64,000 nucleotides of DNA from Seonamhaeicola sp. (lineage in GTDB: Bacteria; Bacteroidota; Bacteroidia; Flavobacteriales; Flavobacteriaceae): NCBI RefSeq assembly GCF_028281565.1, contig NZ_JANQJQ010000006.1, forward strand, positions 1 to 64,000. Reading direction: 5' to 3'. The position numbers and the translations under genes were made by a program. The notes below the pieces were generated by a model. It saw only the letters and a list, made by a program, of their open reading frames with translations, was not told where the DNA came from and did not search any database. This document shows positions 1 to 64,000 of the stretch, piece after piece (the first letter of the stretch is position 1; every line of letters starts with the position of its first letter).

Positions 1-20
1 CTGCATTATTTGCTGCATAA
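1..20 (+). CDS. atpE: ATP synthase subunit c, last codons only (partial)
   Basis: Only the 3' end is inside the window: one frame reads Ala-Leu-Phe-Ala-Ala and then a TAA stop at 18-20. The identification rests on position, since atpE normally lies directly upstream of atpF, and on the hydrophobic small-residue C-terminus usual for the proteolipid ring subunit. Too little sequence is present for an independent call. Confidence 0.5.
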
Positions 21-36
21 TCTTAAGAGACCAAAA

Positions 37-75
37 AAAGGTACAGTTGTAACGGTTGGTTGCAGCTGTACTTTT
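37..75 (+). promoter_or_regulatory. Strong intercistronic RNA hairpin between atpE and atpF
   Basis: Bases 37-53 pair with 59-75, leaving a 5-base loop (54-58). The stem is about 17 bp and continuous if three G-U pairs are allowed (40/72, 47/65, 50/62), and it ends in a short T-run (72-75). It may act as a partial terminator, an mRNA stabiliser or a processing boundary. Such a role would fit the need for many c subunits but only two b subunits per enzyme. The structure is read directly from the sequence; the function is inference. Confidence 0.6.
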
Positions 76-110
76 CTAAAAATTAATTAAGATATAATAC
101 TATATATATT

Positions 111-611
111 ATGGAGAAGTTATTAGGAGAATTTTCAATCGGATTGTTTTTTTGGCAAACAGTATTATTCCTTGCGCTTTTATTCTTACTTAGAAAATTT
201 GCGTGGAAACCAATATTAAATGCAGTAAACGAAAGAGAAGATGGTATTAGAACAGCTCTTGAATCAGCAGAGAATGCTAAAAAAGAGATGGAAAACCTTC
301 AAGCTGATAACGAAAAGCTATTAAAAGAAGCCAGGGCTGAAAGAGAAGCAATGCTAAAAGAAGCTCGTGAGATCAAAAATAAAATGATTGACGATGCGAA
401 AGAAGAAGCAAAAGAAGAAGCTGGAAAATTAATAGCAGCGGCTCAAGCCTCTATTGAAACCGAAAAGAAAGCGGCTATTGCTGAGCTTAAATCTCAAGTA
501 GCAAACTTATCTATAGAGATTGCTGAAAAAGTAGTACGTGACGAACTGTCTAACAAAGAAAAGCAAGTTAAACTTGTAGAGTCTATGTTAGGTGAGGCAA
601 CCTTAAATTAA
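111..611 (+). CDS. atpF: F1Fo ATP synthase subunit b
   Basis: Peripheral-stalk subunit that links the membrane a/c sector to F1. The 166-residue length is typical. An N-terminal membrane segment (about residues 10-28, rich in Phe and Leu) precedes a long, highly charged Lys/Glu/Ala helix (about 40-150), the usual dimeric coiled coil of subunit b. It lies between the end of atpE and atpH, 7 bases before atpH, so it belongs to one operon. A strong hairpin at 37-75 sits in its leader. No anomalies were seen. Confidence 0.95.
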   Translation: MEKLLGEFSIGLFFWQTVLFLALLFLLRKFAWKPILNAVNEREDGIRTALESAENAKKEMENLQADNEKLLKEARAEREAMLKEAREIKNKMIDDAKEEAKEEAGKLIAAAQASIETEKKAAIAELKSQVANLSIEIAEKVVRDELSNKEKQVKLVESMLGEATLN

Positions 612-618
612 GCTAATA

Positions 619-1155
619 ATGGCAGGAACAAGAGCAGCAATACGTTACGCAAAGGCAGCACTTAGTTTAGCAAGTGATCAAAATACAGCAGAAACTGTAA
701 ATAAAGATATGATCGCTATCGCCAACACTATTGCTGAAAGTGAAGAACTAGATCAAGTACTTAAAAGTTCAGTGGTAAAAACTGAAGTTAAAAAAGCAGT
801 ACTGGATAAAATATTTCCTGGGCTTAACAAGATTAGTTCAGATTTGTTTGACGTATTAATCGCAAATAAAAGAATAGATATTCTAGGTGCTGTAGCGACA
901 AAATATACGGTATTGTTTGATGAACTTAGTGGCAAGGAAGTAGCACAAGTTACTACAGCTATTCCAATGACAGAAGATTTAGAGATCAAGGTTTTGGCAA
1001 AAGTTAAAGAACTTACCAGTAAATCTGTAGAACTAGAAAACATTGTAGACGAAAGTATTTTAGGAGGCTTTATTCTACGTATTGGTGATAAGCAATACAA
1101 TGCAAGTGTTGCCAATAAATTAAATAAGTTAAAAAGAGAATTTTCATTAAATTAA
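619..1155 (+). CDS. atpH: F1Fo ATP synthase subunit delta
   Basis: Delta (OSCP-type) subunit that attaches the b-subunit stalk to the top of the alpha3beta3 head. At 178 residues it has the normal size. The N-terminus (MAGTRAAIRYAKAAL) is the family's characteristic helical start, and the C-terminal part (about 140-178) with ILGGFILRIGD is the conserved OSCP signature region. It follows atpF after 7 bases, and atpA follows after a short repeat-containing spacer. Confidence 0.95.
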   Translation: MAGTRAAIRYAKAALSLASDQNTAETVNKDMIAIANTIAESEELDQVLKSSVVKTEVKKAVLDKIFPGLNKISSDLFDVLIANKRIDILGAVATKYTVLFDELSGKEVAQVTTAIPMTEDLEIKVLAKVKELTSKSVELENIVDESILGGFILRIGDKQYNASVANKLNKLKREFSLN

Positions 1156-1176
1156 AAACAGTTAGAGTAGGTGGCT

Positions 1177-1204
1177 AACATCTAATATCTAACATCTAAT
1201 ATCT
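1177..1204. repeat. Four tandem copies of a 7-bp unit just before atpA
   Basis: The unit AAYATCT occurs four times in a row (alternating AACATCT and AATATCT), ending 8 bases before the atpA start codon. It occupies the place of the ribosome-binding region of atpA. Slippage could alter the spacing or unfolded length of the leader. The repeat is plain in the sequence; any role is inference. Confidence 0.8.
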
Positions 1205-1212
1205 AAATAAAG

Positions 1213-2793
1213 ATGGCAGAAGTAAAACCAGCTGAAGTATCAGCGATTCTAAAACAACAACTAGCAGGATTTGAAGCTACTGCTTCATTAGATGAAGTAG
1301 GAACGGTGTTAACTGTTGGTGATGGTATTGCACGTGTTTATGGATTATCTAATGCGCAATATGGAGAATTAGTTGAATTTGAAAACGGCCTTGAAGGTAT
1401 TGTACTAAACCTTGAAGAAGATAATGTTGGTGTGGTATTATTAGGTCCTTCAAAGGAAATTAAAGAAGGAGCTACAGTAAAGCGTACCGAGCGTATTGCT
1501 TCTATTAAGGTAGGAGAAGAAATGGTTGGACGTGTTGTTGATACACTTGGTAACCCAATTGATGGTAAAGGGCCTATTGGAGGCGACCTTTACGAAATGC
1601 CTTTAGAGCGTAAAGCGCCTGGGGTTATTTTCCGTCAACCGGTAAATGAGCCATTACAAACAGGTATTAAATCTGTTGATGCCATGATCCCGATCGGGCG
1701 TGGACAACGTGAGTTGGTAATTGGTGACCGTCAGACAGGTAAAACAACGGTTTGTATTGATACCATCTTAAATCAAAAAGAGTTTTACGATGCAGGTGAG
1801 CCTGTATTCTGCATCTATGTGGCTGTTGGGCAAAAAGCTTCAACAGTAGCAAACATTGCTAAAACCTTAGAAGATAAAGGAGCCTTAGCTTATACTGTAA
1901 TTGTAGCTGCAAACGCATCTGACCCTGCACCAATGCAGGTATATGCACCATTCGCAGGAGCTGCTATCGGTGAATACTTTAGAGATACGGGTCGTCCGGC
2001 TTTAATTATCTATGATGATTTATCAAAACAAGCGGTAGCTTACCGTGAGGTATCCTTATTATTACGTCGTCCACCGGGACGTGAGGCGTATCCTGGAGAC
2101 GTTTTCTACTTACACTCAAGATTATTAGAGCGTGCTGCAAAAGTGATTGATGACGACAGTATTGCACAAAACATGAACGACCTTCCTGAACCTTTAAAAC
2201 CAATGGTAAAAGGAGGCGGTTCATTAACAGCTTTACCAATTATTGAAACACAGGCGGGTGACGTATCAGCCTATATTCCAACAAACGTAATTTCGATTAC
2301 AGACGGACAGATATTCTTGGAGTCAGATTTATTTAACTCAGGTGTACGTCCTGCAATTAACGTAGGTATCTCAGTATCTCGTGTAGGTGGTTCGGCTCAG
2401 ATCAAATCCATGAAGAAAGTAGCCGGTACATTAAAATTAGACCAGGCACAGTTCCGTGAGTTAGAAGCATTCGCTAAGTTTGGATCAGACCTTGACGCGG
2501 CTACATTGAACGTAATTGAAAAAGGTAAACGTAACGTTGAGATCTTAAAACAAGCTCAAAACGATCCATATACCGTAGAAGATCAAGTCGCAATCATCTA
2601 TGCCGGTTCTAAAAACTTGTTAAGAGATGTTCCTGTTGATAAAGTAAAAGAATTCGAAAGAGATTTTATCGAGTTTTTAAATGCGAAACACAGAGGTGTT
2701 TTAGACACATTAAAAGCAGGTAAATTAACTGACGAGGTTACGGACACTTTAACAAGCGTTTGTAAAGATTTGGCAGGAAAGTATAAAGCTTAG
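1213..2793 (+). CDS. atpA: F1Fo ATP synthase subunit alpha
   Basis: Non-catalytic nucleotide-binding subunit of the F1 head. The 526-residue length is typical of the family in Bacteroidetes. The P-loop GDRQTGKTT lies near residues 171-179, the Walker B region (LIIYDDL) near 264-270, and the family signature with SRVGGSAQ near 390-397. The order atpF-atpH-atpA-atpG matches other flavobacteria. There, atpB and atpE lie upstream and the beta/epsilon genes (atpD-atpC) are often elsewhere; they are absent from this window. Confidence 0.98.
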
Positions 2794-2803
2794 TCAAAGC
2801 AGT

Positions 2804-2873
2804 GTCATCCTGAACTTGTTTCAGGATCTCATAATTTAGTTCAAAATAGATTCTGAAATAAATTCAGAATGAC
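2804..2873. repeat. REP-pair (BIME/REPIN-like) between atpA and atpG
   Basis: A 70-bp inverted repeat whose ends are GTCATCCTGAA and TTCAGAATGAC. It contains two hairpins, TCCTGAA...TTCAGGA (left) and TTCTGAA...TTCAGAA (right). The inner edges read ATCT (left) and AGAT (right). It lies inside the atp operon, so it will be present in the transcript. Confidence 0.8.
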
Positions 2874-2884
2874 AAAAAGAGATT

Positions 2885-3745
2885 ATGGCGAATCTTAAAG
2901 AAATACGTAACAGAATATCATCGGTATCTTCTACCATGCAGATTACCAGTGCCATGAAAATGGTATCGGCTGCAAAATTAAAGAAGGCACAGGATGCTAT
3001 CACTGCCATGCGTCCTTATGCGGATAAATTAACAGAGCTTTTACAAGGTTTAAGTGCCACTTTAGATGCTGATTCCGGAAGTAAATATGCAGCACAACGC
3101 GAAGTCAATAAAGTACTTATTGTTGCTATAACGTCTAACAGAGGATTATGTGGTGCGTTTAACTCTAACATTGTTAAGGAAGTTACCAGGTTAACAAATG
3201 AAACATATGCTGATCAGGAAGTATCCTACCTTGCCATTGGAAAAAAAGCAAATGATGCATTCAAAAAATCTGAAAAAGTAATTGCTAATCACAGTGAGGT
3301 TTTTGATGATTTAACCTTTGATAATGTTGCTGAAATAGCACAGTACCTAATGGATAAATTTGTTGAAGGTGAGTTTGATAAAATTGAATTGGTTTACAAC
3401 AGGTTTAAAAATGCGGCTACGCAAATAGTCACTACGGAGCAATTTTTACCAATTGTCCCTGTTGAAGGTGAAGCCAATACGAATGCCGACTATATTTTTG
3501 AACCTTCAAAAGCAGAGATCGTTGAGCAATTAATTCCTAAGTCTTTAAAAACGCAGTTATATAAAGGTGTAAGAGATTCTTTTGCCAGTGAACATGGGGC
3601 GCGTATGACTGCCATGCACAAAGCAACTGATAACGCAACCGAGCTAAGGGATCAATTGAAATTAACTTACAACAAAGCACGTCAGGCAGCTATTACCAAT
3701 GAGATCCTTGAGATTGTTGGTGGTGCGGAAGCATTGAATAACTAA
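2885..3745 (+). CDS. atpG: F1Fo ATP synthase subunit gamma
   Basis: Central rotor shaft subunit. The 286-residue protein has the conserved N-terminal helix MANLKEIRNRISSVSSTMQI with the ITSAMKMVSAAKL signature (about residues 20-33). The conserved C-terminal helix contains MHKATDNA and LKLTYNKARQAAITNEI (about 242-275). Both helices form the shaft. It is separated from atpA by a REP pair and followed by a hairpin and a terminator, so it is probably the last gene of this operon. Confidence 0.97.
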   Translation: MANLKEIRNRISSVSSTMQITSAMKMVSAAKLKKAQDAITAMRPYADKLTELLQGLSATLDADSGSKYAAQREVNKVLIVAITSNRGLCGAFNSNIVKEVTRLTNETYADQEVSYLAIGKKANDAFKKSEKVIANHSEVFDDLTFDNVAEIAQYLMDKFVEGEFDKIELVYNRFKNAATQIVTTEQFLPIVPVEGEANTNADYIFEPSKAEIVEQLIPKSLKTQLYKGVRDSFASEHGARMTAMHKATDNATELRDQLKLTYNKARQAAITNEILEIVGGAEALNN

Positions 3746-3750
3746 TTGCC

Positions 3751-3771
3751 ATGCTGAACTTTTTTCAGCAT
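3751..3771. repeat. Single REP-like hairpin after atpG
   Basis: ATGCTGAA and TTCAGCAT form a hairpin followed by CTCA. It has the same layout (hairpin plus ATCTCA tail) as the copies at 2804, 10899 and 63586. Confidence 0.7.
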
Positions 3772-3785
3772 CTCAAATATATAAG

Positions 3786-3811
3786 CCTTACCATTTTGGT
3801 AAGGTTTTTTT
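3786..3811 (+). terminator. Intrinsic terminator of the atp operon
   Basis: CCTTACCA pairs with TGGTAAGG (3797-3804) across a 3-base loop and is followed by seven T residues. It lies 41 bases after the atpG stop and is a clear rho-independent terminator. Confidence 0.85.
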
Positions 3812-3889
3812 ATGCAATCAATCTATACTTTAAACCGTTTGTTTTACGTTAGCTAAAAACGTATTTTTAGCCTTATTAACAGTTGGTCA

Positions 3890-5350
3890 TTGAGTGCACT
3901 CAAAACATTATTCAAGCAAACATTTATTTATGGTTTAGCTACAGTGCTTCCAAGAATGTTAAGCTTTTTATTAGTGCCTTTATATACTTCAGAAGGCGTG
4001 CTTTCTTCCGTTGCCGAATATGGTGAAGTCTCTGTTATCTTTTCTTATTTTGTTCTGTTCAACGTGATTCTTGCCTATGGCATGGAAACGGCCTTTTTCA
4101 GGTTCTTTAATAAAGAAGATGATAAAAATCGTGTTATAGGCACATCGACTATTTCTTTGGTACTGTCATCTGTTGCGTTTTTTATCATCGCTTTACTATG
4201 TCAGGAGCATATAGCCTCACTAATCAATATTCATGTAAAATATATTAATCTGGTCATCTGGATTTTATTGTTAGATGCCCTGGTTATCATTCCTTTTGCC
4301 TGGTTAAGAGCTACACAAAGACCCATTCAATATGCGGTTATCAAAATTTTAAATGTTGCTATTAACCTGGGACTGAATCTGTTCTTCCTTCTGGCTTTAA
4401 AGGGCTTAGCCGCAAAGTCATCTGTTTTCGAAAGTATTTACAAACCGGACTTTGAGATCAACTATATTTTTATTTCAAATTTAGTGGCCAGTGCTGTTAC
4501 GTTGGCATTAATGCTGCCATTCTATTTTAAAGTCAATTACAGGTTTAACCGCGATTTATGGAAACGCATGATGCAATATGCTTTACCGGTGCTCATTGCG
4601 GGTATAGCATTTTCAATTAATGAAACTTTCGATAGGATTTTGTTAGATTATCTTTTACCCCAAGACATTGCTAAGACCCATATCGGTATGTATTCCGCTT
4701 GTTATAAATTAGCCTTGTTTATGACCTTATTTGCAACGGCTTACAGGCTGGGGATAGAGCCTTTCTTTTTTAGTCATGCCAATAGTGAGAACCCACAAAA
4801 GAATTACGCCCGGATATTAGAGTTTTTTGTAGCCTTGGGGGCTGTTATTTTGTTAAGTGTAGTAGTATTTGCAGATATTTTAAAACCGATCATTGTTAGG
4901 AGTGAAGCCTATTGGGAAGCTATGTGGGTGGTTCCAATAATTCTTTTAGCTAATTTCTGTTTGGGGATTTATCACAACCTGTCAGTTTGGTATAAAATAA
5001 CCGATAGAACCAGGTTTGGAGCTTATATTTCAATAATTGGTGCGGTAGTTACGCTCATTATTAACTTTGCGTTTATAAAGATGTATAGCTATAAAGCTTC
5101 GGCTATTGCTACATTAGTTGCATACGCTTCCATGATGTTATTATCTTACTATTTCGGAAGGAAGCACTACCCTATTCCCTATAACTTAAAAAAGATTGGA
5201 TTATACCTACTATTATCAATAGCGTTCTCAGGACTTTCGTTCTACCAATTTAGAGGGAATTATATTATTGGAATTTCCATGTTAATTGTATTTTTGGGCG
5301 TTATTTCGTTTTCCGAAAAGCATCAGATCAAACAATTATTAAAAAGATAA
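3890..5350 (+). CDS. Polysaccharide flippase, MOP/Wzx-like membrane protein
   Basis: Predicted oligosaccharide or lipid-linked sugar flippase in the inner membrane. The 486 residues form about 14 hydrophobic segments. The N-terminus ([20 protein letters not shown]) is typical of flavobacterial lipopolysaccharide biosynthesis proteins of the MATE/MOP superfamily. The start is a TTG codon; no ATG occurs in frame until about residue 23, which is already inside the first conserved segment, so TTG is preferred. dut follows after 1 base, and a sugar nucleotidyltransferase lies downstream, which fits envelope glycan assembly. The substrate cannot be told from sequence. Confidence 0.85.
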
Positions 5351-5351
5351 C

Positions 5352-5786
5352 ATGCAGATAAAAATCATTAATAGATCAAGTCATAATTTGCCACACTATG
5401 AAACCATAGCTTCAGCGGGAATGGATCTCAGGGCAAACATTGAGGAACCCGTAACATTAAAACCGTTAGAAAGGACCGTAGTAAAAACAGGTTTGTTCAT
5501 TGAGCTGCCTATTGGATGCGAAGCTCAGGTGCGCCCCAGGAGTGGTTTGGCAGCCAAAAAAGGGATTACAGTGTTAAATGCTCCCGGAACAGTAGATGCC
5601 GATTATAGAGGCGAAATAGGTGTGATTTTAGTAAACCTTTCTAATGAGGATTTTACAATTGAAAATGGCGAACGTATAGCCCAATTAGTCATTGCAAAAC
5701 ACGAACGAGCTGAATGGGATGATGTGGAAGTGTTGTCTGAAACCTCCAGAGGTGCTGGCGGTTTTGGAAGTACCGGTACGAAATAA
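5352..5786 (+). CDS. dut: dUTP diphosphatase (dUTPase)
   Basis: Hydrolyses dUTP to dUMP and pyrophosphate, keeping uracil out of DNA and feeding dTMP synthesis. The 144-residue length is typical for the trimeric enzyme. Visible motifs are AGMDLRA (about 23-29), PRSGLA (about 63-68), the uracil-binding [15 protein letters not shown] (about 80-94) with its catalytic Asp, and the C-terminal Gly-rich arm [10 protein letters not shown] (about 133-142) that closes over the active site. It lies 1 base after the flippase. Confidence 0.96.
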
Positions 5787-5787
5787 A

Positions 5788-5809
5788 ATTCCTGTGAAAA
5801 CAGGAATCT
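5788..5809. repeat. REP-like hairpin at the left of the GIY-YIG gene
   Basis: ATTCCTGT pairs perfectly with ACAGGAAT around a GAAA tetraloop, and the right arm runs into ATCTC. It is the left partner of the inverted hairpin at 6152-6170. Confidence 0.75.
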
Positions 5810-5822
5810 CTTTGTAGAAAGT

Positions 5823-6137
5823 ATGAAACATTGGTATGTCTACATTATGACAAATAAACCCAACGGCGTTTTATACATTGGGGTAACTGATAATATTGAA
5901 GAAAGAGTAAAAGAGCACAAGTTAAAAGTATATCCGAAATCTTTTACTGCAAAATATAATTGTGACAAGCTTGTTTATTTTGAAGAATTTGAAAACGGGA
6001 ATGACGCAGAAATAAGAGAAAGGCAATTTAAAAAGTGGAAAAAAGATTGGAAGATTCAATTGATTGAAGATATGAACCCTGGTTGGGTTGATTTATCAGA
6101 AAATTGGAATTTAAATTATAGTAAATTAAGAAAGTAA
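5823..6137 (+). CDS. Single-domain GIY-YIG nuclease
   Basis: A small predicted endonuclease of the GIY-YIG superfamily (104 residues, essentially only the catalytic domain). The motif appears as WYVYIM and LYIGVTDN (about residues 3-23). It is followed by the conserved Arg in ERVKEH and a Glu within the FEEFENGNDAEIRERQFKKW stretch (about 60-79) that supplies the metal ligand. It interrupts an otherwise tight operon between dut and a nucleotidyltransferase. REP-like hairpins in inverted orientation flank it on both sides. Such genes are common and multicopy in Bacteroidetes; their role is unknown. A repair role is possible, but the flanks suggest a link to the repeats. Confidence 0.85.
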   Translation: MKHWYVYIMTNKPNGVLYIGVTDNIEERVKEHKLKVYPKSFTAKYNCDKLVYFEEFENGNDAEIRERQFKKWKKDWKIQLIEDMNPGWVDLSENWNLNYSKLRK

Positions 6138-6151
6138 AGTTTAACTTTAAA

Positions 6152-6170
6152 AGATACCCGCTTTCGCGGG
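6152..6170. repeat. REP-like hairpin at the right of the GIY-YIG gene
   Basis: AGAT is followed by CCCGC-TTTC-GCGGG. Read on the other strand, the loop is GAAA and the arm is followed by ATCT, as in the element at 5788-5809. The two hairpins are therefore inverted copies with the gene between them. Confidence 0.7.
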
Positions 6171-6176
6171 CTGTAT

Positions 6177-7196
6177 ATGAAAATAATAGTACCTATGGCG
6201 GGACGTGGTTCCCGTTTAAGACCGCACAGTTTAACTGTACCAAAACCTTTAATTCCGGTAGCAGGACAACCTATTGTACATCGTTTGGTAAAAGATATTG
6301 CCAAAGTTTTGAAACAACCTGTTGATGAGGTAGCCTTTGTATTAGGAGATCCGGCATGGTTTGGAGATGATGTGGTTAAAAGTTTAGAAGCACTGGCCGA
6401 AAGTTTAGGTGCCAAAGCCTCTATTTATCGTCAGGATAAACCACTTGGAACGGGGCATGCTATCATGTGTGCAAAACCATCATTGTCAGGGCCGGCAGTA
6501 ATTGCATATGCAGATACGTTAATACGGGCTGAATTTGATCTGGACCCTATAGCGGATAGTGTTATATGGACCAAGCAAGTTAACAACCCTGAAGCTTACG
6601 GCGTTGTAAAACTAAATGGAAATAATGACATAGTGGAGTTGGTTGAAAAACCACAAACTTTTGTCAGTGATCAGGCAGTAATTGGTATTTACTATTTTAA
6701 AGATGTTACTGTTTTAAAAGACAAATTACAGGAAGTCCTTGATGAAAACGTTATGAATGGTGGTGAATACCAAATTAATGATGGTATTAAACGTATGATG
6801 GCTGAAGGCAAAGTGTTTAAAACCGGTACTGTGGATGAATGGATGGATTGCGGTAATAAAGCCATTACGGTGGAAACCAATGGCAAGATGCTCGACTTTT
6901 TAAAAGCAGACGGAGATGAACAGCTAGTAGCATCATCGGTAACGTTGGATAACTCTAAAATTATTGAACCGTGTTTTGTGGGCGAAAACGTCACGCTCAG
7001 AAATACAACTATTGGCCCGCATGTATCTATTGGTAATGGCACTATTATTGAAGATTCAACTGTTAAAAACAGCTTAATTCAAACCAATACATCAATTAAA
7101 AATGCTAATTTAGAGAATGCTATGATTGGTAATAATGTTAAATACGATGGTAATTTTACAAGTATCAGTATTGGCGATTACTCTGTTTTAGAATAA
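6177..7196 (+). CDS. Sugar-phosphate nucleotidyltransferase
   Basis: Predicted to make an NDP-sugar from NTP and a sugar 1-phosphate for cell-envelope glycans. The N-terminal nucleotidyltransferase fold carries the signature MAGRGSRLRPHSLTVPKPLI (about residues 7-26), and GTGHAIMCAKP (about 91-101) belongs to the nucleotide pocket. Residues about 245-335 form a left-handed beta-helix of hexapeptide-like repeats. The 339-residue length fits glucose-1-phosphate thymidylyl- or uridylyltransferase-like enzymes of Bacteroidetes. The exact sugar and nucleotide are not resolvable. Its position after the flippase and dut supports an envelope role. Confidence 0.88.
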   Translation: MKIIVPMAGRGSRLRPHSLTVPKPLIPVAGQPIVHRLVKDIAKVLKQPVDEVAFVLGDPAWFGDDVVKSLEALAESLGAKASIYRQDKPLGTGHAIMCAKPSLSGPAVIAYADTLIRAEFDLDPIADSVIWTKQVNNPEAYGVVKLNGNNDIVELVEKPQTFVSDQAVIGIYYFKDVTVLKDKLQEVLDENVMNGGEYQINDGIKRMMAEGKVFKTGTVDEWMDCGNKAITVETNGKMLDFLKADGDEQLVASSVTLDNSKIIEPCFVGENVTLRNTTIGPHVSIGNGTIIEDSTVKNSLIQTNTSIKNANLENAMIGNNVKYDGNFTSISIGDYSVLE

Positions 7197-7210
7197 AATG
7201 TGATACATAT

Positions 7211-7528
7211 ATGTATATTGTAATGTACTCTTTTAAAGTAAAACCTGAGCAAGAGGGAACTTTTTTAGAGTCCTGGAGAGCGTTAACTAAATTAATTTAT
7301 AAATACGAAGGGAGTTTAGGCTCAAGACTACATAAGAAAGAGTCACTACATTATATAGCTTATGCACAGTGGCCTGATAAATTAAGTTTTGATAATTCGG
7401 GCAGCGAATTACCGCTTGAAGCAAATAAATATAGAGACTTAATGAGATCTTCATGCGAAGACACTAAAGTCATACATAAGTTTGAAGTTGTAGAAGATTT
7501 GTTAATGCAAAAACAGCATGATTTATAA
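7211..7528 (+). CDS. Antibiotic-biosynthesis-monooxygenase-like (ABM) small protein
   Basis: A 105-residue protein with the pattern of a dimeric alpha/beta-barrel ABM protein: an opening strand MYIVMYSFKVKPEQEGTFLES, a helix, then SLGSRLHKKESLHYIAYAQW (about 36-55). Members include quinol monooxygenases and stress-related proteins, and no substrate can be inferred. It begins 14 bases after the nucleotidyltransferase, and its last 11 bases overlap the TPR gene, so it is co-transcribed. Confidence 0.7.
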   Translation: MYIVMYSFKVKPEQEGTFLESWRALTKLIYKYEGSLGSRLHKKESLHYIAYAQWPDKLSFDNSGSELPLEANKYRDLMRSSCEDTKVIHKFEVVEDLLMQKQHDL

Positions 7529-8894
7529 CCTGGTTCGTAACTATATCTGCTTTATAATTGTTCTTTTCGGAATAGTATTTATTCCTAAGGCTACTTATGC
7601 CCAGGTGGATTTTAACAAAACCCCGGAAGATGATCTGGGGATTGTTGAGGATAAATTCCAGGAGCATTTTTATGAAGCTTTAAAGCAAAAAGGCATTGAG
7701 AACTACGAAAGAGCCGTAGAAGCCTTTTTAAAGTGTATAGCATTAGATGAATCGGTTCCCGTTTTATATTTTGAATTAGGTAAAAGCTATGACAAGCTTA
7801 AAAATTTTGGAGCCGCGGAAGACGCTTTTAAGAAAGCTATCAATAAAGACCCGGATAATGAGTGGTTTTTAGACGAATTGTACGGGTTTTATGTTTCGCA
7901 AAAGGATTATGACAAAGCCATAAAAACGGTTAAACAATTAGTTGAATACCATCCGGATTACAAAGAAGATCTGGCATCGCTTTATGTGAGAATGAAAAAG
8001 TATAATGATGCCTTAAAGATTTTGGATGCGTTAGATGCAGAACATGGTATTTCAATGTCAAGAGATTTAATGCGCAATAGAATTTATGAGCTTACCGGAA
8101 AGAAAAAGGATCAGATTAAAAACCTTGAAAAGCGTGTTGATGATAACCCCGAAAAAGAATCAAATTACTTAGCACTTATTTATAGATACAGTGAGAATAA
8201 TCAAAAAAAGAAAGCTTTCGAAACGGCTAAGGAACTTTTAAAGATCAACCCCACCTCACATAAAGTTCATTTAGCACTCTATAAGTTTTATTTGGATGAC
8301 AATGCTACAGAAAAGGCTATCGAGTCTATGAAAATTGTAGTAAAGAGCAGTCAAATAAAACCGGAGGCTAAACTTAAAGTGCTTACGGATTTTGTAAAGT
8401 TTGTTGGTGAAAATCCGCAGTACGAAACAGATCTGGTGGAAGCAACGGCTTTGGTTGAAGGTACCAATAACAGTAAAACACTTATTGAATTAGGGCAATA
8501 TTATCTGGCTAAAAATAATAAAGCTAAAGCTTTGGAAAATTTTGAAGCAGCCTTAAAAATGGAACCTGATAATTTTGGCGTTTTAAAAAATGTCATGCTT
8601 CTGTATTTGGATTTAAAACAGTTTGATCTGGCTAATGAAAAAAGTTCTAAAGCATTGGAAAATTACCCATCGCAACCATTGCTGTATTTAATAAATGGTG
8701 TTTCGTTTAACGAATTAAATCAACCACAAAAAGCGGTTGATGTTTTAGAAATTGGTTTGGATTATATCATTGACGACACAAAAATGGAATCGGATTTTTA
8801 CAGCCAATTAAGTAAGGCCTATTCGCTTTTAGGCAATACAACTAAGGCTAAAACGTTTAGTGATAAGGCAAAACAATTACAAAATACAAATTAA
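7518..8894 (+). CDS. Exported tetratricopeptide-repeat protein
   Basis: A 458-residue protein with an N-terminal signal peptide (about residues 1-29, cleavage likely after TYAQ). It then carries many TPR units, for example VPVLYFELGKSYDKLKNFGAAEDAFKKAI split across about 70-100 and further units to the C-terminus (ALENFEAALKMEPDN). TPR arrays mediate protein-protein contacts. In Flavobacteriaceae this gene commonly precedes a DUF4292 lipoprotein and an EnvC-like protein, as here, suggesting an envelope assembly or cell-wall complex. It overlaps the preceding gene by 11 bases and shares one base with the next. Confidence 0.88.
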   Translation: MIYNLVRNYICFIIVLFGIVFIPKATYAQVDFNKTPEDDLGIVEDKFQEHFYEALKQKGIENYERAVEAFLKCIALDESVPVLYFELGKSYDKLKNFGAAEDAFKKAINKDPDNEWFLDELYGFYVSQKDYDKAIKTVKQLVEYHPDYKEDLASLYVRMKKYNDALKILDALDAEHGISMSRDLMRNRIYELTGKKKDQIKNLEKRVDDNPEKESNYLALIYRYSENNQKKKAFETAKELLKINPTSHKVHLALYKFYLDDNATEKAIESMKIVVKSSQIKPEAKLKVLTDFVKFVGENPQYETDLVEATALVEGTNNSKTLIELGQYYLAKNNKAKALENFEAALKMEPDNFGVLKNVMLLYLDLKQFDLANEKSSKALENYPSQPLLYLINGVSFNELNQPQKAVDVLEIGLDYIIDDTKMESDFYSQLSKAYSLLGNTTKAKTFSDKAKQLQNTN

Positions 8895-9661
8895 TGCAAG
8901 TTCGTACCCAGATCTTAATAGTGTCACTTATCCTCGTACTGTTTAGTTGTAGATCAGCAAAAACAGTTACCGGTGGTGAGGCTAATTATAATTTATCTTC
9001 AAGGCAATTGATCAAGGAAAACTCAAAAAAAAGCCCTAATTATAAGACACTAAAATCCACACTTAAAATAACCTATGACGATGGTAAAAACTCACAAAGT
9101 CATTCTGTAAGTTTCAGGGCAAAAAAGGATGAAACTTTATGGATGAGCGCTACTTTTTCAGTGGTTAAAGCTTTAGTGACACCGGATAAAGTGAGTTTTT
9201 ATAATAAGTTGGATAACACTTATTTTGAAGGTGATTATGATTATTTAAGCGATTTGTTAGGTACTGAGTTAGACTTTCAAAAGGTTCAGAATTTGTTGTT
9301 GGGAGACGCCATTTTCGATTTAAAAGAGGATCATTATAAAGTTTCTGTTGATGATGGTTCCTATATCCTTCAACCTAAAAAACAACGAGACCTTTTTGAA
9401 ATTTTCTTTTTGTTAGATCCTTCACTTTTTAAAGTTAAATCGCAACAAATATCACAGCCAAAAGAATTAAGGCATTTGCAAATAGATTATTTATCACACC
9501 AGGAAGTTGACGAACAAATTCTCCCGGAAAAAGTAAAAGTAATAGCTGTGGAGGCCAATGAAGAACTCATTATTGGCTTAGAGTTTAAAAACGTAACGCT
9601 AAATGAAGAGTTGAGATTTCCGTTTAAAATTCCATCAGGTTTTAAAGAGATAAAGCTTTAA
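8894..9661 (+). CDS. DUF4292 lipoprotein
   Basis: A 255-residue predicted lipoprotein. A hydrophobic signal ends in a lipobox (VLFSC, lipidated Cys about residue 19). The rest matches the layout of the Bacteroidetes DUF4292 family, with alternating beta-strands containing KKDETLWMSATF (about 77-88). This resembles the LolB/outer-membrane-lipoprotein fold in which such proteins are often placed. It shares a base with the TPR gene upstream and with the M23-like gene downstream. The function is unestablished, and an outer-membrane-associated role is inference. Confidence 0.82.
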   Translation: MQVRTQILIVSLILVLFSCRSAKTVTGGEANYNLSSRQLIKENSKKSPNYKTLKSTLKITYDDGKNSQSHSVSFRAKKDETLWMSATFSVVKALVTPDKVSFYNKLDNTYFEGDYDYLSDLLGTELDFQKVQNLLLGDAIFDLKEDHYKVSVDDGSYILQPKKQRDLFEIFFLLDPSLFKVKSQQISQPKELRHLQIDYLSHQEVDEQILPEKVKVIAVEANEELIIGLEFKNVTLNEELRFPFKIPSGFKEIKL

Positions 9662-10890
9662 TGACTTTAAAGATTACTTCATATAAAATAATACTTCTAA
9701 TTACCCTTTTGTTTAGTGGTTCTTTGGCATTTTCACAAAGCAATAAGCAGAAAGAATTAGAAACCAGGAGGCAGGAACTTAGGCGTGAAATACAGAAAAT
9801 AAGCCAGTTAAGAGCTCAGGATAGATCGAAAGAACGATCGGAATTAACCTTAATTGAAGAGTATAATTACAAAATTAGTGTGTTGGATAATCTGATTAAG
9901 GTTACCAATCAACAAGCCAATTATCTAAACAGGGAAATCAATTCGAATCAAAAGAAAATAACCGATTTAAGAAACGAATTAAAACAGCTTAAAGAGGATT
10001 ACGCCGCTATGGTTGTGAAGTCCTATAAAAGTAAAAATCAGCATAGCAGGATTATGTTTTTGCTCTCCTCTACAGATTTTAAACAGGCCTATAAGAGGTT
10101 GCAGTATATAAAGCAATATTCAAACCATCAACGCCAGCAAGGAGAAACTATCAAAGCTAAAACCCTTGAATTGCAAGAACTCAATAAAGGCTTATTAAAA
10201 CAACAGGAAGAAAAAAAGAAGCTTATCGCTGAAAACAGGGTGACTCAAAGGTCATTGGAAGCCGAGCGCAAACAGCATGAAAGTTTGATGGCGTCTATAA
10301 GAAAGAACTTGTCAAAATACACTTCCCAAATAAAACAAAAACAACGGGAAGCTGCCCGGATAGACAGAGAGATAGATAGAATTATTAAAGCAGCTATTGC
10401 AGAATCTAATAAAAATGTTGGTAAACCTGCTTCCTCAACAACTTTTGCTTTAACACCGGCTGAAAAGGTATTAGCCTCTAATTTTGTGGCCAATAAAGGC
10501 AGATTACCCTGGCCGGTTGAACGCGGTAGGGTTAGTTTAAGGTACGGGCGTCAGCCATCACAAATAGACAGAACATTAACCATTAACAGCAGCGGTGTTC
10601 GCATATCTACTAACAAAGGCGCCAAAGCATTTGCCGTATTTAATGGTGAAGTCAGCGGGATTGTTAAAATGAGAAACCTGCCACCTATGGTTATGATTCG
10701 TCATGGTAACTACATTACAATATACAAGAACCTATCTAAGATCTATGTTAAAAAAGGCGATAAGGTAACTACCAGACAAGCCATTGGAGAAGTTTTCACA
10801 AATTCGTCAAATGGCGAAACTGTTTTAGGGTTTGTAATTTCAAAAGGGGTAAACAAGGAAAATCCGGCTAACTGGATCGATAAAATGTGA
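9661..10890 (+). CDS. EnvC-like murein hydrolase activator with degenerate LytM domain
   Basis: A 409-residue exported protein with a signal peptide (about 1-25), a long Lys/Glu/Gln-rich coiled coil (about 26-245) and a C-terminal LytM/M23 domain (about 280-405). The catalytic zinc ligands of active M23 peptidases appear to be missing. The usual H-x-G-x-D region reads SSGVRISTNKG, the YAHL region (HxH) reads IYKNLS, and the final strand reads VLGFVIS instead of a His-containing strand. This matches EnvC-type activators of amidases rather than an active peptidase. The coiled coil would contact division or envelope partners. It is the last gene of the operon. Confidence 0.88.
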   Translation: MTLKITSYKIILLITLLFSGSLAFSQSNKQKELETRRQELRREIQKISQLRAQDRSKERSELTLIEEYNYKISVLDNLIKVTNQQANYLNREINSNQKKITDLRNELKQLKEDYAAMVVKSYKSKNQHSRIMFLLSSTDFKQAYKRLQYIKQYSNHQRQQGETIKAKTLELQELNKGLLKQQEEKKKLIAENRVTQRSLEAERKQHESLMASIRKNLSKYTSQIKQKQREAARIDREIDRIIKAAIAESNKNVGKPASSTTFALTPAEKVLASNFVANKGRLPWPVERGRVSLRYGRQPSQIDRTLTINSSGVRISTNKGAKAFAVFNGEVSGIVKMRNLPPMVMIRHGNYITIYKNLSKIYVKKGDKVTTRQAIGEVFTNSSNGETVLGFVISKGVNKENPANWIDKM

Positions 10891-10898
10891 CACACCGT

Positions 10899-10927
10899 GT
10901 CATCCTGAATTCATTTCAGGATCTCAT
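10899..10927. repeat. REP-like hairpin after the EnvC-like gene
   Basis: GTCAT is followed by the hairpin CCTGAA...TTCAGG and the tail ATCTCAT. This is nearly identical to the left half of the element at 2804-2873. Confidence 0.75.
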
Positions 10928-10955
10928 CAATTTTCAGGTATTGTGTTGTCTATAA

Positions 10956-11171
10956 TTACACTCTAACCACAACAAAACCTCTTCTGGTCTTTTTGTAGTG
11001 TTTTCCATTCCAGAAATAATAACGTTTTCCTTTTACTGTTACAATTTTGTAATGTCTTGGTGGTGTTTCTACAACGGTAACCTTGGCAACAGGCCTTCTG
11101 GTCACATGCGTTGCACAAGATGATAAGTTAAATAATAGAAAGGCTGAAATTAAAATAATAAAAGGTCTCAT
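10956..11171 (-). CDS. Small lipoprotein of unknown function
   Basis: A 71-residue reading frame with a convincing lipoprotein signal: MRPFIILISAFLLFNLSSC, lipidated Cys at residue 19. The mature part is short, basic and aromatic (KGKRYYFWNGKHYKKT, about 48-63). It resembles small Bacteroidetes proteins with a Tyr/Trp-rich motif (DUF6515-like), though that assignment is uncertain. It stands alone on the minus strand between two repeat elements. Confidence 0.68.
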   Translation of the reverse strand: MRPFIILISAFLLFNLSSCATHVTRRPVAKVTVVETPPRHYKIVTVKGKRYYFWNGKHYKKTRRGFVVVRV

Positions 11172-11238
11172 AGCAATATAAATTTGGGTTTATAACGCTA
11201 TTAAGACTTTAAAAGAAACAAAAGGTTTAAATGCGGTT

Positions 11239-11318
11239 GTCATTCTGTATGGTAAGAACGGAATGAAAAATCTCAAATTCATTTACAAGGAGAGATTCTT
11301 CGCAATGCTCAGAATGAC
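11239..11318. repeat. Long inverted repeat of the GTCAT...ATGAC type
   Basis: The outer arms GTCATTCTG and CAGAATGAC are perfectly complementary. The inner edges are AATCTC on the left and GAGATT on the right, about 20 bases apart. This is the same REP-pair layout as at 2804, 50709 and 54715. It lies between the small lipoprotein and the thioesterase. Confidence 0.75.
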
Positions 11319-11324
11319 AAAGAA

Positions 11325-11834
11325 TTACTCAAACAATGCTTTTAATTCGGTAGCTTCATCGGGCTTAATTTTTCCTGCCAACAGTAAACTTAGTTGTTTT
11401 CGTCTTAAAGCGGCATCAAAGCGTTCTTTTTCAAGATCGGTCTCGGGAATAATTTCAGGGATGCCAATGGGGCGTCCGGTTTCATCAACAGCCACAAAGG
11501 TGTAAATAGCTTCGTTAGCCTTCGTTTTTTCCCCGGACTCGCGGTCTTCTATCCATACGTCAATAAACACTTCCATGGAGGTTCTAAAAGCTCTTGAGAC
11601 TTTAGCTTCAACGGTAACCACACTTCCTAACGGAACAGCCCTGGTAAAGGCCACATGGTTAACAGAAGCGGTTACAACAATCCGTCTGCTATGACGTCTG
11701 GCAGCAATACTGGCGGCTCTGTCCATTCTTGCCAAAAGTTCACCACCAAATAAATTATTAAGCGGATTGGTTTCACCAGGTAAAACCATATCGGTGAGTA
11801 TCGTTTTAGATTGCTCCGGTGTTTTTGCTTTCAT
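11325..11834 (-). CDS. Acyl-CoA thioesterase, hotdog fold
   Basis: A 169-residue hotdog-fold enzyme expected to hydrolyse acyl-CoA to free acid and CoA in the cytosol. NPLNNLFGGELLARMDRAAS (about 21-40) with its Asn-x2-Gly-Gly pattern is the YciA/BFIT-type signature. RIVVTASVNHVAFTRAVPLG (about 50-69) and the ETGRPIGIPEI region (about 133-143) also fit. It has a good -7 box at 11855-11862 and is probably monocistronic. Confidence 0.9.
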   Translation of the reverse strand: MKAKTPEQSKTILTDMVLPGETNPLNNLFGGELLARMDRAASIAARRHSRRIVVTASVNHVAFTRAVPLGSVVTVEAKVSRAFRTSMEVFIDVWIEDRESGEKTKANEAIYTFVAVDETGRPIGIPEIIPETDLEKERFDAALRRKQLSLLLAGKIKPDEATELKALFE

Positions 11835-11854
11835 TACGGATGATTTAATGACTG

Positions 11855-11862
11855 CAAAGGTA
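11855..11862 (-). promoter_or_regulatory. -7 promoter box for the thioesterase gene
   Basis: On the minus strand this reads TACCTTTG, a full match to the Bacteroidetes TAnnTTTG box, 20 bases before the ATG at 11834. No clear -33 TTG was seen at the ideal distance. Confidence 0.5.
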
Positions 11863-11918
11863 CTATGCTTTTAAGGATTTAAGAAAGAAAATGAATTGAA
11901 TATATTAGTTGAAAAAGA

Positions 11919-13268
11919 TTAATTCTCAACTTTTACAACAGCCATTTTAAGGTTATAGGATAGGTTCTTTTCTGTAGACAACGACCTTTTTGCTACTTCC
12001 AGATCATTGAACCTTTCATGATAGATATAGTATTTACCACTATTAGTGTCAAAAAAATACCCTGCTTTATTCATGCCTTTAGAGGCTAAATACGTTAAAA
12101 AAGCATCTCTTTGTTCTATGGTTGGATAAGCCGCCAAAACAGAATAATAACCACTTTCAATGGTCTTAACATCATTGATGATTTGAATGATATTAGGACT
12201 TTCATTAAAATTGAATTCGTTAGCAGCTAAAAGGTCGCCAATTCCCGAAATGGTAGTTTCTTTTATTTCAGAAGCTTTAATTTGATTTTCCGGATTTTTC
12301 TTTGAAAGCGATGTTACTGTTTTTTTAAAAGAGCCAGTTCCGGATTCGACTTTTAACCAGGCATCTTTATTATGCGTTTTTTTGACAGTTCTTAGGGCCT
12401 GCAGTGCTTCTATTCTATCTTCGTAGCTACCGTATACCACTTCATGCAAACCGTATTTGTTAACACCCAATTTCCTGGCTTTAAAACCTTCTGCTTTAAG
12501 CTGTTTTATTTTTTTGGTGCAATTTTCTTCCACCCTGAATGCTCCGGCAACCACATGATATTTACCGGTCTGTTTGGTAACATTTAAAGTAATAGCCGGT
12601 AACGGATTAAGATTAAATGTAGCCTGTTGTATTTGACTTTCTAATTGTTGTGTGGCTTCTTCCTGGGCTAATTGATTATGGGTTTTAATATTGTTGACAT
12701 GGTACTTGGAAGCTGCAAAACCACCTAAAGTAAGCGCTATTAAGGCAACAGCAGCATATCTTAAATAAGGTCTGGCCTTGCGCTTTTCGGTAGTAATAGC
12801 AATAGGAACCACTTTTTCTATGTCTTCAACTTCTTTCTTGTAAACCTCTCTGTTAACAGAAGGCGATACAAACTGAGACAACCCAAACGAGTCAGTTAAA
12901 TAGTTAAGGTGGTAGGTAGGCTCAAACAAAATTTTACCTTCATTGTTTAAAACAATGTCTCCAATATTTTTAAACGTCAGGGTTTCGCCCTGAGTCAAAT
13001 AAGATTTCAATATTTTAACCCGCTTAGCCACTTTTTTATTAGCTACTTCAAAGGGAATTTTCTCAATATCAGCAATATAATGCGCCAACAATCCGTCATT
13101 TTTTTGAATTTGCTCATTAAAAGACACGCTTTTACTTGGGGCATAAAATGTGTTGGTTGCATTGTCAATGGAGGCCGATACGCGCTGGGTTAAAAAAGCC
13201 CCAAACTCAGGTATAGTAACGCATTCGTATCGGTATAGTAAGTCGCTTATATAGGTTTCAAGTTGCAT
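11919..13268 (-). CDS. HU-CCDC81 and SPOR domain membrane protein
   Basis: A 449-residue protein with an N-terminal HU-CCDC81-like domain (about 1-130, starting MQLETYISDLLYRYECVTIP), a transmembrane helix (about 171-187) and two C-terminal SPOR-like segments (about 233-310 and 370-445). SPOR domains bind denuded peptidoglycan at division septa. The cytoplasmic HU-like domain belongs to a DNA-binding superfamily, but binding has not been shown for the bacterial CCDC81 type. The architecture could link the cytoplasm to septal wall. It is divergent from dprA, with a -7 box just upstream. Confidence 0.88.
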   Translation of the reverse strand: MQLETYISDLLYRYECVTIPEFGAFLTQRVSASIDNATNTFYAPSKSVSFNEQIQKNDGLLAHYIADIEKIPFEVANKKVAKRVKILKSYLTQGETLTFKNIGDIVLNNEGKILFEPTYHLNYLTDSFGLSQFVSPSVNREVYKKEVEDIEKVVPIAITTEKRKARPYLRYAAVALIALTLGGFAASKYHVNNIKTHNQLAQEEATQQLESQIQQATFNLNPLPAITLNVTKQTGKYHVVAGAFRVEENCTKKIKQLKAEGFKARKLGVNKYGLHEVVYGSYEDRIEALQALRTVKKTHNKDAWLKVESGTGSFKKTVTSLSKKNPENQIKASEIKETTISGIGDLLAANEFNFNESPNIIQIINDVKTIESGYYSVLAAYPTIEQRDAFLTYLASKGMNKAGYFFDTNSGKYYIYHERFNDLEVAKRSLSTEKNLSYNLKMAVVKVEN

Positions 13269-13273
13269 AAAAA

Positions 13274-13281
13274 CAAAGTTA
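13274..13281 (-). promoter_or_regulatory. -7 promoter box for the HU/SPOR gene
   Basis: On the minus strand it reads TAACTTTG, matching TAnnTTTG, and ends 5 bases before the ATG. This implies a very short or absent leader. Confidence 0.45.
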
Positions 13282-13445
13282 AAAAAATATGTTTCTCATG
13301 AAAATTTCGACTTAACTATTTATTAACAAACGAGCTTGCCTCAATTATTCAGGTTTAAACTATGTTTTTAGGTATCTTCTGAAGTTTAAATTATCAATTA
13401 TGGATTAAAAATGCTTTTTTTGTAGTTTAAAACTGACTTTATAGA

Positions 13446-14549
13446 ATGACCGAAAATGATTTGCTTTATACTTTAGCGTTACAACATGTATCGAATATTG
13501 GCGATATTACTGCTAAAAGACTCATTTCTTTTTGTGGTTCCGCAGAAGCGGTTTTAAAAGAGAAAAGACGAAACTTAATTAAAATTGATGGCATTGGGCA
13601 AATCATTTTAGAGGATATTCATAACCCTAAACATTTAAAAGCAGCCGAAGCGGAAATTCATTTCATAAAAAAGCACGCCATTAGAGTCTCTTATTTTAAA
13701 AGTGAAAGCTATCCGGAGAAATTGAAACATTGCATTGACGGTCCTATTTTGTTGTTCCAGTCGGGGAATATAAATTTAAAGGATCAGAGAATAATCAGTA
13801 TTGTAGGAGCCCGAAAAATTACCACCAATGGTATTGCTTTTTGCAATAGTTTAGTAGAGCAACTGACACCCTACAACCCGGTAATTGTTTCCGGTTTTGC
13901 TTACGGAACCGATATTACTGCACATAAAGCAGCATTAAAAAATAGCCTCCAAACCATTGGGTGCTTAGCGCATGGACTGAATCAAATTTATCCGAAAGCA
14001 CACAAAAGATATATGGCAGACGTTGAAAAAAAAGGCGGGTTTTTCTCCGATTTTTGGAGTACCGATGTTTTTGATAGAAATAATTTCTTAAAACGAAATA
14101 GAATCATTGCAGGTTTAAGTGAGGCTACCATTGTTATTGAATCAGCCGAAAAAGGGGGAAGTTTGGTAACTGCGGACATTGCTAATTCTTATAATAGAGA
14201 AGTTTTTGCGGTTCCCGGTCGCATTACCGACAGCCAGAGTGTAGGATGTAATAACTTAATAAAACATCAAAAGGCGTTCATGCTTTCCAACCCTTTGGAT
14301 GTTCCGTATATATTAGATTGGAAATTGGAGGAAGAAAACAAACCTGCCATTCAAAAACAGTTATTTGTTGAACTGGATACCACCGAAAAACAGATTTATA
14401 GTTACCTTAAGGAAAACAGCAAACAACAACTGGATGTTATTGCCATTAATTGCAACTTACCAATATTTAAAGTGTCAAGTGCCTTATTAAATATGGAACT
14501 AAAGGGCGTAGTAAGACCTTTGCCGGGAAAGCTGTTTGAGTTAGTTTAA
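13446..14549 (+). CDS. dprA: DNA-processing protein DprA
   Basis: Cytosolic protein that protects incoming single-stranded DNA and loads RecA during natural transformation. The 367 residues comprise an N-terminal helix-hairpin-helix-like part (about 1-70), the Rossmann-like core with SIVGARKITTNG (about 117-128) and VSGFAYGTDITAH (about 148-160), and a C-terminal winged helix (about 300-365). The normal length and domain order indicate an intact gene. It is transcribed alone and convergent with the cytochrome gene, 18 bases away. Confidence 0.96.
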   Translation: MTENDLLYTLALQHVSNIGDITAKRLISFCGSAEAVLKEKRRNLIKIDGIGQIILEDIHNPKHLKAAEAEIHFIKKHAIRVSYFKSESYPEKLKHCIDGPILLFQSGNINLKDQRIISIVGARKITTNGIAFCNSLVEQLTPYNPVIVSGFAYGTDITAHKAALKNSLQTIGCLAHGLNQIYPKAHKRYMADVEKKGGFFSDFWSTDVFDRNNFLKRNRIIAGLSEATIVIESAEKGGSLVTADIANSYNREVFAVPGRITDSQSVGCNNLIKHQKAFMLSNPLDVPYILDWKLEEENKPAIQKQLFVELDTTEKQIYSYLKENSKQQLDVIAINCNLPIFKVSSALLNMELKGVVRPLPGKLFELV

Positions 14550-14567
14550 AACTAATGATAACTACAA

Positions 14568-16685
14568 TTAGTAAAAAAATAACTGATCTACATAAAGTTT
14601 TTCCTTTTTAAAAGGGATCGCAATAATTTTATAAAACCTGTATTCGGCTTTGGGAATTTTAACAACAACGCTTCTATAGCTGCCTTCTTTTTCTTTATTG
14701 ATTTTTCGGTAAGTCCTTTTTACTTGTTTAATTAATTTTAAACTGTCTTTATGATATCCTGCCCATACCTCTAATGACTCCAGAGGCTCTTTCTTTTGCC
14801 AATAGTTAATACCATAGCTAAAAACAATTTCTTTAATTTTTGGAGAGCTTTCCTCAAAATAAGCGGTAGCATTTAAAGGCTTTTGTTTATTGAAAGTAGC
14901 CCAATATGCGGATGACCTAATATCATTGCTATTACCAATATTATTATCTGTTAAAATGATTCCAGCCTCTCCAATAAATTCACTTTGGATACCTTGATAA
15001 ACCAGTTCAAACTTTTCCGGCAAATACCCTTTGTCAAAAAATTTATAAGTCTTTACTGGACTTGGGAGCCAATTCTTTTTTAAGGCTATGGTTTTTATTG
15101 GTAACTTACTTTTTAAATCGATTTTTATCGGATTTTTATAGAGAAGAGAGGAGTCATTCGGTTCAGTACCGTCTGTAGTATATCGTATTTCTACTTCGGG
15201 CATTTTGTGACCTAACACGATATAGTCGTCCTTGGAAATAACCGTACTTTTGCTCAGTAATCTGGGGGGAGTTAATGTTAGTTTGTTTTCGGAGTCCTGA
15301 AATCCGGTTTCAAAATAAATCTCGGGAAATGTCGTTTTTAATACTTTAATTTCTTCTTCATTAATGGTCGTATTCCATATGAATGCACGACTAAGCTTTG
15401 GCAAAACTTTAATTATATCGCTTATATTGGAATCGACTTGAGTACCCGACAAAGATAGCGTTCGCAAATTGGAACAGGTCTTTAAACTTTCCAAATCCTC
15501 AGTTTTCAGATCTGTAAAATTTAAAATTAATTCCTCCAGGTTTGTCATAGTACCTATAAACTCCATAGAACCCTTATCAATAGGTAAAAAGGACAGGTTT
15601 AATGAGACTATTTGTTTTTTTATTTTGGACAGGTCAGTAAGTAACTCTGGTGCATATGTTTGTTTTCCATGAATAACGACCTCTATAGCTGGAGATGAAG
15701 GCGATTTTTGAATCACCGTTCTATAAGGATTTTTTAATGCATCAACATCTTTTTTACGGGCAAAATCAAAATTATAGGCTAGTGTTTTCTTTTGTGTTTT
15801 TCTTTCCAAGTGTTTTGATACTTCCAATCCCAAGGTGTCATTTTCCGGTAGTTGAACCAGACTTATGTTTTCGTTGGCGCCATTTTTAATCCATAAACTT
15901 AGCAGCCTGATTTCTTCTTTAGTCAGTTGTTTTTTCCCTTCTGGAGGCATATGCTCTTTATGCTCCAGCGGTAAATGTACACGTCTTAATAAAGCACTTT
16001 CTTCCGTTGAGCCGGCAGTCCAGAGAGCTCCATGCTTTCCTCCGGACACCATAGTATTAAAGGAGGTCATATCCAGTTCCCCCTTTTGTTTTTCGGGATT
16101 GTGACAGCCTACACATTTTGCATCAAGAATGGGTTTAACAAATCCCAGAAATATTGGAGTTTCCTGAGTTATCTCAACAACTTTTACTTTTTTTAAAGGT
16201 TCGGTTATAAAGTTGGTTCCATGAGTTAATCCCGCACCATAATGCCCGGCAAAAATGACTCCAATAAAACCAATATAAAGCACAGTTTTAAAAACGCGCT
16301 CTTTTTTGATAAATACCAACCCATAGATAAAAAAGCTTATAGCAACGCCTATCCATTTGTGTAGCGTCATTAAATTGGTAGCATCTCCTTCCATGGAAAG
16401 AAATAAACCCATAATGCAAGCCAGAACAGTGGTAAAGGCAGTAAATAAAACTAAAAACCGATTTATCTTTTCGAACGAATTTGAGTCCATCTGATTTTTA
16501 AGAAAATTCAGGACAACCAGCAATACAATAAAAGCAATGGGAAAATGTAAAATAAGAGGATGCATTCTTCCCAACGGTTGCAACCAAAATGGAATCGAGA
16601 TTTGACTTTCAAAAATCAACAGCACTACTAAAAAGGAGTGCATAAAAAATAGGAGGTTTAATATCCAGTATTCTAATTTCTTCAT
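14568..16685 (-). CDS. Membrane c-type cytochrome with LRR and chitobiase-like C-terminal parts
   Basis: A 705-residue multidomain protein. The N-terminus has about five membrane helices (about 5-160, DUF2231-like, with HPLILHFPIAFIV). It is followed by a planctomycete-type cytochrome c segment with one heme site CVGCH (about 191-195) and HMPPEGKKQLT (about 244-254) that may supply the distal Met. Then come leucine-rich repeats (about 350-450), a chitobiase/Fn3-associated segment (about 490-550) and a C-terminal beta-rich domain. Heme would sit outside the cytoplasmic membrane. It follows the DUF1501 gene by 3 bases and is the last gene of the island. The substrate is unknown. Confidence 0.8.
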   Translation of the reverse strand: MKKLEYWILNLLFFMHSFLVVLLIFESQISIPFWLQPLGRMHPLILHFPIAFIVLLVVLNFLKNQMDSNSFEKINRFLVLFTAFTTVLACIMGLFLSMEGDATNLMTLHKWIGVAISFFIYGLVFIKKERVFKTVLYIGFIGVIFAGHYGAGLTHGTNFITEPLKKVKVVEITQETPIFLGFVKPILDAKCVGCHNPEKQKGELDMTSFNTMVSGGKHGALWTAGSTEESALLRRVHLPLEHKEHMPPEGKKQLTKEEIRLLSLWIKNGANENISLVQLPENDTLGLEVSKHLERKTQKKTLAYNFDFARKKDVDALKNPYRTVIQKSPSSPAIEVVIHGKQTYAPELLTDLSKIKKQIVSLNLSFLPIDKGSMEFIGTMTNLEELILNFTDLKTEDLESLKTCSNLRTLSLSGTQVDSNISDIIKVLPKLSRAFIWNTTINEEEIKVLKTTFPEIYFETGFQDSENKLTLTPPRLLSKSTVISKDDYIVLGHKMPEVEIRYTTDGTEPNDSSLLYKNPIKIDLKSKLPIKTIALKKNWLPSPVKTYKFFDKGYLPEKFELVYQGIQSEFIGEAGIILTDNNIGNSNDIRSSAYWATFNKQKPLNATAYFEESSPKIKEIVFSYGINYWQKKEPLESLEVWAGYHKDSLKLIKQVKRTYRKINKEKEGSYRSVVVKIPKAEYRFYKIIAIPFKKEKLYVDQLFFY

Positions 16686-16688
16686 ATA

Positions 16689-18143
16689 CTACGCCAAAAT
16701 ATCTTTAACTACATGCCCGTGAACGTCGGTTAACCTAAATCGTCTCCCCAGGTATTTATAAGTTAATTTTTCATGATCGAGACCCATTAAATGCATTATG
16801 GTGGCTTGCAGATCATGAATATGCACAGGGTTTTTTACTATATTATATCCAAATTCATCTGTTTCTCCATAAGAAATGCCTCCTTTAACACCACCGCCAG
16901 CCATAAAAATACTGAAGCTTCTGGGGTGATGGTCTCTTCCATAATTGTCTTTCGTTAATTTCCCTTGACAATAGTTAGTTCTTCCAAATTCGCCACCCCA
17001 TATAACCAGGGTTTCATCCAGGAGCCCTCTTTGTTTCAGATCTGTAATTAATGCAGCCGATGCTTTATCTACGTCCAAAGCTTGTTTAGGCATTTCATTA
17101 GGTAAATTACCATGTTGGTCCCAACCCTGATGATACAATTGGACAAACCTAACACCAGCTTCAGAGAGTTTTCTTGCCAACAGGCAATTTGAGGCATAAG
17201 TTCCGGGTATCATAGAATCTGCCCCGTACATTTTAGTGATATGGTCGGGTTCTTTAGATAAATCTGTTATTTCGGGAACAGCCGTTTGCATTCTGAATGC
17301 CATTTCATACTGTCTAATTTTAGAATGGATTTCCGGATCTCCAAATTCAGCATGCCCCAGATTGTTTAGTTCCGCTAAATGGTCCAACATTTTTCTACGC
17401 TGAGCCTTGTCCATACCCTCTGGGTTGTTCAAATACAAAATTGGGTCTTCACTGGCACTCAATTGCACACCTTGATGGGTGCTATCCAGGAAACCATTGG
17501 ACCATAGTTTTGAATATACTCCTTGACCATTTCCCGATCCTTTTGACAATAGAACACAGAAAGCGGGTAGGTTTTTATTCTCACTACCTAAACCGTAGCT
17601 GAACCAGGACCCCATACTAGGTCTGTTACCTTGTTGTGCACCGGTTTGTAAGAATGTTAAGGCTGGATCATGATTAATGGCATCGGTGTGCATACTTTTA
17701 ATGACACAGATATCATCTGTGATTTTTGCAATATTTGGAAACAGGTCGCTTACCCATGTTCCCGACTTTCCATATTGTTTGAAGTCGAATTTGGAACCAA
17801 CCAGAGGAAAACTCTTTTGATTGGCGGTCATTCCTGTTAATCTTTGGCCTTGCCTGATAGAGTCCGGCAAATCCTGACCAAACATCTCATTCAGTTTTGG
17901 TTTGTAGTCAAAACTTTCCAATTGTGATGGTGCTCCATTTTGCGTAAGCATGATAATTCGCTTTGCTTTTGTGGCAAAATGTTTTATTCCAAGAGGCAAT
18001 TGGTCTTCAGATGCACCAGAACCTTTAAATAAATTAGGAATCAGCAAAGATCCAAGAGCGGCACCGCCAACTCCCATGGCCATTTTGCCCAAAAAATGCC
18101 TGCGATTTATGTTTAATCGATGTTCAAAGAATTCTTTATCCAT
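16689..18143 (-). CDS. DUF1501 protein, sulfatase-like fold, exported
   Basis: A 484-residue protein of the DUF1501 family, distantly related to alkaline-phosphatase/sulfatase folds. The N-terminus (NINRRHFLGKMAMGVGGAAL, about 12-31) is a twin-arginine-type signal. Conserved family stretches are MLTQNGAPSQLESFDYKP (about 66-83), the HTDAINHDPA segment and the C-terminal GGEFGRTNYCQG region (about 388-399) with GRDHHP. DUF1501 genes are abundant in Planctomycetes beside PSD1 genes, as here. Hydrolase activity on sulfated or phosphorylated material is inferred from fold only. It lies between PSD1 and the membrane cytochrome, with spacings of 7 and 3 bases. Confidence 0.85.
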   Translation of the reverse strand: MDKEFFEHRLNINRRHFLGKMAMGVGGAALGSLLIPNLFKGSGASEDQLPLGIKHFATKAKRIIMLTQNGAPSQLESFDYKPKLNEMFGQDLPDSIRQGQRLTGMTANQKSFPLVGSKFDFKQYGKSGTWVSDLFPNIAKITDDICVIKSMHTDAINHDPALTFLQTGAQQGNRPSMGSWFSYGLGSENKNLPAFCVLLSKGSGNGQGVYSKLWSNGFLDSTHQGVQLSASEDPILYLNNPEGMDKAQRRKMLDHLAELNNLGHAEFGDPEIHSKIRQYEMAFRMQTAVPEITDLSKEPDHITKMYGADSMIPGTYASNCLLARKLSEAGVRFVQLYHQGWDQHGNLPNEMPKQALDVDKASAALITDLKQRGLLDETLVIWGGEFGRTNYCQGKLTKDNYGRDHHPRSFSIFMAGGGVKGGISYGETDEFGYNIVKNPVHIHDLQATIMHLMGLDHEKLTYKYLGRRFRLTDVHGHVVKDILA

Positions 18144-18150
18144 TTGCTTT

Positions 18151-20457
18151 TTAGCTTTTCATTATTGTTTCTTCCATGTTGTACAGGGTATGTATGATTT
18201 GCATTAAAGAAGCAATCTCAATATCATTTCTTCCCTTAGAAATTGGGTATTCACCTACATCAATAAATGATCTGGCATTTTCAGTTTCGGATTTAAATAG
18301 TTCCTTTTGTTCATTGTAATAATTTACTAGTATCGTTTTTTCTTCTGGTTTGATTTTACGACAGATAATTAACTGAAAAGCTTTTTCAATTTTTTCTTCT
18401 ACGGATAGATTCTGGTTATTTAAACGCTCAGATAATACTCTGGAAGACTCCAAAACAGTTGGACTATTTAACATAATTAATGCCTGTAAAGGTGTAGAGG
18501 TGCTATGCCTTTTTACCTCACATTGATCTCTGGATGCTGCATCAAAAGTTGTTTGTACCGGAGGTAAAACGGTTCTTTTAATAAAGGTGTATATGCCACG
18601 GCGATAAAGTTTGTTTCCGTGATCTTGAACATATTGTGTTAGAAACCCCCGATTTGAGCTGGCAGAAGCCCAAAGATTATCTGGTTGATAGGGTTTTACA
18701 CTGGAACCTCCAATTTCCATATTTAACAACCCGCTGCTTTTTAATACATGATCTCTTATCATTTCAGCATTCAGACGTGTTCTGGGCATTCTGGATAAAT
18801 ATATATTTTCGGGATCTATGTCTAATTTTTTAGAATCAACTATGGCAGATTGCCTATAGGTAGCAGAAGTAACCATTTGTTTTATAAGTCTTTTTATATC
18901 CCAGCCATGTTCCCGAAAATCTATGGACAGCCAATTAAGCAATTCTAAATGAGACGGTAGGTCGCCTTGCATTCCAAAATCACCTGAGGTATTTACAATA
19001 CCACGTCCAAAAATATCCTGCCAAACCCGGTTTACATAAACCCTTGAGGTTAACGGATTCTTTGGATCGAATAACCATTTAGCCAGACCTAATCGGTTTG
19101 ATTTAAATTTACTTTTATCAAATTCTAAAATAGCCGCAGGTGTATCAAAATCTACGATTTCGCCTTTTCCGTCATAAACCCCCCGTTCAAGTACATGAGT
19201 TGTTCTTATACCAACGGAGTCTTTCATGACCATAACACGAATGGTATCTATAGATTTTTTGTTGATAAAGGGGAGGCTGTCATTAATTAACTCTGTTGAG
19301 AGTTCTATAAATGGGGGGTCTGCAAAAACACCTACTGCTGTGGCGTACAAGCCTTTTTCTGGTACTTTATCAAAAAAGGCAAAGGTTTTAAAATAGTCTT
19401 GTTGAGATATAGGATCGTACTTGTGATCATGACATTTTGCACACTCGTAAGTTAAACCCAAAAATGCTTTTCCAAAGGTATTTGTTCGATCGGTAACATA
19501 CTCAATACGGTATTCTTCATCAATAACACCACCTTCCTGTGTTATTTTATGATTTCTATTAAATCCTGTGGCGAGGACGGTTTCAATGTTTTTATCCGGT
19601 AAGAGGTCTCCTGCCAACTGCCAGGTGACAAATTTGTTGTAAGGGTAGTTTTCATTATAGGCATGAATGACCCAATCCCGCCAGGGCCACATAGTCCTTC
19701 CATCGTCATCTTGATAACCATGAGAATCAGCATATCGCGCTACATCAAGCCAAGGGACTGCCATTTTTTCCCCGTAATGCTTACTGGCTAAAAGTTTATC
19801 TACAATATGTTCGTAGGCATTACTTGAGGTATCGTTCAAAAACTCGTTTTGTAATTCAATCGATGGAGGCAAGCCGGTTAAGTCAAATGCCACCCGTTTT
19901 AAAAGACGTTCTTTTTTCGCCCCGGGGTTTGGTTGTAAACCATTGCTTTCAATCTTATTCAATATGAAATAGTCTATTTCATTAATAGTCCAGACCTCGT
20001 TGTTTACTTTTGGAAGTTCCGGTTTATTAGGAGGTGTAAAAGCCCAATGTGATTGATATTTTGCGCCCTGCTTGATCCATTTTTTTATAATTTTGATTTC
20101 GTACTCTGATAGCTTTAGGTTGGAGTCTGTAGGAGGCATTATTTTGGATGTGTCTTCTGAGGAAATCCTTAAAAAAACTTCCGACTCCAGAGGTTTGCCA
20201 CTTACTATAACATGCTTGTTGATATCATCTTTTAAAGCTTTAAAAGCACCTTCTTCTGTGTCCAATCGCAGTTCGGCAGCTCTTTTATTAGCATCGGGAC
20301 CATGGCAATTAAAACATTTGTCCGAAAGAATAGGTCTAACGTCAAAATTGTAATCAACAATTTTAGGGATTTCTTTTTTAGGAATATTTGTATATGCGCG
20401 ATGGTCTTTACAGGAAGACACTATTATTAACCCAATTAATATAAATCTCAGATTCAT
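18151..20457 (-). CDS. PSD1 / planctomycete cytochrome C (DUF1549-DUF1553) lipoprotein
   Basis: A 768-residue protein with a lipoprotein signal (LIGLIIVSSC, Cys about residue 16). It then has a planctomycete-type cytochrome c domain with CFNCH (about 48-52), DUF1549 (about 155-365) including a second CxxCH site in YECAKCHDHKYDP (about 338-350), and DUF1553 (about 455-720) with SRVYVNRVWQDIFGRGIV. The architecture is the standard PSD1 layout. The two CxxCH motifs suggest a periplasmic or surface di-heme redox protein. It directly abuts the propeller gene (stop 20458) and precedes DUF1501. The reaction is unknown. Confidence 0.87.
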   Translation of the reverse strand: MNLRFILIGLIIVSSCKDHRAYTNIPKKEIPKIVDYNFDVRPILSDKCFNCHGPDANKRAAELRLDTEEGAFKALKDDINKHVIVSGKPLESEVFLRISSEDTSKIMPPTDSNLKLSEYEIKIIKKWIKQGAKYQSHWAFTPPNKPELPKVNNEVWTINEIDYFILNKIESNGLQPNPGAKKERLLKRVAFDLTGLPPSIELQNEFLNDTSSNAYEHIVDKLLASKHYGEKMAVPWLDVARYADSHGYQDDDGRTMWPWRDWVIHAYNENYPYNKFVTWQLAGDLLPDKNIETVLATGFNRNHKITQEGGVIDEEYRIEYVTDRTNTFGKAFLGLTYECAKCHDHKYDPISQQDYFKTFAFFDKVPEKGLYATAVGVFADPPFIELSTELINDSLPFINKKSIDTIRVMVMKDSVGIRTTHVLERGVYDGKGEIVDFDTPAAILEFDKSKFKSNRLGLAKWLFDPKNPLTSRVYVNRVWQDIFGRGIVNTSGDFGMQGDLPSHLELLNWLSIDFREHGWDIKRLIKQMVTSATYRQSAIVDSKKLDIDPENIYLSRMPRTRLNAEMIRDHVLKSSGLLNMEIGGSSVKPYQPDNLWASASSNRGFLTQYVQDHGNKLYRRGIYTFIKRTVLPPVQTTFDAASRDQCEVKRHSTSTPLQALIMLNSPTVLESSRVLSERLNNQNLSVEEKIEKAFQLIICRKIKPEEKTILVNYYNEQKELFKSETENARSFIDVGEYPISKGRNDIEIASLMQIIHTLYNMEETIMKS

Positions 20458-21513
20458 TTATACTCTTTCTAATTTTATAGGATATGATTTGTTGGCATTC
20501 CATTGGCAGATGTAAAGATTTTTATCTTCATCTACACAAACATCATGACAATGGTGGAATATAGGAGTACTTTGAAGCATAAGTTGAAGTTCTGTGTCTT
20601 CATATTTTGGTTCTGTACCACCGGGGTTAGAAATTACTTTATCATTTTTATCTAAAATGGTAACAAAACCAGAGTTAGGAACACGTTCTAAATATTTCAT
20701 TCTGGACCAACAAACACCTGAATAAATATTTTCCTCATCTATTACAGGTCTGCAAACGTAGGCTCCTGGCAGAAAAATAGTAGATATATATTTACCATCA
20801 AGCGTAAATCTTTTAAACGAATTATGCCCTCTGGATGTACATAAAAGGGTTATGTTATTGGGGTCTCTATCATCAATAGCAACTCCATGAGCATTGTTTA
20901 ACTGTTCATCGTTATGTCCTCTTCCTCCAAATTTTCTAATGAATTCTCCATCTTTATTAAACTGTAAAATCCAATCAGAGCCATAGCCATCAGAAACATA
21001 AATGTCACCATTAGGAGCAATGGCTGTTTCTGTCGGTTTATAGTTCATGTTTTTACTATATACTCCAATGTCTTGAGGTTTGGGTAACTCCATTAGAACT
21101 TTTCCGTCTACGGTAGTTTTTACAACTTTACCTTCCGGATCTGTAATAAACAGCATGTCTTCATTACCTTCCTTAAATAGGGTCAATCCATGTCCGGATT
21201 TGTATTCATGCCCCCAGGTTGAAATTAATTTACCGGACTTATCATAAATAATGATATTGTTTTTGGTTTCATCGGTAATCATAATTAAACGACCTCTTGA
21301 ATCCAAAACCATTTCATGGCAATTCTTTATAGGTGTGCTGTTAGGGTCTAAGTTTCCCCAGGATTTATGGACACGATAGGTATGATCTCCATGTCCTATA
21401 ATGTCATCATGTAATTCAGGTTTCTTTAATATTGTAAAGGCATAAGTAGGTACTGATAAAGCCGTACTTGCTAATGTTGTTTTTTTTACAAAGTCTCTTC
21501 GTGAGTTTGCCAT
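20458..21513 (-). CDS. Exported NHL/six-bladed beta-propeller protein
   Basis: A 351-residue protein with a twin-arginine signal (SRRDFVKKTTLASTALS, about 3-19). Repeated NHL-type blades follow: DSRGRLIMITDE, APNGDIYVSDGYGSD (about 161-175), FGGRGHNDEQLNNAHGVAID (about 194-213) and HCHDVCVDEDKNLYICQW near the end. Propellers of this type include peptidyl-alpha-hydroxyglycine lyase-like proteins, but no catalytic assignment is safe. It is the first gene of the four-gene block after the hybrid regulator, separated from it by 158 bases that may hold a promoter. Confidence 0.83.
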   Translation of the reverse strand: MANSRRDFVKKTTLASTALSVPTYAFTILKKPELHDDIIGHGDHTYRVHKSWGNLDPNSTPIKNCHEMVLDSRGRLIMITDETKNNIIIYDKSGKLISTWGHEYKSGHGLTLFKEGNEDMLFITDPEGKVVKTTVDGKVLMELPKPQDIGVYSKNMNYKPTETAIAPNGDIYVSDGYGSDWILQFNKDGEFIRKFGGRGHNDEQLNNAHGVAIDDRDPNNITLLCTSRGHNSFKRFTLDGKYISTIFLPGAYVCRPVIDEENIYSGVCWSRMKYLERVPNSGFVTILDKNDKVISNPGGTEPKYEDTELQLMLQSTPIFHHCHDVCVDEDKNLYICQWNANKSYPIKLERV

Positions 21514-21671
21514 GGTATTTTAGTGTTTTATATTTATTGAAAGGAGAAATCCTGAAAAACAAAACCAAAAGATTTTATTAATCAAAAGAATGCTTTCAAA
21601 ATTAACCTGAAACCTAAAAAGCAAAGGTGGACTTTTTGTATAAAATGTTGCAAATATTGAACAAAGAGCTC

Positions 21672-24600
21672 CTATACGGACTTCCTGGGAAGATAGTGAG
21701 ACGGCGGATTACCAAATTCTTTTTTAAACGAGCGACTAAAATATCGGTTATCGTTATAACCTGTTTTATAGGCTATTTCTTTTAATGTATGGTGCCCCTC
21801 TTTAATAAGTTGCATTGCAATGGAAAGCCTGTAAGAATTGATATATTCAATAATGGATTTTCCAGTAAGCGCTTGAATTTTTCTGTAGAGTTGAGATCTT
21901 CCAATGCCTAGTTCAGAGCAAAGTTTATCAATGGAAAGCTCCGAATTTTCAAGATGTTCATTTAGCTTTAGATTGATTTTTTCCAGATATTTATCGGTAG
22001 TTTCTATATTTGAACTATTAGCCTTTGCACTAGTTTGTTTTTCGAAGTTTTTAAGCAATTGATATCTGCTATCCAGTATGTTTTTAATTTTAAGCTTGAT
22101 TTCGGAAATGTTGAAAGGCTTTTGAATGTAATCTTCGGCACCTGTGGTCAACCCCTTAATTTTGTTATCAACTCCTGTTTTTGCGGTTAAAAATAAAACT
22201 GGAATATGGGAAGTCAGGTCATTACTTTTTAATTGATTGGCCAGTTGAATGCCATCAGACTCAGGCATCATAATATCGCTAATAATAACATCTGGTAATG
22301 TTGCTATGGCAATTTGTAAACCTTCTTTGCCATTTTCTGCTCCAATGACCTGATAACGCTCTTTTAATTCATCTGAAATGTAGTTTCGAATATCGTTATT
22401 GTCTTCTACTATTAAAACCAAGGTTTTATCGGAGTCAATTTCTGCAAGTTTGAGATTTTTGGCAACATTTTCATCGGGATAATCTTCATAACCTATAGGA
22501 ATCTCAACCTTAAAGTGGCATCCTTCTTTGGTGTCGGTTTTTAGCTCAATTTTTCCCCTATGAAGTTCAACCAGTTCGGCTGTAAGCGATAACCCTATGC
22601 CACTACTGTATCCAAAGTCCGGGTCTTTATCCAGGCGATAAAAACGTTCAAATACCTTTTCCCTATATTTCATGGGTATTCCTGAGCCATTATCAATAAC
22701 ATGAATTTCCATAGTACCACTGGAAACCTTATTATCTTGATTTAGTTCAATATCCTTGAGACGCACCAATAACTCAACTTGTCCACCATTTGGGGTATAC
22801 TTAAAAGCATTAGAAATAAGATTAGTTACTATTTTTTTCAGGACATCAGAATCAAAATACAGTTCGACCATTTTGGTTGGAAGTTCATTAATATACCTGA
22901 TACCTTTTTCCTTAGACAGGTATAAGGATGATGCGTTGATATTATTAAAAACCGAAAAATCCTTTTGTGCCGTAATTATGAGTTTTCGATCACTTTCTAA
23001 TTTTCTGAAATCCAGAATTTGATTAACCAGTTCTAACAGTCTTGAACTGTTACGATGCATCATTTCCAAAACCTTATTATTTGGTTTTATATTTTCCTGA
23101 ACGAACTTATCTAAAGGTGAGGTGAGTAAGGTTAGAGGTGTGCGTAATTCGTGAGATATATTTGTAAAAAACTTAAGTTTCATTTTAGCGACTTCTTCAA
23201 ACCGCTTTACACGTTCTTTTTCAATTTCAAATTTGGAACGATTTCGTTCTTTTCTAATCACCAGCCAAAGGACCAGAGCAAAAGCTCCCGAGATAAGGCA
23301 AACGCCTAAAATTTTAACCCATAAACGCTCCCAGAAAGGAGGATGCACATAAACACTCACCTCTTTTAAATCTTCACCCCAAACACCATGTTCATTGGTG
23401 GCTTTTACCATGAAAGTATAATTCCCGGAAGGAATATTGGTATACGTTGCTTTTTGATTATTATGGGCTTGAACCCAGGACTCGTCATAGCCATCTAATT
23501 TGTAAGCGAACTTGCAACGACCATTATTATTGTAATTGATAACCTGAAACTCAAATTCAAACTTTTTGTCACTGTAGCTTAAGTTAACGCTATTTTCAAT
23601 CTCTATATTTTTGGTAATGTAACTGCTATTTGGAGATACAATTTCATTATTTACCCACAACCGTGAAATATATAATTTGGGACTCTCATCATTTTCTTTA
23701 ACCTCTTTGGGGTCAAAAATCATAAGCTCCTTATCCGTATTAAAAACGAGTTCGCCGGTTTCTAAATGCAAACTGGATCTTCCTATTCTATGGGAAGGCA
23801 AGCCATCTTGTTCAATTAAAATACGGACTTTATCATGCTTATAGTCATATTTTATAAGTCCGTTAAGAGTTCCAATCCAAAAATTATTTTCGGAATCCTG
23901 TTCAATTGAATTAACAATTTTGTCCTTTATTATAGGATTATCACATTGTGTAAAAGTTCCGGTTATCTCATCCAGTTTACATAATCCAGCCCTGGTTCCT
24001 ATCCAAAGTTGATGTTCATTGTCTTCGAATATGTCATTGACAAAATTGTTGTTCAAAGTTGTTTTGTCTCCAATTTTGTGTCTGTAATGAAGAAACTCCT
24101 GTGATTCCGGAAGATATTTTTTTAATCCATCGCCTTCGGTTCCGATCCAAATCTCACCTTTGCTATCTTCAAATATGGCTATCGCATGATGAAAATACCC
24201 AATGCCATTAGGTTCATTCCAATCACATTCGAAGTGTGTGATTTGTTTTGATACCATGTCATATTTGGAAACACCAAGGATCTCACCAACCCATAGTTGT
24301 TTGTTTTTGGTTTGAATTGCTGCATAAGGTCTGGGGTTCTTAGAGGTTTGAGGTAATTGCTGAATCAAATCTCCTTCAAATGTAAATTCATAATAGAAAC
24401 TGTTATCTACCACCCAGACATTGTTGTTTTCGTTCGTAGCAATGAATGGTCTCCCATGAAACTCTATTTTTAGTTTTTGAAGTTCCTTAGACGACTTGTC
24501 AAGTATATAAATACCGTTGGCTTCAGAAACCCAATAATTGGAATTAGTTTTAGCTATAACTCCTTTAAAACTTTCTTTGAAAAAAGGTTTAAAAAATGTC

Positions 24601-25619
24601 GTTGTTCTTTCTATATGGAAAAAACTGCCTGAATGATCTAATACCCAGGAAGTATTCTTTTTAATATTATGGAATATTCTTGCCAGTGAAAATCCCGTTT
24701 CAGAGTCAAACAATGTATTTAATCTAATCTCTTGCTTGAGGTTCAAATTCTGATCGGTAATAAACATCGTGTCTCCACTTAAAAACCAACAGTTGTCGTC
24801 ATCTTCTTTTTCCATTCCATGGGCATACCCATTGGTAAGGTCTATTTCCGAGAATTTATTTTTGGGATTGTAAATTAAAAACCGTTCAGATGCCGTAATC
24901 AATTTTCCATTAAAGTATTCCAGTTTGCTATGAAATTGAGATGTTGTTTCAGGTGTTTTGAAAATACGTTCAAATGTTTGTGTTTTGGGATTGAATATAT
25001 TGAGTCCTTTCCAGGTGGCCACTACCAACTTTCCATTTGAGATTTCTTCAATATCAATAACGTTGTCATGACTAATACTGGAGGTATCATTCAAGTCAAA
25101 TTTGAATGATTTAAAGGTATTGGTTTTGCGATTCATTAAATTTAAGCCGCCACCGTCCGTACCTATATAAAAATGATTGTCTTTTGTTTCGAATATGGTT
25201 TGTATTTCATTGAAACTGAGGCTTTCCGGGTTTTCTTCGTTATGGGTAAATCGCTGAAAGCAATCACAATTTCTATTGTATTTTAGTAGCCCTCCTCCAT
25301 ATGTTCCAATCCATAATGTGTTTTGCTTATCTTCATAGAGGGAACTAATATTGTTATCTGTAATACTGGTTTTATCGGTTTCGTCTTTTAAATAATTTTT
25401 GAAGTTTTTGCCATCATATCGCCATAACCCATTAGTCGAACCTATCCATAGAAAACCATAGGAATCTTCTAAAATAGCATTGGCTCTTGTTTCGATTGGT
25501 AGTTTAAACTGAGTAATCTTAAAACGGTCTATAAATTTTTGCGCATAAAGATTTTGAGCAAAGAATAATAGAAGGGCAGATAAGAAAAATATATATTTTA
25601 TATTCTTACTCGGAGACAT
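21672..25619 (-). CDS. Hybrid two-component system sensor-regulator (HTCS)
   Basis: A 1315-residue one-protein two-component system. It has a signal peptide (about 1-26), periplasmic two-component-propeller repeats (about 30-640), a Y_Y_Y domain (about 680-755) and a membrane helix (about 765-785). The kinase has its phospho-acceptor His at 823 within SHELRTPLTLL and an ATPase domain with NLISNAFKYTPNGG. The receiver domain has its phospho-acceptor Asp at 1115 in SDIMMPESDG. An AraC-type DNA-binding domain (about 1215-1315) completes the protein. In Bacteroidetes such proteins usually sense glycan fragments and control neighbouring genes. Here the neighbours are PSD1/DUF1501 genes with no SusC/SusD pair, so the ligand is open. 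Confidence 0.95.
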   Translation of the reverse strand: MSPSKNIKYIFFLSALLLFFAQNLYAQKFIDRFKITQFKLPIETRANAILEDSYGFLWIGSTNGLWRYDGKNFKNYLKDETDKTSITDNNISSLYEDKQNTLWIGTYGGGLLKYNRNCDCFQRFTHNEENPESLSFNEIQTIFETKDNHFYIGTDGGGLNLMNRKTNTFKSFKFDLNDTSSISHDNVIDIEEISNGKLVVATWKGLNIFNPKTQTFERIFKTPETTSQFHSKLEYFNGKLITASERFLIYNPKNKFSEIDLTNGYAHGMEKEDDDNCWFLSGDTMFITDQNLNLKQEIRLNTLFDSETGFSLARIFHNIKKNTSWVLDHSGSFFHIERTTTFFKPFFKESFKGVIAKTNSNYWVSEANGIYILDKSSKELQKLKIEFHGRPFIATNENNNVWVVDNSFYYEFTFEGDLIQQLPQTSKNPRPYAAIQTKNKQLWVGEILGVSKYDMVSKQITHFECDWNEPNGIGYFHHAIAIFEDSKGEIWIGTEGDGLKKYLPESQEFLHYRHKIGDKTTLNNNFVNDIFEDNEHQLWIGTRAGLCKLDEITGTFTQCDNPIIKDKIVNSIEQDSENNFWIGTLNGLIKYDYKHDKVRILIEQDGLPSHRIGRSSLHLETGELVFNTDKELMIFDPKEVKENDESPKLYISRLWVNNEIVSPNSSYITKNIEIENSVNLSYSDKKFEFEFQVINYNNNGRCKFAYKLDGYDESWVQAHNNQKATYTNIPSGNYTFMVKATNEHGVWGEDLKEVSVYVHPPFWERLWVKILGVCLISGAFALVLWLVIRKERNRSKFEIEKERVKRFEEVAKMKLKFFTNISHELRTPLTLLTSPLDKFVQENIKPNNKVLEMMHRNSSRLLELVNQILDFRKLESDRKLIITAQKDFSVFNNINASSLYLSKEKGIRYINELPTKMVELYFDSDVLKKIVTNLISNAFKYTPNGGQVELLVRLKDIELNQDNKVSSGTMEIHVIDNGSGIPMKYREKVFERFYRLDKDPDFGYSSGIGLSLTAELVELHRGKIELKTDTKEGCHFKVEIPIGYEDYPDENVAKNLKLAEIDSDKTLVLIVEDNNDIRNYISDELKERYQVIGAENGKEGLQIAIATLPDVIISDIMMPESDGIQLANQLKSNDLTSHIPVLFLTAKTGVDNKIKGLTTGAEDYIQKPFNISEIKLKIKNILDSRYQLLKNFEKQTSAKANSSNIETTDKYLEKINLKLNEHLENSELSIDKLCSELGIGRSQLYRKIQALTGKSIIEYINSYRLSIAMQLIKEGHHTLKEIAYKTGYNDNRYFSRSFKKEFGNPPSHYLPRKSV

Positions 25620-25730
25620 GAATAAACCGCTTTTAATTTAGTTTCTAAATATACATAAAGTGACTGTTGTTTAGAAATTTAGCATTAATAGCAGTCTTGT
25701 AAAAAAGCTTAATTAATTTGAAATTATACC

Positions 25731-26699
25731 TTAATACCCAACCTTTTCTCTCACTCTGTTTAGAACCTCATTGGCTACCAATTTCGCTTTTTCAGCACCT
25801 TTAGCAAGCGCTTTATCAAGTTCATCAAGGTTGTTCATGTAATAGTTGTATGTTTCTCTTTCTGAAGCAAATGTTTCAACAATTAACTCAAATAAAGCCT
25901 GTTTGGCGTGCCCGTAACCGTAGCCGCCGTTTTCATAATTTGCTTTCATGGTTTCCTTCTGCTGGTCATTGGCTAAAAGGCTGTAGATGGCAAAACAGTT
26001 ACAGGTTTTCCAATCTTTGGGATCTTCCAAAGGCGTGCTATCGGTTTTGATAGTCATGATCTGCTTTCGAAGTTTTTTATCGTCTAAAAAGATATTAATG
26101 ATATTCCCTTTACTTTTACTCATCTTTTCTCCATCAGTCCCCGGAATAAGCATAGTCTCTTTTTGAATATCGGCTTTAGGCAGCACAAATGTTTCTCCTA
26201 CTTTAGAGTGGAAACGCGAAGCCACGTCTCGTGTCATTTCAATATGTTGCTCCTGGTCTTTTCCTACCGGAATAATTTCGGCATCGTACATTAAAATATC
26301 GGCGGCCATGAGCATAGGATATGTAAATAATCCGGAATTTACATCTTCCAATCTATCGGCTTTATCCTTAAAACTATGGGCTAATGTTAAACGTTGGTAA
26401 GGGAAGAAGCAGTTTAAGTACCAGGTTAATTCGGTTACTTGCGGCACATCACTTTGCCTGTAAAACACACTTTTTTCAATATCTAAGCCAAATGCTAACC
26501 AGGCAGCAGCAGTTGAATATGTATTCTCTCTTAGGGTTTTGGCATCTTTGATCTGTGTTAAAGAATGCAGGTTTGCAATAAACAAATAAGAATCATTGTC
26601 AGGTTTTTCAGCCATTTTAATTGCCGGAATTATAGCGCCTAAAATATTTCCTAAATGAGGTGTTCCTGTACTTTGTATGCCCGTGAGTATTCTTGCCAT
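25731..26699 (-). CDS. trpS: Tryptophanyl-tRNA synthetase
   Basis: Charges tRNA-Trp. The 322-residue class Ic enzyme shows the HIGH-type motif PHLGN (about 14-18) and the KMSKS loop EKMSKSKGN (about 191-199). GKDQEQHIEMTRDVA (about 145-159) is the substrate region. It stands alone, with a -7 box TAAATTTG on the minus strand at 26716-26723. Confidence 0.97.
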   Translation of the reverse strand: MARILTGIQSTGTPHLGNILGAIIPAIKMAEKPDNDSYLFIANLHSLTQIKDAKTLRENTYSTAAAWLAFGLDIEKSVFYRQSDVPQVTELTWYLNCFFPYQRLTLAHSFKDKADRLEDVNSGLFTYPMLMAADILMYDAEIIPVGKDQEQHIEMTRDVASRFHSKVGETFVLPKADIQKETMLIPGTDGEKMSKSKGNIINIFLDDKKLRKQIMTIKTDSTPLEDPKDWKTCNCFAIYSLLANDQQKETMKANYENGGYGYGHAKQALFELIVETFASERETYNYYMNNLDELDKALAKGAEKAKLVANEVLNRVREKVGY

Positions 26700-26715
26700 G
26701 ATGTGAAATAAACCG

Positions 26716-26723
26716 CAAATTTA
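26716..26723 (-). promoter_or_regulatory. -7 promoter box for trpS
   Basis: On the minus strand it reads TAAATTTG, a full TAnnTTTG match, 16 bases before the ATG at 26699. Confidence 0.5.
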
Positions 26724-26740
26724 AAGATAAGTTATGCAAT

Positions 26741-26766
26741 AAAAAAAGTGGCAAACGCCACTTTTA
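26741..26766 (-). terminator. Intrinsic terminator of the GlsB-like gene
   Basis: AAAAGTGGC and GCCACTTTT pair around a 4-base loop. On the minus strand the stem is followed by a run of T residues. It lies 20 bases beyond the stop of the gene at 26786 and just upstream of the trpS promoter. Confidence 0.8.
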
Positions 26767-26785
26767 TATATTTTTTATAGAAAAT

Positions 26786-27028
26786 CTATTTTTTAAACAG
26801 TCCGGCTACAAACAGAATGACGCAAGCGCCTATGGCTCCGGTTAAAATATCACCGATAACACCGCCTAATAAATTAATATTTAGCACCCCGAACAGCCAG
26901 TTTCCAACAAACCCGCCAATAATACCAATAACAATATTTAAAAGTACTCCAAAACCACCCCCCTTCATTAATTTTCCCGCTAACCATCCGGCAATAGCAC
27001 CAACCAATAAAGCATATAATAAACTCAT
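26786..27028 (-). CDS. GlsB/YeaQ/YmgE-family small membrane protein
   Basis: An 80-residue, very hydrophobic, Gly-rich protein with three predicted membrane helices. It has the family pattern GAIAGWLAGKLMKGGGFGVL (about 11-30) followed by VIGIIGGFVGNWLF (about 33-46). Members are transglycosylase-associated or stress-response membrane proteins whose molecular function is not established. It has its own terminator. Confidence 0.88.
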   Translation of the reverse strand: MSLLYALLVGAIAGWLAGKLMKGGGFGVLLNIVIGIIGGFVGNWLFGVLNINLLGGVIGDILTGAIGACVILFVAGLFKK

Positions 27029-27079
27029 AATAGAATATTTTTTAAATTAATATGTTTTAAAGATACTAAATATTAATAG

Positions 27080-27087
27080 TACTTTTG
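27080..27087 (+). promoter_or_regulatory. -7 promoter box at the acyltransferase start
   Basis: TACTTTTG matches TAnnTTTG and ends 6 bases before the ATG at 27094. It overlaps the in-frame TTG at 27085, which argues that the TTG is not a start codon and that the transcript has almost no leader. Confidence 0.5.
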
Positions 27088-27093
27088 AAGTTG

Positions 27094-27831
27094 ATGAATA
27101 TCTTCAAATACATTTTTTGGATCCTTTACCGTATTTGGTTTTACATTCTTGTGGCGGTACCCATCATTATCATGTTTCCCATTCTTTTAATTTCAATTTC
27201 TAAAGAATCGTGGTATCCGTTCTTCTTTAAATTGGCTCGTATCTGGGCTAAATTTATTTTAAAAGGGATGGGTTTTAGATATACTTTTAAAAGAGATCAG
27301 ATTCCGGAAAAAGGTAAGAGCTATATGTTTATAGCGAACCATACTTCTATGACTGATATTATGTTAATGTTGGCAGCGGTTAAAAATCCATTTGTTTTTG
27401 TTGGAAAGAAAGAACTGGCTAAAATTCCTTTGTTCGGGTTTTTCTACAAACGTACCTGTATTTTGGTTGACAGAAGTTCGGCAAAAAGCAGGCAGGCCGT
27501 TTTTTTAAGAGCACAAAGACGATTACAATCGGGCCTCAGTATTTGTATTTTTCCTGAAGGGGGCGTACCGGAAGAACATGTTGAGTTAGACGAATTTAAA
27601 GATGGGGCTTTTAGGTTGGCAATTAATCATCAAATACCCATAGTGCCTTTAACATTTGCCGACAATAAAAAACGATTTTCTTACACATTCTTTAGTGGTG
27701 GCCCCGGACCTATGCGGGTTAAAATTCACAAGTTTTTATCAACTCAAGGCTTAACAATTGGCGATACTAAAAGCCTGAATGAACAAGCCAGAACCGTTAT
27801 TTTAAAGCAATTGAGAATATTTAACAAATAA
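27094..27831 (+). CDS. 1-acyl-sn-glycerol-3-phosphate acyltransferase
   Basis: Membrane-bound lysophosphatidate acyltransferase (PlsC family) that adds the second acyl chain in phospholipid synthesis. There is an N-terminal hydrophobic segment (about 5-35). The catalytic NHTSMTD (HX4D) lies about 85-91, and FPEGGVPEEH (about 154-163) is the second substrate motif. The frame is open from a TTG at 27085, but the ATG at 27094 gives the usual N-terminus MNIFKYIFWILYRIW and lies just after a -7 box. The preferred protein is therefore 245 residues. Confidence 0.9.
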   Translation: MNIFKYIFWILYRIWFYILVAVPIIIMFPILLISISKESWYPFFFKLARIWAKFILKGMGFRYTFKRDQIPEKGKSYMFIANHTSMTDIMLMLAAVKNPFVFVGKKELAKIPLFGFFYKRTCILVDRSSAKSRQAVFLRAQRRLQSGLSICIFPEGGVPEEHVELDEFKDGAFRLAINHQIPIVPLTFADNKKRFSYTFFSGGPGPMRVKIHKFLSTQGLTIGDTKSLNEQARTVILKQLRIFNK

Positions 27832-27862
27832 AAAACTGCCTCGGGGAAGAAGCAGTTTTTTT
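27830..27862 (+). terminator. Intrinsic terminator of the acyltransferase gene
   Basis: AAAACTGC and GCAGTTTT form a stem with a purine-rich loop, followed by further T residues. It begins at the stop codon. Confidence 0.8.
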
Positions 27863-27916
27863 GATAATGGTTTTCGAGCTTAATTGAAAACACATTACCC
27901 AGATCTAACCAAAAAC

Positions 27917-29413
27917 CTAGAATTTAATGACGAATCCGGTATAGACCCCTATCATGAAGGGTTGAAAATTACCGGAAGTATTGTTAAATGTATTTATTTG
28001 ATATTTGAACATAGGTTCTAAATTCAAGTCTAATTTTTCAGATATATTATAGTTAAAGCCCAAACCAAAGTTAGCACTGTAACTTACTTTATTTAAGTTG
28101 CTGGCCTCACCTAAAAAGGTTCTGGGGCCGTTTTCTGCTTCAGAAAATATTTTGTTACTGTTTAAAAAGAAAGAACTAAATCCGCCAATAACATTAACAC
28201 CCAGTTTTTTATCAGATAAAGCATATTGAACTTCCAACGGTACTTCAATATAACCAAAGGTTTGATTAAGGGTGGTGTTAGTAGAATTAAATACCAGAGG
28301 GACATCATTGAAATTTGATTCGCTAGCGATGGAAATGTTATCAGATGCTATATTACTACCGGCGCCTTCCCTAACATTTCGTAAAGAACTTTGCACCCCT
28401 ACTCCCGCTGTTTGAAAAATAACGACATCATTGGTATTGTATCCTAAATTAACCCTATTGATACCCGAACGAATACTTATTTTATCGCTTACAGCATAAC
28501 TGGCAGAAATACCGTAACTCATATTAACTTCACCGCTTTTTGAGTTGCCATTGAATTGAGGGTCTATGGATGACCCCTGACCTAATGTGTTGAAATAAAC
28601 AGGTGCAGCATTTGGAGCAATGGCCCATCGGCTTGTTTTTTTGGATTCTTCTAAAAGTTCGTTATGCTCTTCTAAGGCCTCTTCAATAGTAAGGCTTTTT
28701 TCTTCTTTTTTGTTTTCGGCTACGGTTTCCTTTTTATTGTCCGTTAATTCATTTTTGGTTTGATCAGTCTCATAAGTATCGGCCACAGGATTAGTGTTTG
28801 TGGATTGATTTTGAAGTAAATCGTTTTTGTCTTCTTCTGAATTAACATGAGCTACCGCATTATTCTTTACGTTATTTTGAGCTTCTTTGGTGCTATTGAT
28901 GTCTTCAGTGTTTTTAGCAATAGCATTATTCCCTTGAGTTTTGTTAAGGTTAGTCTTAGATGTTTTATCAACGCGACTTTCGTTTTTGTCTTTTCCTCCT
29001 GAAGTCTCGGCAATTGAGGTTTCTTTTTGTGATACAGTGTTATCAGAAGGAGTATTAGTATTTTCAACATTTTCAGGGGTTACACCTTCATCACCCGAAC
29101 TGGAAACAACAGTATTTTCGTCGTTTAAATCGTTTTGAGTTTTTGCTTCCGGATCGTTAGGGTTCATGGTTTCATCTACTACTTCAATGGGTGTCGTGTT
29201 GTCATTATCACTAAAATAAATAACACCTATAGTAAGCAACAGTAAAAGTAAAGCAGCAACACCGGCATAACGCCACCAAATAGGAATCACGCGCCTTTTC
29301 TTTTTCTTTTTTAGGTTAGCTTCAATGTTTTTCCAAACGGCATCGCTTGGCGTAGCTTCAAAATCTTTAAAGCTTTCCTGAAATAACCTGTCAATATGTT
29401 TCTTCTCACTCAT
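27917..29413 (-). CDS. Putative trans-envelope partner of the ECF sigma factor: membrane helix, Asn-rich linker, beta-barrel
   Basis: A 498-residue protein in three parts. It has a short cytoplasmic N-terminus (1-45, ending in a basic KKKKKRR stretch) and one membrane helix (about 49-67). A 170-residue low-complexity linker rich in Asn, Asp, Glu, Lys and Thr follows (about 70-240). The C-terminal domain (about 262-498) has alternating strands, ends in an aromatic residue (GFVIKF) and looks like an outer-membrane beta-barrel. The gene begins immediately after the sigma factor stop. An anti-sigma role is inferred from position and the N-terminal layout; no classical anti-sigma zinc motif is visible. 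Confidence 0.72.
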   Translation of the reverse strand: MSEKKHIDRLFQESFKDFEATPSDAVWKNIEANLKKKKKRRVIPIWWRYAGVAALLLLLLTIGVIYFSDNDNTTPIEVVDETMNPNDPEAKTQNDLNDENTVVSSSGDEGVTPENVENTNTPSDNTVSQKETSIAETSGGKDKNESRVDKTSKTNLNKTQGNNAIAKNTEDINSTKEAQNNVKNNAVAHVNSEEDKNDLLQNQSTNTNPVADTYETDQTKNELTDNKKETVAENKKEEKSLTIEEALEEHNELLEESKKTSRWAIAPNAAPVYFNTLGQGSSIDPQFNGNSKSGEVNMSYGISASYAVSDKISIRSGINRVNLGYNTNDVVIFQTAGVGVQSSLRNVREGAGSNIASDNISIASESNFNDVPLVFNSTNTTLNQTFGYIEVPLEVQYALSDKKLGVNVIGGFSSFFLNSNKIFSEAENGPRTFLGEASNLNKVSYSANFGLGFNYNISEKLDLNLEPMFKYQINTFNNTSGNFQPFMIGVYTGFVIKF

Positions 29414-29956
29414 TTATAATGATTGTAAACTTTGGGACAATTTATAATCTTGAATGTTTTGTTTCAAAATCTGTCTGGCTCGTGCCAGGTTTGATTTTGA
29501 AGTTCCTACATTTATATCTAGCATGTCTGCTATATCTTTATGCGAATACCCGTCAAGTACATACAGGTTAAAAACCAACCTGTACCTGTCTGGTAATTCC
29601 TGAATGATCTGTAAAAGAAAATCCAATGAAAAGGTTTCATCATCAATTTCAACGGCATCATCTTCAATGCTATTTTCATTTACAATATCAAACACTTTTT
29701 CGTTTCTGTAACGCTGTAAAACAGTATTTACAGTAACGCGTTTTAACCAACCTTCAAAAGAACCTTTATGCTTATATTGTTCTATTTTATGAAAAATTGT
29801 AAGAAATGCGTCTTGCAAATTATCTTCGGCTTCGGCATAGTTACGCGAATACTTCAAGCAAACAGAGAATAACTTACTTGAAAAAAGTTTGTATAATTCT
29901 CCCTGAGCTTTAGTATCATTAATTTTACAATTTTCTATGAGTTGGTTTAAACTCAA
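29414..29956 (-). CDS. ECF-type RNA polymerase sigma factor
   Basis: A 180-residue sigma-70-family factor with region 2 (about 20-90, AEDNLQDAFLTIFHKIEQY) and region 4 (about 118-170, LPDRYRLVFNLYVLDGYSHKDIADML). It would direct RNA polymerase to a small regulon, possibly including its own operon. No in-frame ATG precedes the conserved region; the frame opens with TTG at 29956, so the start is uncertain. A TAAATTTG box (29954-29961, minus strand) overlaps that TTG. The frame ends one base before the partner gene, indicating translational coupling. Confidence 0.88.
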   Translation of the reverse strand: MSLNQLIENCKINDTKAQGELYKLFSSKLFSVCLKYSRNYAEAEDNLQDAFLTIFHKIEQYKHKGSFEGWLKRVTVNTVLQRYRNEKVFDIVNENSIEDDAVEIDDETFSLDFLLQIIQELPDRYRLVFNLYVLDGYSHKDIADMLDINVGTSKSNLARARQILKQNIQDYKLSQSLQSL

Positions 29957-29988
29957 ATTTAAACATGTATTAATTAATACTTATTCTT

Positions 29989-30399
29989 TTACTCAACCAC
30001 GGGCACTTCGATAGTTAAGAACTGACTTTCCCCGTTGTTATCTTCGCCTTGCCAAAATTTAAAAATATAAGAACCGGTATTGGTAACTATAAAATTAAAT
30101 GTAGCTTCCACCAAGGCGTCATTAAGGTTTTCACAATCATTACGTTCAAAAACATAATTTATGGGTGCCACCGTTCGCTCATTTAGTTCTTTCAAATAAT
30201 AAAAATCTCTAAACGCGTAACATGTTGAGGGTCTAAAATAAGAAATAGTAACAGGATATGTTTCTCCTAATACAAATTCTGTAGGCATGTCTACACTCTC
30301 AACGGGCAAAACTTCAAAACTAAAATTAGTACCATCATCGTCAACACTACAGGATGCAAAAAGCATAAGTGTTAAACATAGCAAAATAACTCTTTTCAT
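29989..30399 (-). CDS. Hypothetical lipoprotein
   Basis: A lipoprotein of 136 residues when started at the ATG at 30399. That start gives a clean signal, MKRVILLCLTLMLFASC, with lipidated Cys at residue 17; an ATG nine codons upstream would put extra residues in front. The mature part is acidic and beta-rich, with Cys residues in TCYAFRDFYYL and ERNDCENLND that could form a disulfide. No family is recognised. It lies 32 bases upstream of the sigma factor on the same strand, so it may be part of that unit. Confidence 0.75.
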   Translation of the reverse strand: MKRVILLCLTLMLFASCSVDDDGTNFSFEVLPVESVDMPTEFVLGETYPVTISYFRPSTCYAFRDFYYLKELNERTVAPINYVFERNDCENLNDALVEATFNFIVTNTGSYIFKFWQGEDNNGESQFLTIEVPVVE

Positions 30400-30474
30400 A
30401 GCAAATAGTTTTAGGGTTAAATACATGTTTACACCTAATAGATGCTATGGAGGTTGAATGGTTGCGTATGAAAA

Positions 30475-30501
30475 TAAAAAAATCCCAATGATTTTGGGAC
30501 T
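30475..30501 (-). terminator. Intrinsic terminator of recA
   Basis: TCCCAA and TTGGGA form a stem (30483-30499). Read on the minus strand, it is followed by a T-run. It lies 10 to 37 bases beyond the recA stop. Confidence 0.75.
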
Positions 30502-30511
30502 TTTTAACAGG

Positions 30512-31510
30512 TTATGAAGTTACGATGTCTCTAACTTTAGCTTCAAGCTCATCCATGAGTTCTGGGTTATCTTTTATCAATGCTTTTACAGCATCTCTGC
30601 CTTGGCCCAGTTTGGTGTCTTGATAACTAAACCAGGAACCACTTTTTTTAATGATCTCATTGTCAACAGCAATATCCAGGATTTCACCTACTTTAGAAAC
30701 CCCTTCACCATACATAATATCAAACTCTGCCGTTTTAAACGGCGGAGCTACTTTATTTTTAACCACTTTCACCCTGGTTTTATTACCGGCAACACTGCCA
30801 TCCGTATGTTTTATTTGTGTAGAGCGCCTGATGTCTAATCTTACCGATGCATAAAATTTTAAGGCATTACCACCGGTTGTGGTCTCCGGATTACCAAACA
30901 TAACCCCAATTTTTTCACGTAACTGGTTGATGAAAATGACCGTACAATTGGTTTTACTGATGGAAGCCGTTAGCTTTCTTAAGGCTTGAGACATTAAACG
31001 TGCATGGAGCCCCATTTTAGAGTCCCCCATTTCGCCTTCAATTTCACTTTTTGGGGTCAGCGCAGCCACCGAGTCCACTACTACAATATCAATGGCGCCT
31101 GAACGAATTAAATTATCAGCAATTTCCAAAGCCTGTTCTCCGTTATCAGGTTGAGAAATGATCAGATTATCAATATCAACGCCTAATTTTTCGGCATAAA
31201 ACCTGTCAAAAGCATGCTCCGCATCAATAAAAGCAGCAATACCACCGGTCTTTTGAGCTTCGGCTATGGCATGTAAGGTTAAAGTGGTCTTTCCTGAAGA
31301 TTCCGGGCCATAGATCTCAATAACACGGCCACGCGGATAACCACCAACACCTAAGGCAATATCCAATCCTAAAGATCCTGATGAAATGGCATCTACATCT
31401 TCAACAGCGGCATCGCTCATTTTCATTACCGTACCTTTTCCGTAGGCTTTATCTAATTTATCTAATGTAAGTTTTAATGCTTTTAATTTTGCTTCTTTTT
31501 CGCTACTCAT
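30512..31510 (-). CDS. recA: Recombinase RecA
   Basis: ATP-dependent strand-exchange protein and LexA-type co-protease activator. The frame opens at 31594, but the ATG at 31510 gives the normal N-terminus ([20 protein letters not shown]) and a 332-residue protein. The Walker A motif is [10 protein letters not shown], the Walker B region is [12 protein letters not shown], and the L2 loop region is [20 protein letters not shown] (20 residues). It is convergent with nothing and divergent from trhO. A terminator follows. Confidence 0.98.
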
Positions 31511-31680
31511 GTATCTGTTTTTTTCTGAAGTTATGCTTGCTAAAATACTATAACTTTTTTCACAATACAATTTTATGACGCAACCTTTTTCCACAATTTG
31601 TATCTAGTATAAAAGTGGGAAAAACTTTGCTGTGAAAAATACCTGCTTCGTTATAACTAAAACTAACTCAATTCTGACTG

Positions 31681-31713
31681 AAAAGCACTTTATGCCCCTA
31701 AAGTGCTTTTTTT
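31681..31713 (+). terminator. Terminator-like hairpin in the recA-trhO divergent spacer
   Basis: AAAGCACTTT and AAAGTGCTTT pair around a short C-rich loop and are followed by a run of T residues. It is oriented for plus-strand transcription, yet no plus-strand gene ends here. The nearest plus-strand gene starts downstream, and recA runs the other way. Confidence 0.7.
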
Positions 31714-31746
31714 ATTTTGTAAATAGCTGATTCTGTGTAAAAGGTG

Positions 31747-31754
31747 TACCTTTG
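31747..31754 (+). promoter_or_regulatory. -7 promoter box for trhO
   Basis: TACCTTTG is a full match to TAnnTTTG, 41 bases before the ATG at 31796. It probably starts the trhO-U32-ferredoxin transcript. Confidence 0.55.
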
Positions 31755-31795
31755 CGGCTCAAAATATTTCTTTAATCTTAAAACATTGGTATAGC

Positions 31796-32869
31796 ATGCA
31801 ACTGTACAATAAATTAAGTGCAAAAGAAAGAGCAGCGTTAATTGAGAAAGCAGGGAAAGATCGATTAACACTTTCTTTTTATCAATATGCCAACATTGGC
31901 AATCCGCAAGAATTCAGAGACCAACTTTTTATTGTTTGGGATAAACTGGATGTTTTAGGCAGAATTTATATAGCTACCGAAGGCATTAACGGGCAACTGT
32001 CATTACCTGCAGACCGTTTTAACGAATTCAAGGCACACCTGGACACCATAGACTTTTTAAAAGATATCAGGCTAAATATTGCAATTGAGCAGGATAATAT
32101 GTCGTTCTTAAAACTTAAAGTTAAGGTACGCCATAAAATTGTAGCTGACGGATTAAATGACGACACCTTTGATGTAACCGATAAGGGTGTTCATGTTGGA
32201 GCGCAAAAATTCAATGATCTAATAGAAGACAGGGATACCATTCTTGTAGATATGCGTAACCATTACGAAAGTGAAATAGGCCATTTTAAAAATGCCATAA
32301 CACCGGATGTTGACACCTTTAGAGAATCGTTGGATATTATTGAAGATGATTTAAAAGAACACAAAGAAGACAAAAACCTGGTGATGTATTGTACTGGTGG
32401 TATCCGTTGCGAAAAAGCCAGTGCTTATTTTAAACATAAAGGCTTTAAAAATGTCTTTCAGCTGGAAGGCGGTATTATAGAATATACGCGTCAGGTAAAA
32501 GAGCAGGAATTGGAAAACAAATTCATTGGTAAAAACTTTGTGTTTGATGAACGCAGGGCTGAAAAAATCAGCGATGATGTCATTGCTCAATGTCATCAGT
32601 GTGGTAAACCGGCCGATGTACATACCAATTGTGCCAATGATGCCTGTCACCTGTTATTCATTCAATGTGACGAATGCAAAGAAGCCATGAACAATTGCTG
32701 TTCTACAAACTGTAAAGAGATACACGCCTTACCTTATGAAGAACAAAAAGCTTTAAGAAAAGGGCAAGGGAATAGTAATGATATCTTTAAAAAAGGAAGA
32801 GCTGACCACTTACCTTTTAAAAAAGACTTAAGAAACATACACGAAACTCTAAAAGCAGATAAAAAATAA
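31796..32869 (+). CDS. trhO: tRNA uridine-34 hydroxylase, rhodanese-type (TrhO)
   Basis: Oxygen-dependent hydroxylase that makes 5-hydroxyuridine at the wobble position of tRNAs. The 357-residue protein has an N-terminal ferredoxin-like domain (about 1-110). A rhodanese domain (about 135-230) carries the active loop CTGGIRCEKAS with catalytic Cys about residue 200, and the C-terminal region (about 255-310) is Cys-rich with several CxxC pairs. It starts a three-gene run with a U32 protein and a ferredoxin, 4 bases before the U32 gene. Confidence 0.9.
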   Translation: MQLYNKLSAKERAALIEKAGKDRLTLSFYQYANIGNPQEFRDQLFIVWDKLDVLGRIYIATEGINGQLSLPADRFNEFKAHLDTIDFLKDIRLNIAIEQDNMSFLKLKVKVRHKIVADGLNDDTFDVTDKGVHVGAQKFNDLIEDRDTILVDMRNHYESEIGHFKNAITPDVDTFRESLDIIEDDLKEHKEDKNLVMYCTGGIRCEKASAYFKHKGFKNVFQLEGGIIEYTRQVKEQELENKFIGKNFVFDERRAEKISDDVIAQCHQCGKPADVHTNCANDACHLLFIQCDECKEAMNNCCSTNCKEIHALPYEEQKALRKGQGNSNDIFKKGRADHLPFKKDLRNIHETLKADKK

Positions 32870-32873
32870 AGCT

Positions 32874-34118
32874 ATGCAACAGATTGAATTAATGGCACCG
32901 GCCGGAAACTTTGAATCGCTACAGGCTGCTTTGGATAATGGCGCCGATTCTGTGTATTTTGGCGTGGAGCAATTGAATATGCGGGCCAGAGCCTCCATCA
33001 ACTTTACTTTGGATGACCTGGAAGAAATATCCCAAAGATGTAAAGCCAAAAATGTTCGTACTTACCTTACCTTAAATACGATTATTTACGATCATGACCT
33101 GTCTATTGTAAAGACCCTGATAAAAAAAGCTAAGGAAGCCGATATTACAGCGGTTATAGCTATGGATCAGGCTGTGATTGGTATGGCAAGAGAGCAGGGT
33201 ATGGAAGTGCATATTTCAACTCAAATAAACATTACTAATATTGAAACGGTTAAGTTTTATGCCATGTTTGCCGATACCATGGTGTTGAGTAGAGAGTTGA
33301 GTTTGCGCCAGGTAAAGAAGATCACCGAGCAAATAGAAAAAGAGCAAATAAAGGGACCTTCCGGTAGATTGGTGGAGATTGAAATTTTCGGACACGGTGC
33401 GCTTTGTATGGCGGTTTCAGGGAAATGCTATATGAGTTTGCATTCGTATAACTCTTCTGCAAACAGAGGTGCCTGTAAGCAAAACTGCAGAAAAAAATAC
33501 ACGGTTATCGATCAGGAAACCGGTTTTGAAATGGAACTGGACAATGAGTACATCATGTCGCCTAAAGATCTGTGTACTATTGATTTCTTAGACCAGGTTG
33601 CTGATGCCGGCATTAAAGTTTTGAAGATTGAAGGACGTGGCAGGGCCCCTGAATATGTAGCGAAAGTAATTAAATGCTATCGCGAAGCTATAGATAGTAT
33701 AGCCGATGGGACTTATAATAAAGATGAAGTCATTTCCTGGATGCAAACTTTGGAAACAGTTTACAACAGGGGGTTTTGGAGTGGATATTATTTAGGTCAG
33801 AAGTTAGGTGAATGGAGTAAAGGGTCCGGTTCACATGCCACGCAAAAGAAGGTTTATATAGGCAAGGGGATGCACTATTTCCCAAAACCTGAAATTGGAG
33901 AATTTAAGATTGAGGCTTTCGATTTAAGTATAGGCGATACGATTTTAATCACCGGACCAACAACCGGTGTGAAGGAATTAAAAGTTGAAGACATGCTGGT
34001 TAATGACGAAAAATTAACTTCAGCTTCAAAAGGAGATTCCGTTACCATTCCGTTAGGGTTTAGAATCAGGCCTTCCGACAAGCTTTATAAAATTGTTGAA
34101 AACAAAGTAGAGGCTTAA
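32874..34118 (+). CDS. U32-family protein, likely TrhP-type tRNA hydroxylase component
   Basis: A 414-residue protein annotated as peptidase U32 by family. The N-terminus MQQIELMAPAGNFESLQAAL and SVYFGVEQLNMRA (about 27-39) are family hallmarks. The Cys set in ALCMAVSGKCYMS and ANRGACKQNCRKKY (about 179-208) would bind an iron-sulfur cluster. In E. coli the U32 protein YegQ (TrhP) makes 5-hydroxyuridine in tRNA using prephenate. Adjacency to trhO and a ferredoxin strongly supports the same role here. Other U32 proteins act on rRNA or on ubiquinone, so the exact subtype needs a tree. Confidence 0.82.
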   Translation: MQQIELMAPAGNFESLQAALDNGADSVYFGVEQLNMRARASINFTLDDLEEISQRCKAKNVRTYLTLNTIIYDHDLSIVKTLIKKAKEADITAVIAMDQAVIGMAREQGMEVHISTQINITNIETVKFYAMFADTMVLSRELSLRQVKKITEQIEKEQIKGPSGRLVEIEIFGHGALCMAVSGKCYMSLHSYNSSANRGACKQNCRKKYTVIDQETGFEMELDNEYIMSPKDLCTIDFLDQVADAGIKVLKIEGRGRAPEYVAKVIKCYREAIDSIADGTYNKDEVISWMQTLETVYNRGFWSGYYLGQKLGEWSKGSGSHATQKKVYIGKGMHYFPKPEIGEFKIEAFDLSIGDTILITGPTTGVKELKVEDMLVNDEKLTSASKGDSVTIPLGFRIRPSDKLYKIVENKVEA

Positions 34119-34348
34119 TGGTAGTAGTCACCTTGCAGCGCGATAAGTGCATAGGTTGTAACTATTGCGTGGAATTGGCGCCAAACCAGTTTCAAATGTC
34201 AAAAAAGGATGGAAAAAGTGTGTTATTGCGTTCCCAAGAAAAGAAAGGATTCTATACAGTGAAATCACCGGATGATTTTATCTTTGAGGACTGTGATAAA
34301 GCTGCTAAAGCATGTCCTGTAAAGATTATTAGTGTAAAAAACGTTTAG
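34118..34348 (+). CDS. Small [4Fe-4S] ferredoxin
   Basis: A 76-residue electron-transfer protein. It has CIGCNYC (about 11-17) and a distant CDKAAKACP (about 58-66), enough for a single [4Fe-4S] cluster with one extra Cys. It shares one base with the U32 gene stop, so the two are translationally coupled. It plausibly supplies electrons to, or matures, the U32 enzyme. Confidence 0.88.
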   Translation: MVVVTLQRDKCIGCNYCVELAPNQFQMSKKDGKSVLLRSQEKKGFYTVKSPDDFIFEDCDKAAKACPVKIISVKNV

Positions 34349-34417
34349 TTTTTTGAGTAGCTTTTCAGGTAACCATAATAATCTTATCTTTACAGATCGA
34401 ATTTAATATGAACCGTC

Positions 34418-34445
34418 ATTCGTAATAATTTAATTATTAGCGAAT
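34418..34445. repeat. AT-rich inverted repeat upstream of the PSP1 gene
   Basis: Arms ATTCG...AATAATT and AATTATT...CGAAT form a 28-bp interrupted palindrome ending 15 bases before the start codon. It may be an operator or a leader hairpin; nothing else in the 112-base gap was recognised. Confidence 0.5.
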
Positions 34446-34460
34446 TCAATATATAAATCT

Positions 34461-35645
34461 ATGGCTTGTACAAGCTGTTCTACTAAAGATGGCCAACCAA
34501 AAGGCTGTAAAAATAATGGTACTTGCGGGTCTGACAGTTGTAATAAACTAACCGTTTTTGATTGGTTGTCAAACATGTCACTTCCTAATGTGGAAAAACC
34601 CTATAACTGGGTTGAAGTCCGTTATAAAAATGGCAGGAAAGAGTACTATCATAACCCCGATAATATTTCACTGAGTATTGGCGACATTGTGGCTACACAG
34701 GCTAAAGCAGGTCATGATATTGGTATGATCACCCTGGCCGGAGAATTGGTGCGTGTTCAAATGAAGCGTAAAAATATCTCCGACAATATAGACGAAGGCC
34801 TTAAAATTTACCGAAAGGCGTCTCAAAAAGATATTGATATCTGGACTAAGTCGCGTGACAGGGAAGAACCCATGAAGGTGAAAGCACGTCAGTTTGCCAT
34901 TGATCTGAGTTTGGAAATGAAGATTTCAGATATTGAATTTCAAGGTGATGGTAGTAAAGCCACGTTCTATTACACCGCAGAAGAACGCGTGGATTTCAGA
35001 GAACTTATTAAAGTGTTTGCCCGTGAGTTCAGAACGCGTATAGAAATGAAACAGGTTGGTTTCCGTCAGGAAGCCTCAAGGCTTGGAGGTATTGGTTCTT
35101 GCGGACGTGAACTGTGTTGCTCTACCTGGTTAACAGATTTCCGTTCGGTGAGTACCTCAGCGGCTCGTTATCAGCAATTATCATTAAATCCTCAAAAATT
35201 GGCAGGTCAATGTGGTAAGTTAAAGTGCTGTTTGAACTATGAGCTGGATACGTATCTGGATGCTTTGAAAGACTTTCCTAAAACAGATGCAAAACTTCAG
35301 ACTGAAAAGGGAATTGCCGTATGCCAAAAAACCGATATTTTTAAAAGGCATCTGTGGTACGCCTACGAAGGTGAGTGGAACAATTGGCATAAATTAACCA
35401 CAGATCAGGTTAATGAGATCATAGATTTAAATAAGAAAAAACAAAAGGTTGCCAGTCTTGAGGAGTATGCTGCAGACCTTGTTGAAGATACTAAAACGGA
35501 GTTTGAGAACGTTGTAGGTCAAGATAGTTTAACACGTTTTGATAATCCAAAATCAAAAAGACGACGTAAAAATAATAGGAACAGAAAGAATAATCGAAAC
35601 AGAAACAAAAGAAAACCTCAAAACAGTAAAAATGCGGCAAAATAA
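34461..35645 (+). CDS. PSP1-domain (RicT-like) protein
   Basis: A 394-residue protein with a Cys-rich N-terminus (MACTSCSTKDGQPKGC, then CGSDSC), a PSP1 domain (about 105-200) and conserved Cys motifs GSCGRELCCSTWLTDF (about 213-228) and GQCGKLKCCLNYELD (about 252-266). The C-terminus is a basic Arg/Lys/Asn tail. The B. subtilis relative RicT (YaaT) works in an iron-sulfur complex that promotes RNA maturation and differentiation. In flavobacteria this gene routinely precedes gldH, as here, with a 14-base overlap. Confidence 0.87.
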   Translation: MACTSCSTKDGQPKGCKNNGTCGSDSCNKLTVFDWLSNMSLPNVEKPYNWVEVRYKNGRKEYYHNPDNISLSIGDIVATQAKAGHDIGMITLAGELVRVQMKRKNISDNIDEGLKIYRKASQKDIDIWTKSRDREEPMKVKARQFAIDLSLEMKISDIEFQGDGSKATFYYTAEERVDFRELIKVFAREFRTRIEMKQVGFRQEASRLGGIGSCGRELCCSTWLTDFRSVSTSAARYQQLSLNPQKLAGQCGKLKCCLNYELDTYLDALKDFPKTDAKLQTEKGIAVCQKTDIFKRHLWYAYEGEWNNWHKLTTDQVNEIIDLNKKKQKVASLEEYAADLVEDTKTEFENVVGQDSLTRFDNPKSKRRRKNNRNRKNNRNRNKRKPQNSKNAAK

Positions 35646-36150
35646 CCTTTCGACTGCGCTCAAGACAAGTATTTGGTCATTCGTTGTTATGCTTTCTTTT
35701 GTATGGGTTTCCTGTGATTCAAACCGCGTGTTTGACACCTATAAATCTATTCCCAATACTTGGCATAAAGATTCTATTGTAAGCTTTAAAGTAACACCGC
35801 CGGATTCAACAAATGCCTACAATTTATTTGTTAATTTAAGAAATACCAATGCGTATAAGTACAACAATTTGTTTTTGATTGTTGAAATGGTCTTCCCGCA
35901 CGGGAAAACTGTTAAAGATACGCTGGAATACAGAATGGCGGACCCTGGTGGTAAGCTCTTAGGAACCGGATATACCGATGTTAAAGAAAATAAACTTTGG
36001 TATAAAGAACAGGTTGTTTTTCAGGAAGCCGGAGAATATACCGTTAAAATTCAACAAGCCATGAGAGAGAACGGAAAGGTTCATGGCGTTGTTGAACTTG
36101 AAGGAATTACCGATGTAGGCTTTAGAATTGAAAAGCCGGACACAAAATAA
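35632..36150 (+). CDS. gldH: Gliding motility lipoprotein GldH
   Basis: Outer-envelope lipoprotein required for gliding and linked to the type IX secretion machinery in Flavobacterium. The frame is open from 35539, but the ATG at 35632 gives a clean lipoprotein signal ending in FVWVSC (Cys about 28) and a 172-residue protein of normal length. The conserved GldH body begins SNRVFDTYKSIPNTWHKDS. It overlaps the PSP1 gene by 14 bases and precedes PBP1A, the usual flavobacterial order. This is the best single marker for the family in the window. Confidence 0.93.
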   Translation: MRQNNLSTALKTSIWSFVVMLSFVWVSCDSNRVFDTYKSIPNTWHKDSIVSFKVTPPDSTNAYNLFVNLRNTNAYKYNNLFLIVEMVFPHGKTVKDTLEYRMADPGGKLLGTGYTDVKENKLWYKEQVVFQEAGEYTVKIQQAMRENGKVHGVVELEGITDVGFRIEKPDTK

Positions 36151-36198
36151 CAATCATAACTTTAAATACTTAAGACACCTAGAACTTAAGGCACTTAA

Positions 36199-38553
36199 AT
36201 GATGACAACAAAAAAGAAAAAAACCGCTGCCCCAGATTTTTCAAAATACATTCGTTGGTTTTGGATGTTTTTTTCTGGTGCGATATTATCAGTAGGACTT
36301 ATTTTTTTAGCAGCTTCCTGGGGCTGGTTAGGTGAAATGCCTGATCATACGCAATTGGAAAATCTGAAATCTAACCTGGCCACCGAAATCATATCTTCTG
36401 ATGGACAAACCTTAGGGAAATTCTATTTCAATGATAACAGAACACCAGTTGGTTTTGATGATTTACCTCAGCATTTGGTGGATGCGTTAATTGCTACTGA
36501 AGATGCTCGTTTTCGTAACCATTCCGGAGTTGATGCCAGAGGGACACTGAGAGCCGCTGTTTTTCTAGGTGGAAGAGGAGGTGCCAGTACCATATCTCAA
36601 CAATTAGCTAAATTATTTTTCACTAAAAAAGCTTCCGGTAATATTGTTAAGAGAATGATTCAAAAGGTGAAGGAATGGGTTATTGCTACTCGTTTAGAGC
36701 GTCAATACACTAAAGAAGAAATTATTGTTCAGTATTTTAATAAATACGATTTTTTAAATAATGCAGATGGCATTAGAAGTGCGGCTCGGATTTATTTCGG
36801 GAAAGAACCGAAAGAATTGTCTTTAAAGGAGTCCGCCATGTTGGTAGGAATGTTCAAAAATTCAGCATTGTATAATCCATTGAGAAACCCTATTGGAGTT
36901 AAAAACAGACGTAATGTGGTTTTGGGTCAAATGTATAAGTATGAGTACATAACTGAAGCTGTTAAGGATTCACTTCAGGAAACAGAGTTAGATGTAAAAT
37001 ATACCCCGGAATCACACAGAGAAGGATTAGCAACCTATTTTAGGGAATATTTAAGAAGTTTTATGAAAGATTGGGCTGAAAAAGAAGAAAACAGAAAGCC
37101 TGATGGTTCAAAATATAATATTAATAGTGATGGACTTAAGGTTTATACTACCATTGATTCACGGATGCAAAAATATGCTGAAGAGGCTGTTCAACAGCAT
37201 ATGCCCAGGTTGCAGGCTGAGTTTTTTCATCAAAACACCCCAAAACGAAATCCTACAGCACCGTTTTTAGAATTAACACGAGGAGCTATTGATACTTTGA
37301 TGCGTAATTCTATGCGACAATCAGAACGCTGGAGGCATATGAAGTATGATTTGAAAAAATCTGATAAAGAGATAAAAGAATCGTTTCAAAAGCCCACAAA
37401 AATGACTGTTTTTGAATGGAAAGATGGCGTTGCCAGCGAAGTTGATACAGTGATGAAACCGTGGGACTCCATGCGCTATTATAAATCGTTTTTACGTACA
37501 GGTATGATGTCAATGGATCCTCATACGGGGCATGTAAAAGCCTGGGTGGGTGGGATGAACTACAGACATTTCCAGTATGATATGGTGAAGCAGGGGAAGC
37601 GTCAAATAGGATCCACTTTTAAGCCATTAGTCTATACTGCGGCTATAGATCAGTTACATTATTCACCCTGTGATGAATTTCCGGACACACCTTATTGCAT
37701 AGAAAAAATGAAGCATGGTAATATGGAGGAATGGTGTCCCAGAAATTCCGGAGGGGAAGATGATTATGGAGGAACAAGAACCTTACAAAATGCCTTGGCT
37801 AATTCTGTAAACACCATTACTGCCAGATTAATCGATAAAGTAGGACCACAGCCGGTGGTTGATTTAGCCAGAAAATTGGGTATAGAATCCGATATGCTCG
37901 CAACTCCAGCTATTGCTTTGGGAACAGCTGATATTAGTGTTTATGAGATGGTAGGTGCTTATTCAACTTTTGCCAATAAGGGTGTTTATACAAAACCTGT
38001 TATGGTAACTACTATTGAAGACAAGAATGGAACCGTTTTATATCAGTTTAAGCCAGAAACCCGGGATGTTTTAAGCGAGGAAACCGCTTATGTAACGGTA
38101 AAGCTTATGGAGGGTGTTACTCAATATGGTTCAGGTGCTCGATTAAGGGGAAAAGGCAGGGATGCTTACAGAGTTGACTACAGAGAAGTGGTAACCGGTT
38201 ACCCCTATGAATTTGAAAACCCTATTGCCGGGAAAACAGGGACGACTCAAAACCAAAGTGATGGTTGGTTTATGGGTATGGTCCCTAACTTGGTTACAGG
38301 TGTTTGGGTGGGCGCTGAAGATAGGGCAGCCCATTTTAAAGATATAACTTACGGACAAGGGGCAGCCATGGCCTTACCCATCTGGGGCTTGTATATGAAA
38401 AGCTGCTATGCCGATGAAACCCTTAATGTGTCTAAGGAAGAATTCGAGGAGCCTGAAGAATTATCAATAGAGGTTGATTGTTCTAAAATCAAAAAAGAGG
38501 CTACAATTGAAGATGAACTGGAGGAAGAAACCCCGGATTTAGACTTTGGTTAA
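36199..38553 (+). CDS. Class A penicillin-binding protein (PBP1A-like)
   Basis: Bifunctional peptidoglycan synthase anchored by one N-terminal membrane helix (about 17-42). The GT51 glycosyltransferase domain (about 60-240) shows ATEDARFRNHSGVDARG (about 92-108) and GASTISQQLAKLFF (about 118-131). The transpeptidase domain (about 420-730) has GSTFKPLVY with the active Ser (about 471), SVN (about 531) and KTGT (about 675). The acidic C-terminal tail is short. The 784-residue length is normal. An imperfect tandem repeat precedes the start codon. It is convergent with the acetoacetyl-CoA synthetase gene, 2 bases apart. Confidence 0.96.
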   Translation: MMTTKKKKTAAPDFSKYIRWFWMFFSGAILSVGLIFLAASWGWLGEMPDHTQLENLKSNLATEIISSDGQTLGKFYFNDNRTPVGFDDLPQHLVDALIATEDARFRNHSGVDARGTLRAAVFLGGRGGASTISQQLAKLFFTKKASGNIVKRMIQKVKEWVIATRLERQYTKEEIIVQYFNKYDFLNNADGIRSAARIYFGKEPKELSLKESAMLVGMFKNSALYNPLRNPIGVKNRRNVVLGQMYKYEYITEAVKDSLQETELDVKYTPESHREGLATYFREYLRSFMKDWAEKEENRKPDGSKYNINSDGLKVYTTIDSRMQKYAEEAVQQHMPRLQAEFFHQNTPKRNPTAPFLELTRGAIDTLMRNSMRQSERWRHMKYDLKKSDKEIKESFQKPTKMTVFEWKDGVASEVDTVMKPWDSMRYYKSFLRTGMMSMDPHTGHVKAWVGGMNYRHFQYDMVKQGKRQIGSTFKPLVYTAAIDQLHYSPCDEFPDTPYCIEKMKHGNMEEWCPRNSGGEDDYGGTRTLQNALANSVNTITARLIDKVGPQPVVDLARKLGIESDMLATPAIALGTADISVYEMVGAYSTFANKGVYTKPVMVTTIEDKNGTVLYQFKPETRDVLSEETAYVTVKLMEGVTQYGSGARLRGKGRDAYRVDYREVVTGYPYEFENPIAGKTGTTQNQSDGWFMGMVPNLVTGVWVGAEDRAAHFKDITYGQGAAMALPIWGLYMKSCYADETLNVSKEEFEEPEELSIEVDCSKIKKEATIEDELEEETPDLDFG

Positions 38554-38555
38554 AC

Positions 38556-40514
38556 CTATATTGTTTCAGCAAACTCTATAAAAAACCGGACAGATTCCGG
38601 GTTGCGCATAGCATCTATGTTTATAGATTTTTCTATTGGCATTTTAAGCAAGATCTTTTTAACAGGAGCTTCCATTTTCTTACCACTAATGGTATAAGGA
38701 ATATCGTCAACCACAATAATGTCATCCGGTACATGGCGTGGCGAATAATCACTTTTTAACTGACTATTAATGTCTTGTTTAATGTCCTCGGTTAAAGAAA
38801 CGCCATCTTTTAGCTTGACAAACAAAGGCATATAGTGCTTACCGCCTTCCAGTTCAAGATTGATTATTAAAGCATCTTCTACAGCCTTTATTTTATTAAC
38901 GGCTCTGTATATTTCACTGGTACCAATTCTAATACCATGCCTGTTGAGCGTAGCATCCGAGCGACCATAAATCACGAGCCCCCTGGTTTTAGAATTGATC
39001 TTTATAAAATCACCATGCCGCCATTTTCCGGGATAATCTTCAAAATAACTCGCTTTATACCGGGCCTGGTCTGTATCGTTCCAAAAGTAAATGGGCATGG
39101 AAGGCATGGGTTTATCAATCACCATTTCGCCTAAATCATCTTCAACAGGATTACCCATATCATCTAATGCAAATAAAGATACGCCTAAAGCACGACACTG
39201 TATTTCCCCGGAATGTACGGCGTATAACGGTGTGCCACCTACAAAAGCAGTACAAACATCCGTTCCACCGGCCATAGAGCAAAGCCAAACATCCGTTTTT
39301 ATGTTATTATAAACATAATCAAAAGCTTCGGCAGGCAGCGGTGCACCGGTAGAGCTTATAGATCTTACAGATGATAAATTATGTTGTACTTTAATATTGA
39401 GTTGTTTTTTCATATTGGCTACCAAATAGGGTGCACTTGTCCCAAAATGATTAATACCCAGATCATCTGAAAAACTCCAAAGCGAATCAAATTTCGGATA
39501 GGTTGGACTTCCGTCATATAATACAATAGAAGCGCCCATAAGTAAAGCTGATTGCAAAAAGTTCCACATCATCCAACCGGTTGTTGTGAACCAAAAATAG
39601 CGTTCACCTTCATGGGTATCATTGTGGAAAGCCATGTACTTATAGTGTTCCAATAAAATACCACCATGCGAATGGACAATCGCTTTAGGCAACCCTGTGG
39701 TTCCAGACGAATACAATACCCATATAGGATGGTTAAAATCTACAGGTTGAAATTGTAACTTATCGGCATCCATATTGAAAATGGCATTGATATCTATATA
39801 TTCATCTGAAAGGCTATCAATGGCTTTATCATTTAAATATGGCAATACAATAACCTGTTCTAAGGTAGGCAGTGAGCTAACGATTTGTTTTACAGTTTCT
39901 GTTTTGTCGTAAGGCTTTCCGTTATAGCTATACCCGTCTACAGCAATTAAAACTTTAGGCTTTATTTGAGCAAATCTATTGACTACACTTTCAGTACCAA
40001 AGTCAGGTGAGGTGCTGGACCAAATAGCGCCTAATGCATTGGCTGCCAAAAATGCTATGGTTGCTTCCGGAACATTAGGCAAATATGCCACTACGCAATC
40101 TCCTTTAGCAACTCCAAGCGATTTAAAATAAGTAGCCATAGAGGCCACCTTTTTTTCAAGTTCCTCCCATGAGATTTCCAGTTGTTTTCCGGATTCATTA
40201 CTAAAGAAAATAGCGGTTTCTCCAGGTTTGGATTGCCTGAAAATATGTTCCGCATAATTTAAAGTAGCACCTTCAAACCACTTGCAACCGGGCATATTAT
40301 ATGAGGATAAAACCCGGGTATAAGGCGCATAGGACTTTACTTCAAAATAGTTCCAAATGCTTTCCCAAAACGGCTCTGTGTTGTCAATGGACCATGCCCA
40401 TAAGTCCTGGTAATCATCAAATTGTAAGCCATGGTGTTCTTTAAGCCAATTACAATAGGTTTTTAAATGGCTGTTTTGTTTGAATGCGTTTGAACCTTCC
40501 CAAAGTTTTTTCAT
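38556..40514 (-). CDS. Acetoacetate-CoA ligase
   Basis: ATP-dependent activation of acetoacetate to acetoacetyl-CoA, used in ketone body or polyhydroxybutyrate-related metabolism. The AMP-forming ligase motif YSSGTTGLPKAIVHSHGG is near residues 270-287, and YGRSDATLNRHGIRIGTSEI (about 520-539) is the conserved C-terminal hinge region. The frame is open to 40583, but the ATG at 40514 gives the family start MKKLWEGSNAFKQ and 652 residues, the usual size for this ligase. Convergent with PBP1A. Confidence 0.92.
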   Translation of the reverse strand: MKKLWEGSNAFKQNSHLKTYCNWLKEHHGLQFDDYQDLWAWSIDNTEPFWESIWNYFEVKSYAPYTRVLSSYNMPGCKWFEGATLNYAEHIFRQSKPGETAIFFSNESGKQLEISWEELEKKVASMATYFKSLGVAKGDCVVAYLPNVPEATIAFLAANALGAIWSSTSPDFGTESVVNRFAQIKPKVLIAVDGYSYNGKPYDKTETVKQIVSSLPTLEQVIVLPYLNDKAIDSLSDEYIDINAIFNMDADKLQFQPVDFNHPIWVLYSSGTTGLPKAIVHSHGGILLEHYKYMAFHNDTHEGERYFWFTTTGWMMWNFLQSALLMGASIVLYDGSPTYPKFDSLWSFSDDLGINHFGTSAPYLVANMKKQLNIKVQHNLSSVRSISSTGAPLPAEAFDYVYNNIKTDVWLCSMAGGTDVCTAFVGGTPLYAVHSGEIQCRALGVSLFALDDMGNPVEDDLGEMVIDKPMPSMPIYFWNDTDQARYKASYFEDYPGKWRHGDFIKINSKTRGLVIYGRSDATLNRHGIRIGTSEIYRAVNKIKAVEDALIINLELEGGKHYMPLFVKLKDGVSLTEDIKQDINSQLKSDYSPRHVPDDIIVVDDIPYTISGKKMEAPVKKILLKMPIEKSINIDAMRNPESVRFFIEFAETI

Positions 40515-40723
40515 TGAATAAAGCTGTTTTTCTGTTATCAAATATAAAGATTTAAATGCAGGTTGAATAGTGATGATTTTCAATTAATCTCAATTAAAAC
40601 TGTATTACTATACTTACTTAGTGTTAAAATAAAATGTATTTCATCGATTTTTATGACTTTTAATCTGATTAATTGAAAAAATGTTATGATATTAGCTATC
40701 CCCAAATTAACCAAACCAAATAA

Positions 40724-40741
40724 TAGATTTTTCCAAATCTA
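40724..40741. repeat. Short hairpin upstream of the small reading frame
   Basis: TAGATTT and AAATCTA are perfect complements separated by 4 bases, 23 bases before the ATG at 40765. Besides this hairpin, nothing was recognised in 40515-40764. Confidence 0.4.
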
Positions 40742-40764
40742 CCTTGAACTTAACCTACAGAATT

Positions 40765-40917
40765 ATGGAACCAAATATTCCTGAACTACCCACAATTGAG
40801 ACTTGCCAAGAAGAGCAGGTACCATTGGATGAAAATAAATTGAAAGAAACGCTTCAAGAAAACATTCGTTTTTTTAAAAGTTTGTTTTACTTAACTAAGA
40901 AGATATTTATGCTATAA
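40765..40917 (+). CDS. Possible small protein of 50 residues
   Basis: An ATG-to-TAA frame of 50 codons with an acidic N-terminal half (MEPNIPELPTIETCQEEQVP) and an amphipathic, aromatic C-terminal half (RFFKSLFYLTKKIFML). Codon choice resembles the neighbours, and the preceding gap is otherwise empty. Its last 6 bases overlap the end of the convergent ABC gene. No family was recognised. It could be a membrane-associated small protein or a chance frame. Confidence 0.35.
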   Translation: MEPNIPELPTIETCQEEQVPLDENKLKETLQENIRFFKSLFYLTKKIFML

Positions 40918-42594
40918 AATGCCTTTTGGTATGGCATCAATTAATTTTTTGGTATAGGCTTTCCTGGGTGTGTTGTAAATGATGTCAGCTTCATCCAGTT
41001 CTTCAATTTGACCCTGGTTCATTACCAATAATTGGTCAGACATATATTTAACCACAGCTAAATCGTGCGAAATAAATATATAGGTAAATCCAAAAGCTTC
41101 TTTTAGGTCGTTAAGTAAGTTTAGTACTTGTGCTTGTACAGAGATGTCCAGTGCCGAAACGGATTCGTCACAAACAATTAATTTAGGTTGTAGTGCTATA
41201 GTTCTTGCTATACCGATACGTTGTCTTTGTCCGCCGGAAAACTCGTGTGGATAGCGATTAAAATGATCTTCAGACAGTCCAACGCTGTTTAGTATCTCAA
41301 TTACATTTTCTTTGCGTTCTTTATCAGAATGGAACAGTTTGTGAACCCGCATGGGTTCCATTATGGCCTCGCCAACGGGAATTCTGGGGTTTAACGATGA
41401 ATAGGGGTCCTGGAAAATGATTTGAATGTCTTTCCGAAGTTTTTTAACCTCTGATTTGGAAAGTTTGGTAATATCGGTCCCGTTGTATAGAATTTGTCCT
41501 GCCGTAGCTTTATCCAGTTGAAGAATGGCATTTCCCAAAGTAGATTTCCCGCAACCGGATTCACCAACCAACCCTAAAGTTTCACCTTCATAAAGTTTAA
41601 AACTTACTTTATTGACGGCTTTAAAGGCTTTGGGTTTTGAAAACCAACCGGATTTGGAAATATATGTTTTCTCAACATTTATAACTTCCAGTAATGGTGG
41701 ATTACTATATAGTTTTTCATGTTGAAGTTTACGCTGTTCACTTGTTATTATTTCTTTTGAAATAGAATCGTCTAAATAATCCTGAATGGTTGGCAATACT
41801 TTTAGCCTTGTGTTTAAAGAGGGTCGGGAGTTAATAAGTGCCTTCGTATAATTGTGCTGAGGTGCCTTGAATATTTTTGAAACCGCTCCCTCTTCAACAA
41901 TGCTACCCTGGTACATGACCAAAACCCTGTCCGCTATTTCTGAAATTAAAGCCAGGTCATGTGTGATAAAAATAACACTCATCCTGGTTTCGGTTTGAAG
42001 CGTTTTCAGCAGCTTAATAATATCTTTTTGTACGGTTACATCTAAGGCAGTTGTGGGCTCGTCAGCAATTAAAATATCCGGTTTACAGGCAATAGCCATA
42101 GCAATCATAACCCGTTGCTTTTGACCACCGGAAATTTCATGTGGATACGCCTTAAAAAGGCGTTTCGGGTCAGGTAATTTTACTTTTTTAAACAGTGAAA
42201 TGACTTCGTTTTTTGCATCAGATTTTGATAAAGCGGTATGCTTCAATAGGATTTCCAGCACTTGTTTCCCACAAGTCATTGACGGATTTAAAGAACTCAT
42301 AGGTTCCTGGAATATCATGGCAATTTTATTACCGCGAATACCCTGAAATGCTTCCGGGGGCAGTGTTGTTAAATCCCCTTCATGGTAAATAATATTGCCC
42401 GATGTGATCTTCGAAATGTTTTTGGGAAGCAGCCCTAAAATAGCTAAAGAAGAAACCGATTTACCGGAACCGGATTCACCAACAATGCCTAAAATTTCGT
42501 TTTCCTTTAGGTCATAAGAAATATTATGAATTACTTCATTGTCACCAAATGAAATGGAAAGGTCTTTAACGGATAAAACGGGTTGTTTTTGCAT
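40912..42594 (-). CDS. Fused peptide-type ABC transporter ATPase (two ATP-binding domains)
   Basis: A 560-residue protein carrying two complete oligopeptide-type ATPase domains, comparable to DppD fused to DppF. Domain 1 (about 5-260) has Walker A GESGSGKS (about 39-46) and signature ISGGQKQR. Domain 2 (about 305-555) has Walker A GESGCGKST and signature FSGGQRQR. Each is followed by the oligopeptide-transporter C-terminal extension. It would energise uptake of peptides or similar solutes, with permease and binding protein encoded elsewhere. A perfect palindrome lies upstream. Confidence 0.92.
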   Translation of the reverse strand: MQKQPVLSVKDLSISFGDNEVIHNISYDLKENEILGIVGESGSGKSVSSLAILGLLPKNISKITSGNIIYHEGDLTTLPPEAFQGIRGNKIAMIFQEPMSSLNPSMTCGKQVLEILLKHTALSKSDAKNEVISLFKKVKLPDPKRLFKAYPHEISGGQKQRVMIAMAIACKPDILIADEPTTALDVTVQKDIIKLLKTLQTETRMSVIFITHDLALISEIADRVLVMYQGSIVEEGAVSKIFKAPQHNYTKALINSRPSLNTRLKVLPTIQDYLDDSISKEIITSEQRKLQHEKLYSNPPLLEVINVEKTYISKSGWFSKPKAFKAVNKVSFKLYEGETLGLVGESGCGKSTLGNAILQLDKATAGQILYNGTDITKLSKSEVKKLRKDIQIIFQDPYSSLNPRIPVGEAIMEPMRVHKLFHSDKERKENVIEILNSVGLSEDHFNRYPHEFSGGQRQRIGIARTIALQPKLIVCDESVSALDISVQAQVLNLLNDLKEAFGFTYIFISHDLAVVKYMSDQLLVMNQGQIEELDEADIIYNTPRKAYTKKLIDAIPKGIL

Positions 42595-42614
42595 TTGTGT
42601 GTTTTATGTTCACC

Positions 42615-42647
42615 AGACCTACCAGGTTTTAAAAACCTGGTAGGTCT
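42615..42647. repeat. Perfect 33-bp palindrome, GACCT...AGGTC family
   Basis: Left arm AGACCTACCAGGTTTT, central A, right arm the exact complement. It lies between the ABC gene and the exonuclease gene. It is the same family as 53641-53673 and as the palindromes around the RAYT segment. Confidence 0.85.
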
Positions 42648-42679
42648 ATAGCAATATTGTTTTTTTTTGGTAGATAAGA

Positions 42680-43393
42680 CTAAATATGAATAATTTCATG
42701 GTCAGTTAAAATGTCATCGCCTCGTAACCTTAATAGAATTTGGGCTACAGCAATGGTGTCTTTTTCACAATATGTTATAATCCTGTCAATATTATTTTCT
42801 TCATAATACACACTGTAAACTTCACTGCCATCAATATCATCTTTAGGCGATGGAATGCCTAAAACATTGGTCAATAATTTTAACGATGTATAGGTTTTGT
42901 AGTCGCCAAACTTCCATAGCTCTAAAGTATCCAGGTGAGGCACTTCCCAGGGTTTTTTACCGAACAGGTTTAGCTTATAAGGCAGTTCAATATCATTGAT
43001 GATCATTCTGCGTGCTATATACGGAAAGTCAAATTCTTTACCGTTATGGGCACAGAGTAAATGTTTGGTTTGACTAAAATGCGATATCAATAAGTTTTTA
43101 AAATTTTTTAAAATGTCTATTTCATCACCGTAAAACGAAGTTACCCTAAACTTTCTAAGGGCTCCCTGAAAATTGAAGTAACCAACAGAGATACAAATAA
43201 TTTTCCCAAATTCAGCCCAAATGCCGGCGCGTTCATAAAATTCTTCAGCCGTAAAATCATCCTTTCTTTGGTACAGTGATTTGCTTTCCCAAAGGGCCTG
43301 TTTGTCTTCATCTAAATCAGAGAAATACGGGTGCTCCGGAACCGTTTCTATATCCAGGAATAATATGTTTTCCAAATGTAGTTTTGAAATCAT
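42680..43393 (-). CDS. Predicted 3'-5' exonuclease, PolB-like RNase H fold
   Basis: A 237-residue DEDD-type exonuclease. The first acidic pair is in FLDIETVPEH (about 12-21), the second site is HNGKEFDFPYIARR (about 115-128), and the third is YCEKDTIAVAQILLRLRGDD (about 208-227). Such stand-alone proofreading-like domains are common in Bacteroidetes; their DNA or RNA substrate is not known. The start overlaps the end of the next upstream gene by 4 bases, so it is co-transcribed with the small membrane protein and acylase genes. Confidence 0.87.
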   Translation of the reverse strand: MISKLHLENILFLDIETVPEHPYFSDLDEDKQALWESKSLYQRKDDFTAEEFYERAGIWAEFGKIICISVGYFNFQGALRKFRVTSFYGDEIDILKNFKNLLISHFSQTKHLLCAHNGKEFDFPYIARRMIINDIELPYKLNLFGKKPWEVPHLDTLELWKFGDYKTYTSLKLLTNVLGIPSPKDDIDGSEVYSVYYEENNIDRIITYCEKDTIAVAQILLRLRGDDILTDHEIIHI

Positions 43394-43749
43394 GTTTTCT
43401 CATTTAAAATTAAGGCACACTGCTTACCAAACATCCCGGCAATTCCTGCAGCAATACCTCCAATGAGTCCTGTTACCAGCATAAGGACATAAGGATTGCC
43501 TCCAAGAGGGAATAACACGGCAATCTTTTTAGCAAGTGTAAAGTCATTACCGGAGCTTAACAAAAAGGTATAAACCATCCAGAAAAGTGCTATGGCTAAA
43601 AATGGAATAAAAAAAACCGCTCCTTTTTTCAACCTCAAGATTATGGAGGTTATAAAAGCGGCAACCATGACAGACCACCACGGTAAAAATTGGGATAAAA
43701 CCAATGCCAGAATTATGGTTACTATGAAGTTTAAAAGGTTTCTGTTCAT
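43390..43749 (-). CDS. Hypothetical membrane protein, four helices
   Basis: A 119-residue hydrophobic protein with about four membrane segments (about 5-22, 26-40, 46-65, 84-106) and a Gly-rich last helix (GLIGGIAAGIAGMFG). No family is recognised with confidence. It overlaps both neighbours by 4 bases, between penicillin acylase and the exonuclease, so translation is coupled. Confidence 0.8.
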   Translation of the reverse strand: MNRNLLNFIVTIILALVLSQFLPWWSVMVAAFITSIILRLKKGAVFFIPFLAIALFWMVYTFLLSSGNDFTLAKKIAVLFPLGGNPYVLMLVTGLIGGIAAGIAGMFGKQCALILNEKT

Positions 43750-46160
43750 GGTGTTAAATTTTGAGTCACTATAATACCGTCCGTATTATTTTGGTCTTGT
43801 ATAAAGTTTAGGTTCAGGTAGTTGCCGGCAGCCCAATCGTCAATAAAATTGTCGTAAAATTTGCTTCCAGGATTTCCGGATTGCCCGCCCGGATAAATCC
43901 CTAGCGCTTTGGGAGGAGAACTCATTTCTACTATCATGCGCCAGGACGGACCGTGATTTACGTCCGAAGCATTGACTGTGTTTCTGTCTCCGCCAATGGG
44001 AATATTAAATCTTGAAAATGCCGGTAGAGCCTGCAATAAGTGCCCCACATAGGGTTGTTTATAGTTCGCCCAATTATAGTCTCCGTTTTCAGCTTTCCAG
44101 TCGGTAAGTGTTTTAGCTGCTTCTTTAAAGCTTATTAAAAACAGATCATGAGAAGTTTCTTTTTTTTCAGGGGTATCAACTATATCCATTAAATCATCAT
44201 CAGGATAGTTTTTTAAAAGATTAATCGTGTGATAAGTAAATGTTCTCACTGTATTTCCGTCTTCAATTTTTGTGTGATCCCAGGTTAAATCAAATAGTAT
44301 GCGCCACCAGGCATCCCAAATACTTGGTGCTGTCTGATCTATGTTACTGTTAAAATCCCAGTCCTGAACCATATTGAAAAGTTTCTTTTCTTCATCAGAA
44401 AGTGATGAGGTATCTGTATTTTCAAGCATATAAGGTAATAACTCAGATGCTTTAAGATTGAAGTTGTTGTTTTGAAGGTCTTTAAAATCCTGAATAGTGA
44501 ATGTCTCCTTCGATCTGAAAAAATCATTGATCACCCGATTTCTATAAGCTTCATAACCATCATTAAATACATAGAAAGAATAGGATACATCTACAGGGTG
44601 TTGATTTGCAGAACTGACAAAACCACGTTCAGGGTTTTTGGTATGCGCATTATATTTTCTGGGAATAAAACTTTGCCAGTCATGGTCCGGGTTGCTGCCA
44701 TCTAATAAGAATTTCCCCTGACCTTTCCATTTATTTGGAAATAAACCCTGGATCCAAAGTGCTATATCACCTTCGGTGGATGCAAATACAAAGTTTTGAG
44801 CCGGTGCCACATGATTGGATAAAGCTTTTAAATAGTCGTCATAATTTTTTCCTGAGTTTAAGTCTAGAAAAAGCCTGGTAAAATCATGCCCGATATGCCC
44901 GGTCCATTTCATAGCGTAACCCACTTTCTTTTTGCCGTTACCTTTAAAGTTTTGGTCATAACTTACAGGGCCGTGATGTGTGTAAATAACGGAATCTAAA
45001 AACGTTTCCCGGCCTTTTATTTTAATTTCTTCAACCCTGACAGAAGTGTCTTTCCAAGTATCACCATGCTTGTATTTGGTTCTGCTTTCGTCTTGAAATT
45101 CAATCTTATACCAGTCTTTTACATCCCTGGTGGCATTGGTTTCACCCCAGGCAATATGATTATTAAATCCCGAAATAACACCCAAAGCACCTGGTAATGT
45201 TGCCCCGAAAGAATTGTGTTCGGGCGTAGCCAGTTGCATAATGTACCAAATGGAAGGCAGGTTAAGGCCCAGGTGTGGATCATTAGCCAAAATAGGATTC
45301 CCGGAATACGATTTTTCAGGCCCTACAGCCCAATTATTACTGCCGTTATTAGGATGTGGTTTGGCCATGACTTCAGTAATGGTATCTAGCGGTAATTCAC
45401 TTTGTGGAACCTCAGTTATTGGGGTATCAATAAAACTCCAGTCGGTTTCCTTTGGAATTACAGGGTCATTAACCTCAAAAAAATCAGGATACAAAAAATC
45501 AAAACGCTCTTTTCCCAGTTTTCTTAATGCGTTAGTATACTCTAAATCCGTGTCACGACCACATAACATATCGGTCATGTACATGAGTAAATACATGGTT
45601 TTTTCAACAGACCATGGTTCCGGGCTATAATTCAAAAGTTTATATTCAACCGGATAATCTTTAGGTTTAAGTTGCTTAATATAACTATTCACACCATCAC
45701 TATAAGCTTGAAGCGATGCTAAAGATTCCGGATCTTCTTTAATTTTATCAAGGCCGTTTTCGGCACCAAAACCCAGTCCTTTTCGGCGTTGTTCTCTATC
45801 GTAGTTTAGTGCTATTTCACCAATAATTTCAGATAATCTTCCGGCGGCGGCGTGGGTTTGAAATTCCATTTGCCACAACCTGTTTTTAGCCGTAACGTAA
45901 CCCTGGGCTTTATATAAGTCCAGGTTGTTTTGAGCAAAAATATGCGGGATCAGGTGTTCGTCATAATGTACGGTAACCTTATCACTTAAGCCTTCAATTT
46001 TAACATCGGTTACATCAAAATCGTCTTGTTCATTTTGCCATATACCTTCAGCCGGATTTAAAAATTTGCCTATCGGAGGTATAGCACCTATTTGATTATT
46101 GAAACAATAAAAAACTGCAACGGAGAGCGAAGCAGAAAGAATAAACTTAAGAAGTTTCAT
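43746..46160 (-). CDS. Penicillin acylase family amidase (Ntn hydrolase)
   Basis: An 804-residue secreted or periplasmic Ntn-hydrolase precursor. The signal segment is about 1-25. The alpha-chain region (about 50-240) includes GYVTAKNRLWQMEF. The autocatalytic nucleophile Ser begins the beta-chain in NNGSNNWAVGP (about 256-266), followed by ILANDPHL. Relatives cleave amide bonds in beta-lactams, acyl-homoserine lactones or other acylated amines, so quorum quenching or scavenging are both possible. Full-length. Confidence 0.9.
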   Translation of the reverse strand: MKLLKFILSASLSVAVFYCFNNQIGAIPPIGKFLNPAEGIWQNEQDDFDVTDVKIEGLSDKVTVHYDEHLIPHIFAQNNLDLYKAQGYVTAKNRLWQMEFQTHAAAGRLSEIIGEIALNYDREQRRKGLGFGAENGLDKIKEDPESLASLQAYSDGVNSYIKQLKPKDYPVEYKLLNYSPEPWSVEKTMYLLMYMTDMLCGRDTDLEYTNALRKLGKERFDFLYPDFFEVNDPVIPKETDWSFIDTPITEVPQSELPLDTITEVMAKPHPNNGSNNWAVGPEKSYSGNPILANDPHLGLNLPSIWYIMQLATPEHNSFGATLPGALGVISGFNNHIAWGETNATRDVKDWYKIEFQDESRTKYKHGDTWKDTSVRVEEIKIKGRETFLDSVIYTHHGPVSYDQNFKGNGKKKVGYAMKWTGHIGHDFTRLFLDLNSGKNYDDYLKALSNHVAPAQNFVFASTEGDIALWIQGLFPNKWKGQGKFLLDGSNPDHDWQSFIPRKYNAHTKNPERGFVSSANQHPVDVSYSFYVFNDGYEAYRNRVINDFFRSKETFTIQDFKDLQNNNFNLKASELLPYMLENTDTSSLSDEEKKLFNMVQDWDFNSNIDQTAPSIWDAWWRILFDLTWDHTKIEDGNTVRTFTYHTINLLKNYPDDDLMDIVDTPEKKETSHDLFLISFKEAAKTLTDWKAENGDYNWANYKQPYVGHLLQALPAFSRFNIPIGGDRNTVNASDVNHGPSWRMIVEMSSPPKALGIYPGGQSGNPGSKFYDNFIDDWAAGNYLNLNFIQDQNNTDGIIVTQNLTP

Positions 46161-46228
46161 TTAAATGAATTTATTGTAGAAACTAAAGATAATAAAATTC
46201 TATGCTATTAAAAACAGAAGTAAAATGA

Positions 46229-46756
46229 TTAATTGCCAGCCGCTTTTTGTTTGCGCTTTTCTTTGTAAAAGTCCTTACTGGCAACATAAAGCGTTTTAGT
46301 AAGCTCTGCAATAACAACCTTTTTATGAGTTACAATATGGAGCGTTTTAACAATATCTATTTCTTTAGATTTGGTAACATCCGCTTTAATTTTCGTTACT
46401 TCTTCTTCAGTAAAAATAAACTCTGCAAATACATCTTCTCTTGCCGGGCGCTTATATTTTATGTTAGCTTCCTTATCCCAAACAATATAATCATCCCCTA
46501 AAATATTAAGGAGTTGGATCATGTAAATGGGGTCTGTTGCCGATAGTAAACTGCCACCAAAAATAGTGCCCACATAATTCCTGTTTCTGAAACTGATTGG
46601 GATCTTTATTTTAACCCGATGCAGATCATCTGAAACCTCAACAATTTTACCGGTAGTACGCCTGTACATAGAAGACCAATTAAAACCGTACTTGTAAATC
46701 TGGGCATCGGTAAAAAATCGCTTTAGTATTTTAAGAAGTGTTTGATACATGATCAA
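46229..46756 (-). CDS. DUF4442 hotdog-like protein
   Basis: A 175-residue protein of the DUF4442 type, a hotdog-fold family related to thioesterases. The conserved stretch is FRNRNYVGTIFGGSLLSATD (about 54-73). It may act on acyl-CoA or acyl-ACP, but no substrate is known. It overlaps the ogt gene by 4 bases. Confidence 0.8.
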   Translation of the reverse strand: MIMYQTLLKILKRFFTDAQIYKYGFNWSSMYRRTTGKIVEVSDDLHRVKIKIPISFRNRNYVGTIFGGSLLSATDPIYMIQLLNILGDDYIVWDKEANIKYKRPAREDVFAEFIFTEEEVTKIKADVTKSKEIDIVKTLHIVTHKKVVIAELTKTLYVASKDFYKEKRKQKAAGN

Positions 46757-47226
46757 AAAAGCGATTGCTGTTTAAACGGGCTTTCATGATTTAGTAACCA
46801 TTGTTTTCGATGTAAGCCTCCGGCATAGCCTGTTAAACTGCCATCGGTGCCAATTACGCGGTGGCATGGTATGATAATCCAAAGTGGATTTTTACCATTG
46901 GCATTAGCAACAGCTCTGATAGCTTTTGCATCCCCTAATTGTTTTGAAAGCTCTAAATATGATATTGATTTTCCATATGGAATTTGCTCTAATTGCTTCC
47001 ATACTTTTTTTTGAAAATCAGTGCCTTGTGGATTGAGTTTTAAGCTGAATTGTTTACGAGTGCCTTCAAAATATTCGTTTAGCTGGATCACACAATCTTC
47101 TAAAACTTCCGGGATAATATCAGTGACCTTTTCTTCGGAATTCAATACGGTAACCGAGCAAACGCCGTCTGCGTCTCCGAGAATTTTAGTATAGCCTAAG
47201 GGCGAATTAATGATGCACGCTTCCAT
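46753..47226 (-). CDS. ogt: Methylated-DNA-[protein]-cysteine S-methyltransferase
   Basis: Suicide repair protein that removes O6-alkyl groups from guanine (and O4 from thymine). The 157-residue length is right for the minimal Ogt type. The active motif is IIPCHRVIG (about 118-126), and the DNA-binding helix with GDAKAIRAVANANGKNP (about 97-113) precedes it. It shares one base with the CBS-domain gene upstream and overlaps DUF4442 downstream, giving one operon. Confidence 0.95.
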   Translation of the reverse strand: MEACIINSPLGYTKILGDADGVCSVTVLNSEEKVTDIIPEVLEDCVIQLNEYFEGTRKQFSLKLNPQGTDFQKKVWKQLEQIPYGKSISYLELSKQLGDAKAIRAVANANGKNPLWIIIPCHRVIGTDGSLTGYAGGLHRKQWLLNHESPFKQQSLF

Positions 47227-48338
47227 TAGTCCTCATCTTTAAGAATACCCAATTTTTTAGCTCTGGCTTCCCAATTCTTTCGGGCTTGCACCTGAAGGTC
47301 TGATACATTATCGCTTTCATCCATAATTTCTAGACCCAGTAAGGTTTCAATAACGTCTTCCATAGTTACCAAACCACTTACGGTCCCGTACTCATCAACC
47401 ACTAAAGCCATGTGATTTCTGGTCTGAACCAAATGTTCGAATAGTTTTGGGATGACCATGTTGCGATTGACTATGATAATGTCTCGTTTAATGTCGGAAA
47501 GCTTTTTATCACCATTGCTTAGTGCCATTTCTTTAAAGACATCGTCTTTTAGAACCAGGCCTTTGATGTTGTCTTCATTGTCTGCATAAACGGGAATCCG
47601 TGAGAAACGCAGGTTGAGGTTTTTATTGAAGAATTCTTCAACTGTTGTGGTTTCATTTTCGGTTTTCATCACCGTTCGTGGTGTCATAACATCTTTGGCC
47701 TTGACCTCTTTAAAAGTTAAAAGGTTTTTTATCACTTTGCTTTCTGATTCCTGAAAAACACCTTCTTCCTCAGCCATATCTGTCATGGCATGAAAATCTT
47801 CCCTGCTTAAAACACTGCCGTGATGGCCTTTCCCGCCAATGAGTTTTGTGGTAAGTTGTAATAGCCAAAGAACGCCTGTCCATTGTAGTGGAAAAATGAG
47901 AATCTTTAAGGCTTTTGCAGTGAAATTTGCCAAACTTTTCCAATAGGTGGCACCGATGGTTTTAGGAATAATTTCGGAAGCAATTAAGATCAAAATTGTC
48001 ATCACCGAAGAAACCACACCAACCATGATATCTTCTGTAAACTCCATACCTAAAAAACTTCTGGTTTGAGAGCCGTACATTTCTGCATAAGCAACTTTGG
48101 CCTGAACACCTACCAAAATGGCACCAACAGTATGTGCTATAGTATTTAATGTTAAAATGGCAATTAACGGACGGTCCACATCTTTTTTCAACGCTTCCAG
48201 TTCTAAAGCATAGGCTTTGTTCTCACTCTTTTTAACGTTGATAAAGGTTGGGGTTACACTTAATAGAACAGCCTCAAGAATAGAACATAAAAAGGAAAAG
48301 AAAATGGAAATAATGCCGTAGAAAATAAGTAAGCCCAT
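47226..48338 (-). CDS. CNNM/HlyC-type membrane protein with CBS pair
   Basis: A 370-residue protein with an N-terminal DUF21/CNNM membrane domain of four segments (about 1-180) and a pair of CBS domains (about 215-335), the first with VKAKDVMTPRTVM and the second with VVDEYGTVSGLVTMEDVIE. It lacks the CorC_HlyC C-terminal domain, so it is the short form. Members are linked to magnesium or cobalt efflux and resistance. No ligand can be read off. It is the first gene of the run leading to ogt. Confidence 0.9.
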   Translation of the reverse strand: MGLLIFYGIISIFFSFLCSILEAVLLSVTPTFINVKKSENKAYALELEALKKDVDRPLIAILTLNTIAHTVGAILVGVQAKVAYAEMYGSQTRSFLGMEFTEDIMVGVVSSVMTILILIASEIIPKTIGATYWKSLANFTAKALKILIFPLQWTGVLWLLQLTTKLIGGKGHHGSVLSREDFHAMTDMAEEEGVFQESESKVIKNLLTFKEVKAKDVMTPRTVMKTENETTTVEEFFNKNLNLRFSRIPVYADNEDNIKGLVLKDDVFKEMALSNGDKKLSDIKRDIIIVNRNMVIPKLFEHLVQTRNHMALVVDEYGTVSGLVTMEDVIETLLGLEIMDESDNVSDLQVQARKNWEARAKKLGILKDED

Positions 48339-48364
48339 GGTGTCTGTTTCTGAATTCTAAAGTA

Positions 48365-49675
48365 CTAATTATTTAACAATTTTGAAGTACCTAAATGCTT
48401 GTTGTAAAAGATTTGTTGTAGAGCAGGCCGAATGTTTAAATTGTATATATTTCTATGTGCTCTGGTTGGATAGACGCGATTAGATAAAAAGATAAAAACT
48501 AATGCTTCTTCAGGATCCGCCCAAACAAAAGTACCGGTAAACCCGGAATGACCAAAACTTTTGGTGCTCGCCTGGGGAGCGGGATAGGAATCTTTAATAT
48601 TCAAAGTGTCATTGCCTATTAGAGGTTTATCAAACCCTAATCCACGTCTGTTATTGTTTTCGAGATATTGAATCCTTGTAAACTCTTTAACCGTGGAAGG
48701 CTTGAAGAACTGCTTACCGTTATAGGAGCCTTCTTGAATTAGCATTTGCATGAATTTTGCCAGGTCTATTGCCGAACTAAATAGTCCGGCGTTACCGGAA
48801 ATGCCTCCAAAAAGTGCAGCGTTTTCATCATGTACCCAGCCTTTAATTAGATCTTTTCTAATAAGGGTGTCAATTTCCGTAGGTACAATATTGTTCTTAA
48901 GGTTTTTGTATACAGGGAGGTAACCAAGAGTAGAACAACCAAGAGGGGTATAGAAGTTTTTTTGAATATATGATTGGTATTTTACTCCCGTAATATTTTC
49001 TATGACTTGCGGATAGATTAGAGAGGCAATTCCTGAATACAGATATTCTTTTTTACCATCTGCTTTAACTCTTTTAAGTTGCCTGTATACTTTATTTTTA
49101 AAACGGTTTTTAACGTAAAGGTTTTTATAGAATTCATTTGAAAACCGTTTACTTTTTTTAGTTCTGAGAAATCGTTTTTTTAGTTTCCCTTTTTTTTGAA
49201 CTTCATTTAAAAAAGCGATGTAAGGCTTAATGCCAGATTGATGTGCCAAAAGTTCTCTTAATGTAATGTTTTGTTTATCCTTTTGGTGCCTCCAGTCTTT
49301 CCAATAGTTGCTAAAAGGTATGTCTAAATCAATGTTTCCTTCCTCGTATAGTTTCATTAAGGCTGGAAGCGGCCCTATTATTTTAGTAACAGAGGCTACG
49401 TCATAAACATCATTTAATCCTACCTTTTGAATACTGTCGTAAGTATGGTATCCGTAGGCCTGATGGAATATTATTTTACCTTTTTTAGCAACTAGTAATT
49501 GAGCGCCCGGAAAAGCTTTTTGATGGATGCCAAGGGTCATTAACGAATCTACTTTTGCCTGAATGTGGTTCGAATTTAAACCAAAGGATTCCGGAATGTC
49601 ATAGGATAACTGCGCGCTTAAGTTTTGAAAACAAAAAACAAAATTGAAAACAAATAAAATTCTGATGCACCTCAT
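48365..49675 (-). CDS. Secreted serine hydrolase, beta-lactamase/PBP-like
   Basis: A 436-residue exported protein (signal about 1-21) of the class C beta-lactamase-like family. The SxxK motif is SVTK in DVASVTKIIGP (about 94-104), and the Tyr of the YxN-type motif is probably in the KKEYLYSGIASL region (about 209-220). Members include D-amino-acid hydrolases, esterases and peptidoglycan-recycling enzymes. In many flavobacteria a similar domain is fused to a family 3 glycoside hydrolase; here it is separate. It follows hemB by 26 bases on the same strand. Confidence 0.85.
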   Translation of the reverse strand: MRCIRILFVFNFVFCFQNLSAQLSYDIPESFGLNSNHIQAKVDSLMTLGIHQKAFPGAQLLVAKKGKIIFHQAYGYHTYDSIQKVGLNDVYDVASVTKIIGPLPALMKLYEEGNIDLDIPFSNYWKDWRHQKDKQNITLRELLAHQSGIKPYIAFLNEVQKKGKLKKRFLRTKKSKRFSNEFYKNLYVKNRFKNKVYRQLKRVKADGKKEYLYSGIASLIYPQVIENITGVKYQSYIQKNFYTPLGCSTLGYLPVYKNLKNNIVPTEIDTLIRKDLIKGWVHDENAALFGGISGNAGLFSSAIDLAKFMQMLIQEGSYNGKQFFKPSTVKEFTRIQYLENNNRRGLGFDKPLIGNDTLNIKDSYPAPQASTKSFGHSGFTGTFVWADPEEALVFIFLSNRVYPTRAHRNIYNLNIRPALQQIFYNKHLGTSKLLNN

Positions 49676-49701
49676 TAATTGAATAACTTTCGCTTTAAAA
49701 G

Positions 49702-50691
49702 TTACTTAAGCAATTTCACAACATCCTTAGCGAAATAAGAAGCAATGATGTCGGCTCCTGCACGTTTAAAGGCCATGGTGGTTTCCATCATGATCTGGTC
49801 GTGGTCCAGCCAACCTTTTTCTGCGGCTGCTTTTATCATGGCATACTCTCCTGATACTTGATACACCGCAACGGGCACATCCACATCATTTTTGATTTCT
49901 CTAACAATATCTAAATACGAAATTCCCGGTTTAACCATGACGATATCGGCGCCTTCGTCAATATCCATTTCGGTTTCCCTGATGGCTTCGAACCTATTGG
50001 CGAAATCCATTTGATAGGTTTTTTTGTCTTTGGGAATATCGACCAAATCTACGGGAGCAGAATCTAAAGCATCACGGAATGGCCCGTAAAAAGCTGAAGC
50101 GTATTTTGCCGAATAACTCATAATACCGGTATTGGTATAGCCTTCATCTTCCAGGGCTTCCCGTATGGTTAAAATACGTCCGTCCATCATATCACTAGGA
50201 GCTACAAAATCAGCACCTGCCTGCGCATGGGATAAACTCATTTCGGCCAGAACTTCAGCGGTGACATCGTTTATGATTTGGCCATTTTCTATAATGCCGT
50301 CATGCCCGTAAGCCGAATAAGGATCTAAAGCCACATCGGTCATAACTAACATATCCGGACAAACATTTTTAACGGTTTTAACGGCACGTTGCATGAGTCC
50401 GTCGGGATTTAGAGCTTCAGTTCCCTTATTATCTTTTAAATTATCAGGTACTTTTACAAAGAGTAGCACTGATTTTAGGCCTAATTTCCAAAGTTCTTTA
50501 ACTTCGTTTTCCAGTAGATCCAGGCTGTAACGAAAGTAATTTGGCATGGATGGAATTTCGTCTTTTATGCCTTTGCCTTCTACTACAAAAAGCGGCACTA
50601 AAAAATCGTTGGGCGTAATAACCGTTTCACGGACTAAGGAGCGAATGGCTTCATTGGTTCTTAGTCTTCTGTTTCTTCTAAGTGGGAACAT
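49702..50691 (-). CDS. hemB: Delta-aminolevulinic acid dehydratase (porphobilinogen synthase)
   Basis: Condenses two 5-aminolevulinate molecules to porphobilinogen. At 329 residues it has normal length, starting MFPLRRNRRLRTNEAIRSLV. DPYSAYGHDGI (about 123-133) is the metal or active-site lid region. SAKYASAFYGPFRDA (about 193-207) holds the first Schiff-base Lys, and MVKPGISYLDIVRE (about 247-260) the second. It lies downstream of hemF on the minus strand, with a REP pair between. Confidence 0.97.
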   Translation of the reverse strand: MFPLRRNRRLRTNEAIRSLVRETVITPNDFLVPLFVVEGKGIKDEIPSMPNYFRYSLDLLENEVKELWKLGLKSVLLFVKVPDNLKDNKGTEALNPDGLMQRAVKTVKNVCPDMLVMTDVALDPYSAYGHDGIIENGQIINDVTAEVLAEMSLSHAQAGADFVAPSDMMDGRILTIREALEDEGYTNTGIMSYSAKYASAFYGPFRDALDSAPVDLVDIPKDKKTYQMDFANRFEAIRETEMDIDEGADIVMVKPGISYLDIVREIKNDVDVPVAVYQVSGEYAMIKAAAEKGWLDHDQIMMETTMAFKRAGADIIASYFAKDVVKLLK

Positions 50692-50708
50692 ATTATTTCT
50701 TATATAAT

Positions 50709-50771
50709 GTCATTCTGAATGAAACGAAGCATCTAAAAATAAAAGAGATGCTTCACTATGTTCAGAATGAC
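50709..50771. repeat. REP-pair between hemB and hemF
   Basis: The outer arms GTCATTCTGAA and TTCAGAATGAC are perfect complements. The inner arms GAAGCATCT and AGATGCTTC are also perfect complements, leaving a loop of about 9 bases. It has the same GTCAT...ATCT / AGAT...ATGAC layout as other repeats in the window. Confidence 0.85.
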
Positions 50772-50775
50772 AAAG

Positions 50776-52290
50776 TTAAACCCAATCTATTGGATTTTTT
50801 AAAACTTCAATTAATTTTTCTTCGTCACTTCCCGGTTCGGGATGATGGTCGTATACCCATTGTACATGTGGTGGCAAGCTCATTAAAATGCTTTCAATAC
50901 GTCCGTTGGTTTTTAAACCAAACAGTGTGCCTTTATCATGCACCAGGTTAAACTCTACATAGCGTCCTCTTCTTATTTCCTGCCAATTTCTGTGTGCTTC
51001 CGTATAGGACAGTTCTTTTCGTTTTTCAACAATGGGCACATAGGCGTCAAGGAAGCTATCACCAACTTCAGTTACAAAGTTATACCAATCTGCCATGGTC
51101 ATATCATCTGTGGCTTTACAATAATCGAAAAACAATCCGCCTACACCACGTGCTTCATTTCTATGCGTGTTGTAAAAGTACTCGTCGCAACGCGCTTTAT
51201 ATTTTGGATAGAATTCCGGATGGTGCTTATCACAAGCTGCCTTACAAGTCTCATGAAAATGTTTGGCATCTTCTTCAAATAAATAATAGGGGGTTAGGTC
51301 TTGTCCGCCTCCAAACCATTGGTCTACAATGTTACCGGATTGGTCATACATTTCAAAGTAACGCCAGTTGGCATGAACTGTAGGAACCATAGGGCTTTTA
51401 GGATGAATCACCAAACTTAGTCCGCAGGCAAAAAAATTGACATCACCTACTTTAAAATAGGCTTGCATAGACTTAGGTAATTTACCATGCACCGCAGAAA
51501 TATTAACACCGCCTTTTTCAAACACGTTGCCGTTTTGAATAACACGAGTGCGTCCGCCACCACCTTCGGGCCGTTTCCAAAGGTCTTCTTGAAAAGTCGC
51601 TTTACCGTCAATAGTTTCCAGCGTAACAGTAATAAAATCTTGTAAATCTTGTATGTATTGATAGAACTTGTCCTTCATGGATTGCTTAATATTAACACCT
51701 ACAAGGTCTCCAAGACCTTGCAGGAGAGGTGTCTTAGTTGTGTTTGTTTCTTGACCTGCAAAGTTTTCAAAACTTTGTAGGTCTTTTGCATGAACAAATT
51801 TAAAGTTTTCAATATCTTCAAATAATCCTAAAATATAAGCTTTTTCGGAAGAAAGCTTAGTTAAATAAGAATTGAAAGATGTGAATTTATAATCCCTAAA
51901 ATCTTTAATCATACCATGGTTTTGAGGATTTTTATGGATATAAAGAATTAAATTCTTAAGATAAGTCTCGTCCTTAATTTTTTTTCTTTTGAAATGCTTT
52001 TCAAACAGACTCCCTGTTCTGTTTTGCTGCTTGTTGAATGCTTTTGCATAAGCATTAAAGAGATTAGAAAAGGCCTGGGTTACCATAGATTCTTCTTCAA
52101 CGACCTTAACTATAAGATGGAAGTGATTATTCAATAAACAATAAGCAATAACATCAGCTTTTCCTTTTAGGTATTTCTCTATTAATTTTAGAAAATAAAC
52201 CATATTATCGTCAGATTTAAAAATATCTGAGCTGTTTATTCCTCTATTGAAGATATGATAATAATGGTCTTTTTCTATTTTTTCTAACAT
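50776..52290 (-). CDS. hemF: Coproporphyrinogen III oxidase fused in frame to a REP-associated Y1 transposase
   Basis: One open frame of 504 codons. Residues about 205-504 are a complete aerobic coproporphyrinogen III oxidase of 300 residues with RPEGGGGRTRVI, GKLPKSMQAYF and WWFGGGQDLTPYYL-like features (seen as DQWFGGGQDLTPYYLFEED). Residues 1-175 are a RAYT-type HUH nuclease: HYYHIFNRGIN, the HUH pair in NNHFH (His56, His58) and the probable nucleophile Tyr117 in YIHKNPQNHG. The linker (about 176-204) is encoded by two palindromes. The native HemF start is very likely the ATG at 51678, so HemF may be made alone, as a fusion, or both. The HemF half looks intact; its natural upstream region has been replaced. 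Confidence 0.9.
   Translation of the reverse strand: MLEKIEKDHYYHIFNRGINSSDIFKSDDNMVYFLKLIEKYLKGKADVIAYCLLNNHFHLIVKVVEEESMVTQAFSNLFNAYAKAFNKQQNRTGSLFEKHFKRKKIKDETYLKNLILYIHKNPQNHGMIKDFRDYKFTSFNSYLTKLSSEKAYILGLFEDIENFKFVHAKDLQSFENFAGQETNTTKTPLLQGLGDLVGVNIKQSMKDKFYQYIQDLQDFITVTLETIDGKATFQEDLWKRPEGGGGRTRVIQNGNVFEKGGVNISAVHGKLPKSMQAYFKVGDVNFFACGLSLVIHPKSPMVPTVHANWRYFEMYDQSGNIVDQWFGGGQDLTPYYLFEEDAKHFHETCKAACDKHHPEFYPKYKARCDEYFYNTHRNEARGVGGLFFDYCKATDDMTMADWYNFVTEVGDSFLDAYVPIVEKRKELSYTEAHRNWQEIRRGRYVEFNLVHDKGTLFGLKTNGRIESILMSLPPHVQWVYDHHPEPGSDEEKLIEVLKNPIDWV
51696..51731. repeat. Asymmetric REP palindrome at the RAYT/hemF junction
   Basis: ACAAGGTCT and AGACCTTG form the core, with outer ACCT and AGGTGT ends and an unpaired GCAGGAG bulge on the right. 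The same asymmetric design and orientation are found at 52304-52339. It lies inside the open frame, 18 bases upstream of the native hemF ATG. Confidence 0.8.
51753..51783. repeat. 31-bp palindrome within the RAYT-HemF linker
   Basis: GACCTGCAAAGTTTT and AAAACTTTGTAGGTC are complementary except for one mismatch, around a central C. It is related to the 33-bp palindromes at 42615 and 53641, and is translated as part of the linker. Confidence 0.85.
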
Positions 52291-52303
52291 TGCTTGAATT
52301 TAT

Positions 52304-52339
52304 ACCTACAAGGTTTTGAAAACCTTCCGGGATAGGTGT
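52304..52339. repeat. Asymmetric REP palindrome at the RAYT 5' side
   Basis: ACCTACAAGGTTTT pairs with AAAACCTT, then a CCGGGA bulge, then TAGGTGT. Its orientation matches the element at 51696-51731. It also ends 1 base before the GNAT stop codon at 52340. Confidence 0.8.
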
Positions 52340-52882
52340 TTATTCTACTTCTTTGTACAATTCATATAGTTCCATGTCCAAAGGGTTCTCTCCGGGAGGT
52401 GTGTGTTCGTTTTTTAAGGTTTTTATCCATGTAAAATTACAATTTTCAGCTACTTTAATACTTGGGAAGTTGTTTTTGTAAACGATAATTTGGAGAGTTT
52501 CTAATCCTAATTCATTAAAAGCATGGTTAGATAAGAAACTAATAGCCTGCGTAATTATACCCTGGCCTTCAGATTCATAATGAATGCAATAAGCGAATTC
52601 CCCTTGCTTTTTTGTCCAATCCAGTGATTTTAAATAGACTAACCCGATAAGCTTATTGGTTTCTTTTTGTTTAAGTGTGAATAGGAATTCTTCCTTTTCT
52701 TGAAATTGTCTTGCCTTCTTTTTAACAAAAAGGTTCGATAGGTCGGGTGTTAAATTTTGTGCTAAAGTTTTTGGGAAATAGTGTTTTAACCGGTCTTCAT
52801 TTGCAACTACAAAGTTACAAATATCCCAGGCATCTTGAATTTGAATAGGTTCTATATAGAAAGTTTCAAAGTCAAATAGCAT
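52340..52882 (-). CDS. GNAT-family N-acetyltransferase
   Basis: A 180-residue acetyltransferase related to the RimJ/RimL type. It would transfer an acetyl group from acetyl-CoA to an amine of a protein or small molecule. The acetyl-CoA pyrophosphate-binding loop is in the YESEGQGIITQAISFLSNHA stretch (about 102-121), followed by the typical LETLQIIVYKNNFPSIKVAE (about 127-146). The substrate cannot be predicted. It overlaps the EI24 gene by 11 bases. Confidence 0.87.
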   Translation of the reverse strand: MLFDFETFYIEPIQIQDAWDICNFVVANEDRLKHYFPKTLAQNLTPDLSNLFVKKKARQFQEKEEFLFTLKQKETNKLIGLVYLKSLDWTKKQGEFAYCIHYESEGQGIITQAISFLSNHAFNELGLETLQIIVYKNNFPSIKVAENCNFTWIKTLKNEHTPPGENPLDMELYELYKEVE

Positions 52883-53630
52883 CGGGTAAATTGTTTTTCA
52901 AATTTAAAGCTTCAACAGTCCTTACAGACGCTGCTGTTACTGAAAGGGGTAATACTAAAATAACACCAATGATCGGGATTAAAAGACATAATAAAAACAC
53001 AATACCATTTCCTATAGCTAATCCTCTGTTTTTTCTAACAAAGGCCAAGCTTTCGGTATATTTAAAGTGGCGTTCAAGGGTATAGTCCATATTACCAAAA
53101 CCGGCATAATAAGCTTGCATTAAAAACAGCAGGATGGTTGAAAATATATTGACTACAGGAATAAATTTCAGCAATAAAATAGGAATTGTAAGTAACAGTT
53201 CCATCAACAGGTTTCTAACATTAATACGAATACCGCGCCATAACTGTTGCATAAAAGACGTGTCTCTATGTGATTGCGCTTCAATACCTGTTAAATGTGC
53301 TTCAATCTTTTCGGAAACCGGACTCATAAACGGAGCCGATAATGCCATGATGATATGTTTATAAAGTATAAGCCCAATAACCAGCACAATTAATCCGCCA
53401 ATAAAAGCGCTTATTGAAGAGAAAGTCTCTTTGCCCCAATCCCAAACCCAGATTCTTGAAATAAAACCACCGATATTATCTGACAAACCATAAGCAGACC
53501 AAAAAATAATGATAAACGTAACAAAACTAATAGCCATGGGGATAACGAAAAACTTCCAGAGCTTTAGTCTTGATATTAGGCCGAAAGCACCGAAATATGC
53601 TTTAATGCCTGATGAAATATCTTTAATCAT
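52872..53630 (-). CDS. EI24-domain membrane protein
   Basis: A 252-residue inner-membrane protein of the EI24 family, in which E. coli CysZ (a sulfate permease) belongs. It has about four to six hydrophobic segments (starting near 25-50 and 73-100) and the family stretch LSAPFMSPVSEKIEAHLTG (about 95-113). Sulfate uptake is possible but unproven. It lies between hemE and the GNAT gene on the same strand. Confidence 0.83.
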   Translation of the reverse strand: MIKDISSGIKAYFGAFGLISRLKLWKFFVIPMAISFVTFIIIFWSAYGLSDNIGGFISRIWVWDWGKETFSSISAFIGGLIVLVIGLILYKHIIMALSAPFMSPVSEKIEAHLTGIEAQSHRDTSFMQQLWRGIRINVRNLLMELLLTIPILLLKFIPVVNIFSTILLFLMQAYYAGFGNMDYTLERHFKYTESLAFVRKNRGLAIGNGIVFLLCLLIPIIGVILVLPLSVTAASVRTVEALNLKNNLPDAI

Positions 53631-53640
53631 AACTATTTTT

Positions 53641-53673
53641 AGACCTGCCAGGTTTTAAAAACCTGGCAGGTCT
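53641..53673. repeat. Perfect 33-bp palindrome between hemE and the EI24 gene
   Basis: Left arm AGACCTGCCAGGTTTT, central A, and a right arm that is the exact complement. It differs from the copy at 42615 by one symmetric base pair change, showing that both arms have changed together. Confidence 0.88.
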
Positions 53674-53677
53674 TGGA

Positions 53678-54703
53678 TTACATGCTATATTCTTTTACTG
53701 CATCTATAAATGCTTTGGCATGGTCTAAGGGAATGTGAGGCAAAATGCCATGGCCAAGATTTACAATGTATTTGTCTTTACCAAATTCGTTGATCATTTG
53801 ATGTACCATTTTTTTGATTTCCGCAGGGGGCGATAGTAACCTCGCCGGATCAAAATTACCTTGTAGCGTTATATTGCCACCGGTTAAGTAGCGTGCATTT
53901 CTGGGTGAGCATGTCCAATCTACACCTAAGGCAGACGCATTACTTTTTGCCATATCACCAAGTGCAAACCAGCACCCTTTTCCAAAAGCAATTACCGGAG
54001 CATCGTCTTTTAAAGCCTCTATAATTTGGTTGATATACTGCCATGAGAATTCCTGATAATCTGTGGGCGATAACATGCCTCCCCAGGAATCGAATACTTG
54101 AACGGCATTACAACCGGCCTTTACTTTTTCTTTTAAATAGGCAATGGTAGTATCGGTTATTTTCTGGAGCATTTGATGTGCCGCTACCGGATTTGTAAAA
54201 CAAAATTCCTTGGCTTTATCAAAGGTTTTACTACCCTGTCCTTGTACACAGTAGCATAAAATGGTCCAGGGAGAGCCGGCAAAGCCAATTAAAGGGATCT
54301 CATCATTCAATAACTCTTTGGTGGCTTTTATGGCTTGATATACATAATCTAATGCTTCCGTTACATCCGGAACTATGACGTTATCAACATCTTTTTGAGA
54401 ACGAACCGGATTGGGTAAGTAAGGGCCAAAGTTTGGCTTCATTTGCACCTCAATATTCATGGCCTGCGGAATCACCAAAATATCGCTGAATAAAATAGCG
54501 GCATCCATACCGTACCGACGGATAGGCTGCACGGTGATTTCACTGGCCAATTCAGGAGTTCTGCAACGGGTGAAAAAATCGTATTTCTCACGAATAGCCA
54601 TAAACTCCGGGAGGTAGCGCCCGGCCTGACGCATCATCCAAACAGGTGGACGGTCTACCGTTTCACCTTGTAATGCTCTTAAAAATAAATCGTTCTTTAT
54701 CAT
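53678..54703 (-). CDS. hemE: Uroporphyrinogen decarboxylase
   Basis: Decarboxylates the four acetate side chains of uroporphyrinogen III to give coproporphyrinogen III, the HemF substrate. The 341-residue enzyme shows the signature [17 protein letters not shown] (about 18-34), with the catalytic Asp in LFSDILVIP (about 71-79), and [16 protein letters not shown] (about 143-158). Full-length. It sits between hemCD and EI24, with repeats on both sides. Confidence 0.97.
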
Positions 54704-54714
54704 AATTTCTTTTT

Positions 54715-54802
54715 GTCATTACGAATCACGCTTTTGGCGTGATGTGGCAATCTGTTAATCATGTTGGAGAGATTACCACGTCACTGCGTTCCTCGTAATG
54801 AC
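54715..54802. repeat. Long REP-pair between hemCD and hemE
   Basis: The outer arms GTCATTACGA and TCGTAATGAC are perfect complements. The left hairpin contains CACGCTTTTGGCGTG, and the inner edges are AATCT on the left and AGATT on the right. It has the same architecture as 2804, 11239 and 50709 but a different stem sequence. Confidence 0.85.
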
Positions 54803-54812
54803 GCTTTAATAT

Positions 54813-56387
54813 TTACACATAATGCGCATTCACCAATTCAATGACACTTTCAACTGTTGGTACTTTGGCAACCCTGACATCTTTAAACTTTTTTCTGGCT
54901 TCTTTTGCTGTGGTTTCCCCAATACAAAAAGCTATGCCTTCGGCATCATTTTTTTGCAAATAACTCTGAACCGTTGATGGACTATAAAACATAATGTTTT
55001 TTACGGAGTCATCAACTTTTACGGCATCAAACTTAGTTTGATACGCTTCAACCTCATTTACTTTAATATGATTAGCGTCAAGTATCGTTGGCAGGTCATC
55101 CAATCTTAAATTGCTACAGAAATATGTGACTTCGGTGCCTTCAATAAATTCCACTAAATATTCTGCAAGTGCTTTAGCATTTTTTTCGGTATGGATGACT
55201 TTTCCAATTTTGTTTTCAACCAGGCGTTTGGTGCGTCTGCCTACACAATAGATATTCTTAAACTTTAACGCTTCTTTTGAAAAATTGGTCAGTAAAGCAT
55301 CAACAGCATTTTTACTGGTGATGATGACGTTTTCAATTTCGTCCTTTACAACGTGCTTATGAATTCTGTTCGGATTCGTTTTTATAAAATCAGAACTTTT
55401 AGAAACCACCTTTTCATTAAATAATAATCGTTGATCTTCGGTTAATGATTTCGTGGAAAATACGTTCGTTTTTTTAGAGCCGTTTTTAATGTCATCCATT
55501 AAACGTTTCCCGCCTCTTTCAATAATATAATCTGAAGCGTATGAAGCTATATCATGATGATTTCCTAATTTTTCAACTCTTGTAACTTCAATTTTTTTTG
55601 AACCGTCTTTACTTAACAACACGCCTTTAAAAGACACCTCATCGTCTTTAATTCTCGCCAAAGCTCCAATTGGTGCGGTACAACCGCCTTCCAATTTATT
55701 TAAAAACTCACGTTCAATGGTTGTACAGATCTCAGTTTCTTCATGATTTAATTGGGAGCAGGCTTCAACGGCAAAATCATTCTCTCCTAAAGCAGCAATC
55801 ATAATGGCACCTTGAGCAGGCGCAGGGATCATCCAGCTTAAGTTGATAGATTCATCAGGCCTAATGCCAATTCTGCCAATACCTGCAGCGGCAAAAATAG
55901 CCCCGTTCCAATCTTTATCTTTTAATTTTTGAAGACGTGAATTCACATTCCCTCTTAAATCAACGATGGTATGTGTTGGATAGCGGTTAAGCCATTGTGC
56001 TCTTCGGCGTAAACTGCCTGTGGCTATTACCGCTTCTTTAGCACCTAAAAACTCTTCGTTATGTTTAAAAACCAAAGTATCATTAACATTGCCTCGTTTC
56101 AACACCGCCACCTGAACAATACCCTTTGGTAAAATAGTGGGAACATCTTTTAAAGAATGCACTGCAATGTCAGCATCGTGGTTTAATAAAGCAATGTCTA
56201 ATGTTCTGGTGAAAATACCGGTAATTCCCAATTCGTAAAGTGGTTTATCCAGAACAATATCGCCGGTAGATTTAACCGGAACCAGTTCTGTTTTGTAGCC
56301 TAAATTTTCAAGTTGTTGTTGTACGGTTTTGGCTTGCCATAGTGCCAATTCACTATCGCGCGTACCAATTTTAATGACTTTAGACAT
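54813..56387 (-). CDS. hemC: Fused porphobilinogen deaminase / uroporphyrinogen III synthase
   Basis: Two consecutive heme enzymes in one 524-residue chain. Residues about 1-300 are HemC: IGTRDSELALWQA at the start, RGNVNSRL (about 145-152), and the dipyrromethane cofactor Cys236 in EGGCTAPIG. Residues about 310-524 are HemD-like (poorly conserved, with SKNAVDALL, FCSNLR and a YSPSTVQSYL stretch), which cyclises hydroxymethylbilane to uroporphyrinogen III. A fusion would channel the unstable intermediate. It overlaps hemA by 8 bases and has a REP pair downstream. The fusion itself is clear; HemD activity follows from the family. Confidence 0.93.
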   Translation of the reverse strand: MSKVIKIGTRDSELALWQAKTVQQQLENLGYKTELVPVKSTGDIVLDKPLYELGITGIFTRTLDIALLNHDADIAVHSLKDVPTILPKGIVQVAVLKRGNVNDTLVFKHNEEFLGAKEAVIATGSLRRRAQWLNRYPTHTIVDLRGNVNSRLQKLKDKDWNGAIFAAAGIGRIGIRPDESINLSWMIPAPAQGAIMIAALGENDFAVEACSQLNHEETEICTTIEREFLNKLEGGCTAPIGALARIKDDEVSFKGVLLSKDGSKKIEVTRVEKLGNHHDIASYASDYIIERGGKRLMDDIKNGSKKTNVFSTKSLTEDQRLLFNEKVVSKSSDFIKTNPNRIHKHVVKDEIENVIITSKNAVDALLTNFSKEALKFKNIYCVGRRTKRLVENKIGKVIHTEKNAKALAEYLVEFIEGTEVTYFCSNLRLDDLPTILDANHIKVNEVEAYQTKFDAVKVDDSVKNIMFYSPSTVQSYLQKNDAEGIAFCIGETTAKEARKKFKDVRVAKVPTVESVIELVNAHYV

Positions 56388-57645
56388 TGGCTTTAGGAGA
56401 TTCTTCTAGCTGAAACACTTTTTTTATCAGTTCCAGACTATCATCTGTAGAACTATTATCATCTTTTAAATGATGCGCAAAATGATTAGTAATTTTTTGA
56501 ATGATATTATTACTGATTATTTCGGCTTGTTTTTCATTAAAGTCCGATAATTTTTTGCGTTGTGTATCTAATTCTGCAGTGGCAAAATCGGCAAGTTTAT
56601 GTTTTAAAGCTTTAATAGTTGGTGCAAACTTTCGGGTCTCCAACCAACTGTTAAACTCTTCGTTAATTTCTTCTATAATACTTTGGGCATGTGGAATATG
56701 GGCCTTACGCTTTTCTAAGGTCTCATCGGTCATTTGAGACAGGTGGTCCAGATGAACTAAAGTTACGTTATCTAACTCCTGAACGTTTTCATTTACGTTT
56801 TTAGGAATAGACAGATCTAAAATCAACAATGGTTTTTGAGACTGAATAATATGCTTGTCTATAGTAGGCCTATGGGCGCCAGTTGCCACAATGAGAATGT
56901 CAGAGTTACTGATTTCTTCCTGCAAATTGGCATAATCTTTTACCACCAAATTAAATTTGCCAGCTATTCTTTCGGCTTTGTCTTTAGTTCTGTTGATAAG
57001 TGTAATATGCTCATTTTTGGTATGCTTTACCAGATTTTCACAGGTGTTTCGTCCTATTTTACCGGTGCCGAATAATAAAATATTCTTATCGGAAACATGT
57101 TCGATATTTTTTAAGATATATTGGACCGAGGCAAAAGACACTGAAGTGGCTCCTGAAGACAGTTCCGTTTCGGTTTTAATACGCTTGCTGGCCTGGATAA
57201 CCGCATTTACCAAACGTTCGATAAACGGATTTAGCAAATCGTTTTTCTTAGACAGAATGGCACTGGATTTAAGCTGACTGATAATTTCAAAATCACCAAG
57301 GATCTGACTGTCTAATCCGGAACCAACTTTAAACATATGGCCAATAGCTTCTTTGTTCTTATAAACGTAAGCTACTTTTTGGAATTCGTCTACGGTGCCT
57401 TCGGTATTATCGCAAAGTAATTTTATAAGTTGGAAGGGGTGCTCTGCAAAACCATAAATTTCGGTTCTGTTACAAGTAGAAGTTACTACCAAACTTTCAA
57501 TGTGGTTGTCTTTGGCTTGTTGTAACAATGTGAGTCTTGCATCATCACTTAAACTAAAATGACCACGAATGACAGCATCGGCTTTTTTGTAGCTTAAACC
57601 AATGGCATAAAAGTTCCTGCTTCTTGAAATGTTATACTTATGCAT
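56380..57645 (-). CDS. hemA: Glutamyl-tRNA reductase
   Basis: First enzyme of the C5 heme pathway; reduces glutamyl-tRNA to glutamate-1-semialdehyde using NADPH. The 421 residues contain the catalytic Cys in TSTCNRTEIYG (about 56-66), GSGLDSQILGDFEIISQLK (about 113-131) and the nucleotide-binding GTGKIGRNTCENL (about 196-208). The C-terminal dimerisation helices are present. It heads the minus-strand heme run and is divergent from the AraC regulator. The partner HemL is not in the window. Confidence 0.97.
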   Translation of the reverse strand: MHKYNISRSRNFYAIGLSYKKADAVIRGHFSLSDDARLTLLQQAKDNHIESLVVTSTCNRTEIYGFAEHPFQLIKLLCDNTEGTVDEFQKVAYVYKNKEAIGHMFKVGSGLDSQILGDFEIISQLKSSAILSKKNDLLNPFIERLVNAVIQASKRIKTETELSSGATSVSFASVQYILKNIEHVSDKNILLFGTGKIGRNTCENLVKHTKNEHITLINRTKDKAERIAGKFNLVVKDYANLQEEISNSDILIVATGAHRPTIDKHIIQSQKPLLILDLSIPKNVNENVQELDNVTLVHLDHLSQMTDETLEKRKAHIPHAQSIIEEINEEFNSWLETRKFAPTIKALKHKLADFATAELDTQRKKLSDFNEKQAEIISNNIIQKITNHFAHHLKDDNSSTDDSLELIKKVFQLEESPKANV

Positions 57646-57667
57646 GTTATTACCTGACTTCGGGGAA

Positions 57668-57675
57668 CAAAAATA
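57668..57675 (-). promoter_or_regulatory. -7 promoter box for hemA
   Basis: On the minus strand it reads TATTTTTG, matching TAnnTTTG, 23 bases before the hemA ATG. The 191-base divergent gap to the AraC gene is AT-rich and would also hold any regulator sites. Confidence 0.5.
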
Positions 57676-57836
57676 GAATCATCATTCAAAAAAAAATAAC
57701 GCTCAAAGAACTTTTAGTATCGTTTTAAGTTTTTTAATGATATTTTGTAAAAAAATATGATAAATGTCATATTTTTACAGTAAAATTGGCAGTTTTCAAT
57801 GTTCTAATCTAGAACGAATCTAAATAAAATAAAAAA

Positions 57837-58733
57837 ATGAGTGAAGAAATTGATGTAAAAAGTGTCGCTGAAAGTACTTTTGAGGAGACAAGTGTAGATG
57901 AAGGCTTTTTGGTTTTAACGTTTAAGAACGATAAAAATGTCGCTCAAAGTATTGCTAAAGAGATTAATAGCGATTATATACAGTTTCACTTTTGCGTAAA
58001 AGGCGCCACCAAGTTCATATTCAATCAGGGGCGTTATGCTTTAGATATTCATGAGGAAAATTCGTTATTGCTTTACAATCCGCAACGTGAACTTCCTATT
58101 AACCTTCAGGTGGAGTCTAAATCCTGGATAGTTTCTATTTTGATTTCCATAAAGAAGTTTCACGGGTTATTCTCCTCGGAGGCGGATCATATTTCGTTTT
58201 TAAATGATGATAATAAAGACAAAAAATATTATAAAGACGGGGTTATTTCGCCTTCTATGGCTATCGTGTTAAATCAGCTTATCAATTACAACTTAAACAA
58301 CTCCATTAAACACATTTATTTTAAAGGAAAGGCCTATGAATTATTGAGTTTGTATTTTAACCGTAGTGAAGATGCCGATATAGAGCAATGTCCTTTTTTG
58401 GTTGATGAAGCCAATGTCATTAAGATTAGAAAAGCAAAAGACATAGTCGTGGCCCGTATGGCGGAACCACCAAGTTTACAGGAATTAGCTGATGAAATAG
58501 GATTAAGCCTAAAAAAACTTAAAGAGGGTTTTAAGCAAATTTACGGTGATTCTGTGTTTAGTTTTCTGTTCGATTATAAAATGGAGGTGGCCAGAAAACT
58601 ATTGGAAGCCGGGAACGATAATGTAAATGAAGTGGGCCATAAGGTTGGTTATAGTACGGCGAGTCATTTTATTGCTGCTTTTAAAAAGAAATACGGAACG
58701 ACTCCTAAAAAGTATATAATGTCCTTAAATTAG
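57837..58733 (+). CDS. AraC-family transcriptional regulator beside hemA and hemH
   Basis: A 298-residue regulator. The C-terminal AraC DNA-binding domain (about 200-298) has two helix-turn-helix parts: PPSLQELADEIGLSLKKLKE, and then VGHKVGYSTASHFIAAFKKKYG with the usual ending. The N-terminal part (about 25-180) is beta-rich (HFCVKGATKFIFNQGRYALD) and may be a cupin-like effector domain. It is divergent from hemA and 51 bases upstream of the hemH ATG, so heme regulation is a natural hypothesis. No effector is known. Confidence 0.9.
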   Translation: MSEEIDVKSVAESTFEETSVDEGFLVLTFKNDKNVAQSIAKEINSDYIQFHFCVKGATKFIFNQGRYALDIHEENSLLLYNPQRELPINLQVESKSWIVSILISIKKFHGLFSSEADHISFLNDDNKDKKYYKDGVISPSMAIVLNQLINYNLNNSIKHIYFKGKAYELLSLYFNRSEDADIEQCPFLVDEANVIKIRKAKDIVVARMAEPPSLQELADEIGLSLKKLKEGFKQIYGDSVFSFLFDYKMEVARKLLEAGNDNVNEVGHKVGYSTASHFIAAFKKKYGTTPKKYIMSLN

Positions 58734-58759
58734 TTATAGTTATTGTATAAATAGTGTTG

Positions 58760-58767
58760 TATTTTTG
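58760..58767 (+). promoter_or_regulatory. -7 promoter box for hemH
   Basis: TATTTTTG matches TAnnTTTG and overlaps the GTG at 58767 that could otherwise start the frame. The ATG at 58785 lies 17 bases further on and is therefore the better start. Confidence 0.5.
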
Positions 58768-58784
58768 TGCTTCAAAAAACTTAT

Positions 58785-59801
58785 ATGAAAGGCGTTCTAC
58801 TTGTAAACCTGGGCTCTCCGGATAGTCCTGAACCTAAAGATGTAAAAAAGTATCTGGGGGAATTTTTAATGGACGAGCGTGTTATTGATATTCCCTATAC
58901 GGCCAGAGCTTTACTGGTAAGAGGTATTATTTTGAAGACACGCCCAAAAGCCTCGGCGGCAGCCTATAAAAAAATATGGTGGGACGAAGGGTCTCCGCTT
59001 ATTGTGATTTCTGAACGACTTCAAGGTAAAATTCAGGAACAAGTTGATATGCCTGTGGCATTGGCCATGCGTTACGGAAGTATGACCATTGAAAAAGGCT
59101 TGCGGGAATTAGTGGATAAAGGTGTTGATGAGGTGTTGTTATTTCCATTGTATCCACAATTCGCTATGGCCACTACAGAGACCATTTTGGTTAAAGCCGA
59201 AGCATTAAGAGACATGCATTTTCCCAATTTAAAAATTGAGTCGGTTCCCGCATTTTACAATAAAGCAGACTATATAGAAGTGCTTTCAAATTCCATAAAG
59301 CGCTATTTGGAAGGGAAAAATTATGAGCATTTATTATTCTCATACCACGGGGTGCCGGAGCGTCATATTAGAAAAAGTGATGTCACCAAATCGCACTGTA
59401 AAATAGATGGTAAGTGTTGTGTAACACCAAGTGATGCTCATGCGTTTTGCTACCGGCACCAGTGTTTGGAAGTTACCAGATTGGTGGCCGAAAAATTACA
59501 ACTTAAAGAAGGCACCTATTCAACATCGTACCAATCGCGTTTAGGGTTTGACCCCTGGCTACAACCTTATACCGATAGAACCATTGAGCGTTTAGGAAAA
59601 CAAGGCATTAAGAACATGGCTATTGTAACACCAGCTTTTGTAAGCGATTGCCTGGAAACGCTTGAAGAAATAGCCATGGAAGGCCAGGAAATTTTCCATG
59701 AAATGGGGGGTGACGAATTTATCACTATTCCCTGCTTAAATGACGATTCCGATTTTGTAAATTTATTATCTAAGTGGCTTAATGAATGGAGTGAGACATA
59801 A
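58785..59801 (+). CDS. hemH: Ferrochelatase
   Basis: Inserts Fe(II) into protoporphyrin IX to make heme. The frame opens at a GTG (58767), but the ATG at 58785 gives the normal start MKGVLLVNLGSPDSPEPKDV and 338 residues. Active-site His is in LFSYHGVPERHIRKSD (about 184-199). Further features are a Cys-rich stretch (CKIDGKCC and CYRHQC), YSTSYQSRLG and PAFVSDCLETLEE near the C-terminus. The Cys set at about 203-225 could bind an iron-sulfur cluster, as some ferrochelatases do. It is preceded by the AraC regulator on the same strand. Confidence 0.96.
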   Translation: MKGVLLVNLGSPDSPEPKDVKKYLGEFLMDERVIDIPYTARALLVRGIILKTRPKASAAAYKKIWWDEGSPLIVISERLQGKIQEQVDMPVALAMRYGSMTIEKGLRELVDKGVDEVLLFPLYPQFAMATTETILVKAEALRDMHFPNLKIESVPAFYNKADYIEVLSNSIKRYLEGKNYEHLLFSYHGVPERHIRKSDVTKSHCKIDGKCCVTPSDAHAFCYRHQCLEVTRLVAEKLQLKEGTYSTSYQSRLGFDPWLQPYTDRTIERLGKQGIKNMAIVTPAFVSDCLETLEEIAMEGQEIFHEMGGDEFITIPCLNDDSDFVNLLSKWLNEWSET

Positions 59802-59878
59802 AACAACTTTAATAAGGTATTTAAACTGTAACTTTTAATCCTTATTTTTAGTGTCCTATAATCAAGCCAAATTCCATT

Positions 59879-62800
59879 ATGCGATTTTCAATCCTTACTT
59901 TATTGTTTTTTCTATTCCTGGGAGAGACTGCTCAGACGTATGCTCAAAACTTTAACGAAGAAGCTTATAGTGCTTTAGAATATAGGCTTTTGGGGCCTTT
60001 TAGAGGAGGACGAAGTGCTGCGGTTACGGGAGTACCCAATAAGCCTAATTTGTATTATTTTGGAGCTACCGGTGGAGGCATCTGGAAAACTACAAATGGC
60101 GGACGTGAATGGGAAAATATTTCTGATGGCTTTTTTGGTGGAAGTATCGGAGCGATTTCGGTATCCAAATCAGATCCAAACGTTATGTATGTTGGTGGTG
60201 GAGAGAAAACAGTGAGAGGTAATGTTTCATCGGGTTATGGGATCTGGAAATCTGTTGATGCGGGAAAAACATGGAAAGCCTCAGGTTTAAAGAATTCAAG
60301 GCATGTCCCCAGAATAGCCATTCACCCAACAAACCCGGATATTGTTTACGCAGGTGTTTTAGGTAATATTTATAAACCTACTCAGGATAGAGGTGTTTAT
60401 AAGTCTGTTGATGGAGGTGAGACCTGGGAAAAGATCCTGTTTTCAAATGAACATGCCGGTGTGGTTGACTTAATAATGGATTCAACCAATGTGCGTATTA
60501 TATATGCTTCTACCTGGAGAGTAAAAAGAACACCATATAGTTTGAGTTCGGGAGGCGAAGGTTCGGCACTTTGGAAAAGTACGGATAGCGGGAAAACATG
60601 GAAAGAAATATCCACTAACGAAGGATTCCCAACAGGTATTTTAGGAATCATCGGCGTTACTGTTTCTCCGGTTAATAATCAACGGGTATGGGCCATGGTA
60701 GAAAATAAAGATAAAGGCGGTTTATACAGAAGTGATGACGGCGGGAAAACCTGGGAACAGGTTAATGACGAACGCAAATTGCGTCAACGTGCCTGGTATT
60801 ATACGAGGGTTTATGCCGATACCAAAGATGTAGATGTAGTATACGTTTTGAATGTTAGATACCACAAAAGTACTAATGGCGGAAAAACATTCAGTACACA
60901 TGTAGCGCCTCATGGAGATCATCATGACTTGTGGATTGCTCCCGAAAACCCCAATAGAATGATCATTGGTGACGATGGTGGAGCCCAGGTAACTTACGAC
61001 GGCGGAGCAACCTGGAGTACATATCATAACCAACCAACATCACAGTTTTACCGTGTTACCACCGATAATCATTTTCCATACCGGATCTATGTAGCACAAC
61101 AGGATAATACAACCATTAGGATTCCGCATCGTACTAATGGGAACGATATAGATGAAGACGATTGGGAAAGCACCGCAGGAGGTGAGTCGGCGCATATAGC
61201 TATTGATCCTGAAGATAATGATATTGTCTATGGAGGCAGTTATGGCGGTTTTCTAACGCGTGTCAATCATAAAAGAAATACAAGAAGAGCTATTAATGTA
61301 TGGCCGGATAATCCTTTAGGGCATGGTGCCGAAGGTATGAAATATAGATTTCAGTGGAATTTCCCCATTATATTTTCCAAACACAATCCGGATCGGTTAT
61401 ATACGTTTTCGCAACACGTTCATGTTTCCGAAAATGAAGGACAGTCCTGGAAGATCATTAGCCCTGATTTAACGAGGAACGACCCTGAAAAATTGAAATC
61501 TTCAGGAGGGCCTATTACCAAAGACAATACCGCCGTAGAGTATTACTGTACCATTTTTGCAGCCCAGGAATCCGCCTTAAAAGAAGGCTTAATTTGGGTT
61601 GGAAGTGATGATGGTTTAATTCATATGACCCGTGATGGCGGAGCAACCTGGGACAATATTACACCAAAAGGAATGCCGGAATGGATGATGATCAATAGTA
61701 TCGAGCCCAGTGTATTTGATGCAGGCACCTGTTATGTTGCCGGCACAAAATATAAAACGGGAGATTTTGCACCCTATTTATATAAAACGACCGATTACGG
61801 TAAATCCTGGACTAAAATTACCAATGGCATAAATCCGGAACATTTTACACGAGTGGTCAGAGAAGATCCAAAGCATAAAGGATTACTTTATGCCGGTATG
61901 GAAACGGGCATGTATATATCTTTTGATGATGGGAAAAACTGGAAACCCTTTCAACTCAACTTGCCTATAGTTCCCATCACCGATGTCACTGTTAAGGACA
62001 ATAGTTTAATTGTAGCAACACAGGGAAGGAGTTTATGGATAATTGATGATTTAACGGTAATACACCAGCTGTATAATCTGGATCTAAGTGGAGATGTATT
62101 ATTTCAGCCTAAGGATGCTTACAGAATGCGAGGAAGCTCTAAGAAGGACAGTAAGACCTCCGGAACCAATCTTCCTAATGGCGTTATTACCTATTTTAAT
62201 CTAAAAGATTTTAATAAAGAGAAAGACACTGTATCCTTAACGTATTTTGATATTAAAGGTGATACCATTAAAACATTTAGCACAAAAAATAAAAAGAAAG
62301 ATAAGCTGGAAGTAAAAAAAGGCGCTAATCAGTTTGTTTGGGATATGGCTTATGAAGGCGCAGAAAAAGTAGAGGGCATGATTTTATGGTCAACGAATCT
62401 AAATGGTCCAAAAGCTATTCCGGGTGATTACAAATTAACCCTAAATGTAAATGGCAAAAGTATTTCCCAGCCATTTAAAATATTAGCAGACCCGAGAGCG
62501 GAGGGTAGTGAAGAAGACCTTAAAAAGCAATTTGATTTTATTATTGATGTGAACAAAACCATTGATAATGCCCACAAAACGATTAAAAAAATAAGACATA
62601 TTAACAAGCAATTAGGCGCATTTGAATTGCAGTATAAAAACGATGCCTCTGTGAAAGAACTGGTGGATAAGGCAAAGGAGTTAAAAAAGGAATTTACCAA
62701 AATTGAGGAGGCTTTGTACCAAACTAAAAACAGAAGCATCCAGGATCCTTTAAATTTCCCCATTCGTTTAACTAATAAGCTTGGTCATTTAAATGCATTG

Positions 62801-62974
62801 GTCCGTTTTGGAGATTTTTCACCAACAGACCAGGATGTTGCAGTAAAAGACGAGCTTACCAAACAAATAAATGATCAATTAAAGATTTTTAATACATTGG
62901 TAAGCGATCAAATAAAAGCCTTTAATGACGCATTTAACAATAAAAACCTAAACTATTTATTTATTGAAGATTAA
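59879..62974 (+). CDS. Secreted sortilin/BNR-repeat propeller protein
   Basis: A 1031-residue exported protein with signal peptide (about 1-22, ending TYAQ). A large propeller region (about 30-720) is built from many BNR/Asp-box repeats, visible as repeated WKSVDAGKTWK, YKSVDGGETWE, YRSDDGGKTWE and MTRDGGATWD. This is the VPS10/sortilin-like layout. The C-terminal part (about 740-1031) is a beta domain followed by a Lys-rich helical tail. No catalytic residues of sialidases can be assigned, so a binding role is likelier. hemJ follows 2 bases later. Confidence 0.87.
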   Translation: MRFSILTLLFFLFLGETAQTYAQNFNEEAYSALEYRLLGPFRGGRSAAVTGVPNKPNLYYFGATGGGIWKTTNGGREWENISDGFFGGSIGAISVSKSDPNVMYVGGGEKTVRGNVSSGYGIWKSVDAGKTWKASGLKNSRHVPRIAIHPTNPDIVYAGVLGNIYKPTQDRGVYKSVDGGETWEKILFSNEHAGVVDLIMDSTNVRIIYASTWRVKRTPYSLSSGGEGSALWKSTDSGKTWKEISTNEGFPTGILGIIGVTVSPVNNQRVWAMVENKDKGGLYRSDDGGKTWEQVNDERKLRQRAWYYTRVYADTKDVDVVYVLNVRYHKSTNGGKTFSTHVAPHGDHHDLWIAPENPNRMIIGDDGGAQVTYDGGATWSTYHNQPTSQFYRVTTDNHFPYRIYVAQQDNTTIRIPHRTNGNDIDEDDWESTAGGESAHIAIDPEDNDIVYGGSYGGFLTRVNHKRNTRRAINVWPDNPLGHGAEGMKYRFQWNFPIIFSKHNPDRLYTFSQHVHVSENEGQSWKIISPDLTRNDPEKLKSSGGPITKDNTAVEYYCTIFAAQESALKEGLIWVGSDDGLIHMTRDGGATWDNITPKGMPEWMMINSIEPSVFDAGTCYVAGTKYKTGDFAPYLYKTTDYGKSWTKITNGINPEHFTRVVREDPKHKGLLYAGMETGMYISFDDGKNWKPFQLNLPIVPITDVTVKDNSLIVATQGRSLWIIDDLTVIHQLYNLDLSGDVLFQPKDAYRMRGSSKKDSKTSGTNLPNGVITYFNLKDFNKEKDTVSLTYFDIKGDTIKTFSTKNKKKDKLEVKKGANQFVWDMAYEGAEKVEGMILWSTNLNGPKAIPGDYKLTLNVNGKSISQPFKILADPRAEGSEEDLKKQFDFIIDVNKTIDNAHKTIKKIRHINKQLGAFELQYKNDASVKELVDKAKELKKEFTKIEEALYQTKNRSIQDPLNFPIRLTNKLGHLNALVRFGDFSPTDQDVAVKDELTKQINDQLKIFNTLVSDQIKAFNDAFNNKNLNYLFIED

Positions 62975-62976
62975 TT

Positions 62977-63525
62977 ATGGACTACTATTTCTACATAAAA
63001 GCCTTTCATCTCATTTTTGTAATCACCTGGTTTGCGGGTTTATTCTATATTCCCAGACTTTTCGTCTACCAAATAGAAGCCTTTCATAAACCATCACCTG
63101 AGAAGGAGATTTTAGGGAAACAGCTTAAGCTTATGGCAAAGCGGTTGTGGTACATTATCACCTGGCCTTCAGCCATTTTATGTACCATATTTGCGGTTGT
63201 ATTACTCATTTTAAACCCGTATTTGTTAGAACAACCCTGGATGCAGGTTAAGCTGGCATTTATAGTTTTGCTGTTCATTTATCACATGATGACTCACAAG
63301 TATTACAAACAACTTCAAAACGATATTGTAAAAAAGTCATCAAGCTTTATGCGTATCTGGAATGAGGGCGCTACTTTCATCCTGTTTGCTGTAATATTTC
63401 TGGTTATTTTAAAAAGCGGTATTAATTGGATCTGGGGTATTATAGGTATGCTGGTTTTGGGAGTGCTGATTATGCTTGGTTTCAAAGTTTATAAACGCAT
63501 CAGAGAGAAAAACCCGGATGCTTGA
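62977..63525 (+). CDS. hemJ: Protoporphyrinogen oxidase HemJ
   Basis: A 182-residue membrane protein with about five helices, consistent with HemJ, which oxidises protoporphyrinogen IX to protoporphyrin IX in bacteria lacking HemG or HemY. The N-terminus YFYIKAFHLIFVITWFAGLF (about 4-23) with its conserved His matches the family. RLWYIITWPSAILCTIFAVV (about 51-70) and the PWMQVKLAFIVLLFIYH stretch (about 86-102) follow. It lies 2 bases after the BNR-repeat gene. Confidence 0.9.
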   Translation: MDYYFYIKAFHLIFVITWFAGLFYIPRLFVYQIEAFHKPSPEKEILGKQLKLMAKRLWYIITWPSAILCTIFAVVLLILNPYLLEQPWMQVKLAFIVLLFIYHMMTHKYYKQLQNDIVKKSSSFMRIWNEGATFILFAVIFLVILKSGINWIWGIIGMLVLGVLIMLGFKVYKRIREKNPDA

Positions 63526-63585
63526 TTGGTATCTTCGAGAACCTCAAACACAAAGTGATCGTACTTTAACTACTTGCTTTTTGCT

Positions 63586-63613
63586 GTCATGCTGAACTTG
63601 TTTCAGCATCTCA
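63586..63613. repeat. REP-like hairpin after hemJ
   Basis: GTCAT followed by GCTGAA...TTCAGC and ATCTCA. It is nearly the same as 3751-3771 (stem GCTGAA) and has the same layout as 10899-10927. Confidence 0.75.
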
Positions 63614-63817
63614 CAAGAAAGCTCAAGTAATTGACCTGAGTTATGTGTATTTAAAACACCTAATAGTTAATGTTAAAACAAGTTGGCTTTTTTAGATCAG
63701 CCTTAGGTTGTTTGGTGCGATAATTGCTATATTTCTTCTGTGAAAAACTAAATTTTATGTTCAAAAAATTACAAAATTTAGTTTCACCTCAGTAACCACT
63801 TTGTTAGTACATATAAT

Positions 63818-63855
63818 TTTTTTCATTTGGGACTTTTAATTTTCAAATGAAAAAA
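63818..63855. repeat. Inverted repeat upstream of the sensor kinase
   Basis: TTTTTTCATTTG and CAAATGAAAAAA are perfect complements separated by 14 bases, ending 31 bases before the kinase start codon. It may be a regulator site or a leader hairpin. Confidence 0.55.
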
Positions 63856-63886
63856 TTCATGTACTTTTAATGCATTAAAACTGCAA

Positions 63887-64000
63887 ATGAACTTAAAAAA
63901 GCTCTCCTTACGTACCCGTATTTTTGTAGCAATGATACTGTTGGTATTGATGGCATCGGTACTTATTTCGGCAGTGGCTATTTATCAGTATAAAGAACAA
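63887..64000 (+). CDS. Sensor histidine kinase, N-terminus only (partial)
   Basis: The frame begins MNLKKLSLRTRIFVAMIL and runs off the window. The first 38 residues are a basic start followed by one membrane helix (about 12-31) and then YQYKEQ. This N-terminus is typical of flavobacterial HAMP-containing sensor histidine kinases. No catalytic part is visible, so the call is provisional. Confidence 0.6.
   Translation, partial: MNLKKLSLRTRIFVAMILLVLMASVLISAVAIYQYKEQ

Follow-up and report, generated by a model that had tools for sequence, protein, structure and literature searches.

In many marine flavobacteria, as read from their genomes, a REP transposase (RAYT) is joined to the front of the heme enzyme HemF in one continuous gene. 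We here describe 34 distinct in-frame RAYT-HemF fusions in Flavobacteriaceae, compiled from named loci and a draw of genomes of the family after removal of duplicates. With 34 cases, 20 of them devoid of a start codon at HemF, and with purifying selection on the gene, both the fusion at family level and the idea that it yields one polypeptide are strongly supported. One such gene lies in the window, i.e. the whole stretch of 64,000 nucleotides from Seonamhaeicola sp. (contig NZ_JANQJQ010000006.1) that was analysed.

A RAYT and HemF in a single open reading frame

The window ORF (50776..52290, minus strand) encodes 504 amino acids, starts with ATG and is stop-free across both parts. Its RAYT part, a TnpA-REP-like HUH nuclease matched by NF047646, comprises residues 1 to ~168 (51787..52290, minus), with an approximate 3′ border because this match stops at residue 136. 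It is followed by a linker of ~36 residues (~169–204; 51679..51786, minus), in which two REP palindromes are translated, and by a complete oxygen-dependent coproporphyrinogen III oxidase, HemF (residues 205–504; 50779..51678, minus), whose M205 corresponds to the ATG at 51678–51676. HemF is unmistakable, being a full-length domain above the cut-offs of PF01218 (residues 209–503, 447.8 bits, cut-off 31.8) and NF003727 (residues 207–503, 420.4 bits, cut-off 297). The RAYT assignment, on the other hand, rests on significant sub-threshold matches to NF047646 REP_Tyr_transpos (residues 18–136, 54.8 bits, E = 9.4e-15, cut-off 80) and PF01797 Y1_Tnp (residues 8–120, 20.4 bits, E = 5.8e-4, cut-off 23), on an HxH motif at residues 56–58 together with Tyr117, and on the flanking REPs. 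Since the curated models score below their cut-offs, though significantly, we speak of a RAYT-type protein and do not claim membership of the NCBI equivalog. His56, His58 and Tyr117 we take to be the catalytic residues, as in the RAYT family. At E ≤ 0.001, the window genome contains one match to this RAYT, i.e. a single copy. The sequence-only reading, which had given no strand, had postulated a complete RAYT-type HUH nuclease and a complete HemF in one frame with no stop codon in between; ORF, residues and HemF profiles agree with this, and the 504-residue frame is indeed uninterrupted.

How widespread is this arrangement? Two overlapping samples were used, namely the best 80 of at least 583 confirmed relatives among named contigs with HemF, and a draw of 397 genomes of the family. 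A RAYT directly upstream, in the same frame and without a stop, was found in 20 of the 80 named loci, from Algibacter, Flavivirga, Hyunsoonleella, Winogradskyella, Hanstruepera and other Flavobacteriaceae. The family draw gave a match in 342 of its 397 genomes and a single full-length ORF in at least 17 of the 397, the window genome included. The N-terminal extension of HemF measures 187–240 residues in the 34 fusions, and HemF was single-copy in all 20 genomes checked (17 with a fusion, 3 with an adjacent unfused RAYT). A draw of 295 genomes from the class comprised 158 in which either the HemF or the RAYT part was matched at E ≤ 1e-30, and among the matches listed there was no full-length fusion besides the window's own. 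The sole other stop-free frame of more than 400 codons among these matches, a 755-codon frame around HemF in a genome of another family (G480:C27), proved to be a chance frame opposite another long ORF and no fusion.

A sequencing error hiding a stop or frameshift had been an early worry, and a search for the 504-residue architecture in related genomes had been suggested. This search recovered 33 further distinct loci with the same single frame, which refutes the worry; an assembly or sequencing error found no support and is now extremely improbable. Likewise, with 34 distinct in-frame cases, a chance open frame is rejected and the fusion is no artefact.

Start codons in front of HemF

Codon 1 of HemF is ATG in 12, GTG in 2 and a non-start codon in 20 of the 34 fusions (ATC 10, ATA 4, GTC 2, and GTT, ACC, TTT and CTC 1 each). 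Among 106 distinct non-fused HemFs, by comparison, it is ATG in 94, GTG or TTG in 5 and neither in 7, the latter having an in-frame ATG 1 to 17 codons upstream (fused versus non-fused, Fisher p = 6e-10, kinship not considered). ATG, GTG and TTG are all absent in frame from codon −19 to +10 in 19 of the 34 fusions, and from −40 to +10 in five; where a nearby start is missing, the reading frame has its next ATG 70 codons into HemF. Cultivable species devoid of the internal start include Hanstruepera flava (L109) and Winogradskyella litoriviva (L083), and Hyunsoonleella jejuensis (L054) is one that has retained it. Given the absence of a start codon in 20 of 34 cases, HemF would hardly be made outside the fusion in those species, and one polypeptide is its most plausible source there. 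The window species retains an intact ATG at 51678, so that fused and separate translation are both possible and the fusion need not be the main product. Thus, of the two alternatives first raised for this gene—a bifunctional protein or HemF translated from 51678—the former gains support at family level, and both remain for the window itself. A scan for the consensus flavobacterial promoter pattern returned no match in the inserted cassette and 3 in the window (4.0 expected).

The linker as a translated REP hairpin

The linker corresponds to the REP hairpin of the RAYT itself, translated into protein. Palindrome 1 of the window (51753..51783) is translated as DLQSFENFAGQ, and palindrome 2 (51698..51724), with 0 mismatches to the genomic REP pattern, as LLQGLGDLVG. 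A further, non-coding palindrome with two mismatches lies 5′ of the RAYT (52305..52331) and forms the core of one copy of a 42-nt direct repeat that, with its palindromic core, is present on both sides of the RAYT (51691–51732 and 52298–52339). Direct repeat and palindromes together constitute a REPtron-like arrangement. When folded as RNA, 51670–51800 forms two hairpins (z = −4.5). The common REP translation in the fusions reads D-L-Q/S-G-F-E-N-L-A/T-G; in L073 and L078 the REP is translated in another frame, as R-P-A-R-F-x-K-P-A-R-S. Across the fusions, the linker (169–204 of the window) has no invariant position. RAYTs of the family that are not fused have their own stop, and a REP-like palindrome then follows in 16 of 20 stretches as judged by eye.

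Is the stem itself maintained? The REP alignment comprised 31 of the 34 linkers (27 distinct), L069, L121 and L122 being left out as no REP palindrome was found in them. Stem pairing amounted to 92.3% of cells against 86.2% in shuffles, a share that is favoured by our choosing the best palindrome as the REP core of each linker; in slid controls it went down to 27–54%. Both sides had changed in 9 of the 14 stem pairs (0/500 shuffles as high), and four of five covariation measures were unreached by 500 shuffles, the number of pair types not being above them (242/500). Scored against the common type DLQGFENLAG, compensated stem changes replace G by S and L by F in the window linker, G by D in L041, T by I and G by D in L046, and G by D in L125. 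Given such compensated changes, some of which alter amino acids, the stem persists as a nucleic acid structure even as it encodes protein. At the other end of the cassette, the acetyltransferase frame in L078, L083, L121 and L125 ends in RPSRF, KPSRF or RTSKY, as though loss of its stop had allowed translation of the 5′ REP as well.

Selection on the RAYT part and REP numbers

His58 and Tyr117 are present in 34 of 34 fusions and His56 in 33, the exception being L124 with Gln at this position. Median pairwise dN/dS, based on the 350 of 666 pairs with both dS defined among 37 sequences (34 fused, 3 unfused), was 0.14 for the RAYT part and 0.054 for HemF, which indicates purifying selection on both. 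In the close pairs listed, dS of the RAYT is lower than that of HemF, a hint of RAYT exchange to which we give no weight, dS being near saturation. The RAYT survey covered 56 genomes with a match at E ≤ 1e-20, and the matches inspected comprised 29 loci and 20 stretches, partly the same genes. Three fusion genomes (G065, G163 and G236) possess a second, unfused RAYT. A search with anti-phage models gave no match.

REPs were counted in 58 genomes of our choice by means of a 27-nt pattern with up to 2 mismatches; the counts include hem-locus copies, and the broad pattern also catches REPs of other RAYTs. The window genome has 20 and 25 copies by two patterns. The median count was 20 in 17 fusion genomes, 6.5 in six genomes with an adjacent RAYT and 0 in 35 without a RAYT at the hem locus (p = 8e-8, kinship not considered). 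Within genera, the fusion genome had the higher number in 10 of 12 comparisons (sign test, 0.019), where the partner value for the window's genus is the mean of G001–G004 and G006, and five fusion genomes had no tested partner. Both exceptions (G161/G349 and G103/G313) involve a partner genome with another RAYT elsewhere, and one of the 12 compared fusion genomes, G163, has its second RAYT too. Five genomes without a hem-locus RAYT had six or more REPs (G238 40, G349 15, G073 10, G313 8, G002 6), and some fusion genomes had few (G412 2, G161 3). Fusion genomes hence tend toward more REPs, with exceptions. G238, for all its 40 broad-pattern REPs, is outside the 56 genomes with a RAYT match. Within the window, REPs at 42618–42644 and 53644–53670 have the arms CCTACCAGG and CCTGCCAGG; the CCTGCCAGG type occurs at several other places in the window genome, whose one RAYT is accompanied by two or more REP subtypes.

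The insertion site in the hem operon

The cassette (51679..52339, minus) spans 661 bp and fills the exact stretch from the acetyltransferase stop (TAA, 52340–52342) to the hemF ATG at 51678; it is absent in relatives in which this stop and the hemF ATG touch. Its upstream neighbour is a GNAT-type acetyltransferase gene (52340..52882, minus; sub-threshold model matches), overlapping by 11 bp with a gene for a CysZ/EI24-like membrane protein (52872..53630, minus; sub-threshold CysZ match), and hemE lies beyond (53678..54703, minus). The operon contains a second fusion, a 524-aa ORF at 54813–56387 composed of hemC and a uroporphyrinogen-III synthase-like part (sub-threshold). Between hemF and hemB, an imperfect inverted repeat with 27-nt arms (50708–50772) is unlike the REPs of the RAYT and of a type with one match in the window.

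In 97 RAYT-less loci, the gap from hemF to the upstream gene, counted with frames below 120 codons disregarded, was ≤0 in 33, ≤10 bp in 52, ≤60 bp in 68 and larger in 29. Given that hemF mostly abuts its upstream gene in these relatives, there was probably no leader to remove, and the initial claim that the insertion had removed an old hemF leader is not supported. In 13 of the RAYT-less loci with a gap above 300 bp, a 115-codon ORF ends within 6 bp of hemF; a constant gap of ~355 bp, considered as a mobile insert, turned out to be this conserved operon ORF. Similarly, candidate RAYT remnants before hemF in L043/L129, L132 and L133 (matches running through a stop) were the end of the acetyltransferase gene.

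At six distinct loci, a RAYT adjoins hemF without being fused to it. Three of these are unfused yet tightly coupled (L007, overlap 11; L130, overlap 4; L145, gap 5). The others (L153, L157 and L160) have gaps of 155, 200 and 216 bp across the three, which implies that RAYT-hemF coupling is not obligatory. L007 and L054 share 94% identity along 3.4 kb of the hem operon, and one extra AATC unit at the L007 junction places its RAYT out of frame. L112 (genome G161) and L054 have a 120-base stretch in common, and the genomes of L007 (G005) and L112 (G161) bear different genus codes (g1 and g152); possibly, the hem region has been exchanged between genera. In L182 and L189, RAYT relatives lie directly upstream of a hemE-like gene, as compared by eye with hemE of the window.

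Gains, exchange and apparent loss

The RAYT tree contained 55 rows after L018 and L171 (cut copies of L182 and L181) and L192 (in-frame stop) had been dropped. It separates 44 rows of a hem-locus group from 11 RAYTs elsewhere with branch support of 99/96. The 44 rows are made up of 34 fused and 6 adjacent RAYTs, three at 1.0–2.6 kb from hemF, and L168, for which a longer stretch (L189) puts the RAYT 1.5 kb before a HemF match. Fused and unfused states alternate in this tree, with 6 changes of state, at least 4 of them forced by starred branches. In the HemF tree (140 sequences), whose resolution is low with 12 of 137 branches starred, the fusion is scattered, with 24 changes as drawn and at least 6 forced, and RAYT-less hemFs are interspersed.

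Two groups of RAYTs occur in Winogradskyella. Between L069 and L091, each bearing the name W. psychrotolerans, identity is 96.7% for HemF and 55.2% for the RAYT; between L053 and L076, it is 95.3% and 52.1%, respectively. RAYT groups A and B, which were named after the RAYT tree had been seen, are rejected as clades by HemF DNA (p = 4.5e-6 and 3.9e-4), and the Winogradskyella HemF set is rejected by RAYT protein. RAYT and HemF distances nevertheless correlate (r = 0.42, 0/2000 permutations as high), which speaks for common descent too. A single origin of the fusion followed by vertical descent is not supported, in view of the changes in the RAYT tree and the rejection of groups A and B. With 55%-identical RAYTs in frame before 97%-identical HemFs, the arrangement has arisen or been reassembled more than once, and different RAYTs have come to lie in frame before nearly the same HemF through new insertion or replacement.

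The reverse event may be seen in L102 (W. jejuensis), where a REP but no RAYT precedes hemF, codon 1 is ATC and a new ATG lies 5 codons upstream. Its HemF groups with that of the fused L118, which likewise has ATC, and the locus is in keeping with a fusion that has lost its RAYT. L052, L101 and L102 all have a REP or REP remnant upstream of hemF with the RAYT absent, and these are possible scars.

Discussion

How might such a gene come about? We favor, with a probability of roughly two in three, a reading in which a REP cassette occupies the junction of acetyltransferase gene and hemF, couples its frame to hemF and is expressed with it as one polypeptide whose RAYT is active. The cassette, consisting of REP, RAYT gene and REPs, sits inside the heme operon at a junction where, in RAYT-less relatives, the genes mostly touch or overlap and hemF is probably translated by ribosomes arriving from upstream. 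Once it is present, ribosomes would reach hemF most readily by running on from the RAYT, and variants whose RAYT frame continues through the 3′ REP into hemF, or overlaps the hemF start, would be retained. An open frame would then render the hemF start codon dispensable, in line with its absence in 20 of 34 fusions. The predicted product in start-less species is a HUH nuclease, a REP-encoded linker and HemF in one chain; in the window species, free HemF may be made as well by initiation at the internal ATG (51678). To judge from the catalytic residues, purifying selection, compensated stems and REP numbers, the RAYT would still act on REPs. Were the RAYT to suffer a frameshift or nonsense mutation, HemF would be silenced too, and this would help the RAYT persist; clean loss would be possible and seems to have occurred. 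HemF is presumably needed under aerobic conditions only. HemN scores above cut-off in 16 of the 17 fusion genomes, the window genome among these, so that HemF is at most conditionally essential, and this weakens the argument for RAYT persistence.

Going one step further, RAYTs may repeatedly make HemF their C-terminal domain via the translated hairpin, owing to a recurrent advantage of one bifunctional protein. Different RAYT lineages in the same slot, each in frame and with two REP frames among them, would then point to such an advantage; this is a tentative claim that we hold at a little under even odds. If true, the advantage could lie in RAYT persistence by frame sharing, or in REP processing coupled to heme or oxygen status.

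Alternatively, the arrangement may matter at the transcript level only, HemF being made from its own internal start and the lack of stops across the REPs being incidental. Retention of the internal ATG in 12 of 34 fusions, the window included, is in line with this, as are the out-of-frame overlaps of L007 and L130 and the near contact in L145, which would give two proteins; at L007, the extra AATC unit relative to the 94% identical L054 is what shifts the frame. We nonetheless consider this explanation unlikely, as a start at HemF codon 1 is missing from 20 of 34 fusions, and any start within −40 to +10 from five, whereas 99 of the 106 HemFs outside fusions retain a start at codon 1. Could the RAYT instead serve as a regulator of heme synthesis that adjusts hemF by binding the REP hairpins of its own gene or mRNA, its nuclease being secondary? 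REP hairpins both flank the RAYT and sit inside the ORF, the linker RNA fold reaches a z of −4.5, the stem is kept by compensatory changes even where amino acids differ, and RAYTs adjoin another heme gene, hemE, in L182 and L189. Mere binding, however, would not need Tyr117 and the HxH motif, which are kept, genome-wide REP numbers track the presence of a RAYT, and conservation of the stem would be expected equally for a single-stranded DNA substrate. A regulatory role is therefore a doubtful rival, albeit one that is compatible with the favored reading and not exclusive of it.

A neutral ratchet, in which the RAYT is a decaying passenger kept since loss of the frame would break hemF, might account for the patchy distribution, the apparent losses and the L124 fusion with Gln in place of His56. 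We regard it as quite improbable: a pure spacer would keep the frame and not the catalytic residues, which are near-invariant in 34 sequences, and the median dN/dS of the RAYT part is 0.14.

Comparison with known systems

Domesticated RAYTs are reportedly the subject of a 2017 paper by Bertels and colleagues. In passages of two articles on RAYTs and REPtrons, RAYTs are described as single-copy, vertically inherited, domesticated transposases, REPINs as commoner in those E. coli genomes that have a RAYT (PMC8049555), and single-stranded REP as being cleaved by TnpA-REP (PMC8266576); these passages describe no RAYT-HemF fusion. The sequence-only reading knew of no fusion of a RAYT to a heme enzyme, and none was found in the open-access literature, most subscription papers being outside this scope. 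As far as that literature shows, then, the fusion, the translated REP and the recurrence are new, RAYT/REPtron systems and HemF being already known. In PMC6006769, unexpectedly long TnpA-Y1 proteins were discarded as gene fusions or annotation errors, and the fusion may thus have been missed.

According to PMC8049555, RAYTs are long-kept, with their exact function unknown and their gain and loss not yet modelled. Here, a single-copy RAYT is tied to a host enzyme by its reading frame. The loci can be placed in a natural series, from those with no RAYT through adjacent and out-of-frame overlapping RAYTs to fusions with and without the start codon, which ends with the apparent loss of the RAYT after the start codon had gone (L102). 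A palindromic DNA element is moreover kept simultaneously as nucleic acid structure and as coding sequence, and testable predictions are offered in cultivable marine bacteria.

The window RAYT resembles known RAYT/TnpA-REP/REPtron systems in its HUH motif with one tyrosine, its REP hairpins on both sides, its single copy and its dispersed REPs. It differs from them in being in frame with a metabolic enzyme, in the translation of its 3′ REP and in the exchange of RAYT lineages at one slot. Unfused RAYTs of Flavobacteriaceae, 47–65% identical to that of the window (20 stretches), end at their own stop before the REP, and 11 lie outside the hem-locus group. As to HemF, a complete domain, single copy number and location in a heme operon are shared with known representatives, whereas the fused form has a DNA-nuclease N-terminal extension and, in 20 of 34 cases, a codon 1 that is no start codon.
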